Positions 1-64,000 of a stretch of 64,000 nucleotides of DNA are shown piece after piece. This DNA comes from Lishizhenia tianjinensis (GTDB lineage: Bacteria > Bacteroidota > Bacteroidia > Flavobacteriales_D > Crocinitomicaceae). A model generated the notes under the pieces. That model was not told where the DNA came from. It worked only from the letters and a program-made list of their open reading frames with translations, and ran no database searches. Every line of letters begins with the position of its first letter. Within the stretch, counting starts at the first letter, position 1. The position numbers were made by a program, and so were the translations under genes. The stretch covers positions 124,001-188,000 of the forward strand of contig NZ_FPAS01000001.1 in assembly GCF_900116425.1 (NCBI RefSeq). The letters are read 5' to 3'.

Positions 1-1
1 T

Positions 2-103
2 ACGCAAGATGACGGAAAAATAATTGTAATTAATAACGGAGAGTACGGTTGTTTACAGACATCATGCACCAACTTTTGGTGGGTGGATGCTAAAGTAGAT
101 TAG
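2..103 (+). CDS. C-terminal end of an unknown protein (partial)
   Basis: An open frame runs from the left edge of the window to a TAG at 101-103 and encodes 33 residues ending NFWWVDAKVD. The composition (two Cys, NGEYG turn, aromatic-rich end) looks like the end of a secreted or lipoprotein domain, but no family is recognisable from so short a piece. The start lies outside the window. A gap of 67 bases separates it from the next gene on the same strand. Confidence 0.5.
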   Translation, partial: TQDDGKIIVINNGEYGCLQTSCTNFWWVDAKVD

Positions 104-170
104 ATACAAACTAAAAAAAACTAAATTAAAAGATTAAAAACCAATAAAGTCAAACCGAAAATTAAATTCA

Positions 171-2768
171 ATGAAAAAAATAATCGTTTTTCTGTTTTTT
201 TTAAGCCAAGTTTTTATCGGCTTCAATCAAACCTTAACGTTGAAAGACCTTCAGTATGTATGTAGTCAATCTGATTGGACAAAAGTTAATAATTACCTAA
301 CTGACAAAGGGTGGGAGTATTATGAATCCGAAAAAGGCTCTTCCGATCGGTATAACACGATAACATGGACTTTTAATCGAGGTTATGGAGGGAAAGCATC
401 AGGATGGTTTCATCTGTATACATTCGATGGTTTATCTAATAAAGTACTTTATAGTGTATTTAATCAAACTTCGTACAATAAGGTTCATAACCAAATCAAT
501 TCTTTAGGCTATAAACTTAATGAGAGCGTAATAGAGGATAATGAAATTATATCTACGTATAAAAATAGTAGGTATTTTTTAGAATTAACAACTGAGAAAA
601 GAGAAAGTAGTAGTTCTTATTATGACGATGGGGGAGTTACTGCCTATAATTTTGAATTGATTTTAAAGTCTGGAGTTTATGACCCTGATAATGGTAAGAA
701 ATACGAATATTACTGGGATGGAAAAACACTAAAGTTAGAGTATGTCATGAAGGATGGTGAGTTACATGGTCCTTTTAAATCCTATAATTACAACGGTACA
801 TTGAAGAAAACGGGTGTGTTTAAAAACGGTGAGCAGCATGGTTTTTTTGTAGAATATAGGGGCGATGGAAGTAAGGAGTCTGAATATAATGTAAAGGATG
901 GAGTACTTAACGGTAGCATAAAATCGTACTACGAAAATTCTAAATTGGAAAAAGAAGGTTTTATGTTAAATGGTAAGGAACATGGGAACTTTAAAGAATA
1001 TACAGAAGAAGGTGTTCTTGAACTTGTATATAACAAGAAAAACGGAGAATTTGACGGGAGTTTTAAAGTATATTATGAGAATGGTCAATTGAAAAGGATC
1101 GGTGCTTTTGCTAATGGTGTAGAAAGTGGTGAGTTTAAAGAGTATAATGAGGAGGGGAAATTGGAATATCATTATTTCAAAAAGAATGGTGTTAATGAAG
1201 GGAAGTTTTATGAGTATGAGGATGGTAAGTTAATCTTGGAATCTAATTATAAAAATGATCAATTGCATGGGGAGTATGTTAATTATTTTTATAATGATGA
1301 GGGAGAAATAGGGTACAAATTGACAGGTGATTATTTATATGATAAAAAGAATGGATTGTGGAAAGGTGAAATCAAGGAGGGAGAAGAGTTTAGATTGTTG
1401 GAATCTAAAACCTACTATCAAGGTGAGTTAAATGGTCCTTGTATGATACCGAGCAACGATACACTAGTATTTTGTTCTTATGACATGGGTAGCCTACAAG
1501 GGGATTATATGATGTATTTTGATTTGTCGGCATCCCTTTTTAACACTGTGATCCGCACTGATTCTTCAAAACTAGTTTTATTGAAGAAAGGTAAATATCA
1601 ACTTGGTAAAAAGCATGGAATGTGGAGCTACTATTTTAACTCAGGTTCGCTTATGGAAAAAGGTCCTTATAATAAAGGTAAAAAGCATGGGAATTGGAGT
1701 TATTATCATCATGGGATGTCAATACCGGTAGAAAATGGGGAGTTAATGAATTTACCTGGTCAGTTAAGATTAAAAGAACAATACAATAATGGACTACTAA
1801 ATGGTGTTGTTGAACGATTTTCTTACATGAAAAAAATACCTTGTCAAGGAGGTGGAGATTGTTATGAAATTGAAGATGCTTACCTGAAAGAACATTACTT
1901 AAATGGAACACTTCATGGAGATGTTATTTATAAGGATTCAGTAGGTACTGTAATAGAAAAGGGTGAATATTATTATGGTAAAAAACAAGGTGTATGGTTA
2001 GAATCTGCATTGTTAAATAAGGAATATGGGTATGTTTTTAGTGAAGGGGAATATCAATCTGACCTTAAAACAGGTAATTGGGTTACGTACGGTAAGGATA
2101 AAGTGGTTTTGATGGAAATCAATTATGTCAAGGATGAATTTGACGGTGTTACAAGGTTGAATAATTTAAATGGAGACAATTTACAAGAGCTAGAATTTGA
2201 AAATGACAATTTGGTATCTATTAAGGTATATGATGAGTTATCCGGCTTAATGACTCATTCATACAAAATAAATAACTTTTCAAATAAAACAGTTATACAA
2301 ACAATATACCGAGATGGATTGAAAGTTTCTCAACAAGAATATCGATTTACTGGAGATGGTAATCCATTTGAGTTCCATAAAGATTTCGTAAATGGTCTTA
2401 ATAATATTGGTAAATATTATATCCAAGAAATTGGGTTATACGTACTTTATGATACTAAGGAAAGGCTTACTGTTAAGGGGGAGTTGTCATTGGGAACCAA
2501 AATCGGTGATTGGTACTATTATGACTATGAGCAAGATATATACGTGATAAAAACATATAAATACAATAAGGTTACCTTAGAGAAGTATTTTTATATAAAT
2601 AGTTCAGAAGCTTTTACAGGGGATTATTTTATAAAGGAATCTAAAGAAGCAGATCTGATAAAAGTAAAGGTGAAAAACGGGTTAAGAGAAGGAAATACGA
2701 AATTTTACGATAAAGAAGGTAAAGTAATTAAAAAGGACAAGTACAAAACTGGACTTAAGATTAGTTAG
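171..2768 (+). CDS. Secreted MORN/YwqK-repeat protein, 865 aa
   Basis: The protein starts with a clear signal peptide (MKKIIVFLFFLSQ..., cleavage near residue 20). Residues about 20-170 form a non-repeated head. From about residue 180 on there are many degenerate repeats of the type G-x-x-x-G-x-(F/W)-x-x-Y-x-x-x-G-x-(L)-x-x-x-x-x-(Y/F), for example HGPFKSYNYNGTLKKTG and HGNFKEYTEEGVL. These are MORN_2 repeats, the family annotated as YwqK antitoxin-repeat proteins; the antitoxin name comes from one Bacillus case and should not be read as function here. Such repeats form long beta-hairpin sheets, and the signal peptide puts this one in the periplasm or on the surface. No C-terminal type IX sorting domain was seen. 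The gene is visibly AT-richer than purL or icmF. Function unknown. Confidence 0.75.
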   Translation: MKKIIVFLFFLSQVFIGFNQTLTLKDLQYVCSQSDWTKVNNYLTDKGWEYYESEKGSSDRYNTITWTFNRGYGGKASGWFHLYTFDGLSNKVLYSVFNQTSYNKVHNQINSLGYKLNESVIEDNEIISTYKNSRYFLELTTEKRESSSSYYDDGGVTAYNFELILKSGVYDPDNGKKYEYYWDGKTLKLEYVMKDGELHGPFKSYNYNGTLKKTGVFKNGEQHGFFVEYRGDGSKESEYNVKDGVLNGSIKSYYENSKLEKEGFMLNGKEHGNFKEYTEEGVLELVYNKKNGEFDGSFKVYYENGQLKRIGAFANGVESGEFKEYNEEGKLEYHYFKKNGVNEGKFYEYEDGKLILESNYKNDQLHGEYVNYFYNDEGEIGYKLTGDYLYDKKNGLWKGEIKEGEEFRLLESKTYYQGELNGPCMIPSNDTLVFCSYDMGSLQGDYMMYFDLSASLFNTVIRTDSSKLVLLKKGKYQLGKKHGMWSYYFNSGSLMEKGPYNKGKKHGNWSYYHHGMSIPVENGELMNLPGQLRLKEQYNNGLLNGVVERFSYMKKIPCQGGGDCYEIEDAYLKEHYLNGTLHGDVIYKDSVGTVIEKGEYYYGKKQGVWLESALLNKEYGYVFSEGEYQSDLKTGNWVTYGKDKVVLMEINYVKDEFDGVTRLNNLNGDNLQELEFENDNLVSIKVYDELSGLMTHSYKINNFSNKTVIQTIYRDGLKVSQQEYRFTGDGNPFEFHKDFVNGLNNIGKYYIQEIGLYVLYDTKERLTVKGELSLGTKIGDWYYYDYEQDIYVIKTYKYNKVTLEKYFYINSSEAFTGDYFIKESKEADLIKVKVKNGLREGNTKFYDKEGKVIKKDKYKTGLKIS

Positions 2769-2836
2769 GAAATGGTAACGAAGAAAATTGCAAACATCAC
2801 GTATTTTAATTGTTGGTGGGGAGATAATAAGTAGAT

Positions 2837-2986
2837 ATGGACGTACAAGAAATTAAAGAGAAAATTAGGTTACTTGAGCAACAAAAGTCAAAGGCTATAG
2901 AAAAACAAGAGTACGTTTTAGCTACAGATTTAAGAGATGAGATTTTGAAATTCGAAAACCAATTGAAGAATATTTCTAAAAGATAA
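2837..2986 (+). CDS. 49-residue UVR-motif protein, first gene of the McrBC operon
   Basis: This gene starts at ATG 2837 and ends 5 bases before mcrB. The product reads MDVQEIKEKIRLLEQQKSKA and continues with KQEYVLATDLRDEILKFENQ. This matches the UVR motif (UvrB/UvrC contact hairpin; also in ClpC and McsA): hydrophobic-L-E, then a charged helix, then Y/F-x-x-A-x-x-L-R-D-x-I-x-x-L. The whole protein is essentially one such helical hairpin, with no Cys or other domain. The A/G-rich leader (ggtggggagataata) could help initiation. In known proteins the UVR motif mediates protein-protein contact, so I infer a small adaptor for McrB, the nucleotide-excision repair machinery, or itself. It is short enough to be missed by gene callers. 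Confidence 0.6.
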   Translation: MDVQEIKEKIRLLEQQKSKAIEKQEYVLATDLRDEILKFENQLKNISKR

Positions 2987-2991
2987 AACTT

Positions 2992-5748
2992 ATGCCATTC
3001 CTCCCAAATCAGATAACCAAAGATCATATCATACGGGCAGCTAACCGTATTGAAAAGGAAAGTATAGAATTACTTCCTTCAATGCAATGGGATGTTGAAA
3101 TCGATGAGAATCTTTACCCACCAAAAGAAATCATGCGATTTGCGCATGAAGAAATGAATGGAGAACGCATTTGGAATTATTCGGGTGGAGAGCAAACAAA
3201 TGCAATTTTGAAAACACATGGTTTTGAAATAAAAGCTAAAATATTCGCTGATACCAAAATTTTGGAACTGATTGATGCTTATAAATCCCATATCTGTACA
3301 TCTAAATTAGAAAACGAGCGTTACAAATGGGAGTTAGTTCAGCAATTTAAAGGTCGACCTGATGTAAATACTGAAAATTTCAAGGATGAAATTCAAGCTT
3401 TGGATTTTGCTAACCTGGTTTATGCAATGTCTAATTCCGTTCGTAAGTTTTTAGCAGAAGAAAAACCTGAGGAGTTTCGTACTTGTTTTCAACAATTGTT
3501 TGATGATCAAATAGATTTAAGTCAACGTGTAAGGCAGTTTACTGAACAAACCTTAAAGCTTTACAAGTCACTGAACGGATCTCACGGACATCATCAGGAT
3601 GAGCGAACTATTTCAGCATATTTAACCTATCACAACCCAGATAAATACACCTTTTATAAAAATTCATTTTATCAAGCTTTCTGTAAGTTATTGGATGTTA
3701 AAACTGCTTCAAAGAACAAGAAATACGCTCATTATTTAGAATTGTTAAATGAATTTATTTCTGGATATATTCAAAAAGATGAAGAGTTAATTGATCTTGT
3801 AAAATCTCTTCTTCCAAAGTTATATGATGGTAAGAATCATTTATTGTTAGCACAAGATATACTTTATACTATGTTAGAAGGAATAGATAATAGTGAACAT
3901 TTTAATTACCAGAAAGATTTCGAAAAATGGCTGAAGAAGTCAAATGGAAAAGGAAGTAATAAAGTGGCCTCTTATTTAAGGGCGATAGAGTTGTTGCAAG
4001 AGTCTTTAGATTATGTTATTTATGAAACTGATGATCTTGATTTATTAGGTGAGTTGCACGTAGACTTGATAGCCAATCAGAAGAACATCGACGGTCCCTA
4101 TTACAATGCTTCAGCCCCACCTTCTTATGCCAACAACGGGTTTTACTCAGCTTCAATAGGTGCTTATCTAGAATTTCAAAAAGAACGAAATGCTAAAAGT
4201 GAATTGAGAGAACCGAAAACAAATTATTCTATGCCTTATTCCTTAAACGAAATACTTTACGGTCCTCCGGGTACCGGTAAAACATACGAGACAAAATCTA
4301 AAGCCGTTGAAATCATCACGGGTAATAAAATTGAAAAAAGAGATGAGTTAAACGCAGAATACAATAGACTTGTTGAGTCTAAAAACATCTTGTTTTCAAC
4401 TTTTCACCAAAGCATGTCTTACGAGGATTTTGTAGAGGGAATTAAACCTGTAACCGAAGATGGGCAAGTTTCTTACGAAATCCAAGACGGAATTTTTAAA
4501 CAAATATCTTCTCTGGCTAAAGGCGTAGATGGTAGAATCGAAAAGCAAGAAAGTGCTATTGATTTTTCTACGTTAGAATTTTTTAAGATGAGTTTAGGGG
4601 GGAAGAATAGAAAAGATGTTCATGATTGGTGTATAACCAACAATGTTATTGCTTTAGGTTATGGTGGGAATAATGACCTAGATACAATAGGAGCGAGTAA
4701 TTGGAAGGATTACCAAGTTGAATTTCAAGAGAATTTCCCTCAATTAGTAGAAAAATCTAGTTATAATGTAAACTCAACTTACTACTTTAAAAATGTAATA
4801 AAGTTAGGGGATGTTGTATTAGTTTCTAAAGGCAATAGAATCATAGATGCTGTTGGGATTGTAACAGGAAATTACGAATACAGAGAAAGCGAAGAAATTC
4901 CTTATCATCATTTTAGAAAAGTTAGATGGATTGCCACAAATATGAATGCAGACCCTAGTTTATTCGTGGATAAGAACATATCACAACAAACAATCTATCA
5001 GTTCTATAACGATGATATTAAAGTAGACTATTTTGAAAAGAAATTTTCAAAAAGTAAAAAGGAGACGGAGTTCAAAAATCACGTCCTCATCATAGATGAA
5101 ATTAACAGGGGAAATGTTTCTGCAATTTTTGGTGAGTTAATTACGCTCATAGAAGAGGATAAACGTTTGGGAGCCAAGGAGGAAATCAAAGTGACTTTGC
5201 CGTATTCAAAAGAAGAATTTGGTGTTCCGAGTAATTTATACATCATCGGTACCATGAACACAGCCGACCGTAGCGTTGAAGCTTTGGATACAGCCTTAAG
5301 ACGTCGTTTTAGCTTTAAGGAAGTCGGGCCAAAACCTGAATTAATTCGAGAAGTTGGAAAAGCTGAGAATGGGGAGGTAGAGGGTGTAGATTTGGTTCAA
5401 CTCCTTTCGGTAATCAATCAACGTATAGAGGTGTTGTTGGACAAAGATCATTGTATTGGTCATAGTTATTTCCTTAATGTCGCAAGCTTAAGGGAATTGA
5501 AAGCAGCCTTTCAGGACAAGATCATTCCTTTATTGCAAGAGTATTTTTATGGTGATTATGGAAAGATAGGTTTGGTGTTGGGAGAAGGTTTTGTGAAAAA
5601 ATCAATGCTAACCAACCACAATATATTTGCGATTTTCGATGATTATGACGCAAGTATGTATGAGGAGAAAAATGTCTATCATATCATACAGCCTTGTGCT
5701 TTGAAGGATAATGAATTCAAACAAGCTTTGAATCAATTGATAGGATAG
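2992..5748 (+). CDS. mcrB: McrB-type AAA+ GTPase with an EVE-like insertion, 918 aa
   Basis: Motor subunit of a McrBC (type IV-like) restriction system that translocates on modified DNA and drives the McrC nuclease. Visible parts: an N-terminal head (about 1-85) with the YPPKEI...GGEQTN..L...GF pattern seen in heads of ScoMcrA-like and HNH modification-dependent enzymes; a helical middle (about 90-400); Walker A GPPGTGKT at 424-431; Walker B and the McrB signature VLIIDEINRGN around 698-708 (D702); sensor GTMNTADRS near 753-760; and arginine-finger region ALRRRFSF near 768-775. About 130 residues (roughly 520-650) are inserted between Walker A and Walker B. They include GYGGNNDLDTIG and GDVVLVSKGNRIIDAVGIV, which resemble an EVE/PUA-like modified-base reader. 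The protein is far longer than E. coli McrB (459 aa). The stop codon directly abuts the GTG start of mcrC. Confidence 0.85.
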   Translation: MPFLPNQITKDHIIRAANRIEKESIELLPSMQWDVEIDENLYPPKEIMRFAHEEMNGERIWNYSGGEQTNAILKTHGFEIKAKIFADTKILELIDAYKSHICTSKLENERYKWELVQQFKGRPDVNTENFKDEIQALDFANLVYAMSNSVRKFLAEEKPEEFRTCFQQLFDDQIDLSQRVRQFTEQTLKLYKSLNGSHGHHQDERTISAYLTYHNPDKYTFYKNSFYQAFCKLLDVKTASKNKKYAHYLELLNEFISGYIQKDEELIDLVKSLLPKLYDGKNHLLLAQDILYTMLEGIDNSEHFNYQKDFEKWLKKSNGKGSNKVASYLRAIELLQESLDYVIYETDDLDLLGELHVDLIANQKNIDGPYYNASAPPSYANNGFYSASIGAYLEFQKERNAKSELREPKTNYSMPYSLNEILYGPPGTGKTYETKSKAVEIITGNKIEKRDELNAEYNRLVESKNILFSTFHQSMSYEDFVEGIKPVTEDGQVSYEIQDGIFKQISSLAKGVDGRIEKQESAIDFSTLEFFKMSLGGKNRKDVHDWCITNNVIALGYGGNNDLDTIGASNWKDYQVEFQENFPQLVEKSSYNVNSTYYFKNVIKLGDVVLVSKGNRIIDAVGIVTGNYEYRESEEIPYHHFRKVRWIATNMNADPSLFVDKNISQQTIYQFYNDDIKVDYFEKKFSKSKKETEFKNHVLIIDEINRGNVSAIFGELITLIEEDKRLGAKEEIKVTLPYSKEEFGVPSNLYIIGTMNTADRSVEALDTALRRRFSFKEVGPKPELIREVGKAENGEVEGVDLVQLLSVINQRIEVLLDKDHCIGHSYFLNVASLRELKAAFQDKIIPLLQEYFYGDYGKIGLVLGEGFVKKSMLTNHNIFAIFDDYDASMYEEKNVYHIIQPCALKDNEFKQALNQLIG

Positions 5749-6975
5749 GTGGGGATACGTCATAAAATAGCTGTTTTCGAACATGAAACTTTGACCTTAA
5801 AGAATAAGGAGTTCACGCGCCGACATTTGGAGGTTTTACAAACCTTCCATGGAGAGAAGGGTGTTCCTTATTTCTCATTGGTACATAAGGGAATAAAGTT
5901 CAATCAATTTGTAGGTGTTTTACAGATTGGTGAACTCACCTTGGAGGTTTTGCCTAAGGCGGATAAAACAGGGACACAGGATGAATGGAGGTCAAGGTTA
6001 ATTGAAATGCTGCACGCGGTAGGAGAATTCAATGTGGATGCACCTTCTGAGAGTCTATTGACCCTGAAAAATAATTCTGTGTTAGATCTCTATTTTGCCT
6101 TGTTTGTAAAAGAGGTGGAGTATCTCTTACACCAAGGTTTAGTCAAAAAGTATAGAAGAACAGAAGGGAATGTTAAAAGTCTAAAGGGGAGTTTAAACTT
6201 TACTAAACACTTAGATCATAACCTCATTCATAAAGAACGCTTTTACACCGCTCATACCGTGTATGATCAGCAACATGTTTTACACGCGATATTGTTGCAA
6301 GCCCTAATGGTTTTAAAGCAACTCAATACCAATGCTAGCTTAACGAGTAGAATTTCTACACTTCTATTAAACTTTCCAGAACAGGAATATATTAAGATCA
6401 CTGAAAGCACTCTCAAGAGAATTGCTTTAGATAGAAAAACAGAAGGCTACAAAAAAGCCCTTCAAATTGCAGAATTGATACTTCTCAATTATCACCCAGA
6501 CCTAACCAATGGTAGAGACAATGTACTGGCCTTGATGTTTGATATGAACAAACTGTGGGAGAAGTATGTATATGTGGGCTTAAAAAAGAACCTCAAAGGG
6601 ATAAGATCTATTTCCATGCAACACTCCAAAAAGTTCTGGCAACAAGAAAAGGGAAATGCTTCCACTATGCGACCTGATATTGTCATCAACAAGGGAGAAC
6701 CTGATTGTATTGTTTTAGATACAAAATGGAAAAATCTCAATGGATCAGTGCCAAGTTCAGAAGACTTACGACAAATGTATGTCTACGCAAAATTCTACCA
6801 AACCCAAAAGGTAGCCTTAGTATACCCCGGAATAGAAAATGCTGAGTTTACCGGTAACTACTATCACGAACACACCAAAGAACTTGGCGATCAATCTTGT
6901 TCTATCATTACCCTTCGCCCAGAAAAGAAATTGAAATCATGGATGCAAGATTTGAGTTTGTTTTTTAATGTTTAA
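5749..6975 (+). CDS. mcrC: McrC-type PD-(D/E)xK endonuclease subunit, 408 aa
   Basis: Nuclease partner of McrB. The C-terminal half carries the McrC catalytic signature: RPDIVI with D310, then IVLDTKWK with D324 and K326, the D...DxK arrangement of the PD-(D/E)xK fold. The preceding helical region (about 90-290, with RTEGNVKSLKGSLNF and MLHAVGEF) is typical of McrBC 5-methylcytosine restriction subunits. The length of 408 residues is normal for the family (about 350-430). The start is a GTG immediately after the mcrB stop, so translation is probably coupled. A hairpin with a T-run follows at 7022. Confidence 0.9.
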   Translation: MGIRHKIAVFEHETLTLKNKEFTRRHLEVLQTFHGEKGVPYFSLVHKGIKFNQFVGVLQIGELTLEVLPKADKTGTQDEWRSRLIEMLHAVGEFNVDAPSESLLTLKNNSVLDLYFALFVKEVEYLLHQGLVKKYRRTEGNVKSLKGSLNFTKHLDHNLIHKERFYTAHTVYDQQHVLHAILLQALMVLKQLNTNASLTSRISTLLLNFPEQEYIKITESTLKRIALDRKTEGYKKALQIAELILLNYHPDLTNGRDNVLALMFDMNKLWEKYVYVGLKKNLKGIRSISMQHSKKFWQQEKGNASTMRPDIVINKGEPDCIVLDTKWKNLNGSVPSSEDLRQMYVYAKFYQTQKVALVYPGIENAEFTGNYYHEHTKELGDQSCSIITLRPEKKLKSWMQDLSLFFNV

Positions 6976-7021
6976 GCTATAAATATAGGTCTTCAAGACA
7001 GCTCGTACCTCACCCCTCAGG

Positions 7022-7043
7022 CCTCAGTACCTTGAGGTTTTTT
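7022..7043 (+). terminator. Terminator after mcrC
   Basis: CCTCA (7022-7026) pairs with TGAGG (7033-7037), with a possible extra G-U pair, and is followed by six T. It sits 47 bases after the mcrC stop. Confidence 0.55.
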
Positions 7044-7072
7044 AAATATTAATTTTTGAATTAAGAATTAAC

Positions 7073-7215
7073 GGCCGACCTGAGGTTCCACAAAGTGGAA
7101 GTCTCGAAGGCCAACACCTCTTTAAATCTTTAAATGTCGAACTTCAGTTCGATATTAAATTCTTAAATTCCCTTCTAAAAGTCTAACCGTCTAAATGTCT
7201 AAACATCTAAAATCT
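7073..7215. repeat. Intergenic repeat region with hairpins (copy 1)
   Basis: This 250-base spacer holds several small structures and no gene. GGCC at 7073 and GGCC at 7109-7112 flank TTCCAC-aaa-GTGGAA (7086-7100). After TTTAAATCTTTAAAT comes TCGAAC-ttca-GTTCGA (7137-7152), then TTAAATTCTTAAAT and several xTCTAAA words. The same plan (AAAT words, small hairpin, CTTAAATC words) returns near 9,990 and 15,025. Confidence 0.55.
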
Positions 7216-7216
7216 C

Positions 7217-7224
7217 TATCTTAG
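7217..7224 (+). promoter_or_regulatory. Candidate -7 box (TATCTTAG) of the deacetylase operon
   Basis: TATCTTAG matches the Bacteroidota -7 consensus TAnnTTTG in 7 of 8 positions (all six fixed bases but one). The ATG of the deacetylase is only 5 bases further on, so the transcript would be nearly leaderless. No convincing TTTG -33 box was seen. Confidence 0.35.
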
Positions 7225-7229
7225 TCGGC

Positions 7230-8225
7230 ATGAACATTTTTCTGACCCTCGATTATGAACTTTTCTTCGGCAACCCCACGGGGAGCGTGGAGAAGTGTAT
7301 CTTGGAACCTACCGAGCGTTTGCTTAATATTTCGCGCAAATATGGGGTGGGGATGACCTACTTTGTAGATATTGGGTACCTCTTGGCAATGGAAAGAGAA
7401 ATGATACATTTTCCGCAATTGCAGCACGACTATAATTTGGTCGTAGATCAATTGCACAAAATCATTGCAGAAGGCAGCGATGTTCAATTGCACATTCACC
7501 CGCATTGGGAAGATTGTAACTATACGCCAGAAGGTTGGAATATGATTACGCATTTGCACTATAAATTGGATGATTTCCCCGAAGAAGAAATCTATCCTTT
7601 GGTGAAGCGTTACAAGGAAAAGTTAGAAGAGATTATCGGAAGAAAAGTGAATAGTTTTAGAGCAGGAGGTTGGTGTTTGCAACCTTTTTCTAAAGTGGAA
7701 AAAGCCTTTCAAGAACTCGGAATAAAATACGATACCACCGTTTTTCAAGGTGGAAAGTTTTCCTCTGAGCACTATGCCTTTGATTTTACCTCAGCACCCA
7801 ACAAGGGGCGTTATCAATTTCAAAGTGTATTGACCCATGAAAATCCTGAGGGTTATTTTACGGAAATTCCTATAGGGGGTATGAAATATCATCCTTTGTT
7901 TTACTGGCAATTGTATGGGTGGGGGAGAGTTAGACCTTCGCGACATAAAATGCTGGGAGATGGTAATTTTATTGCCCAACCCGGACGTAAACAAAAACAT
8001 TTGACAAAATCTTCTTGGAACCATATTAGTATGGATGGATACTTCGCCTCTAAACTCAAAAGTGCTACACGCAAATTTGCAAAGTCGGGAAGAACGGATT
8101 TAGTGGTGATCGGTCATCCAAAAAGCATGACTGAATTTTCATTTGAGCGTTTAGAACGTTATATTCAGGCCATGCAAAAGAAACACGAGTTTTTAACCTT
8201 TAAAGATTTGCCCCATGCTGATTAG
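7230..8225 (+). CDS. NodB-like polysaccharide deacetylase family protein, 331 aa
   Basis: The N-terminus MNIFLTLDYELFFG carries the first aspartate of the NodB fold (D8), and residues 88-93 (HIHPHW) supply the metal-binding histidines of the H-x-x-x-H-like motif. FRAGGWC near residue 145 takes the place of the usual R-P-P motif, and GHPKSM near 295 supplies the last conserved His. These enzymes remove N- or O-acetyl groups from surface polysaccharide or peptidoglycan sugars. There is no signal peptide, so it would act in the cytoplasm or on lipid-linked intermediates. It overlaps the next gene by 11 bases, and the third gene overlaps the second, so the three form one unit. The substrate cannot be told. 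Confidence 0.7.
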   Translation: MNIFLTLDYELFFGNPTGSVEKCILEPTERLLNISRKYGVGMTYFVDIGYLLAMEREMIHFPQLQHDYNLVVDQLHKIIAEGSDVQLHIHPHWEDCNYTPEGWNMITHLHYKLDDFPEEEIYPLVKRYKEKLEEIIGRKVNSFRAGGWCLQPFSKVEKAFQELGIKYDTTVFQGGKFSSEHYAFDFTSAPNKGRYQFQSVLTHENPEGYFTEIPIGGMKYHPLFYWQLYGWGRVRPSRHKMLGDGNFIAQPGRKQKHLTKSSWNHISMDGYFASKLKSATRKFAKSGRTDLVVIGHPKSMTEFSFERLERYIQAMQKKHEFLTFKDLPHAD

Positions 8226-9099
8226 TGCAGAGCGTCTGGATAAGGCGGCTTGGGATGATTTTGTAGCGCAACACGGAGCAACTATTTTTTCTACTTCTAC
8301 TTATTTAGATGCTACCGCAGAAAACTGGTTTGTCTATTGGAAAAAGGACGAAAACTGGGGAGTAGCCTTGCCCTATACCGTGCGTTTGGGGATCAAAACC
8401 TTGTACCAACCCTTCTTTAGTCGTTACCAAGAGGTAATCGGAGATGTTCCTGCTGGGAGGTCGGAACTCGAAGAGGTAATAAAACAGCATTTCAAGCGTT
8501 CTATGGTCAACTTCAGACGAGAAATTCCGGAGTGGATTCCTTCTGAAATTTATGTGTACCAAAGTTATGACGAGCAAGCCAAAATTTCTACAAATGCCAA
8601 ACGTCAATTCAAGAAATTTGAGAAGTCGGGTTATAGCATAGAAAAGGAAGCGTTTACACCAGAACACCTCGAGTTTATCACCAATACTTTGGCTGAGAAG
8701 TTAGATTTTTACAAGGGTGATGAGGTAGAAATCATTGACCGCTTGGCCAAGAACTTAAGTGGAACCCAACAGTTGGTGAGTCATGTTGTACGCATTGCCG
8801 GAGAAATTGCAGCGTGTATACTTTTAATGGATTTCGGGCAGCGCCGTATTTACTTAAAGGGAGCAAGTTCTGAAGATTTGAAAAAATTAGGAGCCATGTA
8901 CGCTTTGCTCAACAATGCTAGAGAAGAAGCTGTGGCCCAACATAAAATATTTGATTTTGGTGGATCGCGCGTAGATAGCGTTAAATCCTTCAATTATAAA
9001 TTAGGTGGAGTAGACCAAAAGTATTTTGCTTATCACTATGATAATTCTCCTTTTTGGTTTAAACTCGCACAAAGTTTAAAAGCATGGAAGAAAAAGTAG
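8215..9099 (+). CDS. FemAB/GNAT-fold transferase, 294 aa
   Basis: The protein resembles FemAB-like (BioF2-like) acyl or aminoacyl transferases. The opening W-x-x-F-V-x-x-H-x-x-x-x-I-F-x-x (residues 13-28) is the usual start of this fold. The end has FDFGGSRVDSVKSFNYKLGG, the F-G-G-S-x(n)-F-x-x-K-x-G pattern of the second GNAT half. No signal peptide is present. Family members transfer amino acids to peptidoglycan precursors or acyl groups in exopolysaccharide loci. It is overlapped at the front (11 bases) by the deacetylase and at the end (16 bases) by an SDR, so a shared surface-glycan pathway is likely. Donor and acceptor are unknown. Confidence 0.6.
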   Translation: MLISAERLDKAAWDDFVAQHGATIFSTSTYLDATAENWFVYWKKDENWGVALPYTVRLGIKTLYQPFFSRYQEVIGDVPAGRSELEEVIKQHFKRSMVNFRREIPEWIPSEIYVYQSYDEQAKISTNAKRQFKKFEKSGYSIEKEAFTPEHLEFITNTLAEKLDFYKGDEVEIIDRLAKNLSGTQQLVSHVVRIAGEIAACILLMDFGQRRIYLKGASSEDLKKLGAMYALLNNAREEAVAQHKIFDFGGSRVDSVKSFNYKLGGVDQKYFAYHYDNSPFWFKLAQSLKAWKKK

Positions 9100-9797
9100 T
9101 ATTGATTACAGGTGCCTCAGGTGCATTAGGAACGGCCTTAACGGAACATTTCAGAGCCCAAAGTCACATTAAATTAGTGCTCCACTTCAATGCGAATCCT
9201 ATTTTAAACATAGACAACCAAAACGTTTTACTTACGCAGGCAGACCTTACTCAAGAACATGAGGTGAAAGGGATGATGGCGAAAATAGAGGAGAAGTTTG
9301 GTCGTTTAGATATGCTCATCAACAATGCAGGGATCTCTAAAAGTGCCATTTCTTGGAAAATGTCTAGCGAAGATTTCGATGCTACCTTAAATGTAAACCT
9401 CAAAGCACCTTTCTTAACCAGTAAATACGCCATTCCACTAATGCGTAAGCACAACTGGGGACGTATCGTAAACATCAGTAGCGTAGTGGCGCAAACAGGT
9501 TTTATTGGTACCACAGCCTATGCAGCGTCCAAAGCCGGACTCATCGGTATGACCAAAACCATGAGTAAAGAACTAGCTGCCTTCAACATCACTGTAAACG
9601 CTTTGGCTTTAGGTTATTTCAACAGAGGAATGATAGATGATGTGCCCGAAGAGTTGCGTTCTGAAATCCTAAAAAATGTACCTATGAATCAATTAGGAGA
9701 ACCAGCAACCATCGCCAAAACTTTGGAATTACTCCTCTCAGAAGAAGGAAGCTTCATCACCGGTCAAACCCTCAACCTCAATGGAGGACTATACTAA
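9084..9797 (+). CDS. Short-chain dehydrogenase/reductase, FabG-like, 237 aa
   Basis: Classical SDR with all key motifs: cofactor loop TGASGALG (residues 8-15), NNAG near 81, catalytic Ser in NISSV near 132, and Tyr/Lys in YAASK near 150, with a C-terminal ITGQTLNLNGG. Length and motifs fit 3-oxoacyl-ACP or acetoacetyl-CoA reductases of the FabG/PhaB type, using NAD(P)H. Because it overlaps the FemAB-like gene by 16 bases, it probably serves that envelope pathway, not general fatty acid synthesis. The substrate is not deducible. Confidence 0.75.
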   Translation: MEEKVVLITGASGALGTALTEHFRAQSHIKLVLHFNANPILNIDNQNVLLTQADLTQEHEVKGMMAKIEEKFGRLDMLINNAGISKSAISWKMSSEDFDATLNVNLKAPFLTSKYAIPLMRKHNWGRIVNISSVVAQTGFIGTTAYAASKAGLIGMTKTMSKELAAFNITVNALALGYFNRGMIDDVPEELRSEILKNVPMNQLGEPATIAKTLELLLSEEGSFITGQTLNLNGGLY

Positions 9798-10121
9798 TGC
9801 AGTATGGAGTGTGAGTATGGAGTATGAGCGAATCTAAAATTAGATGTATCGAAATATAGGTTGTCGAGCAAAATATAAGTTATCGAGCGGAGAGCCGTGG
9901 TGAGCGGAGCCGAACTATCGAGATACCGATAATTCAATGACTAAATTTCCAAATCATCAAATTATTGAATCCTTAAATCATTAAATAGTCAACCGCAGGT
10001 TGATGCTTAAATCTATAAATTCACTCAGCGTACTTTGTGTAATCCTCTGCGAACTTTGTGGTTCAGCCACGTCCTATCGGAATCATCAAATCCTTCAAAT
10101 CATCAAATTATTGAATTTGAC
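9798..10121. repeat. Gene-free 324-base spacer filled with repeats (copy 2)
   Basis: Between convergent genes. It contains, in order: a GAGTATGGAGTGTGAGTA tract (9800-9827); a TATCGAGCGGAG/GAGCGGAGCCGAAC segment (about 9870-9925); CAAATCAT/CAAATTATTGAAT words (about 9950-9975); TCAACC-gca-GGTTGA followed by CTTAAATC (about 9990-10015); CTTTGTG...CTCTGCGAACTTTGTGGTT (about 10030-10065), a word type often seen between Bacteroidota genes; and a second CAAATC array ending TTGAATT (about 10083-10120). No open frame of note and no clear terminator were found. Confidence 0.6.
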
Positions 10122-10664
10122 CTACCCCAGCTTCGATTGCGTAACCACCTCAGCCAATAACTCCAATCTTTCTTGATAATGCGGGTTGATATCCCCTTCA
10201 GTTGTATACAAATCAGCATATTGCATAGGAACACTCAAAGGAGCTGTCCAAGCACGCAAGGCTTTGGCAACTGTATCCATGGCATTGATACCATTGATGG
10301 CTTGTACACCACCAGCCCAACACGCAAAACCGATTACTTTACCTTCCAAGTATACTTGATCTTCAGTTTTACCGTATTCCAACCAGTCCAAACAGTTTTT
10401 CATCGCACCTGTCATACCGCCATGGTACAAAGGAGTAATCCAAATATGTATGTCTGTGGCTCTAAACAATTTGTTCATCGCCTCAACAGGAGCAGGCAAA
10501 GTTTCAGGGTTTAGTTTGAAAAGAGGGATGTTAGAATCGGTGATGTTAAAGATCTCCGTCTCACATGCCAAAGTATCAAATTTGTTCTTTAAAAGTGTGC
10601 TAATCTTTGCAGATGTAGACTGAACAACTGGCTCTATAGCTCCGTTAAATATCAATACTTTCAT
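10122..10664 (-). CDS. NADPH-dependent FMN reductase family flavoprotein, 180 aa
   Basis: Flavodoxin-like FMN reductase/azoreductase family: MKVLIFNGA start, phosphate-binding loop region near residues 10-20 (VQSTSAKIS), and the family motif ITPLYHGGMTGAMKNCLDWL around residues 75-100. It reduces flavins or quinone-like substrates with NAD(P)H. I chose ATG 10664, because it makes an ATGA overlap with the stop of the upstream DUF2480 gene and follows a purine-rich AAAAGGAA; ATG 10676 (MEKE extension) is the alternative. Position downstream of superoxide dismutase suggests a part in oxidative-stress defence. Confidence 0.75.
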   Translation of the reverse strand: MKVLIFNGAIEPVVQSTSAKISTLLKNKFDTLACETEIFNITDSNIPLFKLNPETLPAPVEAMNKLFRATDIHIWITPLYHGGMTGAMKNCLDWLEYGKTEDQVYLEGKVIGFACWAGGVQAINGINAMDTVAKALRAWTAPLSVPMQYADLYTTEGDINPHYQERLELLAEVVTQSKLG

Positions 10665-11161
10665 TTCCTTTTCCATATTACTTTGGGTAAACCTACTTCG
10701 CCATACATGAGGGCTTTAACTAGGGGCGAAAGAAGCTGTGTGATTTTAGCATAAACCTCCGGAGGAATTCCGGGTCTGGCTACAATTACAACACGCTCAT
10801 CTTTCAGGTGCGCAAAATTAGTGTTTTCTAATTGCTTTAACCAAGCTTGCAGCTTTAAGTTTTCCATAGGTCCAAAAGATACATTCTGGGCAACCTCCAA
10901 AAAACGAGAGGTTATGGACATAAAAATCCAAGCAGGTAAAATTAATTCATCATCATAGTGCACGGCCACACTTTTTCCCTTAAACACATCTAGGTCTAAG
11001 TTGTTTAAAGTAGTTTTAAATTGTTTTTCTTTTACTATGAGACCCTCATATAAAAGTTCTGCTAAATCAAAACTAACCCATTCTTCTTTTGGGGCGTAAT
11101 CTGCTAGATCCAGCGCTGTAATCTTTGACTTATTGGGTATATTATTGTGAAGGGTATGCAT
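10661..11161 (-). CDS. DUF2480 family protein, 166 aa
   Basis: Matches the Bacteroidota family DUF2480: an early LDLADY...WVSFDLAELLYEG block, then LPAWIFMSITSRF, and a conserved end with a V-x-x-(R)-x-G/C-(x)-P-x-x-Y...L.PLVKALMYGE block. The function of the family is unknown. The frame is open to ATG 11218, but a rho-independent terminator of the upstream sod gene lies inside that extension (11173-11206). The family's usual start fits ATG 11161 (MHTLHNNIPNKSKITALDL). No SD-like site is visible. It couples by ATGA to the FMN reductase gene. Confidence 0.7.
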   Translation of the reverse strand: MHTLHNNIPNKSKITALDLADYAPKEEWVSFDLAELLYEGLIVKEKQFKTTLNNLDLDVFKGKSVAVHYDDELILPAWIFMSITSRFLEVAQNVSFGPMENLKLQAWLKQLENTNFAHLKDERVVIVARPGIPPEVYAKITQLLSPLVKALMYGEVGLPKVIWKRK

Positions 11162-11172
11162 GTTTTGAACAT

Positions 11173-11206
11173 AAAAAAGGGGGAAGTGCAGGATCTCACT
11201 TCCCCC
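11173..11206 (-). terminator. Terminator after superoxide dismutase
   Basis: A perfect 10-bp stem, GGGGGAAGTG and CACTTCCCCC (11179-11188 and 11197-11206), with an 8-base loop, is followed on the minus strand by six T. It lies 17 bases after the sod stop. Confidence 0.9.
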
Positions 11207-11223
11207 GGTGTAAACCATTCGAA

Positions 11224-11847
11224 TTATTTAATTTTCGCCAAGGCTTCTTGATATTTTTTCTCAACTACAGCCCAGTCTAAAACAGACCAGAATGCGTTTA
11301 AGTAATCAGGACGTCTGTTTTGATAATTTAAATAATAAGCATGCTCCCAAACGTCAATTCCAACGATAGGATATCCTTGGCTTGTAGGATTCGTGTCCAT
11401 TAAGGGATTATCTTGATTTGCTGTAGAAGAAACTTCTAATTCACCGTTGAATTTCACCAATAACCAAGCCCATCCAGAACCAAATTGTGTTGCTCCTGCG
11501 TTGTTGAACTGTTCTTGGAAATTTTCGAAACTTCCAAACTTACGAGTGATCGCGTCAGCTAATTCTCCGGTAGGTAAGTTCTGTGGTGTAGGAGATAAAA
11601 TTTCCCAGAATAAGCTGTGGTTGTAATGACCACCACCATTATTTCTTACTGCTGTTGAGTAAGTACTAATATTGCGAAGAATGTCTTCTAGATTGTCGTG
11701 CTGAGCTGGTGTTGCTTCTAAAGCAGCGTTTAATTTATCCACGTAACCTTGGTGGTGTTTACCGTGGTGAATTTTCATTGTTTCTTCGTCAATGTGTGGT
11801 GTTAAAGCGTCGTGTGCATAGGATAATGCAGGCAATGTATATTTCAT
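11224..11847 (-). CDS. sodB: Fe/Mn superoxide dismutase, 207 aa
   Basis: Converts superoxide to peroxide and oxygen in the cytoplasm. Family motifs are all present: H27 in [21 protein letters not shown] with the second His, GSGWAWLL, and the signature DVWEHAYY at 165-172 with metal ligands D165 and H169. Length is typical. Whether it uses Fe or Mn cannot be decided by eye; the symbol sodB is a convention. The gene faces a SufR-like regulator across 203 bases, and its promoter overlaps a perfect inverted repeat (11899-11926). A strong terminator follows. Confidence 0.95.
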
Positions 11848-11878
11848 ATTTCTTTGTTTTTTTATTTTTTACTTGCCA

Positions 11879-11909
11879 CAAAATTACAGGGTTCTTGAAA
11901 TAAAACAAG
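11879..11909 (-). promoter_or_regulatory. Promoter of sod (CTTG-N19-TAATTTTG)
   Basis: On the minus strand TAATTTTG (11886 to 11879) matches the -7 consensus TAnnTTTG exactly, and CTTG (11909-11906) sits 19 bases upstream as a -33 box with 3 of 4 matches. The predicted transcript begins about 25 bases before the sod ATG. Confidence 0.65.
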
Positions 11910-11926
11910 TGTTTACTTGTTTTATT
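11899..11926. promoter_or_regulatory. Operator-like perfect inverted repeat between sod and the SufR-like regulator
   Basis: AATAAAACAAGT (11899-11910), loop GTTT, ACTTGTTTTATT (11915-11926): 12 of 12 bases pair. It covers the -33 box of sod, where a bound repressor would block RNA polymerase. The neighbouring divergent winged-helix Fe-S regulator is the obvious candidate to bind it. Confidence 0.65.
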
Positions 11927-12050
11927 GATTCGTTTATCATTTTCGTGACAATTTTTCATGTGCTTTGATTGTGATAGCTCCTGGCTTAATACTAACTTTA
12001 CATCATCATCCTAGTATTAGGTAAGAACAGAACATTAGAAAAGTAGTAGC

Positions 12051-12680
12051 GTGGAAAAAGACAATCTTCTTATAAAGGTATTGGAACAAATCAAATTGCA
12101 TGATGAAATTAATGCAGCCGAGTTGGCGAAAGCTTTGAGTATTACCAAGGAAGGTGCACGTCAGCATTTGTTGAAGTTCGAAAAAGGTGGTTGGATAGAA
12201 GGTTATGCAAATAAGTCGGGTGTTGGTAGACCTGTGCAATATTATAGGTTAACCGAAAAGGGAGATGCGCAATTTCCAGATACACATGCACAAGTTACTG
12301 TAGAACTCTTACAATCTGTAAAAGAACTTTTGGGAGAAAGCGCCTTGGATCAACTCATTGAAAATAGAGAGAAGGTAAACTATCAACGTTATGCTTCCAA
12401 ATTGGATCAGAAGGAAATAGTTGAAGAAAAGTTAAGCCTGTTGAGTCAACTGAGAACCAAAGAAGGTTACATGGCCAGTTGGGAAGAGAAAGACGGGAGC
12501 TACTACTTAATAGAAAATCACTGTCCCATTTGTTCTGCCGCCAGAGAATGTCAAGGTTTTTGCGCTGCGGAGCTCAATAACTTTAAACAATTATTGGGAG
12601 ATGAATTTCAAGTAGAACGCACCAAGCACATACTCAGTGAAGGTAAACGTTGTGTGTACAAGATCACCCCTAAATCTTAA
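12051..12680 (+). CDS. SufR/ArsR-like winged-helix regulator with Cys cluster ligands, 209 aa
   Basis: The N-terminal third (about 5-70) is a winged helix-turn-helix (LAKALSITKEGARQHLLKFE, then GVGRPVQYYRLTEKG as the wing). The C-terminal part carries C158, C161, C167, C171 and C201, in HCPICSAARECQGFC and KRCVYKI. This follows the pattern of SufR-type repressors, which hold a 4Fe-4S cluster and sense iron-sulfur status or oxidative stress. The start is GTG 12051; no better ATG is near. It faces sod and a perfect inverted repeat, so I infer control of sod and itself. No suf genes are in the window, so the target set may differ from cyanobacterial SufR. Confidence 0.75.
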   Translation: MEKDNLLIKVLEQIKLHDEINAAELAKALSITKEGARQHLLKFEKGGWIEGYANKSGVGRPVQYYRLTEKGDAQFPDTHAQVTVELLQSVKELLGESALDQLIENREKVNYQRYASKLDQKEIVEEKLSLLSQLRTKEGYMASWEEKDGSYYLIENHCPICSAARECQGFCAAELNNFKQLLGDEFQVERTKHILSEGKRCVYKITPKS

Positions 12681-12830
12681 TTTTATCTAAAAATATTAGC
12701 ATTTTTATTTCTTGCTATTCTCCTGTTTTACAGCGTGTTTACGTGGTGTTGGAGTTTTATTGTGTCAAGATTTTTGACATTACATTTAAATATCTCAAAA
12801 AAAGTTGTATATTGTGCTAAAATAATTAGC

Positions 12831-13031
12831 ATGGATACAAAAACAAAACAGCGCTTTAGAATTGCCTTGGCAGCTTTATTCATTGCAGGCTCTGCTTATG
12901 TGAGTTTGAGGTGGCTTTTTAAAACTCCACCTATGATTAAAGTATTTGTGCTTTTGGCAAACATGGCCATCATTTATTTAAGTATAGATTTCGTTAAAAA
13001 ACAAAACAGAAAAGACAATTATGGAAAGTAA
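12831..13031 (+). CDS. Small two-helix membrane protein, 66 aa
   Basis: Starts at ATG 12831 (MDTKTKQRFRIALAALFIAG). An upstream in-frame ATG at 12735 would add 32 residues of unlikely composition. Two hydrophobic segments (about residues 10-24 and 31-50) are joined by LRWLFKTPP, with a basic tail. It overlaps the start of the SPFH gene by 11 bases, so the two are probably translated together and may interact in the membrane. No family recognised. Confidence 0.65.
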   Translation: MDTKTKQRFRIALAALFIAGSAYVSLRWLFKTPPMIKVFVLLANMAIIYLSIDFVKKQNRKDNYGK

Positions 13032-13857
13032 AAATTTAGTGAAGTACATCGGATTAGGAGTACTGGCCTTTGTGGCAGTAATCATCTTTTTCAATTCGTG
13101 GCAAGATGTAGAACCGGGTGAAGAAGGTTTTGTGTACAAGCCGTATACAACGGGGGTAGATACTAATGTTACCTATACAGAAGGTACGCGTTTTATTGCT
13201 CCTTGGAACGAGATGATCACCTATAATGTTAGACAATTGTCTAAAGGTTATAACCAAGAGGTGATGGACTTGAACGGTACGGAAGTGAGAGTTGATGTTG
13301 CGGTGAACTATTCTGCACAAAAAGGACACACACCCAATTTGCACTTAAAACACGGTCCGGGGTATGTAAGTTTTATTGATGATAAAGCAAAAGGTGCTAT
13401 AAAAGATGTCATCGGTAGATATACCTACGAACAGGTTTATTCTTCGAAGCGAGAGGTGTTGGAAAATGAGATAGAGGAAATTTTAAAGAATGATTTCCAA
13501 GGAAACTTCATAGAGTTGCATTACGTGGAAATTGCAGATGTGAATTTACCCGAAAACATTGCGCAGCAAATTACAGTGAAGGAAACGCAAAAGCAGAAAA
13601 ACCTTACAGCCAAAGAGAAAGAGAAAGAAGAAGAATATTTGGCCAATGCTAAAATTGAAAAGGCAAGAGGTGACTCAGCATTAGTAGTCTCTGCGCGCTT
13701 TAAAGCTGAAGCTATTCAATTGGAAGCCGAGCAAATTTCTAAAAACCCACAATATATAGAGCTTAAAAAGTGGGAGAAATGGGACGGAACAGGTTCTCCT
13801 TACGGACAAAATAACGTGTTCGGAGATAAGAGTATCAGCATTCTTAAGCCCAACTAA
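13021..13857 (+). CDS. SPFH/prohibitin-like (band 7) membrane protein, 278 aa
   Basis: One N-terminal membrane helix (about 9-26) is followed by an SPFH/band 7 domain: VEPGEEGFVYKP, then FIAPWNEMITYNVRQLSKGYN, RVDVAVNYSA, and a C-terminal helical region rich in K and E with VKETQKQKNLTAKEKEKE. This is prohibitin/HflC-like. Such proteins form large ring or cage assemblies in the cytoplasmic membrane and modulate proteases or membrane domains. A strong terminator follows at 13886. Partner protease not in the window. Confidence 0.85.
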   Translation: MESKNLVKYIGLGVLAFVAVIIFFNSWQDVEPGEEGFVYKPYTTGVDTNVTYTEGTRFIAPWNEMITYNVRQLSKGYNQEVMDLNGTEVRVDVAVNYSAQKGHTPNLHLKHGPGYVSFIDDKAKGAIKDVIGRYTYEQVYSSKREVLENEIEEILKNDFQGNFIELHYVEIADVNLPENIAQQITVKETQKQKNLTAKEKEKEEEYLANAKIEKARGDSALVVSARFKAEAIQLEAEQISKNPQYIELKKWEKWDGTGSPYGQNNVFGDKSISILKPN

Positions 13858-13885
13858 TAGATCCAGTTCAACTACCTAAATCACG

Positions 13886-13931
13886 AAATCCTCCCTTGCC
13901 CTTGCTAAAATAGGGTGGGAGGATTTTTTTT
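13886..13931 (+). terminator. Terminator after the SPFH gene
   Basis: AAATCCTCCC (13886-13895) pairs with GGGAGGATTT (13917-13926), followed by a run of T to 13931. Confidence 0.85.
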
Positions 13932-13954
13932 ATGAAGAATCTTGATTGAAATTT

Positions 13955-14782
13955 TTATTTCGAAAATGTGTGTCCATTTACAGATATGGAAGAACCACTG
14001 CACGTTACTGTTGGACTGTCAGACCCTGGTGTTGCTGGATTTTGGCCACAAGACGTACTTACATCCGTGTAGTCTAATGTCAATGTAGTTCCACTATAGG
14101 TCCAATTGTAATAGAAAGTGACTTTACAAAGAATTTGACAATTACCGCCATATCCTTCAACTATATACGTGATTTTTTGTCCAGACCCATTTGCGTTAAA
14201 AGTGAATTTATCAATGGCGCTGGGATTGTCACAATCGTCAACTGGTCTACTCCAAGTACCAACAATACACGCACTGGAAGAAGAAGAAGAACTTTCTGGT
14301 TCTAATTTTTCAGTTTTTTCACCTGTATCTTCAAAAATACCTTTATCAGGATCCCAATCGTAAATTGCTTTGGGTTTAAATTCAGCTTCCTGACTTGCAA
14401 TGCGTTCTCTACCGTTAGATAAAGAGTAAATATCATTAAAAATAGAAAGCTCCATGTTCTTAGATTTAGGCTCAACATAAGGACTATAATCACTCCAATC
14501 TATATAGAGTTCTACCGTGTTGTCTTCGACTGAGGCCCCCGGTTGGTAGGAGTAATAACTGTAACCATCCGGTTCGTCTTCATCACCAATTCTTCGAGCT
14601 TCGAGATATTCCTCGTCGAGGTTTATACCTATTTCATGTAAAACTATGGCGCATTCTTGACAATCTTCCGGCAATACCAAGCGTATAATATTGGGGAAAT
14701 GTTCGTATTTCCATTTTTTAGTACATCCTCCAAATAAGAAGAGAACTAAAAGGGAACCCAAGAGCAGTGAGGTCTTTTTCAT
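13955..14782 (-). CDS. Lipocalin-like lipoprotein, 275 aa
   Basis: Lipoprotein signal with lipobox FGGC (C20). A middle region contains many acidic and Tyr residues. After a poly-Ser linker (near residue 165-172, EPESSSSSSSACIVGTW), the last 105 residues look like the small Bacteroidota lipocalin-like domain: GTWSRP, then KFTFNANGSGQKITY, FYYNWTYSGTTLTLDY and VNGHTFSK. The domain probably binds a small hydrophobic ligand in the outer envelope; this is inference from the fold. It converges on the SPFH gene. Upstream lies the long repeat-filled spacer before purL. Confidence 0.6.
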   Translation of the reverse strand: MKKTSLLLGSLLVLFLFGGCTKKWKYEHFPNIIRLVLPEDCQECAIVLHEIGINLDEEYLEARRIGDEDEPDGYSYYSYQPGASVEDNTVELYIDWSDYSPYVEPKSKNMELSIFNDIYSLSNGRERIASQEAEFKPKAIYDWDPDKGIFEDTGEKTEKLEPESSSSSSSACIVGTWSRPVDDCDNPSAIDKFTFNANGSGQKITYIVEGYGGNCQILCKVTFYYNWTYSGTTLTLDYTDVSTSCGQNPATPGSDSPTVTCSGSSISVNGHTFSK

Positions 14783-15247
14783 GTTTTAAAAGTAAAGGAG
14801 AAGTAGCACATCAAAAAATGAAACCTAAAAAATACTCACTTTTGGGTACAATACAAGTCAGTATTGAGTGTGAGTAGAGAGTAGGGAGAGTGAGTCGAGA
14901 CAGTATTGAGTGTGAGTAGGGAGTATTGAGGATGTGATTCATTTCAGTTTAGACTAAAGACCGCCAGATGTTTAAGATGAAATAACCCATCATAGTTCTT
15001 TAAATCTTTAAATAATCAACCTTAGGTTGATGCTTAAATCATTAAATCACTTCAACCCGGACTTCAAATCATCAAATCCTTCAAATCCATCAAATCATTC
15101 AAATCCTTGAATTATTGAATTGTTGAATCTTTGAATTTTTGAATCCATTTTACCCCCTCTCCAAATTCCATTGTGAATATCTCTTGATAATTTTATGGAT
15201 ACAACCCAAAGAATAATTATCTTTGCAAAAGATTTTATAACACTTCT
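14783..15247. repeat. Gene-free 465-base spacer with three repeat types (copy 3)
   Basis: Holds no gene. CAGTATTGAGTGTGAGTAG occurs exactly twice, at 14859-14877 and 14901-14919, inside a GAGT-rich tract (14861-14930). Around 15000-15050 comes TTTAAATCTTTAAATAATCAACC-tta-GGTTGATGCTTAAATCATTAAAT, the same hairpin plan as near 7,140 and 9,990. At 15062-15147 a run of CAAATC words at about 9-base spacing changes over to TTGAAT words, so the array can fold back on itself. The last 100 bases hold the purL promoter. Confidence 0.7.
15218..15225 (+). promoter_or_regulatory. Candidate -7 box of purL (TATCTTTG)
   Basis: TATCTTTG is an exact match to TAnnTTTG, 22 bases before the purL ATG. The -33 region is only TTTT/TTTA-like. 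Confidence 0.55.
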
Positions 15248-17488
15248 ATGGAAAGCACAATAAATCAAGAAGCTACAGTAGAGCAAGCTGTAGAGCTCGG
15301 ACTTCGTCCAGAAGAATTTGATATGATTAAAGAAATTTTGGGAAGAACCCCAAATTTCACAGAAACAAGTATTTATTCAGTAATGTGGAGTGAACACTGT
15401 TCATACAAAAACTCTATACACTGGTTAAAGCAATTACCAAAGGATGGTCCGCACATGTTGGTAAAAGCTGGTGAAGAAAACGCTGGTTTAGTTGATTTAG
15501 GTGATGGATTAGGTTGTGTATTTAAAATTGAATCACATAACCACCCGAGTGCATTAGAGCCTTACCAAGGTGCTGCAACAGGAGTTGGAGGTATCAACCG
15601 TGATATCTTTACTATGGGTGCACGTCCGGTAGCGCAATTGAACTCTTTACGTTTTGGATCTATCGAAGAGGATAGAACAAAATGGTTAGTAAAAGGTGTG
15701 GTTAAAGGTATTGGTGACTACGGTAACTCTTTCGGTATTCCTATCGTTGGTGGAGAAGTATTCTTCGATGAGTCGTACAACCAAAACCCATTGGTAAACG
15801 CATTCTCTGCAGGGATCATGGATCCTTCTAAAGTAATTTCTGCAACTTCTGCAGGACCAGGTAACCCGGTTTACATCGTAGGTTCTTCTACAGGTAAAGA
15901 CGGTATTGCTGGAGCAGCATTCGCATCGAAAGATATTACAGAGGAATCAGCAGACGATTTACCATCAGTACAGGTGGGTGACCCTTTCCAAGAGAAATTG
16001 TTATTAGAAGCAACAATGGAGTTGGCAGAAACTGACGCTATCGTTGGTATGCAGGATATGGGAGCAGCAGGTATTACTTGTTCTTCTTGTGAAATGTCTG
16101 CAGCTGGAGATAACGTAGGTATGGATATTTGGTTAGATAAAGTACCAACACGTCAAGAAAACATGTTGCCTTACGAAATCCTTTTATCAGAATCACAAGA
16201 ACGTATGTTGGTGGTTGTGAAGAAAGGTAGAGAACAAGTTGTAAAAGACATCTTCGACAAGTGGGATTTACACGCAGAGCAAATCGGTGTAGTTACTGAA
16301 GGTGGAAGAATTAATTACTATATGAATGATGAGTTGGTAGCAGATGTACCAGCAGAATCATTAGTATTGGGTGGTGGAGCACCAGTTTACATCAGAGAAT
16401 ACTCTGAGCCAGCTTACTACCAAGAGTACAAGAAGTTTAACATCAATGACGTTAAACAACCAGAAGATTTAAAAGAGGTTGCTATTCACTTGTTAAAGCA
16501 CCCGAACATTGCAAGCAAACGTTGGGTTTACGAGCAATACGATTCTATGGTAGGTACGAAAACAATGACAACTAACCGTCCAGCAGATGCAGGAATCGTG
16601 AACATCAAAGGTTCTGATAAAGCATTGGCGATGACAGTTGATTGTAACTCAAGATATGTACACGCTGATCCACACGTAGGTACTGCAATTGCAGTTTCTG
16701 AGGCAGCACGTAACATCGTTTGTTCTGGAGGTGAGCCTTCAGCAATTACAAACTGTTTGAACTTTGGTAACCCATACAACCCAGAATCTTACTGGCAGTT
16801 TGTTGGAGCTATCAAAGGTATGTCTGAGGCTTGTGAGAAATTCAAAACTCCGGTAACAGGTGGTAACGTTTCTTTCTACAACCAGACTGTATTAGATGGT
16901 AAAGAAGAGCCTGTTTTCCCAACGCCAACTATTGGTATGATTGGTTTGGTACACGATAAGAGCAAAGTAATGAGCCTTGACTTTAAACAAAAAGGTGATT
17001 TGATCTTTATCTTGGGTGAAACTCCAGAAGATATCGCTTCTTCTGAGTACTTAGCTTCTTACCACGGTGTGAAAGCATCTCCAGCTCCTCACTTCGATAT
17101 CGAGAAAGAATTCCAATTACAAGAAACAGTGAAAGGATTGATCCAAAACCAAATGATTAATGCAGCTCACGACGTTGCAGATGGTGGATTGTTCATCGCG
17201 TTGACTGAAATGGCGATGCCAAATGAGTTAGGATTCGACATCGTTACAGATAGCGAAGTAAGAGAAGATGCTTACTTATTCGGTGAAGCTGCATCAAGAG
17301 TTGTAGTTACAGTGAACGAAGACAACGAAGATGCATTTATCGAGTACATGATGAATTCTGGAACGAACTTCACATTGTTAGGTCACGTTACTAAAGGTAA
17401 AATGGTGATCGATGAAGAGCACTACGGATTTATCCAAGAAGCAAAAGATATTTACGACAACGCTTTAGGTCAACACATGGAGGCTTAA
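15248..17488 (+). CDS. purL: Phosphoribosylformylglycinamidine synthase subunit PurL (short form), 746 aa
   Basis: Catalyses the ATP-dependent amidation of FGAR to FGAM in purine synthesis. Visible motifs: SEHCSYKNSI near residue 50; GDGLGCVFKIESHNHPSA and GAATGVGGINRDIF in the first AIRS-like half; MQDMGAAGITCSSCEM; GTAIAVSEAARNIVCSGGEP and TGGNVSFYNQ in the second half; and AHDVADGGL near the end. At 746 residues it is the short PurL, which lacks a glutaminase domain and so needs separate PurQ and PurS; neither is next to it here. Codon choice is strongly biased (AAC, TAC, GTA), as expected of a highly expressed gene. Terminator follows. Confidence 0.95.
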   Translation: MESTINQEATVEQAVELGLRPEEFDMIKEILGRTPNFTETSIYSVMWSEHCSYKNSIHWLKQLPKDGPHMLVKAGEENAGLVDLGDGLGCVFKIESHNHPSALEPYQGAATGVGGINRDIFTMGARPVAQLNSLRFGSIEEDRTKWLVKGVVKGIGDYGNSFGIPIVGGEVFFDESYNQNPLVNAFSAGIMDPSKVISATSAGPGNPVYIVGSSTGKDGIAGAAFASKDITEESADDLPSVQVGDPFQEKLLLEATMELAETDAIVGMQDMGAAGITCSSCEMSAAGDNVGMDIWLDKVPTRQENMLPYEILLSESQERMLVVVKKGREQVVKDIFDKWDLHAEQIGVVTEGGRINYYMNDELVADVPAESLVLGGGAPVYIREYSEPAYYQEYKKFNINDVKQPEDLKEVAIHLLKHPNIASKRWVYEQYDSMVGTKTMTTNRPADAGIVNIKGSDKALAMTVDCNSRYVHADPHVGTAIAVSEAARNIVCSGGEPSAITNCLNFGNPYNPESYWQFVGAIKGMSEACEKFKTPVTGGNVSFYNQTVLDGKEEPVFPTPTIGMIGLVHDKSKVMSLDFKQKGDLIFILGETPEDIASSEYLASYHGVKASPAPHFDIEKEFQLQETVKGLIQNQMINAAHDVADGGLFIALTEMAMPNELGFDIVTDSEVREDAYLFGEAASRVVVTVNEDNEDAFIEYMMNSGTNFTLLGHVTKGKMVIDEEHYGFIQEAKDIYDNALGQHMEA

Positions 17489-17512
17489 GCAGCGCTTAAA
17501 TAAAAAATATAG

Positions 17513-17547
17513 AAAGAGGCTATTCGAAAGAGTAGCCTCTTTTTTTT
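17513..17547 (+). terminator. Terminator after purL
   Basis: AAAGAGGCTA (17513-17522) pairs with TAGCCTCTTT (17533-17542), ending in a T-run to 17547. Confidence 0.9.
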
Positions 17548-17823
17548 GTAATTATTCGAATGGCTCTTACTCTTTACTCACAACTCCTCTCCATACTCTT
17601 GCTCCTTACTCTTGCTCAAATAGGGGGATAAGCGGCTAGCTAGGGTGGGAAGAAAGGTTGAAAATACACAAAGGAAAAGGGCGACTGTAAGAAGCCCTTC
17701 TTGCTTGTAGTATTTTAAGTTGAAGCCTACCCGTACTAATAGCGTTGACCCGACCCGGAATGGTGAATGAAGGGATTTGCCAGATAATCTAAAGAATCTT
17801 AAAGAATGTAAACCAGAGTATGC
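17548..17823. repeat. Gene-free spacer before rimO, with an inverted GAGT-type repeat tract (copy 4)
   Basis: 17563-17621 is a CT-rich tract of CTCTTACTCTTTACTCAC type; read on the other strand it is the same GAGTAAGGAGCAAGAGTATGGAG family seen near 9,800 and 14,860. A short hairpin AAGGGC (17677-17682) with GCCCTT (17694-17699) follows. The rest shows no coding frame. The rimO promoter begins at 17824. Confidence 0.5.
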
Positions 17824-17853
17824 TTTGCATTCATAAATAATGACCTATCTTTG
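17824..17853 (+). promoter_or_regulatory. Promoter of rimO (TTTG-N18-TATCTTTG)
   Basis: TTTG at 17824-17827 and TATCTTTG at 17846-17853 both match the Bacteroidota consensus exactly, 18 bases apart. Transcription would begin about at the ATG 17858, giving a leaderless or nearly leaderless mRNA. The upstream in-frame ATG 17840 lies before the -7 box and cannot be the start for this promoter. Confidence 0.7.
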
Positions 17854-17857
17854 CGGC

Positions 17858-19171
17858 ATGAAAACGAAGACGCTCAAAAAGAATAAGGTAAATGTAGTTA
17901 CCTTGGGATGTTCGAAAAACATTTTCGATTCTGAAGTGATGATGGCGCAATTGAAGGCTAATAAGTTTGAAGTTGAGCACGAGGCAAAGCAGGATGATTC
18001 GGAAATCGTTATTATCAATACCTGTGGTTTTATAGACAATGCTAAGCAAGAATCTATAGACACAATTTTACGTTACGCGGAGGCAAAAAAAGACGGTCAG
18101 GTAGACAAAGTTTACGTGACAGGTTGTTTGTCTGAACGTTACAGAGATGAATTAACAGAGGAGATTCCAGAAGTTGATGCGTTTTTCGGTACCAGAGAAT
18201 TGCCACGTTTGTTAAAGACCTTAAAGGCAGATTACAAGCACGAGTTGGTAGGGGAGCGTTTGTTAACTACACCTTCTCACTTCTCTTATTTCAAAATTGC
18301 AGAAGGATGTGATAGACCTTGTTCTTTTTGTGCCATTCCATTGATGCGTGGAAAACACGTTTCTACACCCATAGAACAATTGGTAAGCAATGCAAAATCT
18401 TTGGCTTCTCAAGGGGTGAAAGAATTGATGTTGATTGCTCAAGACTTGACGTATTACGGGTTGGACTTGTACAAGAAAAGAAACTTGGCCGAGTTGGTTG
18501 ATCGTTTATCTGACGTAGAAGGAATAGAATGGATACGTATGCACTACGCGTTCCCATCTGGTTTCCCTATGGATGTATTGGATGTAATGAACAACAGAAG
18601 TAACGTTTGTAATTATTTGGATATGCCACTTCAGCACGGATCAACAAATATGTTGAAAGCCATGCGTAGAGGTATTACGCGTGAGAAAACAGAAGAGTTA
18701 GTAGACCAAATTAGAAATAAAGTTCCAGACATCGCGTTGAGAACGACTTTGATTTCTGGTTACCCAGGAGAAACAGAAGCGGATTTCCAAGAAATGTATG
18801 ATTGGGTAGAGAAGTCAAGATTTGACAGATTGGGAATCTTTACTTACTCGCACGAGGAAAATACCCACGCCTTTAACTTTACGGACGATGTTCCAGATCA
18901 AATTAAGCGTGAGAGAGCAGATGCCATTATGGAATTGCAAAGTGGTATTTCTTACGAATTGAACCAGAAGAAAATTGGTCAGGAATTTAAAGTATTGTTT
19001 GATAGAGCAGAGGGAGATTACTTCATTGGTAGAACAGAATACGATTCTCCAGAGGTAGATAACGAAGTATTGGTGAAGAAAGCAGATGCTTACGTTAGAA
19101 TTGGAGATTTCGCAAATGTGAAAATCAATTCTGCAGATCACTACGATTTATACGGTACTGTGGTAGAATAA
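17858..19171 (+). CDS. rimO: Ribosomal protein uS12 methylthiotransferase RimO, 437 aa
   Basis: Radical-SAM enzyme that adds a methylthio group to an aspartate of ribosomal protein S12. Three N-terminal Cys for the second 4Fe-4S cluster are visible: C18 in LGCSKN, one in INTCGFID and one in TGCLSERY. The radical-SAM motif is C151-x3-C155-x2-C158 in EGCDRPCSFCAIP. A C-terminal TRAM domain (about 370-437) binds RNA. LGCSKNxxDSE and PLMRGKH separate RimO from MiaB. I chose ATG 17858 because the promoter's -7 box covers 17846-17853; a start at 17840 would need another promoter. Confidence 0.93.
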   Translation: MKTKTLKKNKVNVVTLGCSKNIFDSEVMMAQLKANKFEVEHEAKQDDSEIVIINTCGFIDNAKQESIDTILRYAEAKKDGQVDKVYVTGCLSERYRDELTEEIPEVDAFFGTRELPRLLKTLKADYKHELVGERLLTTPSHFSYFKIAEGCDRPCSFCAIPLMRGKHVSTPIEQLVSNAKSLASQGVKELMLIAQDLTYYGLDLYKKRNLAELVDRLSDVEGIEWIRMHYAFPSGFPMDVLDVMNNRSNVCNYLDMPLQHGSTNMLKAMRRGITREKTEELVDQIRNKVPDIALRTTLISGYPGETEADFQEMYDWVEKSRFDRLGIFTYSHEENTHAFNFTDDVPDQIKRERADAIMELQSGISYELNQKKIGQEFKVLFDRAEGDYFIGRTEYDSPEVDNEVLVKKADAYVRIGDFANVKINSADHYDLYGTVVE

Positions 19172-19196
19172 GCTCACTTAGAAAATATTTAGAAAG

Positions 19197-19225
19197 CGCC
19201 AGGATGAAAGTCTTGGCGTTTTTTT
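19197..19225 (+). terminator. Terminator after rimO
   Basis: CGCCAGGA (19197-19204) pairs with TCTTGGCG (19211-19218) with one G-U pair, followed by seven T. Confidence 0.8.
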
Positions 19226-19263
19226 GTACCAATAAATGATTATTTTCGAATCAAACTTAAAGC

Positions 19264-19464
19264 ATGCAATCACCAAAAGACAATCAACAGATATATACGA
19301 AACGAAGAATCAACCTATTTTTAATGATAGGTATCTTTATATTGTTTTACGTGTTTCTAGTTAATGCACATAATGGGGATGAAGGAGAATCTATCATTGC
19401 GGCTGGTGCACTTGTGGCAATGAGTATATTTACTTTTTCTTTGATCTATTTTAACAAGCCATAA
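19264..19464 (+). CDS. Small two-helix membrane protein, 66 aa
   Basis: A basic N-terminus (DNQQIYTKRRINL) leads into one hydrophobic segment (about 17-34). After NAHNGDEGES, a second segment (about 42-62) follows and a short KP end. No family recognised. It lies alone between the rimO terminator and a convergent gene, whose terminator begins at its stop codon. Confidence 0.5.
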   Translation: MQSPKDNQQIYTKRRINLFLMIGIFILFYVFLVNAHNGDEGESIIAAGALVAMSIFTFSLIYFNKP

Positions 19465-19493
19465 AAAAAGCCGAAGCTTTAAAACTCCGGCTC
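19463..19493 (-). terminator. Terminator of the 110-residue membrane protein gene
   Basis: On the minus strand AGCCGG and (T)CGGCT form a stem with a G-U pair, followed by seven T at 19469-19463. It overlaps the stop codon of the convergent small gene. Confidence 0.65.
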
Positions 19494-19512
19494 CTGTTAA
19501 TATTAACCCGTG

Positions 19513-19845
19513 TTATCTTCTTTTCTTAATAAGCATTAGGTTGTAAGCGCGTTCAAAAACTACGGCATACAAGGCTGCATTTAAGATTAAGAAAAGAAAA
19601 TACATGAAGACACCACTTCCTTCTGTTAGGTCAACAAAAGGGTTCAGTAAAGAATGTAAGGGGTAGCGCAATAAGTCATAACTCTCTGCAAAGAATAAAG
19701 TAACTGCACTTACATTGTTTAACTGTACTTCTGCATTCCACGCTTGTAAAAAGCTAAAGAAGATTAATCCAGCAAAAACTAGAAAGGTGACTAGGAGTAA
19801 GGTTTTGTTGAAAGGTTTTTTCGTTTGTTTTACAATTTTTTTCAT
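19513..19845 (-). CDS. Small membrane protein, paralogue of the next gene, 110 aa
   Basis: Two membrane segments: about 16-36 and about 80-99. Between them is ESYDLLRYPLHSLLNPFVDL, and the end reads LNAALYAVVFERAYNLMLIKK. The gene at 20018-20332 has the same layout with YGLYDILNFPF and LLNNILYAFFIERLAKLIELL, so the two are diverged tandem duplicates. The family is not recognised. A terminator lies right behind the stop. Confidence 0.6.
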   Translation of the reverse strand: MKKIVKQTKKPFNKTLLLVTFLVFAGLIFFSFLQAWNAEVQLNNVSAVTLFFAESYDLLRYPLHSLLNPFVDLTEGSGVFMYFLFLILNAALYAVVFERAYNLMLIKKRR

Positions 19846-20017
19846 TGTCTATTTTCAGATTTAGGGCTTGCCACAAAAATACGCAGCAAGGGCGAATTAG
19901 TTGCCTGTTATGTACGGATAATATGTAAAGAGTAGCTTTTAGTTTTTTAACGGTAAGTTTCGTTAGTTCTATTGTAGCTACGTTAATATTTCTAGTATAT
20001 GTATTAAAGAATGAACA

Positions 20018-20332
20018 TTAATTTTTTAAAAGCTCTATCAGTTTTGCCAGTCGTTCTATGAAAAAAGCATACAAGATGTTGTTCAAGAGCGTACCTATAA
20101 AAAACCAACTAATAGATGGAGATAGCAATTCCATGCTGATTAGTTTTTGGTAGATAAACTGAAAGGGGAAGTTGAGTATATCATAAAGTCCATAGCTGAT
20201 ATAGTCTATGAAATTATAACTCGGGTAGGGATGTGTTTCCAGGTGCCAAATGTAGGTGATGACCACTAGGGTGAAGCTTCCTAGTATTAAGAAGCACCAG
20301 AAAAACAAATGTTTGTTTAATGGATAATTCAT
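20018..20332 (-). CDS. Small membrane protein, paralogue of the previous gene, 104 aa
   Basis: Starts best at ATG 20332 (MNYPLNKHLFFWCFLILG); an upstream ATG at 20365 would add 11 polar residues before the first helix. Hydrophobic segments lie at about 8-28 and 70-92. It aligns with the 110-residue protein downstream through Y-D-(I/L)-L-x-(F/Y)-P and N-x-x-L-Y-A-x-x-(I/F)-E-R. Function unknown. Confidence 0.55.
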   Translation of the reverse strand: MNYPLNKHLFFWCFLILGSFTLVVITYIWHLETHPYPSYNFIDYISYGLYDILNFPFQFIYQKLISMELLSPSISWFFIGTLLNNILYAFFIERLAKLIELLKN

Positions 20333-20393
20333 GCGATATGGGGTGTTTTGAATTCGGTTACACATACCTACGCATGAAAAGTTGATTTGGATG

Positions 20394-20663
20394 TTAGGTG
20401 ATTTTATTTTGACTTATACTTCGCTGACGTGAGCACTTGAATCGTTTAACTTCATCACTTCTTAAGGCACGGTGTTTTAGCTTACCTCTTTGTTGGGCAC
20501 GGCGACGCCAGCGTTTAAAACTCTTTTCTTTCAGTTCTCGGCGCATTAATTTAATAACCTCTTGTTCCGGGAGTCCGAATTGAAACTCAATGGCATCGAA
20601 GGGCGTTCTATCCTCCCATGCCATTTCTATGATTCTGTCTATGTTTCTAGCTGTAAGTTCCAT
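20394..20663 (-). CDS. DUF2805 / TIGR03643 family protein, 89 aa
   Basis: Matches the small bacterial family TIGR03643 (DUF2805): an acidic-aromatic helix IIEMAWEDRTPFDAIEFQFG, then EQEVIKLMRRELK and a strongly basic tail KRWRRRAQQRGKLKHR. It looks like a helix-turn-helix-like DNA or RNA binder, but no function is known. Its ATG directly follows the stop of the upstream SDR gene (0 bases apart), so the two are cotranscribed. Confidence 0.75.
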   Translation of the reverse strand: MELTARNIDRIIEMAWEDRTPFDAIEFQFGLPEQEVIKLMRRELKEKSFKRWRRRAQQRGKLKHRALRSDEVKRFKCSRQRSISQNKIT

Positions 20664-21353
20664 TTATCTTAAGGTTGAAATTCCACCATCAATGTGGTGT
20701 ATTTGTCCGGTAATCCATTTGGCTTTATCACTCAATAAGAAGCAAGCAAGGTGTGCTATATCTTCGCTTTGGCCTATGCTCTTCAAAGGGTGACGATCGG
20801 CATTGGCTTCTATCTTTTTCTCTGTGTTTAATAAGGCACTGGCCAAAGGGGTGTGGGTGAGAGAAGGCGCTATAACGTTCACTCTAACACCGGGTGCTAA
20901 TTCTGCAGCCAGAGCTTTTGCAAAACCTTCTATGGCTCCTTTCGAGGCAGAAACTTGTGTGTGAAAATTAAATCCTGTTTGAGCGGCTACGCTAGAAAAG
21001 AGGATGATACTCGATTGTTTGGATTTCTGCAATTGAGGTAAACATTGTTGAATAATATCAACGGCACCACTCACTTGAAGTTTAAAATCGTCTACAAAAT
21101 CATCTGCAGAAAAGCGTTTAAAAGGTTTAAGGTTGATGGTACCAGGGCAGTAAACTAATCCGTCTAATGTATCGGGTAGAAAACTGAGGTCTTTTTCATC
21201 ACTCATCACGTCTAAATAATGATAGTGTATGTTTTGGGCGATGTCTACAGCTGTATTTCTATACGTTCCAAAAATTTGATTTTCCTTGGCCAATTGTTCA
21301 GCTATGCTTTTACCTATGCCAGAAGATGCTCCTACAATTAAATAATTTTTCAC
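20664..21353 (-). CDS. Short-chain dehydrogenase/reductase, 229 aa
   Basis: NAD(P)-binding loop VGASSGIGKS (residues 6-15), LVYCPG in place of NNAG near 66, catalytic Ser in FSSVAAQTGF, then SASKGAIEGF, where the usual YxxxK Tyr is replaced by Ser or shifted (VSASKGA in place of YxASKGA). The C-terminus WITGQIHHIDGGIST is typical. With the catalytic Tyr apparently missing, the activity may be altered. It sits between an EamA exporter and DUF2805 on the minus strand. Confidence 0.75.
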   Translation of the reverse strand: MKNYLIVGASSGIGKSIAEQLAKENQIFGTYRNTAVDIAQNIHYHYLDVMSDEKDLSFLPDTLDGLVYCPGTINLKPFKRFSADDFVDDFKLQVSGAVDIIQQCLPQLQKSKQSSIILFSSVAAQTGFNFHTQVSASKGAIEGFAKALAAELAPGVRVNVIAPSLTHTPLASALLNTEKKIEANADRHPLKSIGQSEDIAHLACFLLSDKAKWITGQIHHIDGGISTLR

Positions 21354-21395
21354 GTGTTTGTTTTTCTTTCATAACACACGTAAGCTACAAATGTT

Positions 21396-22253
21396 CTAAG
21401 CTTTTTTATTCAAATTGATCAAAAGAATGGAAAATAGTATGATGAGGACACCCAGCCACTGCAGTAAGTTGAGTTTTTCACCCAAAATAAAATAGGCACA
21501 AGCCAAAGAAACTGGTATTTCGAAAGAAGATATAATTCCACCCAGGCCGGTACCTATCTTGGGCATACCCATGGTAAACAATATGGGAGGTATGATGGTA
21601 CCAAATAGTGCTAAAGGAATTCCCCAAATCAGAAAGTCTTGTACAGAGAAATAATGGATTAAATCCAAATTCCAATAGCTGATTACGGTAATGCTACCAC
21701 CCAAAATAAAATAAAAGCTTCGCTTTAAATTACCCGCATGGGGAGCTACTTTATTGGAGGCATACATGTTACACGTATAACTCATCGCTGCCAATACTCC
21801 AAACAAGATTCCTTTAGCATCGAGGCGCGTAGAAACATCAAAAATATCCGCTGCGAATAAAGTTCCAAGTATGGCTAGCAGCGCTCCGAAAATTTTCTTT
21901 ACCTCTAATTTTTTGTGTTGAATGATCTCTAATACTACTCCCATCCAAATCGCTTGCATCAATAAAATAATGGCCAAGGAAACGGGGATGTATAATAATG
22001 AAACGTAGTAGAATATACTTGTAGCTCCGAAGGATAAACCGTAGAGGAGTAAGCTTCTTTTGTCTTTTAGACTCGGACTTGTTTTTTCTCGCCGTTGTAG
22101 GAAAAAGAGGAGGAGTAGACCAAAGAAGAATTGTCCGCCAGTAAGTAAACTCATATGTACTCCATGAATATTGGCATACTTTACGATGCTCGCCAATACG
22201 CCGTAGCTGGCTGCAGCTAATCCAACGTAGAGTGATCCCTTTAATTTTTCCAC
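21396..22253 (-). CDS. EamA/DMT-superfamily transporter, 285 aa
   Basis: Ten hydrophobic segments in two similar halves (about 10-140 and 150-283), as in EamA (RhaT/YdcZ-like) metabolite exporters. The first half has a conserved Y-G-V-L-A-S-I-V-K-Y start and the second half ends LQWLGVLIILFSILLINL. The start is GTG 22253. A small CCAC-aaaa-GTGG hairpin overlaps the start region. The substrate is not known. The icmF gene is divergent. Confidence 0.8.
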   Translation of the reverse strand: MEKLKGSLYVGLAAASYGVLASIVKYANIHGVHMSLLTGGQFFFGLLLLFFLQRREKTSPSLKDKRSLLLYGLSFGATSIFYYVSLLYIPVSLAIILLMQAIWMGVVLEIIQHKKLEVKKIFGALLAILGTLFAADIFDVSTRLDAKGILFGVLAAMSYTCNMYASNKVAPHAGNLKRSFYFILGGSITVISYWNLDLIHYFSVQDFLIWGIPLALFGTIIPPILFTMGMPKIGTGLGGIISSFEIPVSLACAYFILGEKLNLLQWLGVLIILFSILLINLNKKA

Positions 22254-22347
22254 CCCACAAAAGTGGAGATTTTAGCCGTGAAAACAAATAGTTTTTTGAC
22301 TTGTTAATTATCTGTTAGTAAGGTAATGCGCTTTACGCTTTAAGCCC

Positions 22348-22378
22348 TTTACAAAATGGCTTTAAAACCCTATATTTG
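22348..22378 (+). promoter_or_regulatory. Promoter of icmF (TTTA-N19-TATATTTG)
   Basis: TATATTTG (22371-22378) is an exact -7 box; TTTA (22348-22351) is a 3-of-4 match to TTTG at the usual 19-base distance. The ATG is 23 bases downstream. Confidence 0.65.
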
Positions 22379-22401
22379 CCACACCAATAACGATACAAAC
22401 T

Positions 22402-25400
22402 ATGGAAAAAATAGCTCCTTATAAACCGCAAAACAAAGTACGTATAGTTACAGCAGCGTCTTTGTTTGACGGGCATGATGCAGCCATCAATATAATGAGA
22501 AGAATCATCCAATCTACAGGTTGTGAGGTGATTCACTTAGGTCACGATAGAAGTGTGGAAGAGGTAGTAGACTGTGCAATTCAAGAAGATGCACAAGCTA
22601 TTGCAATGACTTCTTACCAAGGGGGACATACAGAATACTTTAAGTACATGTACGACCTTTTGCAAGAGAAGGGTGCACCACACATCAAGATCTTTGGTGG
22701 AGGTGGAGGAACCATTCTTCCTTCAGAAATAGAAGAATTACAAGCCTACGGTATAACAAGAATTTACCACCCAGATGATGGACGTGAATTAGGTTTACAA
22801 GGAATGATCAATGATTTGATTCAGAAAAGTGATTTCCCAGTAGGAGACCAAGTAAATGGAGCGGTAGCGAAAATTACTTCGAAAGATGCACACAGCATTG
22901 CACGTGTAATTTCTGCAGCAGAAAACTTCCCAGAAGAATCGAAAGCGATTTTGGATGAAGTACACGCCATGGCCGAGAAAATAGATACGCCAGTATTGGG
23001 TATTACAGGTACAGGTGGTGCAGGTAAGTCTTCTTTGGTAGATGAATTGGTAAGAAGATTCTTGATCGATTTCCCAGAGAAAAACATCGCTGTAATTTCT
23101 GTTGACCCATCGAAGCGTAAAACAGGTGGAGCTTTATTAGGAGATAGAATTCGAATGAACTCTATTAAAAATCCTAGAGTTTACATGCGATCTTTAGCAA
23201 CACGTCAGTCTAACTTGGCGTTGTCTAAGCACGTTGCAGAAGCTTTACAAGTGGTAAAAGCAGCTCAGTACGATTTAATCATTTTGGAAACTTCTGGTAT
23301 TGGTCAGTCGGATACAGAAATTTTAGATCACTCTGATGTTTCTTTATATGTAATGACACCAGAATACGGTGCCGCTACGCAATTGGAGAAAATTGACATG
23401 TTAGATTTCGCCGATGTAATTGCATTGAACAAATTTGACAAGCGCGGAGCATTAGATGCGTTACGCGACGTACGTAAGCAATACCAACGTAACCACCAAT
23501 TGTGGGATGCGGATGTAGATAGCATGCCGGTTCATGGAACTATTGCTTCTCAATTCAACGATCCAGGAATGAACACTTTATATACGGTGTTGATGGATAC
23601 TTTGAAGGAGAAAGCTGGATTTAAGTTGGAGTCTACTTTTGAGATTACAAAAGAGATGTCTGAAAAGATATTTGTAATTCCACCAGAGCGTACACGTTAC
23701 TTGTCTGAGATTTCTGAAAACAACAGAGCGTACGACAAATGGGTAGAGCAACAAGTGGAAACGGCAGATAGATTGTACAGTATCCAACGTTCTATCGATA
23801 CGATTTCTGAAATGGATGTCGAAGACAAAGACAGATTAATCAAAGGGTTACAAGAGTCTTTCGAAAAAGAAAAGTTAAACTTAGATCCACACAACTGGGA
23901 AGCATTGCAGACCTGGGGAGATAAGGTGAAAAAATACACAGAGCCCGTATTTAAATTTAAGGTAAGAGATAAGGAATTAAGCATAGAAACGCACACAGAG
24001 TCGCTTTCTCACTCTCAAATTCCAAAAGTTGCTTTGCCGAAGTTTAGATCTTGGGGAGATATATTAAAGTGGACTTTACAAGAAAATGTACCGGGAGAAT
24101 TCCCTTACACTTCTGGTTTGTTCCCATTCAAACGTGAAGGAGAAGATCCAACACGTATGTTCGCCGGAGAGGGTGGACCAGAGCGTACCAACAAGCGTTT
24201 CCACTACGTGAGTTTAGGTATGCCAGCCAAACGTTTGTCAACGGCATTTGACTCAGTTACTTTATACGGTAATGATCCAGCGATTCGTCCGGATATTTAC
24301 GGAAAAATTGGTAACGCCGGAGTTTCTATCTGTTGTTTAGATGATGCCAAGAAATTATACTCTGGTTTCGACTTAGCAGATCCTAAAACATCTGTATCTA
24401 TGACCATCAACGGGCCAGCGCCTATGTTGTTAGGTTTCTTCATGAATGCTGCCATCGATCAGCAATGTGAGAAGTACATCAAAGCAAATGGTCTAGAAGC
24501 TGAAGTTGAAGCGAAAATCAAAGCGATTTACAAAGGGAAAGAAGACTTACGTCCTACTTACCAAGGAGAATTACCAGAAGGTAACGATGGTTTAGGATTG
24601 ATGTTGTTGGGTGTAACAGGTGATCAAGTATTACCAGCAGATGTTTACGCAACAATTAAAGCAGATACGTTAACGAAGGTTAGAGGTACAGTTCAAGCCG
24701 ATATCTTAAAAGAAGATCAAGCACAGAACACCTGTATTTTCTCTACAGAATTTGCCTTGCGTTTAATGGGTGACGTACAACAGTACTTCATCGATAAAGG
24801 TGTAAGAAACTTCTATTCTGTATCTATTTCTGGTTACCACATTGCAGAAGCAGGAGCCAACCCAATTACACAGTTGGCCTTTACATTGGCAAATGGATTT
24901 ACGTATGTAGAGTACTACTTGAGTAGAGGTATGGACATCAATGCTTTCGGACCGAACTTATCGTTCTTCTTCTCGAATGGTATTGATCCAGAATACGCAG
25001 TAATTGGTAGAGTTGCACGTAGAATTTGGGCCAAAGCTTTGGCGAAAAAATACGGAGCCAACCCAAGAGCACAGATGTTGAAATACCACATCCAAACTTC
25101 TGGACGTTCATTACACGCACAAGAGATAGACTTCAACGATATCCGTACAACGCTACAGGCATTGTACGCGATTTACGATAACTGTAACTCATTACACACG
25201 AATGCTTACGATGAGGCAATTACAACGCCTACAGAGGAGTCTGTTCGTAGAGCAATGGCCATTCAGTTGATCATTAACCGTGAGTTAGGATTGGCAAAGA
25301 ATGAAAACCCGTTACAAGGTTCATTCATCATTGAAGAGTTAACAGATTTAGTAGAAGAAGCGGTATTGACAGAGTTTGATAGAATCACTGAAAGAGGTGG

Positions 25401-25782
25401 TGTATTAGGAGCGATGGAAACGATGTACCAACGTTCTAAAATTCAAGAAGAAAGCTTGTATTACGAAACATTAAAGCACACAGGTGAATTCCCTATCATT
25501 GGTGTAAATACTTTCTTATCGTCTAAAGGTTCGCCAACGGTATTGCCGAAAGAGGTGATTAGAGCAACCAAAGAAGAGAAAGATTACCAAATTGATATGT
25601 TGTCTGCATTGCACAATGTAAAAGAAGAGAAGATAGAAGAAGGAATTGCGAAAATTCAAAACGCAGCCATTTCTAACGAAAACATCTTCGAACAATTGAT
25701 GGAAGTATGTAAGCACGCTTCTTTAGGACAGATTACTGAAGCCTTATTCGAGGTGGGTGGTCAGTACAGAAGAAACATGTAA
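22402..25782 (+). CDS. icmF: Fused isobutyryl-CoA mutase IcmF (B12-dependent acyl-CoA mutase with G-protein domain), 1126 aa
   Basis: A three-part fusion. The N-terminal cobalamin domain (about 10-150) has DGHDAA with axial His25 and later GGGGGT. The MeaB-like chaperone GTPase (about 195-430) has P-loop [12 protein letters not shown] near 200-211. The mutase barrel (about 560-1126) includes [19 protein letters not shown], which follows the IcmF version of the substrate loop, not the methylmalonyl-CoA version. IcmF interconverts isobutyryl-CoA and butyryl-CoA (some also pivalyl/isovaleryl-CoA) with adenosylcobalamin and repairs its own cofactor by the G domain. Full length for the family. Strong codon bias suggests high expression. 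It has its own promoter and a GNRA-loop terminator. Confidence 0.93.
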
Positions 25783-25807
25783 GCAAATTACTATAACTGA
25801 TATTGAA

Positions 25808-25835
25808 AAGGCTGTCCGCAAGGATGGCCTTTTTT
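25808..25835 (+). terminator. Terminator after icmF
   Basis: AAGGCTGTCC (25808-25817), loop GCAA, GGATGGCCTT (25822-25831): 10 pairs with two G-U, ending in a T-run to 25835. The GCAA loop is a GNRA tetraloop. Confidence 0.85.
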
Positions 25836-25896
25836 GTTGAGATGATAAGACAGCTAGATTTCTAGATACCTAGAGGTTGAATTGTGTTAAGGAATT

Positions 25897-25956
25897 TTTC
25901 AAATGATCAAATCCTTCAAATCCTTCAAATCATCAAATCTTTGAATTATTGAATTA
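25897..25956. repeat. CAAATC word array (copy 5)
   Basis: TTTTTCAAATGATCAAATCC, then TTCAAATCC twice, CATCAAATC, then TTTGAATTATTGAATT. Same 9-base words and same switch to the complementary TTGAATT words as at 15062-15147 and 10083-10120. Confidence 0.65.
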
Positions 25957-26031
25957 AAAAAGACCACTTCAAATCAATGAAGCAGCCCTTATCAAGTATT
26001 TAGCGCAGTTATTTTAGCTTGATTTCTTTCG

Positions 26032-27516
26032 TTATAAATATTTTGAAATACAGAAAGAAACCGTTGTTCCTTGGTCAATTTCACCGTTAATGTCTATGGT
26101 TCCTCTGTGTAAATCCACAATTTTCTTACAGTGAGCCAAACCTATTCCCGTTCCTTTGTATTCATCCTGACCGTGAAGGCGCTGGAACATGGCAAACACT
26201 TTATCCTTGTATTTTGGATTTAAACCTATACCATTATCCGTAATAGAGATAATGTAGTAATTATCATTTTCTGTGCAGGAAATAGAAATGTTTGGTATTC
26301 TATTTTTTGACCTAAATTTTATGGCGTTAGAAATGATGTTCTGGAATAAAAGGTGTAATTCTACCGGATACCCTTTAACTATAGGAAGTTTTTCTGTTTG
26401 AAATTGAGTGATCGTTTCTTGTATAGAAATACTTAAATCCATTTTCACATCTTCCACCACTTTATTGAGATCTACTTCTCCGATTTCACTTTGGTTTCCA
26501 AGTTTACTGTGTTCCATTAAACCATTCACCATAGCGCTCATTCTATGGGTAGAGGTATTGATATATTCTAAGAACTTTTTTGAGGTAGGATCTAAATCAT
26601 TTTTAGCCTTGAGTTGAAGTCTTTCAGTTAAGGTATTTAAAGTTTTTAGTGGTTCCTGTAAATCATGAGAAGTGATGTAAACGAATTGTTCGAGTTCCTC
26701 ATTTTTCTTTTGAATTTCATTGTAACTATAGGCCAAGTTGTTAGACATACGGTTAAAGGATTTCGACAATTCAGCGAGTTCTTCAGGTTTTTCTATGTCT
26801 AGTTTCTCCACACTTTCTCCGGGTTGCATACTTTCTGTAGCCTGAATTAATCGTTGTATGGGGGAGACTATGGTTCTGGTTACTAAAAGTACGAGTATGA
26901 CCCCAAATACACTACCGATAATAATGGCCATAAGTACGAAATTCGAAGCATTGCTCAATATTTTTTCAAGTCTACTTTGAAGGAGTGCTAAATCTTTGGT
27001 GTACAAGGATTCTAACTCTGTTGATGTGTTGTTAAGTTCGAAACTGAGAAGGGGGATTTCTGTTCTTACCAAGGACTTTAATTCAGTCGAATTCAGTATG
27101 GCGTTTTCATCATGGGTAATCATTAAAATGGCATTCATACGATGAACCCGGATTTCAATTTTACTCATAATAGTATCAAGTTTACGTATGAGTTTGGTTT
27201 TGTATGCTGAATTTACCCTTAAGTTTCTCAGTTGATTAAGCGCATGTGGCATCTCAACTTCCAAGATTTGTTTAACTCTGTTGTGGGTGTTAATGTTGTT
27301 TTTATCTGTCCATCTATCAATGAGCAAAAGCATACCCTCTCTGTTCAAAGCATGTATGGTTTTAATGCTAGTGAGAGCAGGGGTGATTTCTGTAGCGATA
27401 ACCTTGTTGGTCTTACTTGCATGATAAGAAAGGTACTGGTTTAGTCCCAACACTACGGCAAGCAAAACAAAGAAGAGGGAGAAGCTCAACAATAATATGT
27501 TGCGGATTTTTTTCAT
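26032..27516 (-). CDS. Membrane sensor histidine kinase, 494 aa
   Basis: Membrane helix 1 (about 7-27), a periplasmic helical bundle (about 28-185), helix 2 (about 190-213), HAMP linker (about 213-265), then HisKA with phospho-acceptor H284 in YITSHDLQEPLKTLN, and a HATPase domain with N-box QNIISNAIKF, G1 ITDNGIGL and G2 GTGIGLAHCKKI. The H-box variant SHDLQEPL is the phytochrome-type one common in Bacteroidota. No receiver domain and no response-regulator gene next to it. It overlaps the upstream binding-protein gene by ATGA, so the kinase is expected to read the state of those lipoproteins. Confidence 0.9.
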   Translation of the reverse strand: MKKIRNILLLSFSLFFVLLAVVLGLNQYLSYHASKTNKVIATEITPALTSIKTIHALNREGMLLLIDRWTDKNNINTHNRVKQILEVEMPHALNQLRNLRVNSAYKTKLIRKLDTIMSKIEIRVHRMNAILMITHDENAILNSTELKSLVRTEIPLLSFELNNTSTELESLYTKDLALLQSRLEKILSNASNFVLMAIIIGSVFGVILVLLVTRTIVSPIQRLIQATESMQPGESVEKLDIEKPEELAELSKSFNRMSNNLAYSYNEIQKKNEELEQFVYITSHDLQEPLKTLNTLTERLQLKAKNDLDPTSKKFLEYINTSTHRMSAMVNGLMEHSKLGNQSEIGEVDLNKVVEDVKMDLSISIQETITQFQTEKLPIVKGYPVELHLLFQNIISNAIKFRSKNRIPNISISCTENDNYYIISITDNGIGLNPKYKDKVFAMFQRLHGQDEYKGTGIGLAHCKKIVDLHRGTIDINGEIDQGTTVSFCISKYL

Positions 27517-28646
27517 CGTCTAACCTTCGATAAAGAGTTTTTACCAGAATATTCATATAAACTAAAGTAGATTCCTTTAGCTGCTCCATTTTCATCTATA
27601 GAGATGTTTCCGCAAACTCCTTGGTAAAATTCCAAATCCTCGAAAGAATTCTGAATGTAAGTGGTTAAATCAGTAAAGTCTTCACTTTGATTTACACCTC
27701 TGATAAAAGATAAAATGATTTCGCTGGCATCCCAAGCTTGTAAGGCAGGCCAGGTAGACAGAGGTTTTCTATTGTATTCTTTATAAAACTGAGAAATAAA
27801 TTCCTTGGCTAAAGGATAGTTTCCATCTGCCAAGTTAAAATAGGTACATTCCGTGCCTATAATACTTTCTTGTGCGTTCAGGTAATAGTTTGTATCGAGT
27901 AAAACCGTACTCCCGAAAAAAGGTACACTAATTCCCATTTCGCGTGCCTGTTTCATGGCGTGTCCAAAATTGGCGTAACCAAAAAAGGCAATGGATTCAT
28001 AGTTTTCATCTTTCAAGCGCTGCAAAACATCTCTAAAATTTGAATCTCCCTTTTGCGTTTCAATTAAGGTGCAGGTGTAATTGGTATGCTCAATCACCTC
28101 TTCTACAGAACGTGCAGCACGTTGCATAAAATCGTTGGGGTAATAGAGTACGGCATTCTTTTTAAGTCCTAACTCTATCATTCTAAAACCTATAATTTGG
28201 TTCGCTTCTTCGGTTTTTTTAGCAATGGTAAAGGTGTTTTTATTCATGGAAGATAAAAGAGAATCACTGTTCAAAGGATTGATCAATATATCTTTATTCT
28301 TTGCCACGCGGTCTTGTAAGGCTATGGTTCCTTCTGTATTACTTATAAAAACAATGTCAAGGTCATGCAAGGCATTGAGTGAATCATACAAATGTGCTGC
28401 TTTGTATCCTTCCCAATTGTCATCGGCCCAATGGAAAATTATCTCGGGCTGGTCTGCATTTCTTGTAGCATTATATTTTTTAATGGAAAGGGCAATAGAA
28501 TTTTTCGCGGGTACTCCCAAATCTATGGCAGTTCCGCTAAGCGGCCCAATGTAGGCTATGTTTATTTGCTCAACTTTTTTAGAAGTGCATCCCGAAAATA
28601 GAACGAGTGTTAAAAAGAATAATATGGTAGAAAATAAATGATGCAT
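27513..28646 (-). CDS. Substrate-binding lipoprotein, type I periplasmic binding fold (LivK-like), 377 aa
   Basis: Signal with lipobox FSGC (C20), then a Peripla_BP_6-type domain: INIAYIGPLSGTAIDLGVPA at the start, FHWADDNW near 82, IVFISNTEGTIALQD and FFGYANFGHAMKQAREMG further on. Related proteins bind amino acids, amides or ureas for ABC transporters, but no permease or ATPase gene is near. The neighbour upstream is a paralogue of equal length (377). The stop overlaps the kinase start (ATGA), pointing to a sensory role. The ligand is not deducible. Confidence 0.8.
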   Translation of the reverse strand: MHHLFSTILFFLTLVLFSGCTSKKVEQINIAYIGPLSGTAIDLGVPAKNSIALSIKKYNATRNADQPEIIFHWADDNWEGYKAAHLYDSLNALHDLDIVFISNTEGTIALQDRVAKNKDILINPLNSDSLLSSMNKNTFTIAKKTEEANQIIGFRMIELGLKKNAVLYYPNDFMQRAARSVEEVIEHTNYTCTLIETQKGDSNFRDVLQRLKDENYESIAFFGYANFGHAMKQAREMGISVPFFGSTVLLDTNYYLNAQESIIGTECTYFNLADGNYPLAKEFISQFYKEYNRKPLSTWPALQAWDASEIILSFIRGVNQSEDFTDLTTYIQNSFEDLEFYQGVCGNISIDENGAAKGIYFSLYEYSGKNSLSKVRR

Positions 28647-28648
28647 AA

Positions 28649-29782
28649 TTATGGGTACTGGGTAAAAACTTTTTCTGTTTCGCCCTTATTCGTAAGTTGA
28701 TATAAATTGAAATTAATTCCCTGTATACTTTTATTGGTATTCATATTTAAAAAACCACAAATACCTGCGTAATTTTTTATGTTCTGTAGCTTGTTGTTGA
28801 GGTGATTCGTTAGCTCGTTTTTACTTAGGCCTAAATCGTTAATGTCTCTTATGCAGGAGATGAAAATGTTCATAGCATCATAGGCTTGCATAGGTGGCCA
28901 GTCGGATGGGGGAGTTTGACCGTACTCTAAACGAAAATTTTCAAAAAACTCATTGGCCAATGTAGGGTTACCATCTAAACGTGTAAAGTAACTGAATTCT
29001 ATTCCAGAAATAGCTCCTTCTGAATAGGTGTAGAATTTTTCATCCAAGACCTCTGTACAGCCAAAAAAAGGTGCTGTTATTCCCAAATCTCTGGCTTGGC
29101 GCATGGCAAAACCTAGTTCAACATATCCAAAAAAACCGTAGGCTTCTATTCCTTCGTCTTTCAACATAGATAATTCTAAAGTGTAATCTCTCTGATTTAA
29201 TTTAGTGGGGATGATGTCAACTTGTATTCCCCGAGGGGCTAACTCATCTTTTATGGTTTGCGCAGCTACCACAAAGAAGTTGTAATCCGGTCTAAAAATG
29301 GCAACCTTTTTCTTCCCCAATTGGAGTAGGCGATTAGCAATTACTTTGTTGGCTTGTTCTGTACGTTTGGCTATAAAATAGGTGTTGTTGGTGTTTTCTC
29401 TTAATTCTTCATCATTATTCAAGGGGTTAATAGCGATAAGGTTGTCTTTCAATAAATGATCTTTTAAAGCTATGGTACCATTTGAATTACTAATGAAAAC
29501 GGCGTCTATATCAAATTCAGTTCTCAGTTGATTATATAGGGGGACAGAACGAGACGCGTCCCACTGATCATCTGCAAGGTGTAGAATGAGTTTAGGCTCT
29601 CCTTCTTTCCGTGAAGTGTTGTATTGTTTTATTGCAAGTTGCATGGCCTGACCGGGGGCTATACCTAAATTGGTGGCTCTCGCGGTTTGAGGACCAATAA
29701 ACCCTATGTGAACCTCATTGATTCTTTCTTCAGTACAAGAGACCAACAACATAAGAAGCAGCAAGAAAATCGAAAATCTCAT
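28649..29782 (-). CDS. Substrate-binding lipoprotein, paralogue of the downstream gene, 377 aa
   Basis: Lipobox LVSC (C16), then the same fold: VHIGFIGPQTARATNLGIAP, LHLADDQWDAS, AVFISNSNGTIALKD, FFGYVELGFAMRQARDLG, FGCTEVLDE. It shares its length and most block motifs with the next gene, so the pair comes from a tandem duplication. Only 2 bases separate the two genes. Ligand-contact residues differ between them, so they may sense related but different compounds. First gene of the three-gene sensor operon. Confidence 0.8.
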   Translation of the reverse strand: MRFSIFLLLLMLLVSCTEERINEVHIGFIGPQTARATNLGIAPGQAMQLAIKQYNTSRKEGEPKLILHLADDQWDASRSVPLYNQLRTEFDIDAVFISNSNGTIALKDHLLKDNLIAINPLNNDEELRENTNNTYFIAKRTEQANKVIANRLLQLGKKKVAIFRPDYNFFVVAAQTIKDELAPRGIQVDIIPTKLNQRDYTLELSMLKDEGIEAYGFFGYVELGFAMRQARDLGITAPFFGCTEVLDEKFYTYSEGAISGIEFSYFTRLDGNPTLANEFFENFRLEYGQTPPSDWPPMQAYDAMNIFISCIRDINDLGLSKNELTNHLNNKLQNIKNYAGICGFLNMNTNKSIQGINFNLYQLTNKGETEKVFTQYP

Positions 29783-29919
29783 ATAACTAAAATTAACACT
29801 TAAAAGAGGTTATAGTTCAGTTTTGCCAAGCGAGGATAGACGAGGTAAATATAAAGTAATTTAACATAGATGATTATATTTTCTGTTGAACGATGTAAAA
29901 TAGGGGTTAAACGTAAATT

Positions 29920-29950
29920 AAAAAAAAAGGACGTTCAATTCGAACGTCCT
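29920..29950 (-). terminator. Terminator after the YceI gene
   Basis: AGGACGTTC (29928-29936) pairs with GAACGTCCT (29942-29950), followed on the minus strand by eight T. Confidence 0.9.
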
Positions 29951-29969
29951 CTTTTGTAAGGGATTACTA

Positions 29970-30497
29970 TTATGCTTGCTTTACAAACTGTGCTTCTATG
30001 TTCAATTTGATTTTGTCAGAAACTACTACGTTTCCTGCTTCAGTTACCGCATTCCAAGATAAACCAAATTCTTTTCTGTTGATTTCTCCTGTGATTTCGA
30101 AACCTGCTTTTGTTTGACCGTAAGGATCTACTGCTGTTCCGTTGTGCTCAATGTTTAAAGTAACTTCTTTGGTTACGTCTCTGATCGTTAAATCTCCTAC
30201 TAAGTTTTCTCCATCGTATGATTTAGAAACAAAAGTCATTTTAGGATATTGTTCTGCATTAAAGAAGTCTTCTGACTTTAAGTGCGCATCTCTATCTGCA
30301 TTTTTTGTGTGAATAGAATCGATGTCGATTTCAGCTTTCAACTCCATGTCAGAGAAATCTTCTTCATTCGCATGAACACTTCCTGAGAAAGAAGAAAAGT
30401 GACCTGTTACTGTTGAAATCATCATGTGTTTCACTTTGAAAATTACATCTGTGTGCGTTGGATCTACAGCCCAAACTGTTTTTGTCATTGTTTCCAT
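29970..30497 (-). CDS. YceI family protein, 175 aa
   Basis: YceI lipocalin-like domain over the whole length: WAVDPTHTDVIFKVKHMM at the start, then FSGSVHANEEDFSDMELKAEID, SIHTKNADRDAHLKSEDFF and YPKMTFVSKSY. It binds isoprenoid-like molecules in characterised members. There is no signal peptide, so unlike many YceI proteins this one is cytoplasmic. It is 14 bases downstream of the pirin gene, and this pairing recurs in bacterial stress operons. A strong terminator follows. Confidence 0.88.
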   Translation of the reverse strand: METMTKTVWAVDPTHTDVIFKVKHMMISTVTGHFSSFSGSVHANEEDFSDMELKAEIDIDSIHTKNADRDAHLKSEDFFNAEQYPKMTFVSKSYDGENLVGDLTIRDVTKEVTLNIEHNGTAVDPYGQTKAGFEITGEINRKEFGLSWNAVTEAGNVVVSDKIKLNIEAQFVKQA

Positions 30498-30511
30498 TTT
30501 GTCTTCGTTTT

Positions 30512-31378
30512 TTAGATTAATTCTGGTACTTCCATTACAAGTACCTTGGTTTTTTTATTCGTTTTTATTTTAAATTCTTCTATATCTTTTATTCCAAGTC
30601 CATCTCTTTTTTCTAAAGTGATGTCATCGTTAACCTTCATTTCTCCTTCGAGAACGAAGAGGTAAACACCATTGCTTTTATCTTTTAAAGTGTAAGTACC
30701 TTCTTTATTTTCTTCGAAATTACCCATGTGAAACCAAGCGTTTTGATGTATCCATACTCCTTGATCATCAGCGTTAGGAGAGAGGATTTGACTAAAGGCA
30801 TTCTCCTCCATTAATTCAGAAATACTCACCTGGTCGTACCTTGGTTCAACGTTGCGTTTTTTCGGAATCACCCATATCTGTAGAAAGGAACAATCTTCTT
30901 CTTTGCTCTGATTGTACTCACTGTGCATTACGCCAGTTCCAGCACTCATCACCTGTATGTTGCCTTCTTTAATGATGGCTGTATTACCCATACTGTCCTT
31001 GTGTTCTAGATTTCCTTTTAGAGGAATAGACACAATTTCCATGTTGTCGTGCGGGTGCTTCGGAAACCCTGTTCCCTTGGCAATCAAATCGTCGTTGAGT
31101 ACGCGCAACACGCCAAAGTGCATGCGTTCGGGGTTGTAGTAATTGGCAAAACTAAAGGTGTGTCTGGATACCAACCAACCGTGATTGGCCAAACCTCTCG
31201 TATCTGCTTTGTGTAAGATCGTATTCATCTTTTTTTCCTCCTTTGTAGGGATGTGATTAAATCCTTCAATTTTTAACTTTTCGTCTTGGTTGTCCTTTGT
31301 CAAACCTTTGGAGCTACTGGGTAACATCCCAAGTAAACTCACTCCAAAAACGCTTTTTAAAAATTTATCTCTTTTCAT
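30512..31378 (-). CDS. Pirin family protein with an N-terminal signal-like extension, 288 aa
   Basis: Cupin-fold pirin: MNTILHKADTRGLANHGWL (about residue 51 on), SFANYYNPERMHFG, metal-binding HPHDNMEIVS and NIQVMSAGTGVMHSEYN. Members bind Fe or act as quercetin dioxygenases. Ahead of the usual start there are 50 extra residues, MKRDKFLKSVFGVSLLGMLP and a charged linker, that look like an export signal without a lipobox or twin arginine. A promoter -7 box lies 20 bases before ATG 31378, so the long start is likely the true one. The internal Met at residue 51 is the alternative. Cotranscribed with YceI. Confidence 0.85.
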   Translation of the reverse strand: MKRDKFLKSVFGVSLLGMLPSSSKGLTKDNQDEKLKIEGFNHIPTKEEKKMNTILHKADTRGLANHGWLVSRHTFSFANYYNPERMHFGVLRVLNDDLIAKGTGFPKHPHDNMEIVSIPLKGNLEHKDSMGNTAIIKEGNIQVMSAGTGVMHSEYNQSKEEDCSFLQIWVIPKKRNVEPRYDQVSISELMEENAFSQILSPNADDQGVWIHQNAWFHMGNFEENKEGTYTLKDKSNGVYLFVLEGEMKVNDDITLEKRDGLGIKDIEEFKIKTNKKTKVLVMEVPELI

Positions 31379-31397
31379 GGTTTCCCTTTGTTGGGTA

Positions 31398-31405
31398 CAA
31401 AGTTA
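31398..31405 (-). promoter_or_regulatory. -7 box of the pirin-YceI operon (TAACTTTG)
   Basis: On the minus strand TAACTTTG matches TAnnTTTG exactly. The -33 position falls at the edge of the palindrome TTACCCGGGTAA (31416-31427). Confidence 0.6.
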
Positions 31406-31415
31406 AGTTGTTTAC

Positions 31416-31427
31416 TTACCCGGGTAA
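31416..31427. promoter_or_regulatory. Operator-like palindrome TTACCCGGGTAA
   Basis: A perfect 12-base palindrome spans the -33 region of the pirin promoter (TTAC-n4-GTAA type, as bound by MarR- or HxlR-like repressors). No such regulator is in the window; AraC 32192-32995 is the nearest, and AraC proteins rarely bind such short palindromes. Confidence 0.5.
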
Positions 31428-31524
31428 CTATTTAAAAACGACAAAAACTTATAAAAATCCGACATTTTAAAAAAAGGCCCAAACTGAGAAGGGAAAATAG
31501 GGAGGATATTAGGGGTGGAGAGGA

Positions 31525-32142
31525 CTAATTCGCTTTAACCGGAAACTCTTTCTTGCTTACGAAATCACCTTCATGACTGATAAGTAAAGTTGCTTTACCT
31601 TCTTCCAAAGCTTTGATGGAAAGGGTAGAGTCATTTACCCAAACAACTTCCAAGTTTTCAGTTTCAAAGGTGAGGTTCTTAGGAATTACGTTATCCGCGT
31701 GCAATTCAAAGTTACTGGCTACACCTTTAGTAAGGAAACGCTGAGCATCCCTATTTAAAATGAAATTAAAACTGGCGTCATTTTGAAAGGTATCAGCATT
31801 GGTAAATTTCTCTATACCACTTTTGTAGATACATAAGAATTGTCTTTTGAACAGTACCTTTCCCGTGTTTTTATGTTCTACAGTAAAGAGCACAGTATCT
31901 TCCATTTTGGGTTTGTGCGTAAAACTACCGCCGTAAGGGTTAATGATTTTACCATCTACTTTAACACCGAGTTGATAGGCAGGTATACTGTCATGAAAAA
32001 CTTGTAACCTGTTCTCCATGTACTTTATTAAGAAGTTGGAGTTTACTTTGGTTAACTCAACTTTAGGTAAGTTGAAGTAAGAAGTACTGGCTGTACTAAA
32101 AAATAAACCAGATATCCCTGCCCAAAGTAGTACTGTTTTCAT
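31525..32142 (-). CDS. Secreted protein of unknown function, 205 aa
   Basis: A signal peptide (about 1-20, MKTVLLWAGISGLFFSTAST) precedes a mostly beta-strand protein. The last 75 residues (LTKGVASNFELHADNV..., then LEVVWVNDSTLSIKALEEGK) have the spacing of the Ig-like C-terminal domain of GldM, where K-G-V-x-N starts a strand. That likeness is weak and by eye. No gliding or type IX genes lie nearby. It is not obviously cotranscribed with its neighbours: 146 bases separate it from the pirin promoter and 49 from the AraC gene. Confidence 0.5.
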   Translation of the reverse strand: MKTVLLWAGISGLFFSTASTSYFNLPKVELTKVNSNFLIKYMENRLQVFHDSIPAYQLGVKVDGKIINPYGGSFTHKPKMEDTVLFTVEHKNTGKVLFKRQFLCIYKSGIEKFTNADTFQNDASFNFILNRDAQRFLTKGVASNFELHADNVIPKNLTFETENLEVVWVNDSTLSIKALEEGKATLLISHEGDFVSKKEFPVKAN

Positions 32143-32191
32143 GCTCTAAAGATTTGCTGCGAAAATAGTTGTATTCCCCTACAATTACAAA

Positions 32192-32995
32192 TTAAGGAAG
32201 GGTAGGTCTATTGGTGCTACTTATAAATTCTGTAGGTGTTTGCCCTGTATGTTTTTTAAAGAAACGACTAAAATAGGCTTGTTCTTTGAAGCCCAGCTCG
32301 TAGGAAATGTCGTTTACATTTTTATCCACTAAAACCAATCTTCTTTTTGCCTCAAGCACTATCATATTTGCAATGAATTGATTTAAAGTAACACCTATTC
32401 TTTCCTTTAAAATCTCATTTAACCGTTTGGGTGTAATTCCAAGTTCTTTGGCATAAAAGCTTGTTCCTCTGTTTTTTGTGTAATTTTCTTCTACTAAATC
32501 AATGAGTTTTTCTAACCTTCGTGAACGCTTGTGTCTGGCACCTTCTATGGGTCTTAATAAGTAAATTTTATTGAGTAGACCTACCAGAAGTGAAACAAGT
32601 ATAGGTTGATAGTTCGTTCCGGAGATTTCTAAATGAAAAAGTCGTAAAAAAGAATCTAACATCTCAATGTCTTCCTCTTTTGCTTGAACGGGTGTATTCA
32701 CGAAAGGAGAGAATAAGGCGCGAAGTGTACTAAATTCACCCATTCTAAAAAATTCATTTTTCAAACACAAGGAGAGTCCTTTTGCCCTGCCATTTAATGC
32801 CGCATATTGGTTTTTTCCTATCAGTATGAACTGGTAATTCAGATCCGTAAATGTATCGCTGTCCACAGTTATACTGCTTCCTTTTTCCATGTAATTGATC
32901 CACAAAATTTCAGAGCAATCGTGTCTGTCATAATGCTTGGTTCGTTGCGAATAACAGGAGTTGATATCATTAAGTTCTACTAAGTTGTGAAGCAT
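32192..32995 (-). CDS. AraC-family transcriptional regulator, 267 aa
   Basis: The C-terminal 95 residues carry two AraC helix-turn-helix units: SFYAKELGITPKRLNEILKE and then DISYELGFKEQAYFSRFFKK with HTGQTPTEF. The N-terminal about 165 residues are a variable cupin-like sensor part. It is divergent from the RND efflux operon across 212 bases, the usual place for a local activator of that operon. The inducer is unknown. Confidence 0.85.
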   Translation of the reverse strand: MLHNLVELNDINSCYSQRTKHYDRHDCSEILWINYMEKGSSITVDSDTFTDLNYQFILIGKNQYAALNGRAKGLSLCLKNEFFRMGEFSTLRALFSPFVNTPVQAKEEDIEMLDSFLRLFHLEISGTNYQPILVSLLVGLLNKIYLLRPIEGARHKRSRRLEKLIDLVEENYTKNRGTSFYAKELGITPKRLNEILKERIGVTLNQFIANMIVLEAKRRLVLVDKNVNDISYELGFKEQAYFSRFFKKHTGQTPTEFISSTNRPTLP

Positions 32996-33168
32996 AAGAG
33001 TTCAGAATTGTATAAAATATAACTTTTGTTTAAAATACTATAAGCACCTGTAAATGCATGTGTTTTGTTTTAAATAAAAGAATGTCAACTAAATGATAAT
33101 TTTTCCAAATGTTCAATTAGTACAAATAATTGAAGCTAAAGTATAAAATAAAATAGGTGCACTCATAC

Positions 33169-33176
33169 TAAGTTTG
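33169..33176 (+). promoter_or_regulatory. -7 box of the RND efflux operon (TAAGTTTG)
   Basis: TAAGTTTG matches TAnnTTTG exactly, 31 bases before ATG 33208. No good -33 box is present, as expected for a promoter that needs an activator. Confidence 0.55.
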
Positions 33177-33207
33177 CATAAAATTTTCGCCCAATAAACT
33201 AAGAAAT

Positions 33208-34302
33208 ATGATGCGTATTCTAACTGTGGCCAGTGCATTGGCCCTTTTAATGAGTGCTTGTGGAGAAAAACCGCAAGCGAAAGGTCAAGCAGGACCTAAA
33301 ACTGTTCCTGTACAAAGCATTACACTTCAACATACAACTTTACATCAAACTTACCCTGTGAGTATAGAGGGGAAGGAAATCGTAGAGATTAGACCTAGAA
33401 TTCAAGGATACTTGGAAGAGATTTACGTTGATGAAGGTCAACGCGTTAAAAAAGGTCAACTTCTTTTCAAAGTAAATGCAGACAATTTTGAACAGCAAGT
33501 ACTTTCTGCCAAAGCAAAAGTGAAAGTTGCTGAAGCTGCGGTGCAATCGGCAAATAATGAAGTAAGTCGTTTGAAACCTTTGGTGAAAAAAGGTGTAGTG
33601 GGAGATTTTGAGTTGACACAAGCAGAATTTTCTTTGGCTTCAGCTGAAGCTGCTTTGGTAGAAGCGCAAGCCAACGTTAAAAATATGCAAACCAACATCG
33701 ATTACAGTAGAATTACTGCATCCAGCGATGGTGTGATCGGTACAATTGCCTACAGAAAGGGAAGTTTAGTGAGTCCTACAAGCACATCACCCATAACTAT
33801 TTTGGCCAACAATGCTGAGGTAAGAACCTATTTCTCCGTAAACGAAAAGGCCTATTTGGACTTCACTAATGATTTTAACGTAGACAGTTCTGCTCAAGTA
33901 GATTTAATTTTAGCCAATGGTCAGCCTTATGCACATGCAGGTAGTTTGGATGCCGTAAGTGGAATCATTGACAAATCTACAGGTGCCATCGTTATGCGTG
34001 CTACCTTCCCAAATCCAGAACTCTTGTTGAAGAGTGGAGGAAGCGGAACAATCAAAATCAAGGAGGAGAGAAATGACGTTATCTTAATTCCACAAGCGGC
34101 GACATTTGAGATACAAAACAAACGCTTTGTTTATGTGGTACAATCAGATAATACGGTACAATCACAACTCATTACTACCGTAGCTACAGATGACGGACAA
34201 TACTTTATTGTTGAAAATGGCTTGAAGGTAGGCGATCAAATTGTAACAAGTGGAATCAACGGTTTAAAAGCCGGCATGGAAATCAATCCAGAAAAAGCTT
34301 AA
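33208..34302 (+). CDS. RND efflux periplasmic adaptor (AcrA-like lipoprotein), 364 aa
   Basis: Lipobox MSAC (C18) anchors the protein to the inner membrane. The order is that of membrane-fusion proteins: barrel-sandwich half VEIRPRIQGYLEEIYVDEGQ, an alpha-hairpin (about 95-150, Ala/Glu/Lys-rich), second half SSDGVIGTIAYRKGSLV, beta-barrel, and a membrane-proximal end with VTSGINGLKAGMEI. It links the RND pump to the outer-membrane channel. Three bases separate it from the pump gene. Two Met codons begin the frame; either may serve. Confidence 0.9.
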   Translation: MMRILTVASALALLMSACGEKPQAKGQAGPKTVPVQSITLQHTTLHQTYPVSIEGKEIVEIRPRIQGYLEEIYVDEGQRVKKGQLLFKVNADNFEQQVLSAKAKVKVAEAAVQSANNEVSRLKPLVKKGVVGDFELTQAEFSLASAEAALVEAQANVKNMQTNIDYSRITASSDGVIGTIAYRKGSLVSPTSTSPITILANNAEVRTYFSVNEKAYLDFTNDFNVDSSAQVDLILANGQPYAHAGSLDAVSGIIDKSTGAIVMRATFPNPELLLKSGGSGTIKIKEERNDVILIPQAATFEIQNKRFVYVVQSDNTVQSQLITTVATDDGQYFIVENGLKVGDQIVTSGINGLKAGMEINPEKA

Positions 34303-34305
34303 AAA

Positions 34306-37300
34306 ATGTTTCAAAAATTTATACAAAGACCCGTATTATCTACAGTAATTTCTATACTGATTGTAATACTCGGAGTATTGGGATTGATGGATTTACCCGT
34401 TTCCCAATATCCAGAAATAGCACCACCCACGGTTCAGGTTACGGCAAGTTACCCAGGAGCCAGTGCGGATGTGGTATTGAATTCTGTGGTGGTTCCCTTG
34501 GAGGAACAAATCAACGGGGTGGAGAACATGACGTACATGACTTCTTCGGCTACCAACAACGGAACTGCAACCATACAAATTTACTTTGAACAAGGAACAG
34601 ATCCTGATTTAGCGGCGGTGAACGTGCAAAACAGAGTGTCGCGTGCTACAAGTTTGTTACCGCAAGAGGTTACTCAATCTGGGGTAACAACCAGCAAGCA
34701 ACAAAGTGATAATATCTTGATTTTTGCCCTGTACAGTGAAAGCGAAGATTTCGATGAAGTATTCGTGCAAAACTATGCAGAAATTAACCTGATTCCCGCC
34801 ATTAAAAGGGTAAATGGGGTAGGTAGTGCGCGTTCTTTTGGAGAGCAAAACTATTCCATGCGTATTTGGTTAAAGCCCGATAAAATGAAGGCCTATGGTT
34901 TGGTTCCAGCTGATGTTTTCCAAGCTTTGGCCGAACAAAACATTGAGGCAGCTCCAGGACAGTTTGGACAAAATGGAAACCAAGCTTTTCAATATGTAAT
35001 TCGTTACACCGGTAAATTAAAAACGGAAAAAGAGTTTGATAACATCGTTTTAAAATACGACGATAAAGGTCAGATTTTAATGTTAAAAGATGTAGCTCGT
35101 GTAGAGTTAGGATCTCAGAACTATACCCGAAGCTTCCGTTTCAATGGTAACCTGGCAGCAGGTATTGCTGTAGCGCAAACTGCAGGATCTAACGCACAAG
35201 AAGTAATTGATAACTGTTTGGCAGTATTGGATGAGGCTTCTATGAATTTTCCGGAAGGAATCAAATATGCAGAGTTAGTAAATGCCAATGATTTCTTGGA
35301 TGAGTCTATTTCAAAAGTGATTTCAACCTTATTAGAAGCCTTTGTTTTGGTATTTATTGTGGTTTTCCTCTTCTTACAAGATTTCAGGTCTACCTTAATT
35401 CCAGCAATTGCAGTTCCTGTAGCCATTATTGGTACTTTCTTCTTCCTTAATTTATTTGGATTTAGTTTGAACTTGTTAACGCTTTTCGCATTGGTATTGG
35501 CCATCGGTATAGTTGTGGATGATGCCATCGTTGTGGTAGAGGCCGTGCACGCGAAGATGGAAGAAACGCATCAGGGAGCAAAAGAAGCCACGCTTAATGC
35601 TATGGACGAAATTTCGGGAGCTATTATCTCTATTACCTTGGTAATGGCTGCAGTATTCGTTCCGGTAACCTTCATCTCTGGTTCGGCAGGTGTTTTCTAC
35701 AAGCAATTCGGAATCACTTTGGCAATTGCCATTATTATTTCAGCAGTTAATGCCTTAACCTTGAGTCCAGCACTTTGTGCCATCTTCTTAAAATCTCATG
35801 ATGAGGAAGGAAAGAAAAAGAAATTGTTTAGTCGTTTCTATACAGCCTTCAATGCCTCTTTTGATAATTTGACCAATAGATACGGTAAAGCTCTACGTTT
35901 CTTTACCAAGAACAAATGGATACCTATAGGAATAATCTTAGCCTTTACTGTGGTTTTGGTAGCCTTAGTCAAAACAACACCAACTGGTTTCGTACCCAAA
36001 GAAGATACAGGTACCATCTTCTGTGATATTACTTTGCCACCTTCTTCTTCCTTGGAGAGAAGTGAGGAGATTGCAACGAAGGTAGATAGCATCGTGCAAG
36101 ATGTGGTGGGTGTAAGAAATACATTGAAAATGGCAGGTAACTCCATCATCAACGGACAAGGTAGTGCCTATGGTATGGTAATTATCAAATTAGATCCATG
36201 GGGAGAGCGCGATAGAGATTTGGATGCAATTTTAGGTGAATTGTGGGCCAAAGTTGGAGGAATTACTGATGCCCAAGTTATTTTCTTCCCAGCACCAACT
36301 ATTAGAGGATTCGGATTTAGTTCTGGTTTCACAGTAGAATTGCAGGATAGAACAGGTAAGTCTATTGATGAACTTAGTGCAGTAACCCAAGAGTTTATTG
36401 GTAACTTGAATGCTAGAGAAGAAATTCAATACGCAACAACTTCATTTAAAACTTCTTACCCTCAATTCTTGCTTTCTGTGAACGTACCGAAAGCGATGGA
36501 GGCTGGTTTAACTGTGAAAGACATCATGAGTGCCATGCAAGGTTACTATGGAGGAGTGTATGCCTCTAACTTTAACCGATTTGGTAAGCAGTACAGAATC
36601 ATGGTTCAATCGGATGTGGATTATAGAAAAAACATAGAAACTCTTGACCAAATTTATGTGCGTAACAAGCAGGGAGAAATGGCACCTATCAAAGAGTTTA
36701 TTTCTATGGAGAAGGTTTATGGACCAGAAGCCATTAAGCGTTTTAACTTATATACTTCTGTTAACATACAAGGTGCACCAAACGAAGGTTATTCTTCCGG
36801 TGATGCCATTCAAGCAATCTCTGAAGAAGCGCAAAAACTTCCTCCTGGATATAGCTACGATTACTCGGGAGCAACACGTGAAGAGTTGAGCTCTGGTGGA
36901 CAATCAGTATACATTTTTATGCTGTGTGTCATCTTCGTTTACTTCTTACTATCTGCACAATACGAGAGTTACATACTTCCGCTAGCAGTGATTTTATCAC
37001 TACCTGTAGGTTTGGCCGGAAGTTTCATCTTGGCGTATTTCTTAGGTGTAAACAATAACATCTACTTACAAATCTCTCTGATTATGTTAATTGGATTGTT
37101 GGCCAAGAATGCGATTTTGATTGTAGAGTTTGCCCTACAGCGTAGAAGAAGTGGAGTGAACTTAGTAGAGGCAGCCATCATGGGAGCCAAGGCGCGTTTA
37201 CGTCCAATTATTATGACCTCCTTCGCCTTTATTTTCGGATTGGTTCCTTTGATTCTTTCAACCGGTGCTGGAGCCATAGGTAATAAATCTATCGCCACAG

Positions 37301-37422
37301 GAGCCATAGGTGGAATGTTGTTAGGAACGATACTCGGAGTATTAGTCATTCCAATTTTATTTGTCATGTTCCAGTATTTACAAGAGAAAATAACGGGAGC
37401 ACCTAAAGAAATAGAAGCATAA
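34306..37422 (+). CDS. RND multidrug efflux transporter (AcrB-like, HAE1 family), 1038 aa
   Basis: Proton-driven inner-membrane pump of twelve helices with two large periplasmic loops. N-terminus MFQKFIQRPVLSTVISI and the next helix fit the HAE1 family. The proton relay in helix 4 has the adjacent Asp pair in AIGIVVDDAIVVVEAV. The two repeats, the FxFGxxPL-like motif (AFIFGLVPLILSTGAGA) and the length of 1038 are as in AcrB. Expected substrates are hydrophobic or amphipathic drugs and detergents. Its TAA overlaps the ATG of the channel gene by one base (TAATG). Confidence 0.95.
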   Translation: MFQKFIQRPVLSTVISILIVILGVLGLMDLPVSQYPEIAPPTVQVTASYPGASADVVLNSVVVPLEEQINGVENMTYMTSSATNNGTATIQIYFEQGTDPDLAAVNVQNRVSRATSLLPQEVTQSGVTTSKQQSDNILIFALYSESEDFDEVFVQNYAEINLIPAIKRVNGVGSARSFGEQNYSMRIWLKPDKMKAYGLVPADVFQALAEQNIEAAPGQFGQNGNQAFQYVIRYTGKLKTEKEFDNIVLKYDDKGQILMLKDVARVELGSQNYTRSFRFNGNLAAGIAVAQTAGSNAQEVIDNCLAVLDEASMNFPEGIKYAELVNANDFLDESISKVISTLLEAFVLVFIVVFLFLQDFRSTLIPAIAVPVAIIGTFFFLNLFGFSLNLLTLFALVLAIGIVVDDAIVVVEAVHAKMEETHQGAKEATLNAMDEISGAIISITLVMAAVFVPVTFISGSAGVFYKQFGITLAIAIIISAVNALTLSPALCAIFLKSHDEEGKKKKLFSRFYTAFNASFDNLTNRYGKALRFFTKNKWIPIGIILAFTVVLVALVKTTPTGFVPKEDTGTIFCDITLPPSSSLERSEEIATKVDSIVQDVVGVRNTLKMAGNSIINGQGSAYGMVIIKLDPWGERDRDLDAILGELWAKVGGITDAQVIFFPAPTIRGFGFSSGFTVELQDRTGKSIDELSAVTQEFIGNLNAREEIQYATTSFKTSYPQFLLSVNVPKAMEAGLTVKDIMSAMQGYYGGVYASNFNRFGKQYRIMVQSDVDYRKNIETLDQIYVRNKQGEMAPIKEFISMEKVYGPEAIKRFNLYTSVNIQGAPNEGYSSGDAIQAISEEAQKLPPGYSYDYSGATREELSSGGQSVYIFMLCVIFVYFLLSAQYESYILPLAVILSLPVGLAGSFILAYFLGVNNNIYLQISLIMLIGLLAKNAILIVEFALQRRRSGVNLVEAAIMGAKARLRPIIMTSFAFIFGLVPLILSTGAGAIGNKSIATGAIGGMLLGTILGVLVIPILFVMFQYLQEKITGAPKEIEA

Positions 37423-38804
37423 TGAAAATCAATAAAATAATAGGATACATTGCCCTTGCTGCATTTTTACAAGCCTGTAATTTAAGCAAGGATTACGACA
37501 TGCCGAATTATCAAGATTTGGAAGTCATTCGGGAAAATACATCCTCAGATTCGAGCTCATTTGCAGATGTGAAATGGGACGAGTTGTATCAGGATACTCA
37601 ACTCAATGCCTTAATTCAAGAGGCTTTGGACAGTAATTTAGATATCAATGTTGCTTTGGCCAATATCAAAAGCGCAGAAGCAATGTTGCTGCAACAAAAA
37701 GGGGCTCAATTGCCGAATGCAAGCTTAAACGTAACGGCAACGCAATCTAAATTGGCCAATACCATTTCACCGGCTACAGGGTTTGCCCAGCAACAATATT
37801 CGGCGTATTTAAGTGCCAGTTGGGAAATAGATATTTGGGGGAAATTCAGGGCAGCAAAACGTTCAGCTTTGGCAGATTTATTTGCGAACCAGAATTTTTT
37901 GAATGCCGTTAAAACGAGAATAATCGCCAATGTAAGTGGGAGTTATTATCAATTAATGGCCTACGATGCGCAATTGGCTTTATCTCAAGCTACGGTAGAA
38001 AAACGAGCAGCCTATGTGGCGACTTTAAAGGATTTGAAACAAGCCTCTTTGGTTACAGAAGCGGATGTACAACAAGCCGAAGCTAACTTGGCGGCGGCAA
38101 AATTGATCATTCCTCAAATTAAACAAGCCATACGTTCAACAGAAAATGCCCTTAGTGTGTTGTTAATGAGAACACCTGGTAAAATTGAACGTGGAGTTTT
38201 GACTGAGCAGGCGTTGAGCTATGATTTTAATCAAGGAGTATCGGCCTTATTGTTGGGGAACAGACCCGATGTGATGCAAGCAGAATGGCAATTGCGCAGC
38301 GCCTTTGAACAAGTGCACGTGGCTAGAACGCAATTTTATCCTTCTGTGACCTTAACAGGTAGAGGTGGTTTTGTGAGTAACGATCCTGCTGCTTTGTTTG
38401 ACCCAACTTCTTTCTTTGCCAACCTCGCAGGTGGTTTAGTTCAACCCATATTTAATAAAAGATTGAATAGAGCGAATTTAGAAAGACAAAAGGCAGCGCA
38501 AGATATAGCTCTTTACAATTATAAATACGCTTTCTTAAATGCCGGAAGAGAAGTTTCTGATGCCTTGTTCAATTTTGAAATGGCTACTGAAAAAATAGCC
38601 CACGCTCAAAAACAAACCGAGGCTTTGCAAACGGCCGTGAGTATGAACGAAGAGTTGTTAACCTACGGAAAGGTGAATTATACAGTTGTACTCACTTCCG
38701 AACAACAATATTTAAACGCACAACTCTCAGCCATAGATGTGCAGTTAGAAAAGTACTTGTCACTCATTGAGGTCTACAGATCTCTGGGAGGTGGATGGAA
38801 ATAA
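37422..38804 (+). CDS. Outer-membrane efflux channel lipoprotein (NodT/TolC-like), 460 aa
   Basis: Lipobox LQAC (C19), then two outer-membrane efflux protein repeats: VKWDELYQDTQLNALIQEAL at the start, LSASWEIDIWGKFRAAKRSA in the first repeat, GNRPDVMQAEWQLRSAF and PSVTLTGRGG in the second, and AQLSAIDVQLEKYLSLIEVY at the end. This is the NodT family of RND partners and gives the pump its exit. The start overlaps the pump stop by one base, indicating coupled translation. Confidence 0.92.
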   Translation: MKINKIIGYIALAAFLQACNLSKDYDMPNYQDLEVIRENTSSDSSSFADVKWDELYQDTQLNALIQEALDSNLDINVALANIKSAEAMLLQQKGAQLPNASLNVTATQSKLANTISPATGFAQQQYSAYLSASWEIDIWGKFRAAKRSALADLFANQNFLNAVKTRIIANVSGSYYQLMAYDAQLALSQATVEKRAAYVATLKDLKQASLVTEADVQQAEANLAAAKLIIPQIKQAIRSTENALSVLLMRTPGKIERGVLTEQALSYDFNQGVSALLLGNRPDVMQAEWQLRSAFEQVHVARTQFYPSVTLTGRGGFVSNDPAALFDPTSFFANLAGGLVQPIFNKRLNRANLERQKAAQDIALYNYKYAFLNAGREVSDALFNFEMATEKIAHAQKQTEALQTAVSMNEELLTYGKVNYTVVLTSEQQYLNAQLSAIDVQLEKYLSLIEVYRSLGGGWK

Positions 38805-38810
38805 AGAGCT

Positions 38811-38875
38811 AGGTTTGCTTCCCTCAATTAGAGTTAGAAGTTCTTAGTTTAAATAGCCCGTAGGGGAGCAAACCT
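38811..38875. terminator. Inverted repeat between the efflux operon and the convergent AraC gene
   Basis: AGGTTTGCTTCCCT (38811-38824) pairs with AGGGGAGCAAACCT (38862-38875) over 14 bases with one G-U pair and a 37-base loop; CTTTATTTTT follows on the plus strand. It may end transcription from both sides. Confidence 0.5.
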
Positions 38876-38877
38876 CT

Positions 38878-39750
38878 TTATTTTTCTTGCATGGATTTTC
38901 TATAGTTGGAAGGACTTTGTCCGGCTATTTTTTTAAAGTAGCTGCTAAAATGAGCAGGTTCATTAAAGCCCAATTCAAAGGCAATTTCCTTTAAACTCAA
39001 GGTAGAAAAATACAATAGTCTTTTTGCAGCCAAGGTAATTCTCCCATCGAGATGATCTTTGGCTGTTTTTCCTGTTAAATGCTTGATGGTTCTGTTGAGG
39101 TGATCAGCAGTGATGTTCATTTTTTCGGCATAGGTATTCACCGTATGTATTTCCTTGTAGTGCTGATTGATTAACTTTTTGAAGTTTTTTAGCAAGGTAT
39201 TTCCAACCTCTATTCCTTGCGTATGCTGATGGGTAGGGAGTTCACAAGCGTTATTGCATTCTATCAAAATCAACTTAAGAAAAGAGCTTTGTGCTTCCGA
39301 ATGGAATTTCATGCTTCTGTTCTGGTAATCAATCAACAATTCACACAAGCTGTTTACACGCATCATGTTTAAGGTGTCGAGCGTAACGGGGGGAGTTTCT
39401 CCAAAATTTCTGAACAAATTCAAATCTTCTATGAAGCGAAGAGGGATGTGATTTTGAACTAAAAAATCATTGGAAAATAAGAGGACAAATCCTTCAGAAC
39501 TTTCTTCTTCTATGACTTGGTGTACTTGTCCCGGACTCACACAGTAAATTTGATTCTCTGACAATTCATAAGCTTCAAAATCTATTTTGTGAACGCCTTT
39601 GGCTTTGTTTACCACCAGTACAGTATAATAATCATGACGGTGAGGATCCTCCTTTTCCCCCTTATTTCTATCCACGAGTTCAGACATGCGTACTACCTTA
39701 AAGTAGATATCCTCTCTGTTGTCTTCTATGTGTTTATAGGTTTTGATCAT
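38878..39750 (-). CDS. AraC-family transcriptional regulator, 290 aa
   Basis: N-terminal AraC-type cupin (DPHRHDYYTVLVVNKAKGVH, later VSPGQVHQV, near 36-80) and C-terminal double helix-turn-helix: TYAEKMNITADHLNRTIKH and then EIAFELGFNEPAHFSSYFKK with AGQSPSNYRK. It points toward the efflux operon's end and so forms, with the AraC gene at 32192, a bracket around the pump genes. Not closely similar to that other AraC protein. Confidence 0.85.
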   Translation of the reverse strand: MIKTYKHIEDNREDIYFKVVRMSELVDRNKGEKEDPHRHDYYTVLVVNKAKGVHKIDFEAYELSENQIYCVSPGQVHQVIEEESSEGFVLLFSNDFLVQNHIPLRFIEDLNLFRNFGETPPVTLDTLNMMRVNSLCELLIDYQNRSMKFHSEAQSSFLKLILIECNNACELPTHQHTQGIEVGNTLLKNFKKLINQHYKEIHTVNTYAEKMNITADHLNRTIKHLTGKTAKDHLDGRITLAAKRLLYFSTLSLKEIAFELGFNEPAHFSSYFKKIAGQSPSNYRKSMQEK

Positions 39751-39932
39751 GCTATTTAAAATGCTGTTTAAAAATACAATATGTAGAGAACATTCCCACC
39801 TCTTCTTTGTTCGATTGTATAACCCTCCGTAAAGACAATCTTTGGGATGGAATTATTTTGATTAAATTCAGAAAAAATTAGTTGAGAAAATCCAAAGCCC
39901 TAACAGATACGTAAATTCCTAAAAACACACGC

Positions 39933-40634
39933 GTGAACAACGATAACTCAACGGCCCTACTCATATTTATTCGCTCAGAAGTGATTGAACTTCAGGTGAA
40001 ACAGTTTTTTGAGCATGATTATTCGAGAAGTAAGGCTTTCATTAGCCTTCTCAATATAAAAATAAAAACAGAGGCTCAAGCCACTAAACTTCCTGTTTTT
40101 TTTAGCAATCATATTCACGAGAATTCCTTTGTAGATAAATACAAACGCGCTTTTCAGGATTTATTTAACATAGGTTATCAAAGAGTGATTTGTGTGGGGA
40201 ATGATATTCCTCAAATTTCTTCTAATACTCTACTAGAGATAGAAGAATTACTACAGTGTAATGATTTGGTTAGTGCAAGAACCAAGAGAGGAGGAATAGC
40301 GTTTTTGGGTTTAACCAAAGAAGGTTTTGATTGTTTTGATTTTCATAAAATTGCTTGGCAGAATTCAGGCCTACTAGATACACTTTATCAAGAATTACAG
40401 GAAAAGCAATTGAATTATTATTTGTTTGATCAGGTTTTTCTTGAAATCAATACAGCAAAGGATACGCGTTTCTTTCTGGAACAAATAGAAGAGCTTGAAA
40501 TGAGTACGTTTTGTACTTCTCAATTTCTAAATCTTTGCATCCAACGCCAAACCCTGGTTTATCAAAATTTGGAATTGACCCAAGACTTTATTCAAAAAGC
40601 GGAAGCTTATAGAGGTCCCCCCGTGACCATGTAA
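39933..40634 (+). CDS. DUF2064 (glycosyltransferase-like) protein, 233 aa
   Basis: The centre VICVGNDIPQISSNTLLEIE, then NDLVSARTKRGGIAFLGLTKE, fits the DUF2064 family of GT-A-fold nucleotidyl/glycosyl-transferase-like proteins, where GNDIP stands for G-(S/T)-D-x-P and the next block for P-x-x-D-G-G-Y-x-L-(I/L)-G-L. The usual D-G-G-Y is here R-G-G-I, so the active site is not standard. The start is GTG 39933. It lies 68 bases before susC and may be in the same transcript, but a hairpin lies between. Confidence 0.6.
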   Translation: MNNDNSTALLIFIRSEVIELQVKQFFEHDYSRSKAFISLLNIKIKTEAQATKLPVFFSNHIHENSFVDKYKRAFQDLFNIGYQRVICVGNDIPQISSNTLLEIEELLQCNDLVSARTKRGGIAFLGLTKEGFDCFDFHKIAWQNSGLLDTLYQELQEKQLNYYLFDQVFLEINTAKDTRFFLEQIEELEMSTFCTSQFLNLCIQRQTLVYQNLELTQDFIQKAEAYRGPPVTM

Positions 40635-40671
40635 TTACCGACTTTTTTGAAACCAATATTATTTATAAAGT

Positions 40672-40685
40672 AGTGGGCAACCACT
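40672..40685 (+). promoter_or_regulatory. GNRA hairpin in the susC leader
   Basis: AGTGG-GCAA-CCACT forms a five-pair stem with a GNRA tetraloop 17 bases before the susC ATG at 40703. It could mark an mRNA control or processing site; it also covers the only upstream in-frame start (GTG 40673). Confidence 0.3.
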
Positions 40686-40702
40686 TCAACAAAACATTTA
40701 CT

Positions 40703-43700
40703 ATGAAGAAAAATCTACTCATATTTCTTTCCATTTTTTGTGCATCAACCCTATGGGCACAAAACAATGTTGAAGGAGTTATTAAAGACCTGGAAACCCA
40801 GGAACCTTTGCCTTTTGTAACAGTGGGGATTAAAAATACAGAGACCAAAGTTAGAACGGATATTACCGGGAAATATACCCTGAATGTTCAGAAGCAGGAT
40901 ACACTGACTTTTGCATTAATGGGTTATTTTCAACAGGAACTTGTTGTGGCCAATGCACAAAGTTTTGACGTGTTTTTGGTGGCAGAAGTCAAAGAATTTG
41001 ATGATGTGGTGATAACTGCATTGGGACTAAAACGCAACAAACGCGATTTAGGATATGCCGTTCAAAGTGTTGATGGAGAAGACTTGGGAGAGGTAAGAAC
41101 ACCGAATTTATCCGACAATTTAGGAGGAAGAATTGCAGGAGTACAAACTACTGCAGGATCATCTGGTGTGGGTTCTTCTACGCGTGTAATCATACGAGGA
41201 GAAACAAGTTTGTCGGGCAATAACCAACCGCTATACGTGGTGGATGGAGTTCCCATTTCTAACCAAATGATAGCCAACAATACAGAGAATTTAGAATCAG
41301 GTTTTCAAGAAGTAGACTACGGAAATGGGGGTGGTGAAATTGCTGCCGATGATATTGCTTCCATAACTGTGTTAAAAGGTCCGGGTGCGGCTGCACTTTA
41401 TGGAACCCGAGCAGCCAACGGTGTGATTATCATAGCCACCAAGCAAGCTCAAGCTACCAAAGGTGTTGGGGTTACCGTAAATTCTTCCGTGACTTTTGAT
41501 CAAATCGCCTTTTTACCCCAGTTTCAAAATGTGTACGGACAAGGTTCAGGTGGACAATTTGCCTATGAAGATGGTTTAGGTGGCGGTATAAATGATGGTG
41601 GTTTAACCAGTTTTGGAGCGCAAATGAATGGTCAACTCGTTACCCAATACGATGGTGTTTCTTACGATAAAAATGGTAACCCTGTAAGAGGAGGAGACGT
41701 GATAGCAAGAGACGGAAATCCTATCACAGCTACCCCTTTTGTAGCCAACCCGAATAATGTGGAAAGCTTCTTTAGAACTGGAGTTACAAGCACACAAAAC
41801 ATTGCCTTGAACAGTAGAAATGATAACGGTGGTTACCGATTTTCTTACTCGCGTTTGGACAATACAGGTACCATTCCTAATTCAGATTACCGAAGAAATA
41901 ATTTGGCCTTTACGGCAGATTATCAATTGAGCAACAAGTTGAAATTAAGAACTTATGCCAATTTCATCAATTCGAATAGTACACACCGACCAGGTTTAGG
42001 CTATGGTTCTGAAAACTTGATGTACTCTTTCTTATGGATGGGACGTCAGGTTAACTTGAGCAATGCCGAAGATTACTGGCAAGCTGGTCAAGAAGGGTTT
42101 CAGCAATACAACTACAACACCCAATGGTTAGATAATCCTTATTTCAACGTGTATGAAAACACGAATGGATTCAATAAAAACAGGTTGTTAGGAAATGCGG
42201 TTTTGTCCTATGATATTACCGATAAAATCAGCTTTAGATTAAGATCGGGTGCAGATGTTTACAACGATGTGAGAACTTCAAAAAGAGCTTTTAGTACGCA
42301 GCGTTTCAAGAATGGAGCCTACAGAGAGGATGTGGTTAATTACAGCGAAATCAATACAGATGCCTTGTTGAATTATACAGGACAATTTACAGAGCACGAT
42401 GCTTGGAATGTAGGAGTAGGAGCAAATAATTTTACCCAGAATATTGCTTACCAGAGTATAACAGCAGGCGAATTATCTGTTCCAGGGATATACAACTTTG
42501 AGAACTCTAAGATTCCTTTACAAGCTTCGCAGTATAGCGGACAAAAGCAAATCAACAGTGTGTATGCCTTGGCCAATTACAACTTCAAGCGCAAGATGTA
42601 CTTAGATGCTACACTGCGTAATGATTATTCATCAACACTGCCGAAGGAGAACAATTCATTCTTTTATTATTCAGCTTCAGCTGCATTTGTCTTAAGCGAT
42701 TGGTTCAATTTACCAGAATGGTTGAGTTATTCTAAACTAAGAATGTCTTCTTCAAGCGTTGGGAATGACACAGATCCATTTCAATTGAGAAACACTTATA
42801 CCTTCAATCAAAACTACGGCAGTTATCCGCTCTTGAGTAACTCATCTACTTTATTAAATGCAGATTTAAGACCAGAGCGTATCAATGCATTGGAGGCAGG
42901 TGTAGAACTTTATTTCTTAAAAGATAGAATAGGTTTAGATGTAACGGCTTATCAGAATACAGCCAAAGACCAAATTATCAGTTTGCCTGCATCGGCGGCC
43001 AGTGGATATACCAACAGAGTGATTAATGGAGGTGTTATTCAAAGCAAAGGAATTGAAATTGCCTTAACCGCAGATGTGATAAAAAAGAAAGATTTCTCTT
43101 GGAAGACCTATGCCAACTTCACGAAAGGAGCGAGTTATGTGGAGGAATTGCCAGAAGGAGTAGATCAATACACAACAGGATATACACGCGTGTACACAAG
43201 TACGGATAACTCTGTGTATTACATCGCTCAAGAAGGTGGTAGAATAGGAGATATGTATGGTACAGGGTTCAAAAAGTCTCCCGACGGAAGAATTATTTAT
43301 GATGCCAATGGTTTACCAGTGAGAGATTCTGAATTGCGTTATTTAGGAAATTACAATCCTGATTTTATGTTAGGATTTGGAAATGAATTCAAGTACAAAG
43401 GCTTTACTTTAAATTTCTTGGTAGACTGGCGTTATGGAGGTGTATTTGTTTCGAGAACCAAAGCGATAGGATCAACTTCTGGAGTTTTGGAAGAAACCTT
43501 AATAGGAAGAGAAGAAGGAATCGTTGGTGATGGTTTAGTGAACGTGGGTACGGAGACAAATCCGATTTACGAAGAAAACACAACGGCAATTTCTGCAGCA
43601 GAGTATTACAATCAATTCTATAACAGAGCCAACGAAGAAAGCGCTTTATTAGACGCGAGTTATGTGAAGTTAAGACAAGTAAGTTTAAACTATACTTTCC

Positions 43701-43900
43701 CTGATGCTTGGGTGAAAAAGATGAATTTGAACAGCTTTAAAGTAGGATTTGTAGCCAGAAACTTATTTACAATTACAGAAAATCCACACGTGGATCCAGA
43801 GTTAAGTGCCATGCAAGGAACACAACAAGTTTACGGTGTAGAAGATCTATCTTACCCTTCAACGCGCAGTTACGGATTCAATATTCAACTTACATTCTAA
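40703..43900 (+). CDS. SusC/RagA-type TonB-dependent outer-membrane transporter, 1065 aa
   Basis: Signal peptide MKKNLLIFLSIFCASTLWAQ; CarboxypepD_reg-like domain (about 21-100, GVIKDLETQEPLPFVTVGIK); TonB-box-like DDVVITALGLKRNKRDLGYA; plug with VIIRGETSLSGNNQPLYVVDG (about 165-190) and ALYGTRAANGVIIIATK; then a 22-strand barrel with the typical C-terminus YPSTRSYGFNIQLTF. ATG 40703 is the natural start, since the GTG 30 bases upstream falls in a hairpin. It imports an oligomer or large nutrient with SusD as lid. There is no glycoside hydrolase gene close by, so a glycan substrate is not indicated. Confidence 0.95.
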   Translation: MKKNLLIFLSIFCASTLWAQNNVEGVIKDLETQEPLPFVTVGIKNTETKVRTDITGKYTLNVQKQDTLTFALMGYFQQELVVANAQSFDVFLVAEVKEFDDVVITALGLKRNKRDLGYAVQSVDGEDLGEVRTPNLSDNLGGRIAGVQTTAGSSGVGSSTRVIIRGETSLSGNNQPLYVVDGVPISNQMIANNTENLESGFQEVDYGNGGGEIAADDIASITVLKGPGAAALYGTRAANGVIIIATKQAQATKGVGVTVNSSVTFDQIAFLPQFQNVYGQGSGGQFAYEDGLGGGINDGGLTSFGAQMNGQLVTQYDGVSYDKNGNPVRGGDVIARDGNPITATPFVANPNNVESFFRTGVTSTQNIALNSRNDNGGYRFSYSRLDNTGTIPNSDYRRNNLAFTADYQLSNKLKLRTYANFINSNSTHRPGLGYGSENLMYSFLWMGRQVNLSNAEDYWQAGQEGFQQYNYNTQWLDNPYFNVYENTNGFNKNRLLGNAVLSYDITDKISFRLRSGADVYNDVRTSKRAFSTQRFKNGAYREDVVNYSEINTDALLNYTGQFTEHDAWNVGVGANNFTQNIAYQSITAGELSVPGIYNFENSKIPLQASQYSGQKQINSVYALANYNFKRKMYLDATLRNDYSSTLPKENNSFFYYSASAAFVLSDWFNLPEWLSYSKLRMSSSSVGNDTDPFQLRNTYTFNQNYGSYPLLSNSSTLLNADLRPERINALEAGVELYFLKDRIGLDVTAYQNTAKDQIISLPASAASGYTNRVINGGVIQSKGIEIALTADVIKKKDFSWKTYANFTKGASYVEELPEGVDQYTTGYTRVYTSTDNSVYYIAQEGGRIGDMYGTGFKKSPDGRIIYDANGLPVRDSELRYLGNYNPDFMLGFGNEFKYKGFTLNFLVDWRYGGVFVSRTKAIGSTSGVLEETLIGREEGIVGDGLVNVGTETNPIYEENTTAISAAEYYNQFYNRANEESALLDASYVKLRQVSLNYTFPDAWVKKMNLNSFKVGFVARNLFTITENPHVDPELSAMQGTQQVYGVEDLSYPSTRSYGFNIQLTF

Positions 43901-43911
43901 AAGAAATTATC

Positions 43912-45330
43912 ATGAAATATTCATTATTAATAGCGAGTGTATTCTTGGCTTTTTCTTGTAAAAAGTTCGATGAATACAATGTCAACCCGAATGCACCGGA
44001 AGATGTGCATCCTCAATTTTTATTGTCAAACGTAATAGCAGAAAGTGCAGATAACCAAGCCTACTGGGGATGGCACGCAGGTGCTCTTTTGGCGCAACAT
44101 TCTGCCAACCTAGAATTCTTACCCGTAGATAGATATGATATGGGAAATAACGAAGGTTTGTGGAATGAAACTTACCGTTTACTCAACGATTTAAAATCCG
44201 TAAGAGAAGCCGATGAAAGCAATGATGCCTACAAAGCAATCGCCGATATTTTGCAGGCGCATCAAGCATCTTTGTTAACGGATTTATGGACCAATGTTCC
44301 TTACTTCGAGGCTTTACAAGGACAACGCGAGGGTAATTTTACGCCAGCTTTTGATACCCAAGAAGATATTTATTTGAAGGATGGCGGAATTTTAGACCTT
44401 CTTCGCAATGCGGTAAGTGTTTTGGAAAACACCAATCAAACCGTGGATGGAGATATCTTGTACAATGGAGATTTAACAAAGTGGATCAAGTTTGCCAATG
44501 CTTTGCGTGTACGTTATTTGGTAAGAATTTCAAAGCATTATGATGGGAGTACAGAATTGCAAGAGATAGTTACAGAAGGAAATTTCTTTCAAGGAAATAT
44601 GGACAATGCTGTGTTGCCCTACTTAACATCTTCACCCAACCAATGGGTCATCTTTACAGAGCGTGAAGGAAGGTATGTAGATGTGCGTATGAGTAAAAAT
44701 GCAGAAACGATTCTTGGTACTTTGTCTGATGATAGGGTGGGTCGTTTTTATAAGGCAACCAACTTGAGTCAACAAAATGGAACGCCAGAATTTAAAGGAA
44801 TACCCAATGGTTTAAGCAGAGAGTCTCAAAACAACTATGATTTAAACGACATCTCCTTAATGGGAAGTTTTTTGCGCGATATTCCTGATGGGATGAAGGC
44901 CGTTTATATGAATTACGCAGAGTTGCAATTCTGTTTGGCAGAAGCAGCAGAGAAGGGATGGATTTCGGGTAGTGCGCAGAGTTACTATGAGGAAGGTATA
45001 CAAGCTTCTTACGATTATTTCGAAGTGGCCATGCCCAACAATTACTTACTTTCACCTGAGGTGGTGCTAAATGGCGCGGATAATCTGGAGCGCATTATGA
45101 CACAGAAATGGATCAATTCTTTTATGAATGGTTATGAAGCTTGGTTTGATATACGCAGAACGGGTTACCCTAACTTAACACTTCCGGCAGACAATATTAA
45201 TGGAGATGTTTACCCTGTACGCTATGCATATCCGTCTACAGAACAAGCGGTAAATGGAAGCAATTATACCGAGGCGGTAAGTCAAATAGGAGGAGATAAC
45301 TACAACAGCAAAGGTTGGTGGGAGCAATAA
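43912..45330 (+). CDS. SusD/RagB-family lipoprotein (SusD-like_2), 472 aa
   Basis: Lipobox AFSC (C16) followed by KKFDEYNVNPNAPEDVHPQF, the standard start of SusD-like_2 proteins, then TPR-like helices (WNETYRLLNDLKSVREADES, KAIADILQAHQASLLTDLW) and WINSFMNGYEAWFDIRRTGYP near the end. It is the cell-surface lid of the SusC transporter encoded 11 bases upstream. It overlaps the following symporter gene by 16 bases. Confidence 0.92.
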   Translation: MKYSLLIASVFLAFSCKKFDEYNVNPNAPEDVHPQFLLSNVIAESADNQAYWGWHAGALLAQHSANLEFLPVDRYDMGNNEGLWNETYRLLNDLKSVREADESNDAYKAIADILQAHQASLLTDLWTNVPYFEALQGQREGNFTPAFDTQEDIYLKDGGILDLLRNAVSVLENTNQTVDGDILYNGDLTKWIKFANALRVRYLVRISKHYDGSTELQEIVTEGNFFQGNMDNAVLPYLTSSPNQWVIFTEREGRYVDVRMSKNAETILGTLSDDRVGRFYKATNLSQQNGTPEFKGIPNGLSRESQNNYDLNDISLMGSFLRDIPDGMKAVYMNYAELQFCLAEAAEKGWISGSAQSYYEEGIQASYDYFEVAMPNNYLLSPEVVLNGADNLERIMTQKWINSFMNGYEAWFDIRRTGYPNLTLPADNINGDVYPVRYAYPSTEQAVNGSNYTEAVSQIGGDNYNSKGWWEQ

Positions 45331-46679
45331 TAAACAACATAGAGGTGTGGCAATGGGGACTGGTAATAGCCTCCAGTGTCGCACTTTTTTTACTTTCACC
45401 TTGGTCGAAAACCAGTGGACAATTCTTCGCAGCGAAGACAAAAGAGAAGCAACCCAATTGGTTGATGCTTACAGGAAGTTTGGTTATTTCCTGGGTCTTT
45501 GCAAAATCCATCGCCAATGCCAGTGATTTAGGAAACAAATTTGGAGCAGTTGGAGGATTGGCCTATGCAGCTTATTATTTATCCTTTATCGTAGCAGGTG
45601 TAATTATTTATTACATGCGGGTGAAAGGAAAGCTAAAGAGCATACACCTTTTTTTAAATGAACGTTTTGGCAAAAGGGCCCTACAGCTTTTTTCACTTAT
45701 CATAGCCTTCCGTTTGTTCAATGAAATTTGGTCCAACACCATGGTAATAGGAAGCTATTTTGGAGAGCAGGGTTCAACTGCCTATTACGCTTCCATCCTT
45801 GTGTTTACGGCTTTAACTTTAGCGTATACAATTAAAGGAGGCTTGCGTAGTTCTATTTTTTCCGACCTCATACAAATGGGCTTGTTTGCAGTATTACTCA
45901 CGGTAATTTTAAGCTTTTTAATGAAAGAAGAAAGTTTCCAGTTCTCAGAAATTGCAAGAAGTGGTTCCTTTACCTATGATGGAGGAATCAATTTATTGTT
46001 TGCAGCCTTGATTCAATCGTTCAGTTATCCTTTTCACGATCCTGTAATGACGGATAGGGCCTTTATTACCAAGCCCAAAGTAATGTTGTGGAGTTTTATT
46101 GCAGCAGGGGTTATCGGTGGTATTTGTATTTTCTTGTTCAGCTTTTTGGGGATTTTTGGAAAAATGCAAGGAATGGAGCCGGGGAATTTATCCGATTACG
46201 GTAAAGTTTTCGGTCCTGTATTATTGCTACTCATTAATTTCATCATGATCGTTTCAGCAGCTTCTACCTTAGATTCTTCTTTTGCATCATTTAGTAAGTT
46301 GGTGGCCATAGATTTAGGTGTTGGGAAGTCAGTTAGAATAGGAAGGTTAACCATGATAGTTGTAGCAGTTTTAGGTAGTGTTCCTATATTTTTCAATCCT
46401 TCAGTACTATCGGCAACCACAGTAAGCGGAACCATGGTTATAGGTCTAACCCCTGTTTTTTTATTTTGGAAGATGAAGGCTCCTCCCTCGAGTTTTTACC
46501 TAAGCGTATTGGGAGGAATGTGCATAGGAATCATACATGCTTTTGGTAGTTTTCCAGAGCTTTTGATATTTACAGATGGTCCGTATGCCGCCTTACTTTG
46601 GGCCAATATTTTTGGAGTACTCCTTTGTGTGTTTTTATATTTATTACCTTATGGCTTAAAACTTAAAAGTGAAATCTAA
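45315..46679 (+). CDS. Sodium/solute symporter (SSS) family protein, 454 aa
   Basis: About twelve to thirteen hydrophobic segments. The SSS signature is seen in LAYTIKGGLRSSIFSDLIQM, and the Na+-binding-site helix in AASTLDSSFASFSKLVAIDL. It has no ATG near the start; TTG 45315 or GTG 45318 begins the frame, and both overlap the susD tail. The product would take up, with sodium, whatever SusCD brings into the periplasm. The substrate is unknown (sugars, nucleosides, carboxylates and amino acids are all possible in this family). Confidence 0.8.
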   Translation: MVGAIINNIEVWQWGLVIASSVALFLLSPWSKTSGQFFAAKTKEKQPNWLMLTGSLVISWVFAKSIANASDLGNKFGAVGGLAYAAYYLSFIVAGVIIYYMRVKGKLKSIHLFLNERFGKRALQLFSLIIAFRLFNEIWSNTMVIGSYFGEQGSTAYYASILVFTALTLAYTIKGGLRSSIFSDLIQMGLFAVLLTVILSFLMKEESFQFSEIARSGSFTYDGGINLLFAALIQSFSYPFHDPVMTDRAFITKPKVMLWSFIAAGVIGGICIFLFSFLGIFGKMQGMEPGNLSDYGKVFGPVLLLLINFIMIVSAASTLDSSFASFSKLVAIDLGVGKSVRIGRLTMIVVAVLGSVPIFFNPSVLSATTVSGTMVIGLTPVFLFWKMKAPPSSFYLSVLGGMCIGIIHAFGSFPELLIFTDGPYAALLWANIFGVLLCVFLYLLPYGLKLKSEI

Positions 46680-47409
46680 TTGGTTGATAAATTACGAACA
46701 CTTGTTGCAAACTGTATGTAAATATGGAGGGGCAGAGCAGGCGAGTATGCACAATTTAGAAGTGTATAGCTCCTCTAGCTCTACGTGGCCAAATTTAGGG
46801 ATGCACGTTCAGAACTTTGATGAGCTATCTTCAAGAGAACTTGAAAAATTAGCGCAGCCAATTACACTTTTATTGCCGCAATCCAAAACCGAAAAAGAGC
46901 TGATCAATACCTTGAAAAAGATTTATAACAGGCACGGAGTTTGGTACGAAATGGAAGCGGAAAGGACAGTCTTTTCCTTACCTCATAACATAGATTTTTC
47001 AAAAATTAGCAGAGTAACGAATCCACATGATTTTAAGCGTTGGATGGAGTTAGTAGAGAACACACTCTTGGCAGAACGCAACTTAAATCATCAGGTATTT
47101 TGGAACTTGATGGAGGATGAAGAAATTATTTTGGTTTTAGGTCATCATGAAAATAAAGCCGTAAGCGCTGCCATGTTTCATCCTTACCAAAATACGCTCG
47201 GACTCTATTTTGTGGTTACCTTACCTGAGTATAGAAACCATGGGTTGGGTTCTTTACTTACCCAATATGCCTTTCACTTGGGTGAGGCTATGGATATCGA
47301 ATACTTGGTTTTACAAGCCACTCCGCAAGGGAAAAAGGTGTATGACCGTTTTGGGTTTTCTGTGTTGGATGAGGTAGATGTTTTTTACACTTTAAATACT
47401 ATTGTATGA
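46669..47409 (+). CDS. GNAT-family N-acetyltransferase, 246 aa
   Basis: The last about 120 residues are a GNAT domain: VVTLPEYRNHGLGSLLTQYA with the acetyl-CoA loop R-N-H-G-L-G and VLQATPQGKKVYDRFGF, the usual end. The N-terminal about 110 residues are a second, less conserved GNAT-like half. The start is GTG 46669, overlapping the symporter by 11 bases; the end overlaps the next gene by ATGA. Position says it modifies the imported compound or a product of it, but this is inference. Confidence 0.75.
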   Translation: MKSNWLINYEHLLQTVCKYGGAEQASMHNLEVYSSSSSTWPNLGMHVQNFDELSSRELEKLAQPITLLLPQSKTEKELINTLKKIYNRHGVWYEMEAERTVFSLPHNIDFSKISRVTNPHDFKRWMELVENTLLAERNLNHQVFWNLMEDEEIILVLGHHENKAVSAAMFHPYQNTLGLYFVVTLPEYRNHGLGSLLTQYAFHLGEAMDIEYLVLQATPQGKKVYDRFGFSVLDEVDVFYTLNTIV

Positions 47410-48107
47410 AAAAATTAGTACTTGGATTAAGTTTATTTAGCGCCCTTTTTTCTTATGGGCAAAGTGAAAATTTTGTAGGAAGTTCGTTTGGATTTCAAGT
47501 GGAATATGCAGACTTTCAACGTGGGCAGTTTAATACCTACTTAGACAGTAAATCGCTACCACTTGGAAATACACCAGATGTAATGTATGGTTTTGATATT
47601 TCAATTAAAGGAAGACAGCACATTGTTTCATTTGACTTCTCAACCAATACCAATACAAGTGAACAAAGTAATTACAGGGTAACCAATTCACTTTCAAGTG
47701 TTGCCTTTTCTTATGGTTATAGTTTAATTAAAAAAGATGGTTGGGATATTTACCCTTATATAGGATATAGACTTTTAACCTATGCATACAAATATGAAGG
47801 TTATGATCAATTGGCAACTGATTTTGAGAGTTATTTGACGCAAAACACTGCCTATGTAAGTCTAGAAAATAGAATGCATGGAGCTAATGTAGGGATAGGA
47901 TTTAACATCAATGGATCTGTTGCCTACAGTATAAAAGTGGGTACGCAATTGCCTTATATTTCTAGAAGATGGATAGATGTTTCTACTGATGATAAATTAA
48001 ACGGCGGACCTGATGTGAAATCGCTCTTTTACATCAAAACATCTATTTCCTTCGGAGATTATGAAAATAGGTCGAGAAGTTTTAATCCAGATGAAAGTAA
48101 AAACTAA
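47406..48107 (+). CDS. Outer-membrane beta-barrel protein, 233 aa
   Basis: Signal peptide MKKLVLGLSLFSALFSYGQ, then alternating aromatic and polar residues in strands of about ten (QHIVSFDFSTNT, SVAFSYGYSLIKK, YPYIGYRLLTYAY, SIKVGTQLPYISRRW). This is the usual eight-or-more-stranded barrel of the Bacteroidota PorT-like class. It overlaps the GNAT by ATGA and the next gene by TAATG. Perhaps an accessory pore or assembly factor for this uptake module. Confidence 0.65.
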   Translation: MKKLVLGLSLFSALFSYGQSENFVGSSFGFQVEYADFQRGQFNTYLDSKSLPLGNTPDVMYGFDISIKGRQHIVSFDFSTNTNTSEQSNYRVTNSLSSVAFSYGYSLIKKDGWDIYPYIGYRLLTYAYKYEGYDQLATDFESYLTQNTAYVSLENRMHGANVGIGFNINGSVAYSIKVGTQLPYISRRWIDVSTDDKLNGGPDVKSLFYIKTSISFGDYENRSRSFNPDESKN

Positions 48108-48907
48108 TGCTTGAAGATAAAATTCTTGTGTTTGGCGGTCCCTACAGCAACCTGCAAGCTACTCAAAAAATGTATGAAATAACTGTTGAATTGGGATTTG
48201 AACCGAGTCAAATAATATGTACTGGAGATGTAGTAGGATACTGCGCACAACCCCAAGAGACCATAGACTTGGTAAAAAGCTGGGGTATACATTGGCTAGC
48301 AGGAAATGTTGAGCAACAATTGGCTACTGGAGCTGAGGATTGTGGCTGTAATTTTGACGAAGGATCGCGCTGTTCCAATTTTTCTCAAACCTGGTTTCCT
48401 TATGCACAAATTCATGTGAGTGAGAACGCAAAGGAAGAAATGAAAACTTTACCCGAAAATTTGGTATTGGAAATAAGTGGGTATAAGGTAGGTGTGGTTC
48501 ACGGCGGTTTGGATGATATTTCTCAATTCATTTTTAAGTCAACCTCGCCTGAAGTAAAAGAAGAAATTCTGGACCGCTTAGGTGTAGACATCGTTGTGGC
48601 GGGTCATAGTGGAATACCCTTTCACCAGAGATTAGAAAAAGGACTCTGGGTAAACGCGGGTGTTATTGGTATGCCTGCAAATGATGGGCAGCAAGAGGTA
48701 TGGTTTGCCATTGTTGATCTTAAAACTAAAACGGTAGAGCACCGTTCTTTTTCCTACGATTGGAAAACTGCAAAAGCGCTAATGGAACAAGCGAATTTAC
48801 CCGCTGCTTATTCAAAGACCTTGGAAACAGGACTTTGGGACAACATGGAAATCCTTCCAGAACAAGAAAAATTAGAACGGGGTAAACCTATGATATTTGA
48901 AGCGTAA
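48107..48907 (+). CDS. Metallophosphoesterase-fold protein with changed metal site and a Cys motif, 266 aa
   Basis: The fold order of calcineurin-like phosphoesterases is clear, but ligand positions differ. The usual D-x-H is G11-P-Y13 (ILVFGGPYSN), G40-D41 is kept, the usual G-N-H is G66-N67-V68-E69, H132 is kept in VVHGG, and the usual G-H-T-H is G166-H167-S168-G169. A C79-G-C81 and C89 motif (AEDCGCNFDEGSRC) lies inside the domain. From memory, proteins with FGGPYSN and DCGC occur in other bacteria, so this looks like a distinct subfamily and not a pseudogene. Function unknown; a different metal or substrate is likely. Confidence 0.7.
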   Translation: MLEDKILVFGGPYSNLQATQKMYEITVELGFEPSQIICTGDVVGYCAQPQETIDLVKSWGIHWLAGNVEQQLATGAEDCGCNFDEGSRCSNFSQTWFPYAQIHVSENAKEEMKTLPENLVLEISGYKVGVVHGGLDDISQFIFKSTSPEVKEEILDRLGVDIVVAGHSGIPFHQRLEKGLWVNAGVIGMPANDGQQEVWFAIVDLKTKTVEHRSFSYDWKTAKALMEQANLPAAYSKTLETGLWDNMEILPEQEKLERGKPMIFEA

Positions 48908-48927
48908 CATGAGTTGCGCTTTTTTTT
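48901..48927 (+). terminator. Terminator after the SusCD module
   Basis: AGCGTAA (48901-48907) pairs with TTGCGCT (48914-48920) with one G-U pair, followed by seven T. The stem includes the stop codon of the phosphoesterase-like gene. Confidence 0.65.
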
Positions 48928-48963
48928 GATTATTATCCTCATCTTTGGAGCTTTCATTAAAGT

Positions 48964-50172
48964 ATGACAAGAGATAAAGTGGAATTAGGTTTAAAAGCCA
49001 ATTGGAAACAATTTACAATATTGGTAATCGTCAATGCCTTTGTGGGTGGAATGGTAGGTTTGGAACGTTCGATTTTCCCTGAATTTGCGCACGAAGTATT
49101 TGGAAAAGAATCTTACACGGCCATCTTATCTTTTATCACGGCTTTTGGAATTACTAAAGCAATTACCAATTACTTTACAGGGAAGTTGGCCAATAAATTT
49201 GGTCGTAAAAATCTACTTATTGCAGGTTGGATAATTGCCCTTCCTGTTCCTTTATTATTGATGTATGCCCCAAGTTGGGGGTGGGTAATTTTCTCTAACG
49301 TTTTGCTGGGTATTAATCAGGGACTAACTTGGAGCAGTACCGTTGTTATGAAAATAGATTTGGTAGGGGAGAAAGATCGTGGTTTTGCCATGGGACTCAA
49401 TGAATTTGCAGGATATTTCGCTGTGGGAATGGTGGCCTTACTATCGGGTTATATCGCCAGTGAGTATGGGGTGACACCCTATCCTTTTTACCTAGGTTTG
49501 GCCATAGCCGTAGTTGGTTTATTGATGAGTATCATTTGGGTAAAAGATACACGTAAGTTTGTGCACCAAGAAAGTAAAACCACCCAAACTGAGAAATTCG
49601 ACAATGTATTTATAGAAACAAGTTTTAAGAACAAAACACTGAGCTCCGTTTCTCAAGCCGGTCTCATCAACAATTTAAATGATGGAATGATATGGGGATT
49701 ACTTCCTATACTGCTTTTATCCTTGAATTTTGATACAGACAGTATAGCGGTTATTGCTTCTGTTTATCCGGCTGTTTGGGGAATAGGTCAGTTGTTTACA
49801 GGGAAAATGTCCGATCATTTTTCAAAAAAGAAAATGTTGTTCTACGGCATGTTGTTGCAAGGTGTGGTTATACTTCTTTTACCCTTCAGTAGTAACTTTT
49901 ATGTGTTAATTGGCATTTCAGCATTACTTGGATTGGGTACAGCCTTGGTATATCCAACTTTCCTTTCCACCATAGCAAGTGCTACACAACCTCACCAACG
50001 TGCAGAGAGCATAGGGATATTTAGGTTGTGGAGAGACTTGGGTTATGCTTTTGGAGCTATCATTTCAGGTATAGTTGCAGATGCCTTTGGTATAGATGCT
50101 TCGGTTTATTTAATCGGTTGTTTAACTGTTATTTCCGCTTTTATTATTAAGTTGCGTATGCCTAAAATTTAA
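48964..50172 (+). CDS. Major facilitator superfamily transporter, 402 aa
   Basis: Twelve hydrophobic segments in two halves, with MFS loop motifs KLANKFGRKNLLIAGW between helices 2 and 3, and KMSDHFSKKKMLFYGM in the second half. The start MTRDKVELGLKANWKQFTIL is followed by GLERSIFPEFA. Only 4 bases separate it from the next gene, so the archaemetzincin is in the same operon. The substrate is not deducible. Confidence 0.85.
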   Translation: MTRDKVELGLKANWKQFTILVIVNAFVGGMVGLERSIFPEFAHEVFGKESYTAILSFITAFGITKAITNYFTGKLANKFGRKNLLIAGWIIALPVPLLLMYAPSWGWVIFSNVLLGINQGLTWSSTVVMKIDLVGEKDRGFAMGLNEFAGYFAVGMVALLSGYIASEYGVTPYPFYLGLAIAVVGLLMSIIWVKDTRKFVHQESKTTQTEKFDNVFIETSFKNKTLSSVSQAGLINNLNDGMIWGLLPILLLSLNFDTDSIAVIASVYPAVWGIGQLFTGKMSDHFSKKKMLFYGMLLQGVVILLLPFSSNFYVLIGISALLGLGTALVYPTFLSTIASATQPHQRAESIGIFRLWRDLGYAFGAIISGIVADAFGIDASVYLIGCLTVISAFIIKLRMPKI

Positions 50173-50176
50173 GCAT

Positions 50177-50794
50177 ATGAAAACCATCTTGTCGCTTGTT
50201 CTTGTCGCGTTTTTTCTTTCAGCTTGTAGTTCAAATCAGCCTTTGAAAATTGCCATTCAACCCTTTGAAGGTGTAAATCAAGTAGATGTTGAACTCATCA
50301 AATCCTCTCTGGCAGAAAATTACAAAGCCAAGGTATATGTATTGGAAACTATGGATATACCTCAATCTACCTTTACGCATGTAAAAACACCCAGATACAG
50401 AGCCGATCAATTGATCGCGTTTTTAAAAGAGAACAAAAAAGAAACAATAGATCATATCATAGGTTTGATTGCTAAAGATATTTCAACCACCAAGAAAAAT
50501 GCCGATGGAAGTGTAAAAGAACCCGCTTCTAAATACAAAGATTGGGGAATATTTGGTTTAGGATATAGACCGGGAGTAAGTTGCATAGTTTCTACCTATA
50601 GGTTAAGTAAACGAAGACCCGACAGAAGATCTCAATTGATTAAAATTGCCAACCACGAAATTGGTCATAACCTCGGTTTATCCCATTGTGATAGAACTTC
50701 CGATTGCGTCATGCGCGACGCTGCGGAGTCGATTAAAACCATAGACAAGGTGGGAAGCACGCTTTGTACTCATTGTAAGGAAGATATAAAGTAA
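50177..50794 (+). CDS. Archaemetzincin-like zinc metalloprotease lipoprotein, 205 aa
   Basis: Lipobox LSAC (near C17) puts it on the envelope. The active-site signature matches archaemetzincin: H160-E-I-G-H164-N-L-G167-x3-C171, then C177-V-M179, 17 residues, and C197-x-x-C200. The classic pattern is HExxHxxGx3CX4CxMX17CxxC; here the first Cys spacing is five, not four. The four Cys hold a second, structural zinc. The substrate is unknown, as for the family. Archaemetzincins are usually cytosolic, so a lipoprotein form is unusual. Cotranscribed with the MFS gene. Confidence 0.85.
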   Translation: MKTILSLVLVAFFLSACSSNQPLKIAIQPFEGVNQVDVELIKSSLAENYKAKVYVLETMDIPQSTFTHVKTPRYRADQLIAFLKENKKETIDHIIGLIAKDISTTKKNADGSVKEPASKYKDWGIFGLGYRPGVSCIVSTYRLSKRRPDRRSQLIKIANHEIGHNLGLSHCDRTSDCVMRDAAESIKTIDKVGSTLCTHCKEDIK

Positions 50795-50875
50795 ATTAAC
50801 TTTTAATTTCTTCGTTGAATTTTCAACGCTTGTGTAAAATTTTGCGTTATATTGTTTATAACCAAAACTTTAGCC

Positions 50876-53800
50876 ATGCGTAAATTTTTACTCCCCTTTG
50901 TACTGATACTTATCAGTCATCTTTCCTTCAGTCAAGGATATTTTAACCCTGAAAGAATTACAAATGCTTCTTCAATTCTTGGAACTCACCCCTATTTATT
51001 CAAGGATGTAAACGCTGACGGTATAGATGATATCGTTGTTTTAAAAGACGAAGAGTTCATTTCGCAGGGTGCAAAACGTTACATTGCTTTTTATGCGGGA
51101 ACAAGTTCTGGTGATTTTCTTTCGGCTCAAATATTAGATTCTTTACCCTATTTGAATAGCACTATAGAACGCATTCAATTTTTAGATATAGATGGAGACG
51201 GGGATGAAGATATTGTTTACTCTTCCACTTTGAGAGAAATAGGCGTCTTTTTAAATGATGGAACAGGGCATTACGGTCCTTCTAGTACTTTAAAAGCTCC
51301 AATTTTTGGAGGAGGAAGTTTTACCATGCACCCACAATTTTTTGATTATGATTTGGATGGTGATTTAGATGCTTTTGTCAATAGTGCTTTTCAGGAATTC
51401 AGGTTGTTAGTTAACAATAATATGAGTTTAGTGGACAGTACAATTTTATTCGATGGAGCTAACATTGTTTTTCCTCATATAGGAGATTTTGATAACAATG
51501 GGAAAATTGATGTGCTCGCTAAAAAGTCTGGGGTAGATAGCTTATTTATTCATTACAATCAAACTTCTAATGGGTTTGCGAACTCTCCAACGGCATTGAA
51601 CTTTGATATAGCTTCCCCAAAATCCTTCAAAGGAATTGGTGACATGGATGAGGATGGAGACATTGATCTTATCATTACTGAACCTGGACAAATCAATAGT
51701 TATGTGTACAACGGTACGAGTTACAGTTATCAAAATCTCTACAATTCGGGAAATACCAATAATTACGTGAATATACAGTTCGAAGACATAGATAATAATG
51801 GTTGGACAGATATCCTCGCAACAATAACCCCTTCAAATGGCTATGAAGTAATAGACCAAGTAAGTGCAGGCAATTACTCAAGTTCTCAAATTATCAATGA
51901 TGGGTTGTTACAAGTAAATGGGGGAATGGTTTTTAAGGATGTAGATAACGATGGATTTAAGGAAATGTTTAATTATACCATTTTTGGAGATTTCGGAATT
52001 ACAGTATATGATAACCAGCAAGGTTTACTTGTGTTTGAGGAAAACAAGCTACAATTAGAGTTTGATAATTTTGATGCAGGTGATCTCAACGACGATGGAT
52101 TTATTGACCTTGTGAAAATTTCAAGTAAATCAGATGCTATTCAAACCTTAATGAACAATGGTAATGATACGTATACAATTATCAATTTTCAATTGGGAAT
52201 TGCCAATGATAGGTTAAACGCAGTAAAAATAGGTCACTTTGATACAGATAATATTCCTGATTTATTTATCTACGAAGAAGACTTTGATACCATTATTGAG
52301 AGTTACGTTTTATTGGGGCAGGGAAATGGTCAATTTGCTTCACCTTTTTCTTTGATTTCAGACAAGCGCTTTATTTTATTTAAGGATATTAACGGCGATG
52401 GACTAACCGATTATTTTCAACCCTACTATCAAGATACAGCTAATGCAGGTATTAATACAGGAGGTGCCTTCATAATAAATTACTCTGTTTATAATTCTCA
52501 ATTAAATAATTCCGTAACTCCAAAATTGAGTAATGATAAGATTGAATTTCTGGCCTTTCAGGATATTGTTTCTTCAATTAACCCTGTTTTGGTTTATAAA
52601 TCAGATGCTAATAATTTGGTAACCATAGATTTTACAATCTATTCAGCTACGTATTGGGTTATAGCTGCTTACCCATCTTGGTTGAACTCTCCAAATTTAA
52701 CGGGTTTATATTTTAATGATTGGGATAATGATGGAGATTTAGAGGCCATTTATAGTTTAAACAATGTGGTAGGTAGTGAAATTAAGTATGCTGAAGATTT
52801 GGATTTTTTATTTAATGGAGGACCCTATGATGTTAATTTTCAAACCGCAGTAACAATAGCCTCTTCATTGCAGGATGATTTTGCAATGAATGAATTAGAA
52901 AAACTAGACTTCAATCTAGATGGCAACATGGACTTAATCTTTACCAACAGAGATTATCCTGCTTCACTTTACCTTCTAGAAAATTTTGGAGGTGGAAATT
53001 TTAATACTCCGGGTTTAATTGATACAAGAAACGCTGTTGAAAATTTGAGGTTACATGATTTTAATGCGGATGGATACATGGATTTTTGCGCCTATTCAAG
53101 TAATTCCAATAGTATAACCAAATACGAAAGTGATTTCGTTTTTAATGGTCAAGCTTTAGGAGTAATTTATTATGATGTAAACCAAAATGGAGTGCAAGAT
53201 GGAAATGAAATAGGAATGCAAATAGATGGATTACAGGTAAATCCAACTCCAGGAGTGTATCAATTGGATACAGTAGGGAATTACAAACTTACTTTTGCCA
53301 ATACTACGCAGAATTATACCTTAGATTTTAATCATCCACATTGGCAATTAGTGGTTCCTACCAGTTATAATTTTACCGTAGATTCTAATTACACAACAAC
53401 TGCGGGTTATGATTTTGGAATTGTTCCAGGTCTTCCTGTAGATTCTGTAAAGGTTATAACTGAGGCCTATGGAGGAACGTGTGGTTTAATAACGAATTTT
53501 CATACTACACTAACAAATGTAGGAAATACGCAACCCTCTGGTATTTTGACCATAGCCTTGGATACGATGTTAACGTTAAATAACATTCAACCCACTCCTG
53601 ATTCTATTGTTGGTAATGCATATTATTTTTCATACAATAATTTGTTTTTTGGTGCTTCTATGGGAGTTGATTTTCAAGTAATTTTACCTGGTTATATTAA
53701 CATGGGTGATACCATTAATAATGTGAGTTCTGCAGATATTTTGGTAGGAGGAAATGTAATCTTCACAGATGTAGATAGTCAACCGGAAATCGTAACTTGT

Positions 53801-54748
53801 GCCTACGACCCCAATGAAAAGAGAGCTTTGCCTTTAGGGGTTGGGAATCAACAGTATATTACTGAAACAGACACGCTTTTGCAATACACTATTAATTTCC
53901 AAAATACAGGTACAGATACGGCTAGAAATGTGGTAATCAAAGATTATTTAAGTGATAAGTTTGACTATTCAACCTTCAAATTCATCACATCAAAACATCC
54001 TGTAAATTATTCAATTGGTCAGAATGGTTTATTAACCTTTGATTTTGCCAATATCTATTTGCCAGATAGTAATGTAAATTACATGGGGAGTCAAGGTTAT
54101 GCAACCTTTACTATAGAATTGGCCAGCACAACACAACCGGGAGATGTCATTAAAAACAAAGCTGAAATTTACTTTGATCAAAACCCAGCCATAATTACCA
54201 ATCAAGTTAAAAGAACGATACACAGTTGTGATCTTACCGTTCCCAATTTCGCTTTCTATAATTACGAAGATACCTTGTGTGAGAGTAGTTCAGGGTTGTT
54301 CAACTTGCCAGACGTCTTCCCACAAGGAGGTTCTTTTTCTGGACCGGGTGTTAATGGACTTCAATTTCAGGCCGATTCATTGAATATGGGGGTGAATACT
54401 TTTTATTACAATTACACAGGACTGTTTGGTTGTGAATACGAAGGAGAATATGAGATATACATGGACGCATGTTTAGGAGTTGATACCTATGCTTCTTCCT
54501 TATCCCTTACTATACAACCAAATCCTTTCAATCAATTTGCCACCTTAAGCGTTGAAGGTTTAAATCAAGAGAAGCTTCACTATGAATTATACGATTTATC
54601 GGGGAAAAAATTGAGAAGTGAAGTGTTTTCTGCCAATCAAGAGGTGATAGTGTATAGAGATACTTTGGTGGCCGGAATGTACATCCTAAAAATTTCAAAA
54701 GAGGATAACAAAGAGCTACTTTTTAATGTAAAACTCTTGGTTCAATAG
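50876..54748 (+). CDS. Type IX-secreted FG-GAP repeat protein with DUF11-like domain, 1290 aa
   Basis: ATG 50876 begins a signal peptide MRKFLLPFVLILISHLSFSQ; the frame also opens 24 bases upstream (TTG), which would break the signal. Residues about 30-770 contain many FG-GAP/VCBS calcium-loop repeats of the D-x-(D/N)-x-D-G-x-x-D type (for example DIDGDGDEDIV, DYDLDGDLDAFV). Then GVIYYDVNQNGVQDGNEIG, an SdrD-like start, and a DUF11-like (DUF7619) domain with YDPNEKRALP, LLQYTINFQNTGTDTARNV and KNKAEIYFDQNPAI. The last about 85 residues (IQPNPFN to VAGMYILKISK) are a type A sorting domain, so the protein passes through the type IX system to the surface. Probably an adhesin. Confidence 0.85.
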   Translation: MRKFLLPFVLILISHLSFSQGYFNPERITNASSILGTHPYLFKDVNADGIDDIVVLKDEEFISQGAKRYIAFYAGTSSGDFLSAQILDSLPYLNSTIERIQFLDIDGDGDEDIVYSSTLREIGVFLNDGTGHYGPSSTLKAPIFGGGSFTMHPQFFDYDLDGDLDAFVNSAFQEFRLLVNNNMSLVDSTILFDGANIVFPHIGDFDNNGKIDVLAKKSGVDSLFIHYNQTSNGFANSPTALNFDIASPKSFKGIGDMDEDGDIDLIITEPGQINSYVYNGTSYSYQNLYNSGNTNNYVNIQFEDIDNNGWTDILATITPSNGYEVIDQVSAGNYSSSQIINDGLLQVNGGMVFKDVDNDGFKEMFNYTIFGDFGITVYDNQQGLLVFEENKLQLEFDNFDAGDLNDDGFIDLVKISSKSDAIQTLMNNGNDTYTIINFQLGIANDRLNAVKIGHFDTDNIPDLFIYEEDFDTIIESYVLLGQGNGQFASPFSLISDKRFILFKDINGDGLTDYFQPYYQDTANAGINTGGAFIINYSVYNSQLNNSVTPKLSNDKIEFLAFQDIVSSINPVLVYKSDANNLVTIDFTIYSATYWVIAAYPSWLNSPNLTGLYFNDWDNDGDLEAIYSLNNVVGSEIKYAEDLDFLFNGGPYDVNFQTAVTIASSLQDDFAMNELEKLDFNLDGNMDLIFTNRDYPASLYLLENFGGGNFNTPGLIDTRNAVENLRLHDFNADGYMDFCAYSSNSNSITKYESDFVFNGQALGVIYYDVNQNGVQDGNEIGMQIDGLQVNPTPGVYQLDTVGNYKLTFANTTQNYTLDFNHPHWQLVVPTSYNFTVDSNYTTTAGYDFGIVPGLPVDSVKVITEAYGGTCGLITNFHTTLTNVGNTQPSGILTIALDTMLTLNNIQPTPDSIVGNAYYFSYNNLFFGASMGVDFQVILPGYINMGDTINNVSSADILVGGNVIFTDVDSQPEIVTCAYDPNEKRALPLGVGNQQYITETDTLLQYTINFQNTGTDTARNVVIKDYLSDKFDYSTFKFITSKHPVNYSIGQNGLLTFDFANIYLPDSNVNYMGSQGYATFTIELASTTQPGDVIKNKAEIYFDQNPAIITNQVKRTIHSCDLTVPNFAFYNYEDTLCESSSGLFNLPDVFPQGGSFSGPGVNGLQFQADSLNMGVNTFYYNYTGLFGCEYEGEYEIYMDACLGVDTYASSLSLTIQPNPFNQFATLSVEGLNQEKLHYELYDLSGKKLRSEVFSANQEVIVYRDTLVAGMYILKISKEDNKELLFNVKLLVQ

Positions 54749-54867
54749 ATGAAGACGTAAATTATAGTTGAGCATTCTCGAAAAATAAATCAGTATAGAA
54801 AGGAAGGGAAAGACATTTGAAAATGAACAAAAACTAGCTAGGCTTGTTATAAATTTAAAAGGTAGTC

Positions 54868-55173
54868 ATGCGTATTGTTCATTATTTAGCTTTAGTATAC
54901 TGTTTGTTGCTTGCTAGTATAGAGTCGGTTATATATTTTTCTTCCTTGCCAAAGAATGATTTGGAAAGATTTGCCAAGGATGTACAAGGAGTTTTGGATC
55001 CAAATCCCATTTCTCATCTCCCACTAATATTAGGTGCCTGCGCTGCCCTTCTGTTTTTGGCTTGGATCTTTGTACTGGGTAGGAAAAAGGAAGGCCTGAA
55101 AAAGGGGTTACTCGCCCTTACACTTTTGCTTTCTATTGTGGTGCTTTGGACAGAAAGTCCATTTTTCAAATAA
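54868..55173 (+). CDS. Three-helix membrane protein, 101 aa
   Basis: Hydrophobic segments at about 5-25, 52-71 and 80-95 and a short PFFK end. No family recognised. It lies alone between the two FG-GAP protein genes. A strong terminator follows. Confidence 0.5.
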   Translation: MRIVHYLALVYCLLLASIESVIYFSSLPKNDLERFAKDVQGVLDPNPISHLPLILGACAALLFLAWIFVLGRKKEGLKKGLLALTLLLSIVVLWTESPFFK

Positions 55174-55197
55174 GTAGTTTTTAATATTTTTCACCAG

Positions 55198-55230
55198 CTC
55201 CCATATCTTTAAAAGGTATGGGAGTTTTTT
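55198..55230 (+). terminator. Terminator after the 101-residue membrane protein gene
   Basis: CTCCCATATCTT (55198-55209) pairs with AAGGTATGGGAG (55213-55224) with one G-U, followed by six T. Confidence 0.9.
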
Positions 55231-55308
55231 ATGCTTAAAAGCATTCTTATACCAACTGAGTCTAATAATCTCACGTTTAGTTAAATAACTAAAAACACCT
55301 AATGGATT

Positions 55309-57858
55309 ATGAAAGCACTACTACTATTTTCAAGTTTATTTTTTGGAACTTTTATCCTCGCCCAAAGTAATTGGGAGAGTAAAGCCATACTAGAAGGATA
55401 CTTCCATAACCTTTATCAAAACGAAGCCTTTTTTGATGTAGATAACGATGGAGATAAAGACTGGGTTTATAAAATAGGACTCGAACAGCCGAATGGTTCT
55501 GGAATACTTGCTTTCAACTATAAATTAGTTTGTTTGCGAAATGAAGGAGAGAAGAAGTTGAGATCCCAGCAAGATATCGCTTATTTTGACTCCATTCTTA
55601 ATCCCTATGAAACTTCTCCTGTTTTTCATGTCGACCTCAATAATGATGGATACCTGGATATAGTAATGGGAGTTCATTTAACACCTAATGGTACTTACCT
55701 TACAGGTAATCTTGCTTATTTTTTAAACAATCAAACCGGTGAATTTTTAGCGCCTCAAAACATTACAAATGCAGCAGGAATTGTAGATGTCGCATTTTAC
55801 GATTTTGACGGAAACGGTTACCAGGATATACTCTATACAGATAGTTACGGCGAAGTTCGTTTAGTGTCTAATAATGGTTTGGTGTTTAATGTTGTGCAAA
55901 GTTGGTCTTTACCCAGTCAACCGAAATTCTGGGACATTAATAATGATGGTAGGTTAGACATCGTTTACACCGAAGAAATAGGTTCTACTACAGAGGTTCA
56001 AGTGCTGGAAAGTTCTACAGGCTTTGTTTTTAATACGGCATCTTCAATTGCTCTACTTAACGAAACTGGAATCTATCTTTCTGATTTTGCCGATGAAGAT
56101 AACAATGGTGAGAAAGATCTTTATTATACCTCACCAACGGGAGTACATTGTTTGAACAGTGTGAGTGGAGTATATAATTCTCAATTGTTGATTTCAGTAC
56201 CGAATGGATTTGAGTTCATAAAAGTGAAATCTTATGATCTTAACCAAGACAATCAAACGGATTTAGTCTTGTCGAGCTATTCAACTTCACAAGGATATGT
56301 CAAAGAAATATATGAACAAACCGGAGTTTCAACCTATGCTTATGTAACGAGTTTAACGCAAGCTCAAAATGTGAATTTTGTAATACTCGATTATAACAAT
56401 GATGGATTGGATGATATTGTATTCTCGGAATCTTATTATGAAAATTTACCCGGAAATGGGATCAGTTTTAAATACAAACTTCGCGATGCTGGAGGGGAGA
56501 ATGCAGTGATTTGTGATTTTTCAAACGATGGAGTGAACGATGTTATCAATATAAATACCCAACAACAGCGCATTAATTTATTTGAGAATATTTCGGGAGG
56601 AGGCTACATGATGTCTCATTGGGAATATCAATGTACATCTGCCAGTGACTTAAAGGTGTTTGCAGGTAATTACAACGGTGATACACTTATGGATATCTTT
56701 ATCTACGGAGATCCAGCCAATGGAAATAATGATATTTATGTTTTAGAAGGACAACCCAATCAACAATATGCTCCGGGTATTTCCATCCTTTCTTCCACAG
56801 CCTATAAACAATTGGTAGATTATAACGGTGATGGAGTAATGGATGTGATCGCCTTTGATCCCAATAATTATAATTTAAACCTCCACCTAAATGATGGTTT
56901 GGGCAATTTAAACTTAAACACAAGCTTGGGAGTCTTGGCCGATTTTATTCAAGAAGATTTTCAAATTGTAGATTTGAATGGTGATCAGATTTTAGATGTT
57001 GTGGGTAGACATCAGAATTACTATGATATCATGTACTGTATGGGAGGTGCAAACAATCAATTTTCTAGTGCTACCATTTTAAACACAGGGGTGCAAACCT
57101 CAGGACTTAGAGTTTTTGATTATAATTTGGATGGTCACAAGGATATGGTCTATTGGGGTAATCCGAGTGCGATGAATAACTACGCTTTCATTCATGCCAT
57201 TACAACATCAGGACAAGCACTTCAATTTAACCTAAACCCTGTAGTAGTGGATGCTTGGACCAATAGTACCGTAATTCAAGATTTAGATTACGATTATTAC
57301 ACCAATGACAATTTAAAAGATTTCATAGCGCACACCACTACCATTGTAGGTGATATTAACGAAATCATTTGCTATGAACAAAACGCAAATGGTTTTAATA
57401 GCAGTGTGGTATTGTTAGATTTTATGAATATCAATGATGAAGACTATTTTGATGTTCACGGTTTACAATATGGTGATTTAGATGGAGATGGTGATGCAGA
57501 TTTAATTTGGCGTCATTTAGCTTATGGTATAGGTTTAATGAGTACCCAAAACGATGCTCCTGGACCACTAGTCGGTATAGAGAACTTTAACCATGCAATG
57601 GCTGGTGATGGGCAACTCCATGTGGCACCAAATCCTTTTGATGTAGCAACGCAAATAAGCCTTGTAGGCTATGGAGATGAAAAAATGGAAATGAAATTGT
57701 TTGATGCTTCTGGAAGGATGATAAAAACCTATTCATTTAATGCCTCCGAAGAATTAACCCTTGCAAATGAAGGATGGAGTAAGGGCGTTTACTTTATTCA
57801 AGTACAAAAAGAACAATCGAAACAAGTGATTGCACGACAGCGCATAGTTTTGCAATAG
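55309..57858 (+). CDS. Type IX-secreted FG-GAP repeat protein, 849 aa
   Basis: Signal peptide (MKALLLFSSLFFGTFILAQ) followed by FG-GAP-type calcium loops to about residue 760 (DVDNDGDKDWVY, DLNNDGYLDIVMG, DFDGNGYQDILY, DINNDGRLDIVY, DLDGDGDADLIW). The last about 80 residues (VAPNPFD, then MKLFDASGRMIKTY and GVYFIQVQKEQ) are a type A sorting domain for type IX export. It is similar in plan to the 1290-residue protein but lacks the DUF11-like part. A 7-bp inverted repeat (TTTAGTT-aaat-AACTAAA, 55276-55293) precedes its ATG. A surface role is likely; the ligand is unknown. Confidence 0.85.
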   Translation: MKALLLFSSLFFGTFILAQSNWESKAILEGYFHNLYQNEAFFDVDNDGDKDWVYKIGLEQPNGSGILAFNYKLVCLRNEGEKKLRSQQDIAYFDSILNPYETSPVFHVDLNNDGYLDIVMGVHLTPNGTYLTGNLAYFLNNQTGEFLAPQNITNAAGIVDVAFYDFDGNGYQDILYTDSYGEVRLVSNNGLVFNVVQSWSLPSQPKFWDINNDGRLDIVYTEEIGSTTEVQVLESSTGFVFNTASSIALLNETGIYLSDFADEDNNGEKDLYYTSPTGVHCLNSVSGVYNSQLLISVPNGFEFIKVKSYDLNQDNQTDLVLSSYSTSQGYVKEIYEQTGVSTYAYVTSLTQAQNVNFVILDYNNDGLDDIVFSESYYENLPGNGISFKYKLRDAGGENAVICDFSNDGVNDVININTQQQRINLFENISGGGYMMSHWEYQCTSASDLKVFAGNYNGDTLMDIFIYGDPANGNNDIYVLEGQPNQQYAPGISILSSTAYKQLVDYNGDGVMDVIAFDPNNYNLNLHLNDGLGNLNLNTSLGVLADFIQEDFQIVDLNGDQILDVVGRHQNYYDIMYCMGGANNQFSSATILNTGVQTSGLRVFDYNLDGHKDMVYWGNPSAMNNYAFIHAITTSGQALQFNLNPVVVDAWTNSTVIQDLDYDYYTNDNLKDFIAHTTTIVGDINEIICYEQNANGFNSSVVLLDFMNINDEDYFDVHGLQYGDLDGDGDADLIWRHLAYGIGLMSTQNDAPGPLVGIENFNHAMAGDGQLHVAPNPFDVATQISLVGYGDEKMEMKLFDASGRMIKTYSFNASEELTLANEGWSKGVYFIQVQKEQSKQVIARQRIVLQ

Positions 57859-57869
57859 AAAAGAGCGAG

Positions 57870-57905
57870 AGGGGTGAAGTGTTATTTCATCCCTTTCGTA
57901 TTTTT
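57870..57905 (+). terminator. Weak terminator after the second FG-GAP gene
   Basis: AGGGGTGAA (57870-57878) pairs with TTCATCCCT (57886-57894) with one G-U; TTTCGTATTTTT follows. It overlaps the first possible (GTG) start of the next gene. Confidence 0.5.
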
Positions 57906-57936
57906 AGTCTGTTACTTTTTCTCACAAATGTATTCA

Positions 57937-58827
57937 ATGCGTAAAAGACCTATGTATTTCCAGTTGCTCACAAGTTTTCTCGTGCTTCAAAGTCTGTTTT
58001 CCTGTACGGTGGAAACTGTAAATCACAATACTTTTTCTGAAATTAAAAGTTCACCAGGTAAAAAGGCAAAATCCTTGAAAGATACCACAAGTTTTACCCT
58101 GGCAGGAAGGTTTAATACACCCCTCCATGCGATAAGAACAGAAGTAGATAGTAGTTCTTTTGGAACTTATCTCAGAAACCTTCCACTTAAAAAAGAAGGT
58201 GCTCAGGTAAAGTATTACGACGGAGATTTCAAATACAATGCATCGGTTTATTGCGCTGTTGTTGATTTGCCTATAGGTCAAAAAGACCTTCATCAATGTG
58301 CGGATGCCGTTATGCGTTTTCGAGCAGAATATTTATGGGAACAAAAACGTTACGATGAAATCCATTTCAATTTTACCAACGGGTTTAGAGTAGATTATAC
58401 CCAATGGATGAAAGGAAAGCGCATACGTGTTTCGGGAAATAAGGTAGAGTGGGTACAAAGGGCGCAGGCTTCAAATACCTATCATGATTTTTGGGAGTAC
58501 ATGGAGTGCATTTTTACTTACGCAGGTACCTTGTCTTTGTCTCGTGAATTAAACCCCATTCCTTTAAATGAAATGCAAATTGGTGATGTCATTATCAAAG
58601 GAGGTTCTCCCGGTCATGCAGTTCTGGTGGTAGATATGGCCCAAGACACCCTCACCCAAAAACATTACTTCATGCTGGCCCAAAGTTACATGCCGGCGCA
58701 AGAGACGCAAATCCTTGTGAATCCTAACATACCCGGAGCCAATCCCTGGTATTGTTTAGAAGATATAGAAGATAAAATTTACACCCCAGAATGGACTTTT
58801 GCACGTGAAAGTTTGATGAGGTTTTAA
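57937..58827 (+). CDS. DUF4846 lipoprotein, 296 aa
   Basis: A lipobox LFSC follows MRKRPMYFQLLTSFLVLQS. The body matches DUF4846, known from Bacteroidota: YDGDFKYNASVYCAVVDLPIG, CADAVMRFRAEYLWEQKRYD, FNFTNGFRVDYTQWMKGKR and IKGGSPGHAVLVVDMAQD. Function unknown; the GHAVLV..D block suggests a papain-like or transglutaminase-related fold, but this is a guess. The start is uncertain: ATG 57937 or 57952. GTG 57874 is rejected because a terminator hairpin covers it. Next to three lipoprotein genes of another family, perhaps on one transcript. Confidence 0.75.
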   Translation: MRKRPMYFQLLTSFLVLQSLFSCTVETVNHNTFSEIKSSPGKKAKSLKDTTSFTLAGRFNTPLHAIRTEVDSSSFGTYLRNLPLKKEGAQVKYYDGDFKYNASVYCAVVDLPIGQKDLHQCADAVMRFRAEYLWEQKRYDEIHFNFTNGFRVDYTQWMKGKRIRVSGNKVEWVQRAQASNTYHDFWEYMECIFTYAGTLSLSRELNPIPLNEMQIGDVIIKGGSPGHAVLVVDMAQDTLTQKHYFMLAQSYMPAQETQILVNPNIPGANPWYCLEDIEDKIYTPEWTFARESLMRF

Positions 58828-58874
58828 GGGGGTTAATTGGAGTGATTTTTGTTGTTAAGCTACTTAAAAATTAC

Positions 58875-59825
58875 ATGCGTTATTTCTTTCCTCTATTGAT
58901 ATTGTTGTTTTCTTGTACCCAAGGTGAGGGAAAAAATGAAATCAATTGGGAAAAAGAACTTTACGGTTTTGGAAACTTAAAAATTGAAAAGGAGAATTTC
59001 GTTCATTTATTTTTTCATTTTGGAAAAGAGTCGAAAGATTTTTCTCTAAAGGGGGATACTTTATTGTTTTCATCTTCTCAGTTGAGAGCTTATCTGAATT
59101 ATTACAGTAGCATTACAGAAGGTAAAGACTCCTTGATCCGAAGACCTATTCTTTGGACCTTATCTGCTCCAATTTATAAGTATAAACTAAAAAAGATGGA
59201 TAGTGTAATCCACCTCACAAATTTAATTCAAGACAGCGATGGGCCTTCAGAGATCTCCTTACAGATGTTTGTCCCCGTTGTTCCTAAATACCTTGACTTA
59301 CTGCATTTAGAAAATCAGAAGAAAAAAGATGATGTTTTTCATTGGGATGTTGCAAAGGGAGTGTATCTCTATCACCAGAAAACTTATTGGAATGGAGAGG
59401 ATTTTGAATCCTTTAAAAAGTTGCAGATAGAAAAGAAGACTTTGAACCACAGGGAAGAGAAAGTTCTATTCAGTTTTTTGAATTTGTACAAAGCTCATTT
59501 TAATCATCCCTTTAAGGAAATTGAAACAAGTTGTGGTTCTAGTGATTATGAAAGCGTATTAACAGTAGTGTACAAAGATTCACTTTATGAATACGGAAGG
59601 CATGCATTTCCAATTCCAATTTCTTTATTAATGAATGGACTTACCATTGATTTTAAGCCAAATACACCGACCCAAGAACCTGTATTGGATACAAATGACT
59701 TTCTCATAACAGATAACTATAAACACTTGCCCTATGCAAGAAAACGTTCTGAGAGCGAAAAGAGTAATATAGCTTTAGAGCTGGAGTTAAAAGCCTTGGA
59801 CAATTTAAAATCCAATTCTAAATGA
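58875..59825 (+). CDS. Lipoprotein of an unrecognised family, paralogue 1 of 3, 316 aa
   Basis: Starts at ATG 58875 (MRYFFPLLILLFSC, lipobox C14); the frame also opens at 58842, where the added residues would spoil the signal. The mature part begins EINWEKELYGFGNLKIEKEN, shared in outline with the next two genes (W-x-x-E-L-x-G-(F/Y)-G-x). It also has TLNHREEKVLFSFLN and VVYKDSLYEYG, the counterparts of NHRDSLVVNSF and MVYNDSLFYFD in the second. No catalytic motif. It is the most divergent of the three. Its end overlaps the next gene's start by ATGA. Confidence 0.55.
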   Translation: MRYFFPLLILLFSCTQGEGKNEINWEKELYGFGNLKIEKENFVHLFFHFGKESKDFSLKGDTLLFSSSQLRAYLNYYSSITEGKDSLIRRPILWTLSAPIYKYKLKKMDSVIHLTNLIQDSDGPSEISLQMFVPVVPKYLDLLHLENQKKKDDVFHWDVAKGVYLYHQKTYWNGEDFESFKKLQIEKKTLNHREEKVLFSFLNLYKAHFNHPFKEIETSCGSSDYESVLTVVYKDSLYEYGRHAFPIPISLLMNGLTIDFKPNTPTQEPVLDTNDFLITDNYKHLPYARKRSESEKSNIALELELKALDNLKSNSK

Positions 59826-60760
59826 AAAATTATACTTGGTTAATTAGTGTTTTAGTGATGCTTTTTTTTGTTTCTTGTTCTGCTCCAGAAGTAGAGAATT
59901 ATAGAGATTGGGAAGAAGAATTAATAGGCTATGGTCAAATTGGTTTTTCTCCAGAAAGTATGACCAAAACCTTCTACTATTTCGGTAACCGTGCCATGGA
60001 TGATACGAAATACAGAAAAATTAAAGACTCGTCCTCTTTTAATTTTAATGGAGATACTGTCACAATTGCAAACCTTAGGCTTGTTCAAATGATACCTGAA
60101 GAATGGTGGAGGAATATGAAAAAAGATAACAACTTCAACCAAGATTTTTTAGAAGTGAAGGATAGCTCATCCTTTGTGATATCACAACAAAAGGATTTCT
60201 TGTGTTTAGAAAAATTGTCGGGCGCACTTCAAATTCCACCAAAACTCTTTTTAAAAATGGCTTCGAAAGCTACTCCAACAAATTTTACTTATTTAGATTA
60301 TGAAGAATACAACAAATCCTACGTTCATTTTCAATATGGTTTAAAGTCGGATAGTAAAATATTGATAGCTACAGATAAGTACGATTTAAATTCGGATTCT
60401 ACATACTTTCAGTATAATTCAAACTTAAATCACCGAGATTCTTTGGTCGTAAACAGCTTCTTAAATGTGTTGATAGAGAGAAGGTACCAAGATAAACTAA
60501 GTACTACAGCTTGTTCTTTTCCTTGGGTATTGGATATAAGGATGGTGTACAATGATTCCTTGTTTTATTTTGATGAAAACACGATTCCATTTGATGTACA
60601 AAGTTTAGTTGAGTATTTTATTTATCAGATAAACCTTGACAAGGATAAAAAGATGAGTGCTTTAGATGCATACCCTTCATTAGACACAATTTTTCCATTA
60701 GACAATTATCCTGTAGCAATATCTTTACCTGAAGTTCCATTAACTGAAATAGCACGATGA
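59822..60760 (+). CDS. Lipoprotein of the same family, paralogue 2 of 3, 312 aa
   Basis: Lipobox FVSC (C19). It has WEEELIGYGQIGFSPESMTK, then FYYFGNRAMDDTKY, LNHRDSLVVNSFLN and RMVYNDSLFYFDE. These blocks occur in the same order in the third gene (FYYFGNLIMDSTKI, LNHQDSVIINSFIG, ILYMDSIYRYD), so duplication is clear. Overlaps both neighbours by four bases (ATGA). Function unknown; periplasmic or outer-membrane facing. Confidence 0.6.
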   Translation: MKNYTWLISVLVMLFFVSCSAPEVENYRDWEEELIGYGQIGFSPESMTKTFYYFGNRAMDDTKYRKIKDSSSFNFNGDTVTIANLRLVQMIPEEWWRNMKKDNNFNQDFLEVKDSSSFVISQQKDFLCLEKLSGALQIPPKLFLKMASKATPTNFTYLDYEEYNKSYVHFQYGLKSDSKILIATDKYDLNSDSTYFQYNSNLNHRDSLVVNSFLNVLIERRYQDKLSTTACSFPWVLDIRMVYNDSLFYFDENTIPFDVQSLVEYFIYQINLDKDKKMSALDAYPSLDTIFPLDNYPVAISLPEVPLTEIAR

Positions 60761-61656
60761 GAAGTATATCTTTTATTTTCCTATTGATAGTTGTTTCATG
60801 TACTCCAAAAGTTCATGAAAAAGAAATAAACTGGCACGAAGAACTCTTGGGTTTCGGTCAAATGTGGAGTGATAAGGATACAGCTCATCAAGATTTTTAC
60901 TATTTCGGGAATTTAATAATGGATAGTACAAAAATTAAAACCTATAATTTTGAGTTTTCACAACTAAGGTATGATACACTTTTTATACCCAATAATCTAC
61001 TTTACAATCATTTTAAGTTCATAGATTCACTTTATTTCAAATGGAAAAATGGAGACCAAAATCTAGACTCAAGTGCTTATATCATAACAAAAGATAGTAC
61101 TGGGGTTATTCATTTGAAAAAAGCTTACGGAACACATTTTACCCCCCGTAAACTTCATGTAAAAATGTATGACAGAAAACTGAATTCAGATGTAGGTTAT
61201 TGGAAATATCGTGGAGGTTATTATGGTGCTGTAAATATTTTTTTTGACACGCTGGGTCAAACAAATATCTACCTCATGTACAATAAAAATAGAAAAGAGG
61301 AAAGGTCATTTTATAAAGAGGTAAAAGAATTGAATCATCAAGATTCTGTCATCATCAATTCGTTTATAGGTGGCACTATAAAAAACAGAAATTGCTCAGA
61401 TTTTCCAGGGATTAGGTGCGGTATTGGATACCGTTTGGATATATTGTACATGGATTCTATTTATAGGTATGATTTACTAAGTGAATTGAGAAATACATCC
61501 ATTTTAGAGTCCTATTTCATTCATAAAGTAGACAAAACTAAAGACACTGTAAAAATCGATTATGACTTTGAGCAATACCATGAAAATAGGATGTTCTGGC
61601 GTAAACCCGTTGCAAGAGATGTGCAACGTCTAACACCACCAGATATGATGAATTGA
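60757..61656 (+). CDS. Lipoprotein of the same family, paralogue 3 of 3, 299 aa
   Basis: Lipobox VVSC (C15), then EINWHEELLGFGQMWSDKD, FYYFGNLIMDSTKI, TPRKLHVKMYDRKL, LNHQDSVIINSFIG and LDILYMDSIYRYD. The shared conserved Cys region (NRNCSDFPGIRC) corresponds to TTACSFPWVLDIR in paralogue 2. Ends the unit; the convergent DUF1801 gene stops 4 bases further on. No known domain. Confidence 0.6.
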   Translation: MRSISFIFLLIVVSCTPKVHEKEINWHEELLGFGQMWSDKDTAHQDFYYFGNLIMDSTKIKTYNFEFSQLRYDTLFIPNNLLYNHFKFIDSLYFKWKNGDQNLDSSAYIITKDSTGVIHLKKAYGTHFTPRKLHVKMYDRKLNSDVGYWKYRGGYYGAVNIFFDTLGQTNIYLMYNKNRKEERSFYKEVKELNHQDSVIINSFIGGTIKNRNCSDFPGIRCGIGYRLDILYMDSIYRYDLLSELRNTSILESYFIHKVDKTKDTVKIDYDFEQYHENRMFWRKPVARDVQRLTPPDMMN

Positions 61657-61660
61657 TAAG

Positions 61661-62029
61661 TTATTTCTTCCCCTTCTTGGCTGCTACTTCTTCATTCTCT
61701 ATCATCCTTGCCCGCGTCAAACGTTGAACCAACGCAAGGGGAACCTCAGTACCATGTGGAAATTGTAAGGTTCCTTTTCCGCCTTTGTACTGTTGCATTT
61801 CTTCATCCTTTTCCCCAAAAACACTGGAGAATCCATAGAAACCAATGTGTTTTTTAAAGGCGCTGTAATACACCAATATTCTTCCTTTGTATCTGAAACC
61901 GGGCATTTTGTAGCCGTAGTGTTCTTCGATTTCGTCCGATAATTCTAGGATGGAGTGGTGGAGCTTTAAGAGTTGTTCTTGCACGTCTTGAGGCTGCGCT
62001 TCTATATGGTCTTTTATTTCTTGTAGCAT
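61661..62029 (-). CDS. DUF1801 family protein, 122 aa
   Basis: Small YdhG-like domain: MPGFRYKGRILVYYSAFKKH and FGFSSVFG-like blocks (IGFYGFSSVFGEKDEEM), then GKGTLQFPHGTEVPLALVQRL, typical of DUF1801. Bacillus members were described as iron chaperones (frataxin-like fold), but the function here is unproven. It is downstream of the helicase gene on the same strand, separated by that gene's terminator. Confidence 0.85.
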   Translation of the reverse strand: MLQEIKDHIEAQPQDVQEQLLKLHHSILELSDEIEEHYGYKMPGFRYKGRILVYYSAFKKHIGFYGFSSVFGEKDEEMQQYKGGKGTLQFPHGTEVPLALVQRLTRARMIENEEVAAKKGKK

Positions 62030-62054
62030 GACTTAAATATAAAGTAAACCCAAC

Positions 62055-62088
62055 AAAAAACGACGAAACTCTACTGAATTTCGTCGTT
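62055..62088 (-). terminator. Terminator after the helicase gene
   Basis: AACGACGAAA (62059-62068) pairs perfectly with TTTCGTCGTT (62079-62088); T-run on the minus strand at 62060-62055. It ends the helicase transcript before DUF1801. Confidence 0.9.
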
Positions 62089-62113
62089 AAAAATGTGCCG
62101 TTTTTATAAATCT

Positions 62114-63634
62114 TTACTCGTCGTCTAAAACTGCTCTCAGCTTTTGTCTTAATTGACGGTTATAAGTCTCTAATAAGTACTTAAAGTAATTTTTCGTACT
62201 CTTAGCTATTAATTTCGTATACTGCTTTAAACGGTGCTCTATGTGCTCTTGTAAGCTTTCCATAATGTCAAGAGCATCGTAGAAGTCCGTAGCCTTGTCT
62301 TTAATGGCATCAAAGTGATTATCTACAGATAAATCTACCGCCATTTTTCCTGGTCTACCTTCATCCACCAAATCTTCGTAGACTTCCTTCATCCTAAACT
62401 TGTTGATGATGTCCATATCCACTCTGTGTTGAATACGCTTTGGTAATTCAAAAGCAGCTTCGAATTGTAAATCATCTTGTTCAGATAAACGTGACTCTAA
62501 GAAACGATCTGGGAATTGGAAAGCATCTTGCCAGTTGATGTAATCTTGCCATAAACCAAAACGTCTTACGTTGTTTCCTAAGTCTATCAACAAGAATTCA
62601 TCCTTATGCGGCAATTTACGTGATCCACGACCAATCATTTGGTGATATAAAGTCAATGAACGCGTTGCTCTGTTCAAAATAATGGTTTCTACCGTTGGCT
62701 CATCGAAACCTGTGGTTAAGATACCTACAGACGTTAAAATAGCATCTGGGGTTTCTTTAAACCATGAAAGGGTATCTTTTCTATCCTTGTCCGAGAAAGT
62801 ACTATCCAAGTGCTTAATCTTGAATCCTCTTTTCTCAAAGGTCTCTCTTACACGTATAGAGGTTTCTATTCCCGAGTTAAAAATCAAGGTCTTCTTTCCT
62901 AAAGCAACTTCTTCGTAAGCAAACAAAAGTTTCTCTTGCATGAAGTAGTTACCGTACACTAATTCAGAACTCGAAACGGTGAAGTCACCATTCGTACCTA
63001 TTTTCAAGCCGTGTAAGTTCACGTCGTAAGTATAAGTTTCTGCGTTCGCCAAGTATCCGTTTTCTATCAAAGAAGCAATACTTTCTCCCACCAATAACTT
63101 ATCGTAGTTATCGTTCAATGGCAAGGCCTTGTTGGATGAAAGGGGAGTAGCGGTAACTCCTAATATGTTCGCCTCTTGGTAATAAGCAAAAATCTTTCTA
63201 AAACTGTTGTAGTGCGCCTCATCCACAATTACTAAACCTACATCTTGGATAAAGTTCGCATCGTCTTGTAAACGGTTGTTTAGGGTCTCAACCATGGCAA
63301 TAAAACACTGATACTCGTCTTGGTCTTCCAAGGTTTTCACATCACTGTTAATGATTTTGTTGTTTACTGCTATGGCGTTAAGTTGACGAGAGGTCTGTAC
63401 AGAAAGCTCAATACGGTGCGTTAAAATCAGCACTTTTTTGTTAAATAGCTCTATGTAGCGTCTCGCAATTTCTGAGAAAATAACTGTTTTACCTCCTCCT
63501 GTTGGAAGCTGATAAAGCAAGTTGAAATTATTTCCATTCGCTTCTAGTTCGTTAACGATCTGGTTAACAGTGTTCTCTTGGAACGGATATAACTTTTTTG
63601 CCTTTACTTTTACTTCTTCTTCTATCATCTCCAC
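62114..63634 (-). CDS. SF2 DEAD/DEAH-box helicase, 506 aa
   Basis: Helicase core of the restriction-enzyme/UvrB-like SF2 group: YPFQENTVNQIVNEL at the start, motif I LPTGGGKTVIF near 42-50, motif II VIVDEAHYNSF, motif III ATPLSS, motif V TGFDEPTVETIIL and motif VI HQMIGRGSRKL. The C-terminal about 120 residues are helical, without a nuclease or second known domain. It resembles chromosomal RadD/DEAD-type repair helicases more than restriction subunits, since no methylase is adjacent; this is inference. Its codon bias is strong (TAC, AAC), which suggests a housekeeping gene, not an acquired one. Confidence 0.85.
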   Translation of the reverse strand: MEMIEEEVKVKAKKLYPFQENTVNQIVNELEANGNNFNLLYQLPTGGGKTVIFSEIARRYIELFNKKVLILTHRIELSVQTSRQLNAIAVNNKIINSDVKTLEDQDEYQCFIAMVETLNNRLQDDANFIQDVGLVIVDEAHYNSFRKIFAYYQEANILGVTATPLSSNKALPLNDNYDKLLVGESIASLIENGYLANAETYTYDVNLHGLKIGTNGDFTVSSSELVYGNYFMQEKLLFAYEEVALGKKTLIFNSGIETSIRVRETFEKRGFKIKHLDSTFSDKDRKDTLSWFKETPDAILTSVGILTTGFDEPTVETIILNRATRSLTLYHQMIGRGSRKLPHKDEFLLIDLGNNVRRFGLWQDYINWQDAFQFPDRFLESRLSEQDDLQFEAAFELPKRIQHRVDMDIINKFRMKEVYEDLVDEGRPGKMAVDLSVDNHFDAIKDKATDFYDALDIMESLQEHIEHRLKQYTKLIAKSTKNYFKYLLETYNRQLRQKLRAVLDDE

Positions 63635-63803
63635 GCTTCAAAAATTGGGCTACAAAACTACAGCCTTTTTCCTGAAGAAAAAAGTTATCGGACGCTTTTA
63701 TCGTAAAGGATTGTTAAAGTGACTGATTTTAAGCCCATTTGTAGTATAAATAACTTCTATACCCATATTTGTTTTTTCTAAGCATTCCAATTGTAGAGCC
63801 TTT

Positions 63804-63811
63804 TATCTTTG
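63804..63811 (+). promoter_or_regulatory. -7 box of the thioredoxin reductase gene (TATCTTTG)
   Basis: TATCTTTG matches TAnnTTTG exactly, 66 bases before ATG 63878. No good -33 box at 17-23 bases distance. Confidence 0.5.
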
Positions 63812-63856
63812 TACACCGAAAGCTAAAAGTATTATTTTAGCGCAGCGAAAAATTAG

Positions 63857-64000
<144 letters not shown>

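Follow-up and report, generated by a model that had tools for sequence, protein, structure and literature searches.

How cells keep McrBC and GmrSD-type modification-dependent nucleases harmless to themselves is, to our knowledge, largely open. In Lishizhenia tianjinensis, a gene of 49 codons that encodes almost only a UVR motif is found at the head of an McrBC operon, and this raises the question of what such a motif does beside a restriction enzyme. With so small a gene at the operon head, whose product resembles the regulatory part of a protease motor, the stability and toxicity of the nuclease become directly testable, and the case illustrates that very small genes of defence operons can be found when sequence and context are considered together. 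The gene was noticed in a stretch of 64,000 nucleotides, here called the window, and the initial annotation suggested a possible link to UvrABC repair or, alternatively, a role as structural adaptor.

A 49-codon UVR gene at the head of an McrBC operon

The genes of the operon, and the locus that precedes the window, are as follows.

2837..2986, + strand: stand-alone UVR micro-protein, 49 aa (ORF; PF02151, 33 bits)
2992..5748, + strand: mcrB-like AAA+ gene, 918 aa (AAA_5, 54.5 bits)
5749..6975, + strand: mcrC nuclease gene, 408 aa, GTG start (PF10117, 196.5 bits)
G000:C2:115892-123493 (L278 7893-15494), directly ahead of the window: HsdM, HsdS, a HigB-like gene, an HTH/Peptidase_M78 gene and HsdR of a type I R-M locus, followed by a GIY-YIG gene

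The UVR ORF beside mcrB is a real gene. In the ORF list of the window it starts with ATG at 2837 and ends with TAA at 2984-2986, and five bases (2987-2991) separate it from the ATG of mcrB at 2992. Residues 7-42 span the entire 36-position PF02151 model (E 4.6e-8, 33 bits versus a gathering cut-off of 21.5), a clear match that bears out the UVR assignment of the initial annotation. With a UVR profile that had no free UVR in its building, the frame scored 43.7 bits compared to 3.1 bits for the runner-up among 924 window frames (stop-to-stop, at least 30 codons) and a maximum of 11.8 bits in ten order-1 simulated windows, and the match is thus not due to chance. As had been suggested, a real ORF this small is easily overlooked in annotation.

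In the host genome of 3.56 Mb, five places score above the Pfam cut-off for UVR: a 199-aa protein that we read as DUF151 type, ClpC, UvrB, the window ORF and UvrC. UvrB and UvrC are encoded by separate genes elsewhere, and the window ORF, with 49 aa and its stop at 2984, is not attached to a UvrB helicase or a UvrC nuclease. AlphaFold2 predicted one continuous helix (residues 3-48, pLDDT 96.6) rather than a hairpin for the 49-aa sequence alone, a model that neither supports nor excludes a hairpin. There was no Rfam match within window 2500-3200, and promoter-like sites were at chance level only, in a scan with models that do not cover promoters of Bacteroidota.

Downstream, mcrC follows directly 3´ of mcrB without a gap. 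McrB residues 1-300 form the N-terminal and helical part common to its relatives. We take residues 424-431 to be Walker A and residues about 697-703 to be Walker B, and the translation contains GTMNTADRS. The combination of an AAA_5 McrB carrying an NTADRS-type motif with a PF10117 McrC identifies the pair, as judged from sequence, as a McrBC type IV restriction system. A PDC-S02-like domain is found between the Walker A and B parts (residues about 540-650; window 4609-4941). The predicted McrB structure is poor at residues 297-414 and 512-691 and was left out of the analysis. Many McrB relatives have, in our reading, an EVE-like domain ahead of the AAA+ part in place of the PDC-S02-like insert.

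With the type I R-M locus and the GIY-YIG gene just before the window, the UVR-McrBC operon belongs to a defence island. Upstream of the UVR gene, on the same strand, window 171-2768 encodes an 865-aa protein with MORN_2 repeats and a weak likeness to the LIC20035 adhesin (41 bits, cut-off 250). The G+C content is about 0.32 in window 1-7000 and 0.40 in 7000-10500, climbing towards and past the mcrC end, and the operon region may be an acquired stretch.

Absence of the UVR gene from related McrB loci

One explanation for a small gene in this position is that its product, by forming dimers or by packing against McrB/McrC or another nuclease, stabilises the restriction complex without involving ClpC. 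The tight spacing to mcrB (5 bases) and, at loci described below, to GmrSD (1) and PDC-S26 (4) genes suggests shared translation and is in line with such a structural accessory. The survey of McrB relatives speaks against it. McrB relatives were looked for in 99 relatives, 395 class genomes and collections of genomic and viral contigs. The conserved N-terminal part of McrB as query gave 43 genomic loci and one viral locus, the latter being the only relative found in six scans of viral contigs. A UVR ORF was found at the inclusion threshold in none of these 44 loci (some of which begin near the gene at contig ends, and a few of which have incomplete upstream regions) with the window peptide, the UVR profile or the free-UVR profile, and the genes directly upstream of mcrB vary from locus to locus. 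The first UVR profile, built from 9 pattern-found segments that were UvrB- or DUF151-like by eye, was biased, giving the window copy only 11.7 bits, and was supplemented with phmmer and the free-UVR profile for these scans. A whole-genome search similarly gave no UVR ORF in 15 McrB loci with an upstream stretch or gene start in view, some of which probably come from the same genomes as the 44 loci since the L009 and L100 matches are identical. A 30-codon frame before mcrB in L096 (10.2 bits, E 0.53) was taken for chance.

Because a UVR ORF is absent from the 44 loci with related McrB, the peptide is, on this evidence, not a conserved McrBC subunit. Of the two refuting outcomes named in the initial annotation, lack of a UVR HMM match and lack of conservation of the frame, the first is not seen and the second is, in the McrB relatives found. 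The same absence, together with the occurrence of relatives beside unrelated nucleases, makes an obligate structural role in McrBC unlikely, and with neighbours of free UVRs drawn from unrelated families we consider a structural accessory of any kind rather unlikely as well.

Stand-alone UVR genes at other restriction and defence loci

The 49-aa query was run over 345 class genomes, and the relatives it found served in turn to query two families and two genera. This gave six other stand-alone UVR ORFs of 50-58 aa from six genomes of the same class (Bacteroidota in our reading); small frames were counted among the matches listed, so that there are at least six, and weaker ones may have been missed.

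L167: 55 aa UVR, with a GmrSD gene (PF03235, PF07510; PADLOC HEC-06) one base upstream
L242: 52 aa UVR, four bases after a PD-(D/E)XK nuclease gene (PADLOC group PDC-S26); WYL gene about 1 kb on
L164: 52 aa UVR, then a WYL gene, an N6-methylase/HATPase protein, a 388-aa unknown and HsdM
L168: 58 aa UVR, after a WYL gene
L272: 50-52 aa UVR, then HsdM, YhcG, HsdS, a 185-aa gene, McrB and McrC (operon 411-8030)
L241: 54 aa UVR, divergent from a CAP12-type TIR gene

By raw count, five of the six loci carry a restriction, nuclease or WYL gene on the strand of the UVR, and at the remaining one the UVR lies beside the divergent TIR gene. Relatives of the window micro-protein hence recur beside unrelated restriction and defence genes, and the pattern of stand-alone ClpC-like coils at restriction loci is wider than the one first described. 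The initial annotation knew of no other McrBC operon headed by a free UVR. The window case is real, but a second exists in L272, where the contig starts at the UVR start codon and McrC is cut; L271, L272 and L273 are counted as one locus because all three G1063 contigs end at the UVR ORF.

Among the matches listed were eight non-window frames of less than 130 aa, three of which were kept (L164, L167 and L168); L241, L242 and L271/L272/L273 were kept from the searches with relatives as queries. Small UVR frames in L165 and L166 are cut at contig ends and were dropped, as were those in L169, L170 and L243, which looked spurious owing to an internal stop or an unrelated protein. The L167 UVR scores 19.1 in Pfam, under the cut-off of 21.5, and the L242 UVR, found through the sequence of a relative, has no Pfam UVR match at E 0.01. 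For the GmrSD of L167, two close homologues were opened, on a Myroides plasmid (80% identical) and a Hymenobacter plasmid (67%), and both are without a UVR ORF, which argues that the UVR gene is an occasional accessory. Searches of plasmids and phages with the UVR peptides mostly matched annotated Clp ATPases; the other matches were one Rad52-annotated gene, three unannotated plasmid sequences and a hypothetical phage protein aligned to half of the query, and the L168 peptide had no match in these collections.

The sporadic distribution would fit with a UVR gene fragment that came to lie before mcrB by chance and has no role. Such fragments do occur, e.g. the 51-codon UVR frame in L279 (4028-4183), a DUF151-type decay fragment about 0.9 kb after a DUF151-type gene and separated from it by an opposite-strand gene. 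The free UVRs look different in that all seven ORFs have 49-58 codons and similar starts, and no parent UVR gene is found in the surrounding ORF lists. Copies that are 87% and 65% identical still have open frames, and free UVRs recur beside restriction genes, all of which makes a mere bystander unlikely. The L164 and L271 copies differ in 5 synonymous and 7 non-synonymous codons out of 52 (dN 0.058, dS 0.18), and between L164 and L241 dN is 0.29 with dS not computable and third positions most changed; these changes are few and point weakly to purifying selection on the free UVR frames.

The WYL genes invite another explanation, in which the peptide acts on WYL-type regulators or on operon expression and not on proteolysis. 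They adjoin the UVR ORF in L164 and L168 and are about 1 kb away in L242, but no WYL gene is seen among the Pfam-scanned neighbours, a subset of all neighbours, in the window, L272, L167 and L241. We regard this as quite improbable.

Further genes at these loci include two in L164 (together 3367-7153, - strand): one encodes an 878-aa protein with N6-methylase and HATPase domains and a specificity-type part under the Pfam cut-off, and its 388-aa neighbour has no Pfam match and a start that we read as receiver-domain-like. Upstream genes at two UVR loci encode 222 aa with a weak uracil-DNA-glycosylase match (L242 5451-6119, E 0.009) and 230 aa with no Pfam match (L273 6421-7113).

Relationship to ClpC, UvrB, UvrC and DUF151

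UVR motifs are found in proteins of different function, and the class to which the free UVRs belong bears on their role. A profile of the six free UVRs matched 16 distinct sequences at E <= 1 among all PDB chains, and 13 of these are ClpC. The best matches (1.9e-9, 2.1e-9 and 1.5e-8) are chains with the ClpC middle (M) domain, e.g. S. aureus ClpC 412-458 (PDB 6EM8, 6EM9, 6EMW). Of the other three, one is another Clp ATPase, one is labelled NDP-hexose 4-ketoreductase and one is CJUN; each has E >0.004, and no UvrB or UvrC was found at E <= 1. PDB 6EMW is a fitted ClpC-MecA model according to passages of the structure's paper, and its chain C was for this reason ruled out as a structure of the isolated middle domain. 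A four-member profile was run against 395 phylum genomes, and among the matches listed all but the window's own are in frames of 551-975 aa, which by size, rather than by annotation of each, are ClpC or part of ClpC. In the host genome, a five-member profile made without the window copy matched ClpC (2.0e-11), the window UVR (5.1e-4) and the DUF151-type protein (0.02), with no match to UvrB or UvrC up to E 10. The window copy alone also has a ClpC middle-domain chain as its first match in PDB, but this is weak (E 0.018).

The free UVRs have a coil length similar to that of the ClpC middle domain and retain equivalents of Gln434, Phe/Tyr436, Arg443 and mostly Asp444. In the window these are:

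2906..2908, + strand: Gln24 codon, equivalent of ClpC Q434
2912..2914, + strand: Tyr26 codon, corresponding to ClpC F436 (contacts head to head and with MecA; alignment numbering, contacts from passages of PMC5699869)
2933..2938, + strand: Arg33-Asp34 codons, corresponding to ClpC R443-D444 (contacts head to head; alignment numbering, contacts from the same passages of PMC5699869)

At the 443 and 444 positions, the free UVRs have Arg in 6/6 and Asp in 5/6. The Tyr/Arg/Asp tip does not in itself single out ClpC, because these residues recur in UVR motifs at large. Gln at the 434 position is present in 79 of 81 ClpC segments and in all six free UVRs, but in none of 21 DUF151 segments, in none of the 8 UvrB segments, out of 22, that the pattern could read, and not in the one UvrC segment, with classes assigned by our own motif patterns. 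In comparisons of class models, the five non-window copies all score 32-60 bits on the ClpC model and <=17.7 on the UvrB or DUF151 models; the comparison is tilted towards ClpC because the ClpC set was partly gathered by likeness to free UVRs, and it comprises no UvrC model (10 unclassed segments and the single UvrC segment being left out). The window copy behaves differently, with 29.5 bits on the UvrB model, 23.7 on DUF151 and 20.2 on ClpC, and its weak NCBIfam matches are headed by UvrB (E 0.047), followed by McsA (0.12).

In a tree of 71 segments (22/81 ClpC, 21/22 UvrB and 21/21 DUF151 segments were included), none of the seven free UVRs falls into the starred clades of UvrB (100/82) and DUF151 (100/93), and all group with ClpC. 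The window copy joins ClpC and the remaining free UVRs at 98/74, a support that is not starred, on a long branch (1.6) estimated from 42 columns for which a long-branch warning was issued. The tree does not unite the free UVRs in a single clade, and they may therefore have been detached more than once; the starred branches force only one change. As a group, the stand-alone UVRs are, on these sequence comparisons, ClpC-middle-domain-like rather than UvrB- or DUF151-like. For the window copy, the leave-one-out profile, the tree and Gln24 point to ClpC and the class models to UvrB, and it is probably, not surely, ClpC-like, its class being less sure than that of the group.

These results bear on the repair link of the initial annotation, by which the free UVR would bind UvrB or UvrC and so direct nucleotide excision repair to sites of cut or modified DNA near McrBC. 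The notion of UVR as a contact module is sound, and the UVRs of UvrB and UvrC are described as known partners in excerpts of PMC8889267. The highest class score and the first NCBIfam match of the window copy favour this explanation, and both its Gln24 and its place in the tree run counter to it. As a group, the free UVRs match the middle domain of ClpC; neither UvrB nor UvrC is hit by their profiles in PDB (E 1) or in the host genome (E 10), and the five other copies are all far from the UvrB model. The window protein shares the Pfam family PF02151 with UvrB and UvrC but is without a helicase or nuclease part. We thus find a repair link unsupported and improbable.

A possible link to ClpCP

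The likeness to ClpC hints at a link between DNA restriction and protein turnover. In S. aureus ClpC, according to passages of PMC5699869, the inactive resting state has two half-spirals kept head to head by F436, R443 and D444; mutation of any one of these gives a ClpC that is active with no adaptor present, and F436A together with ClpP is toxic. The same passages note a tyrosine in ClpE at the place of F436, and ClpE hexamers are joined via their middle domains in excerpts of PMC13125188. In mycobacterial ClpC1, residues of the Uvr motif matter for control by ClpS (passages of PMC6274998).

McsA is a UVR-domain partner of ClpC and, like the chloroplast UVR partners, a larger protein with other parts. 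Unlike these, the window protein is almost only UVR, and unlike the ClpC middle domain it is encoded by a separate 49-aa gene at a restriction locus and not by an insert in an AAA+ ring. The parallel with chloroplasts is that UVR there also occurs on proteins other than ClpC: in the excerpts of PMC8889267, EXE1/2, UVR2-4 and CLPF were found with CLPC1, such UVR proteins being trapped by CLPC1 and CLPF being an adaptor that has a UVR.

We tentatively read the window gene as one of a sporadic set of free UVR coiled coils that contact ClpC and tie restriction enzymes to turnover by ClpCP, which we hold to be possible rather than probable. Restriction enzymes are known Clp targets, and the UVR genes are for this reason proposed as the ClpC contact pieces of restriction operons. 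The free UVR would bind ClpC through its tip residues Tyr26, Arg33 and Asp34 in the way that ClpC middle domains pair, and a free coil that pairs with ClpC's own middle domain would recruit or wake ClpC. Made beside a freshly assembled restriction complex, it could bring the complex to ClpCP or wake resting ClpC nearby, and restriction activity would be turned over or held in check. The effect might go in either direction: the nuclease might be turned over, or ClpC might be released during infection. Against contact with ClpC stand the ranking of the window copy alone on the class models (UvrB > DUF151 > ClpC) and its long branch, the weak Pfam standing of the L167 and L242 relatives, and the sporadic association, close GmrSD homologues and 44 McrB loci being without a UVR ORF. 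The broader proposal, that detached ClpC middle domains in restriction operons of Bacteroidota couple restriction to ClpCP, is doubtful at present. If true, there would be dedicated, gene-linked adaptors of restriction alleviation, or triggers that unleash ClpC during infection.

The suggested outcome is akin to the alleviation of type I restriction in E. coli, where ClpXP acts on EcoKI (PMC4231737 and PMC11109961). There a Clp protease controls a restriction enzyme, as is proposed here for ClpC; the protease of E. coli is ClpX-based, and no dedicated micro-protein is mentioned in the opening of either abstract. A literature search, with most subscription journals outside its scope, revealed nothing that pairs a UVR motif with McrBC, and searches on UVR with ClpC or restriction-modification and on McrBC with Clp protease, covering few subscription journals, revealed nothing alike among the matches listed. 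In an EVE survey, UVR occurs only as UvrD, and the words UVR, UvrB and ClpC are absent from the main text of the survey of CoCoNuT systems (PMC11090510). As far as excerpts of that survey go, CoCoNuT systems likewise bring McrBC together with coiled coils; unlike in those systems, the coiled coil of the window is a separate micro-protein.
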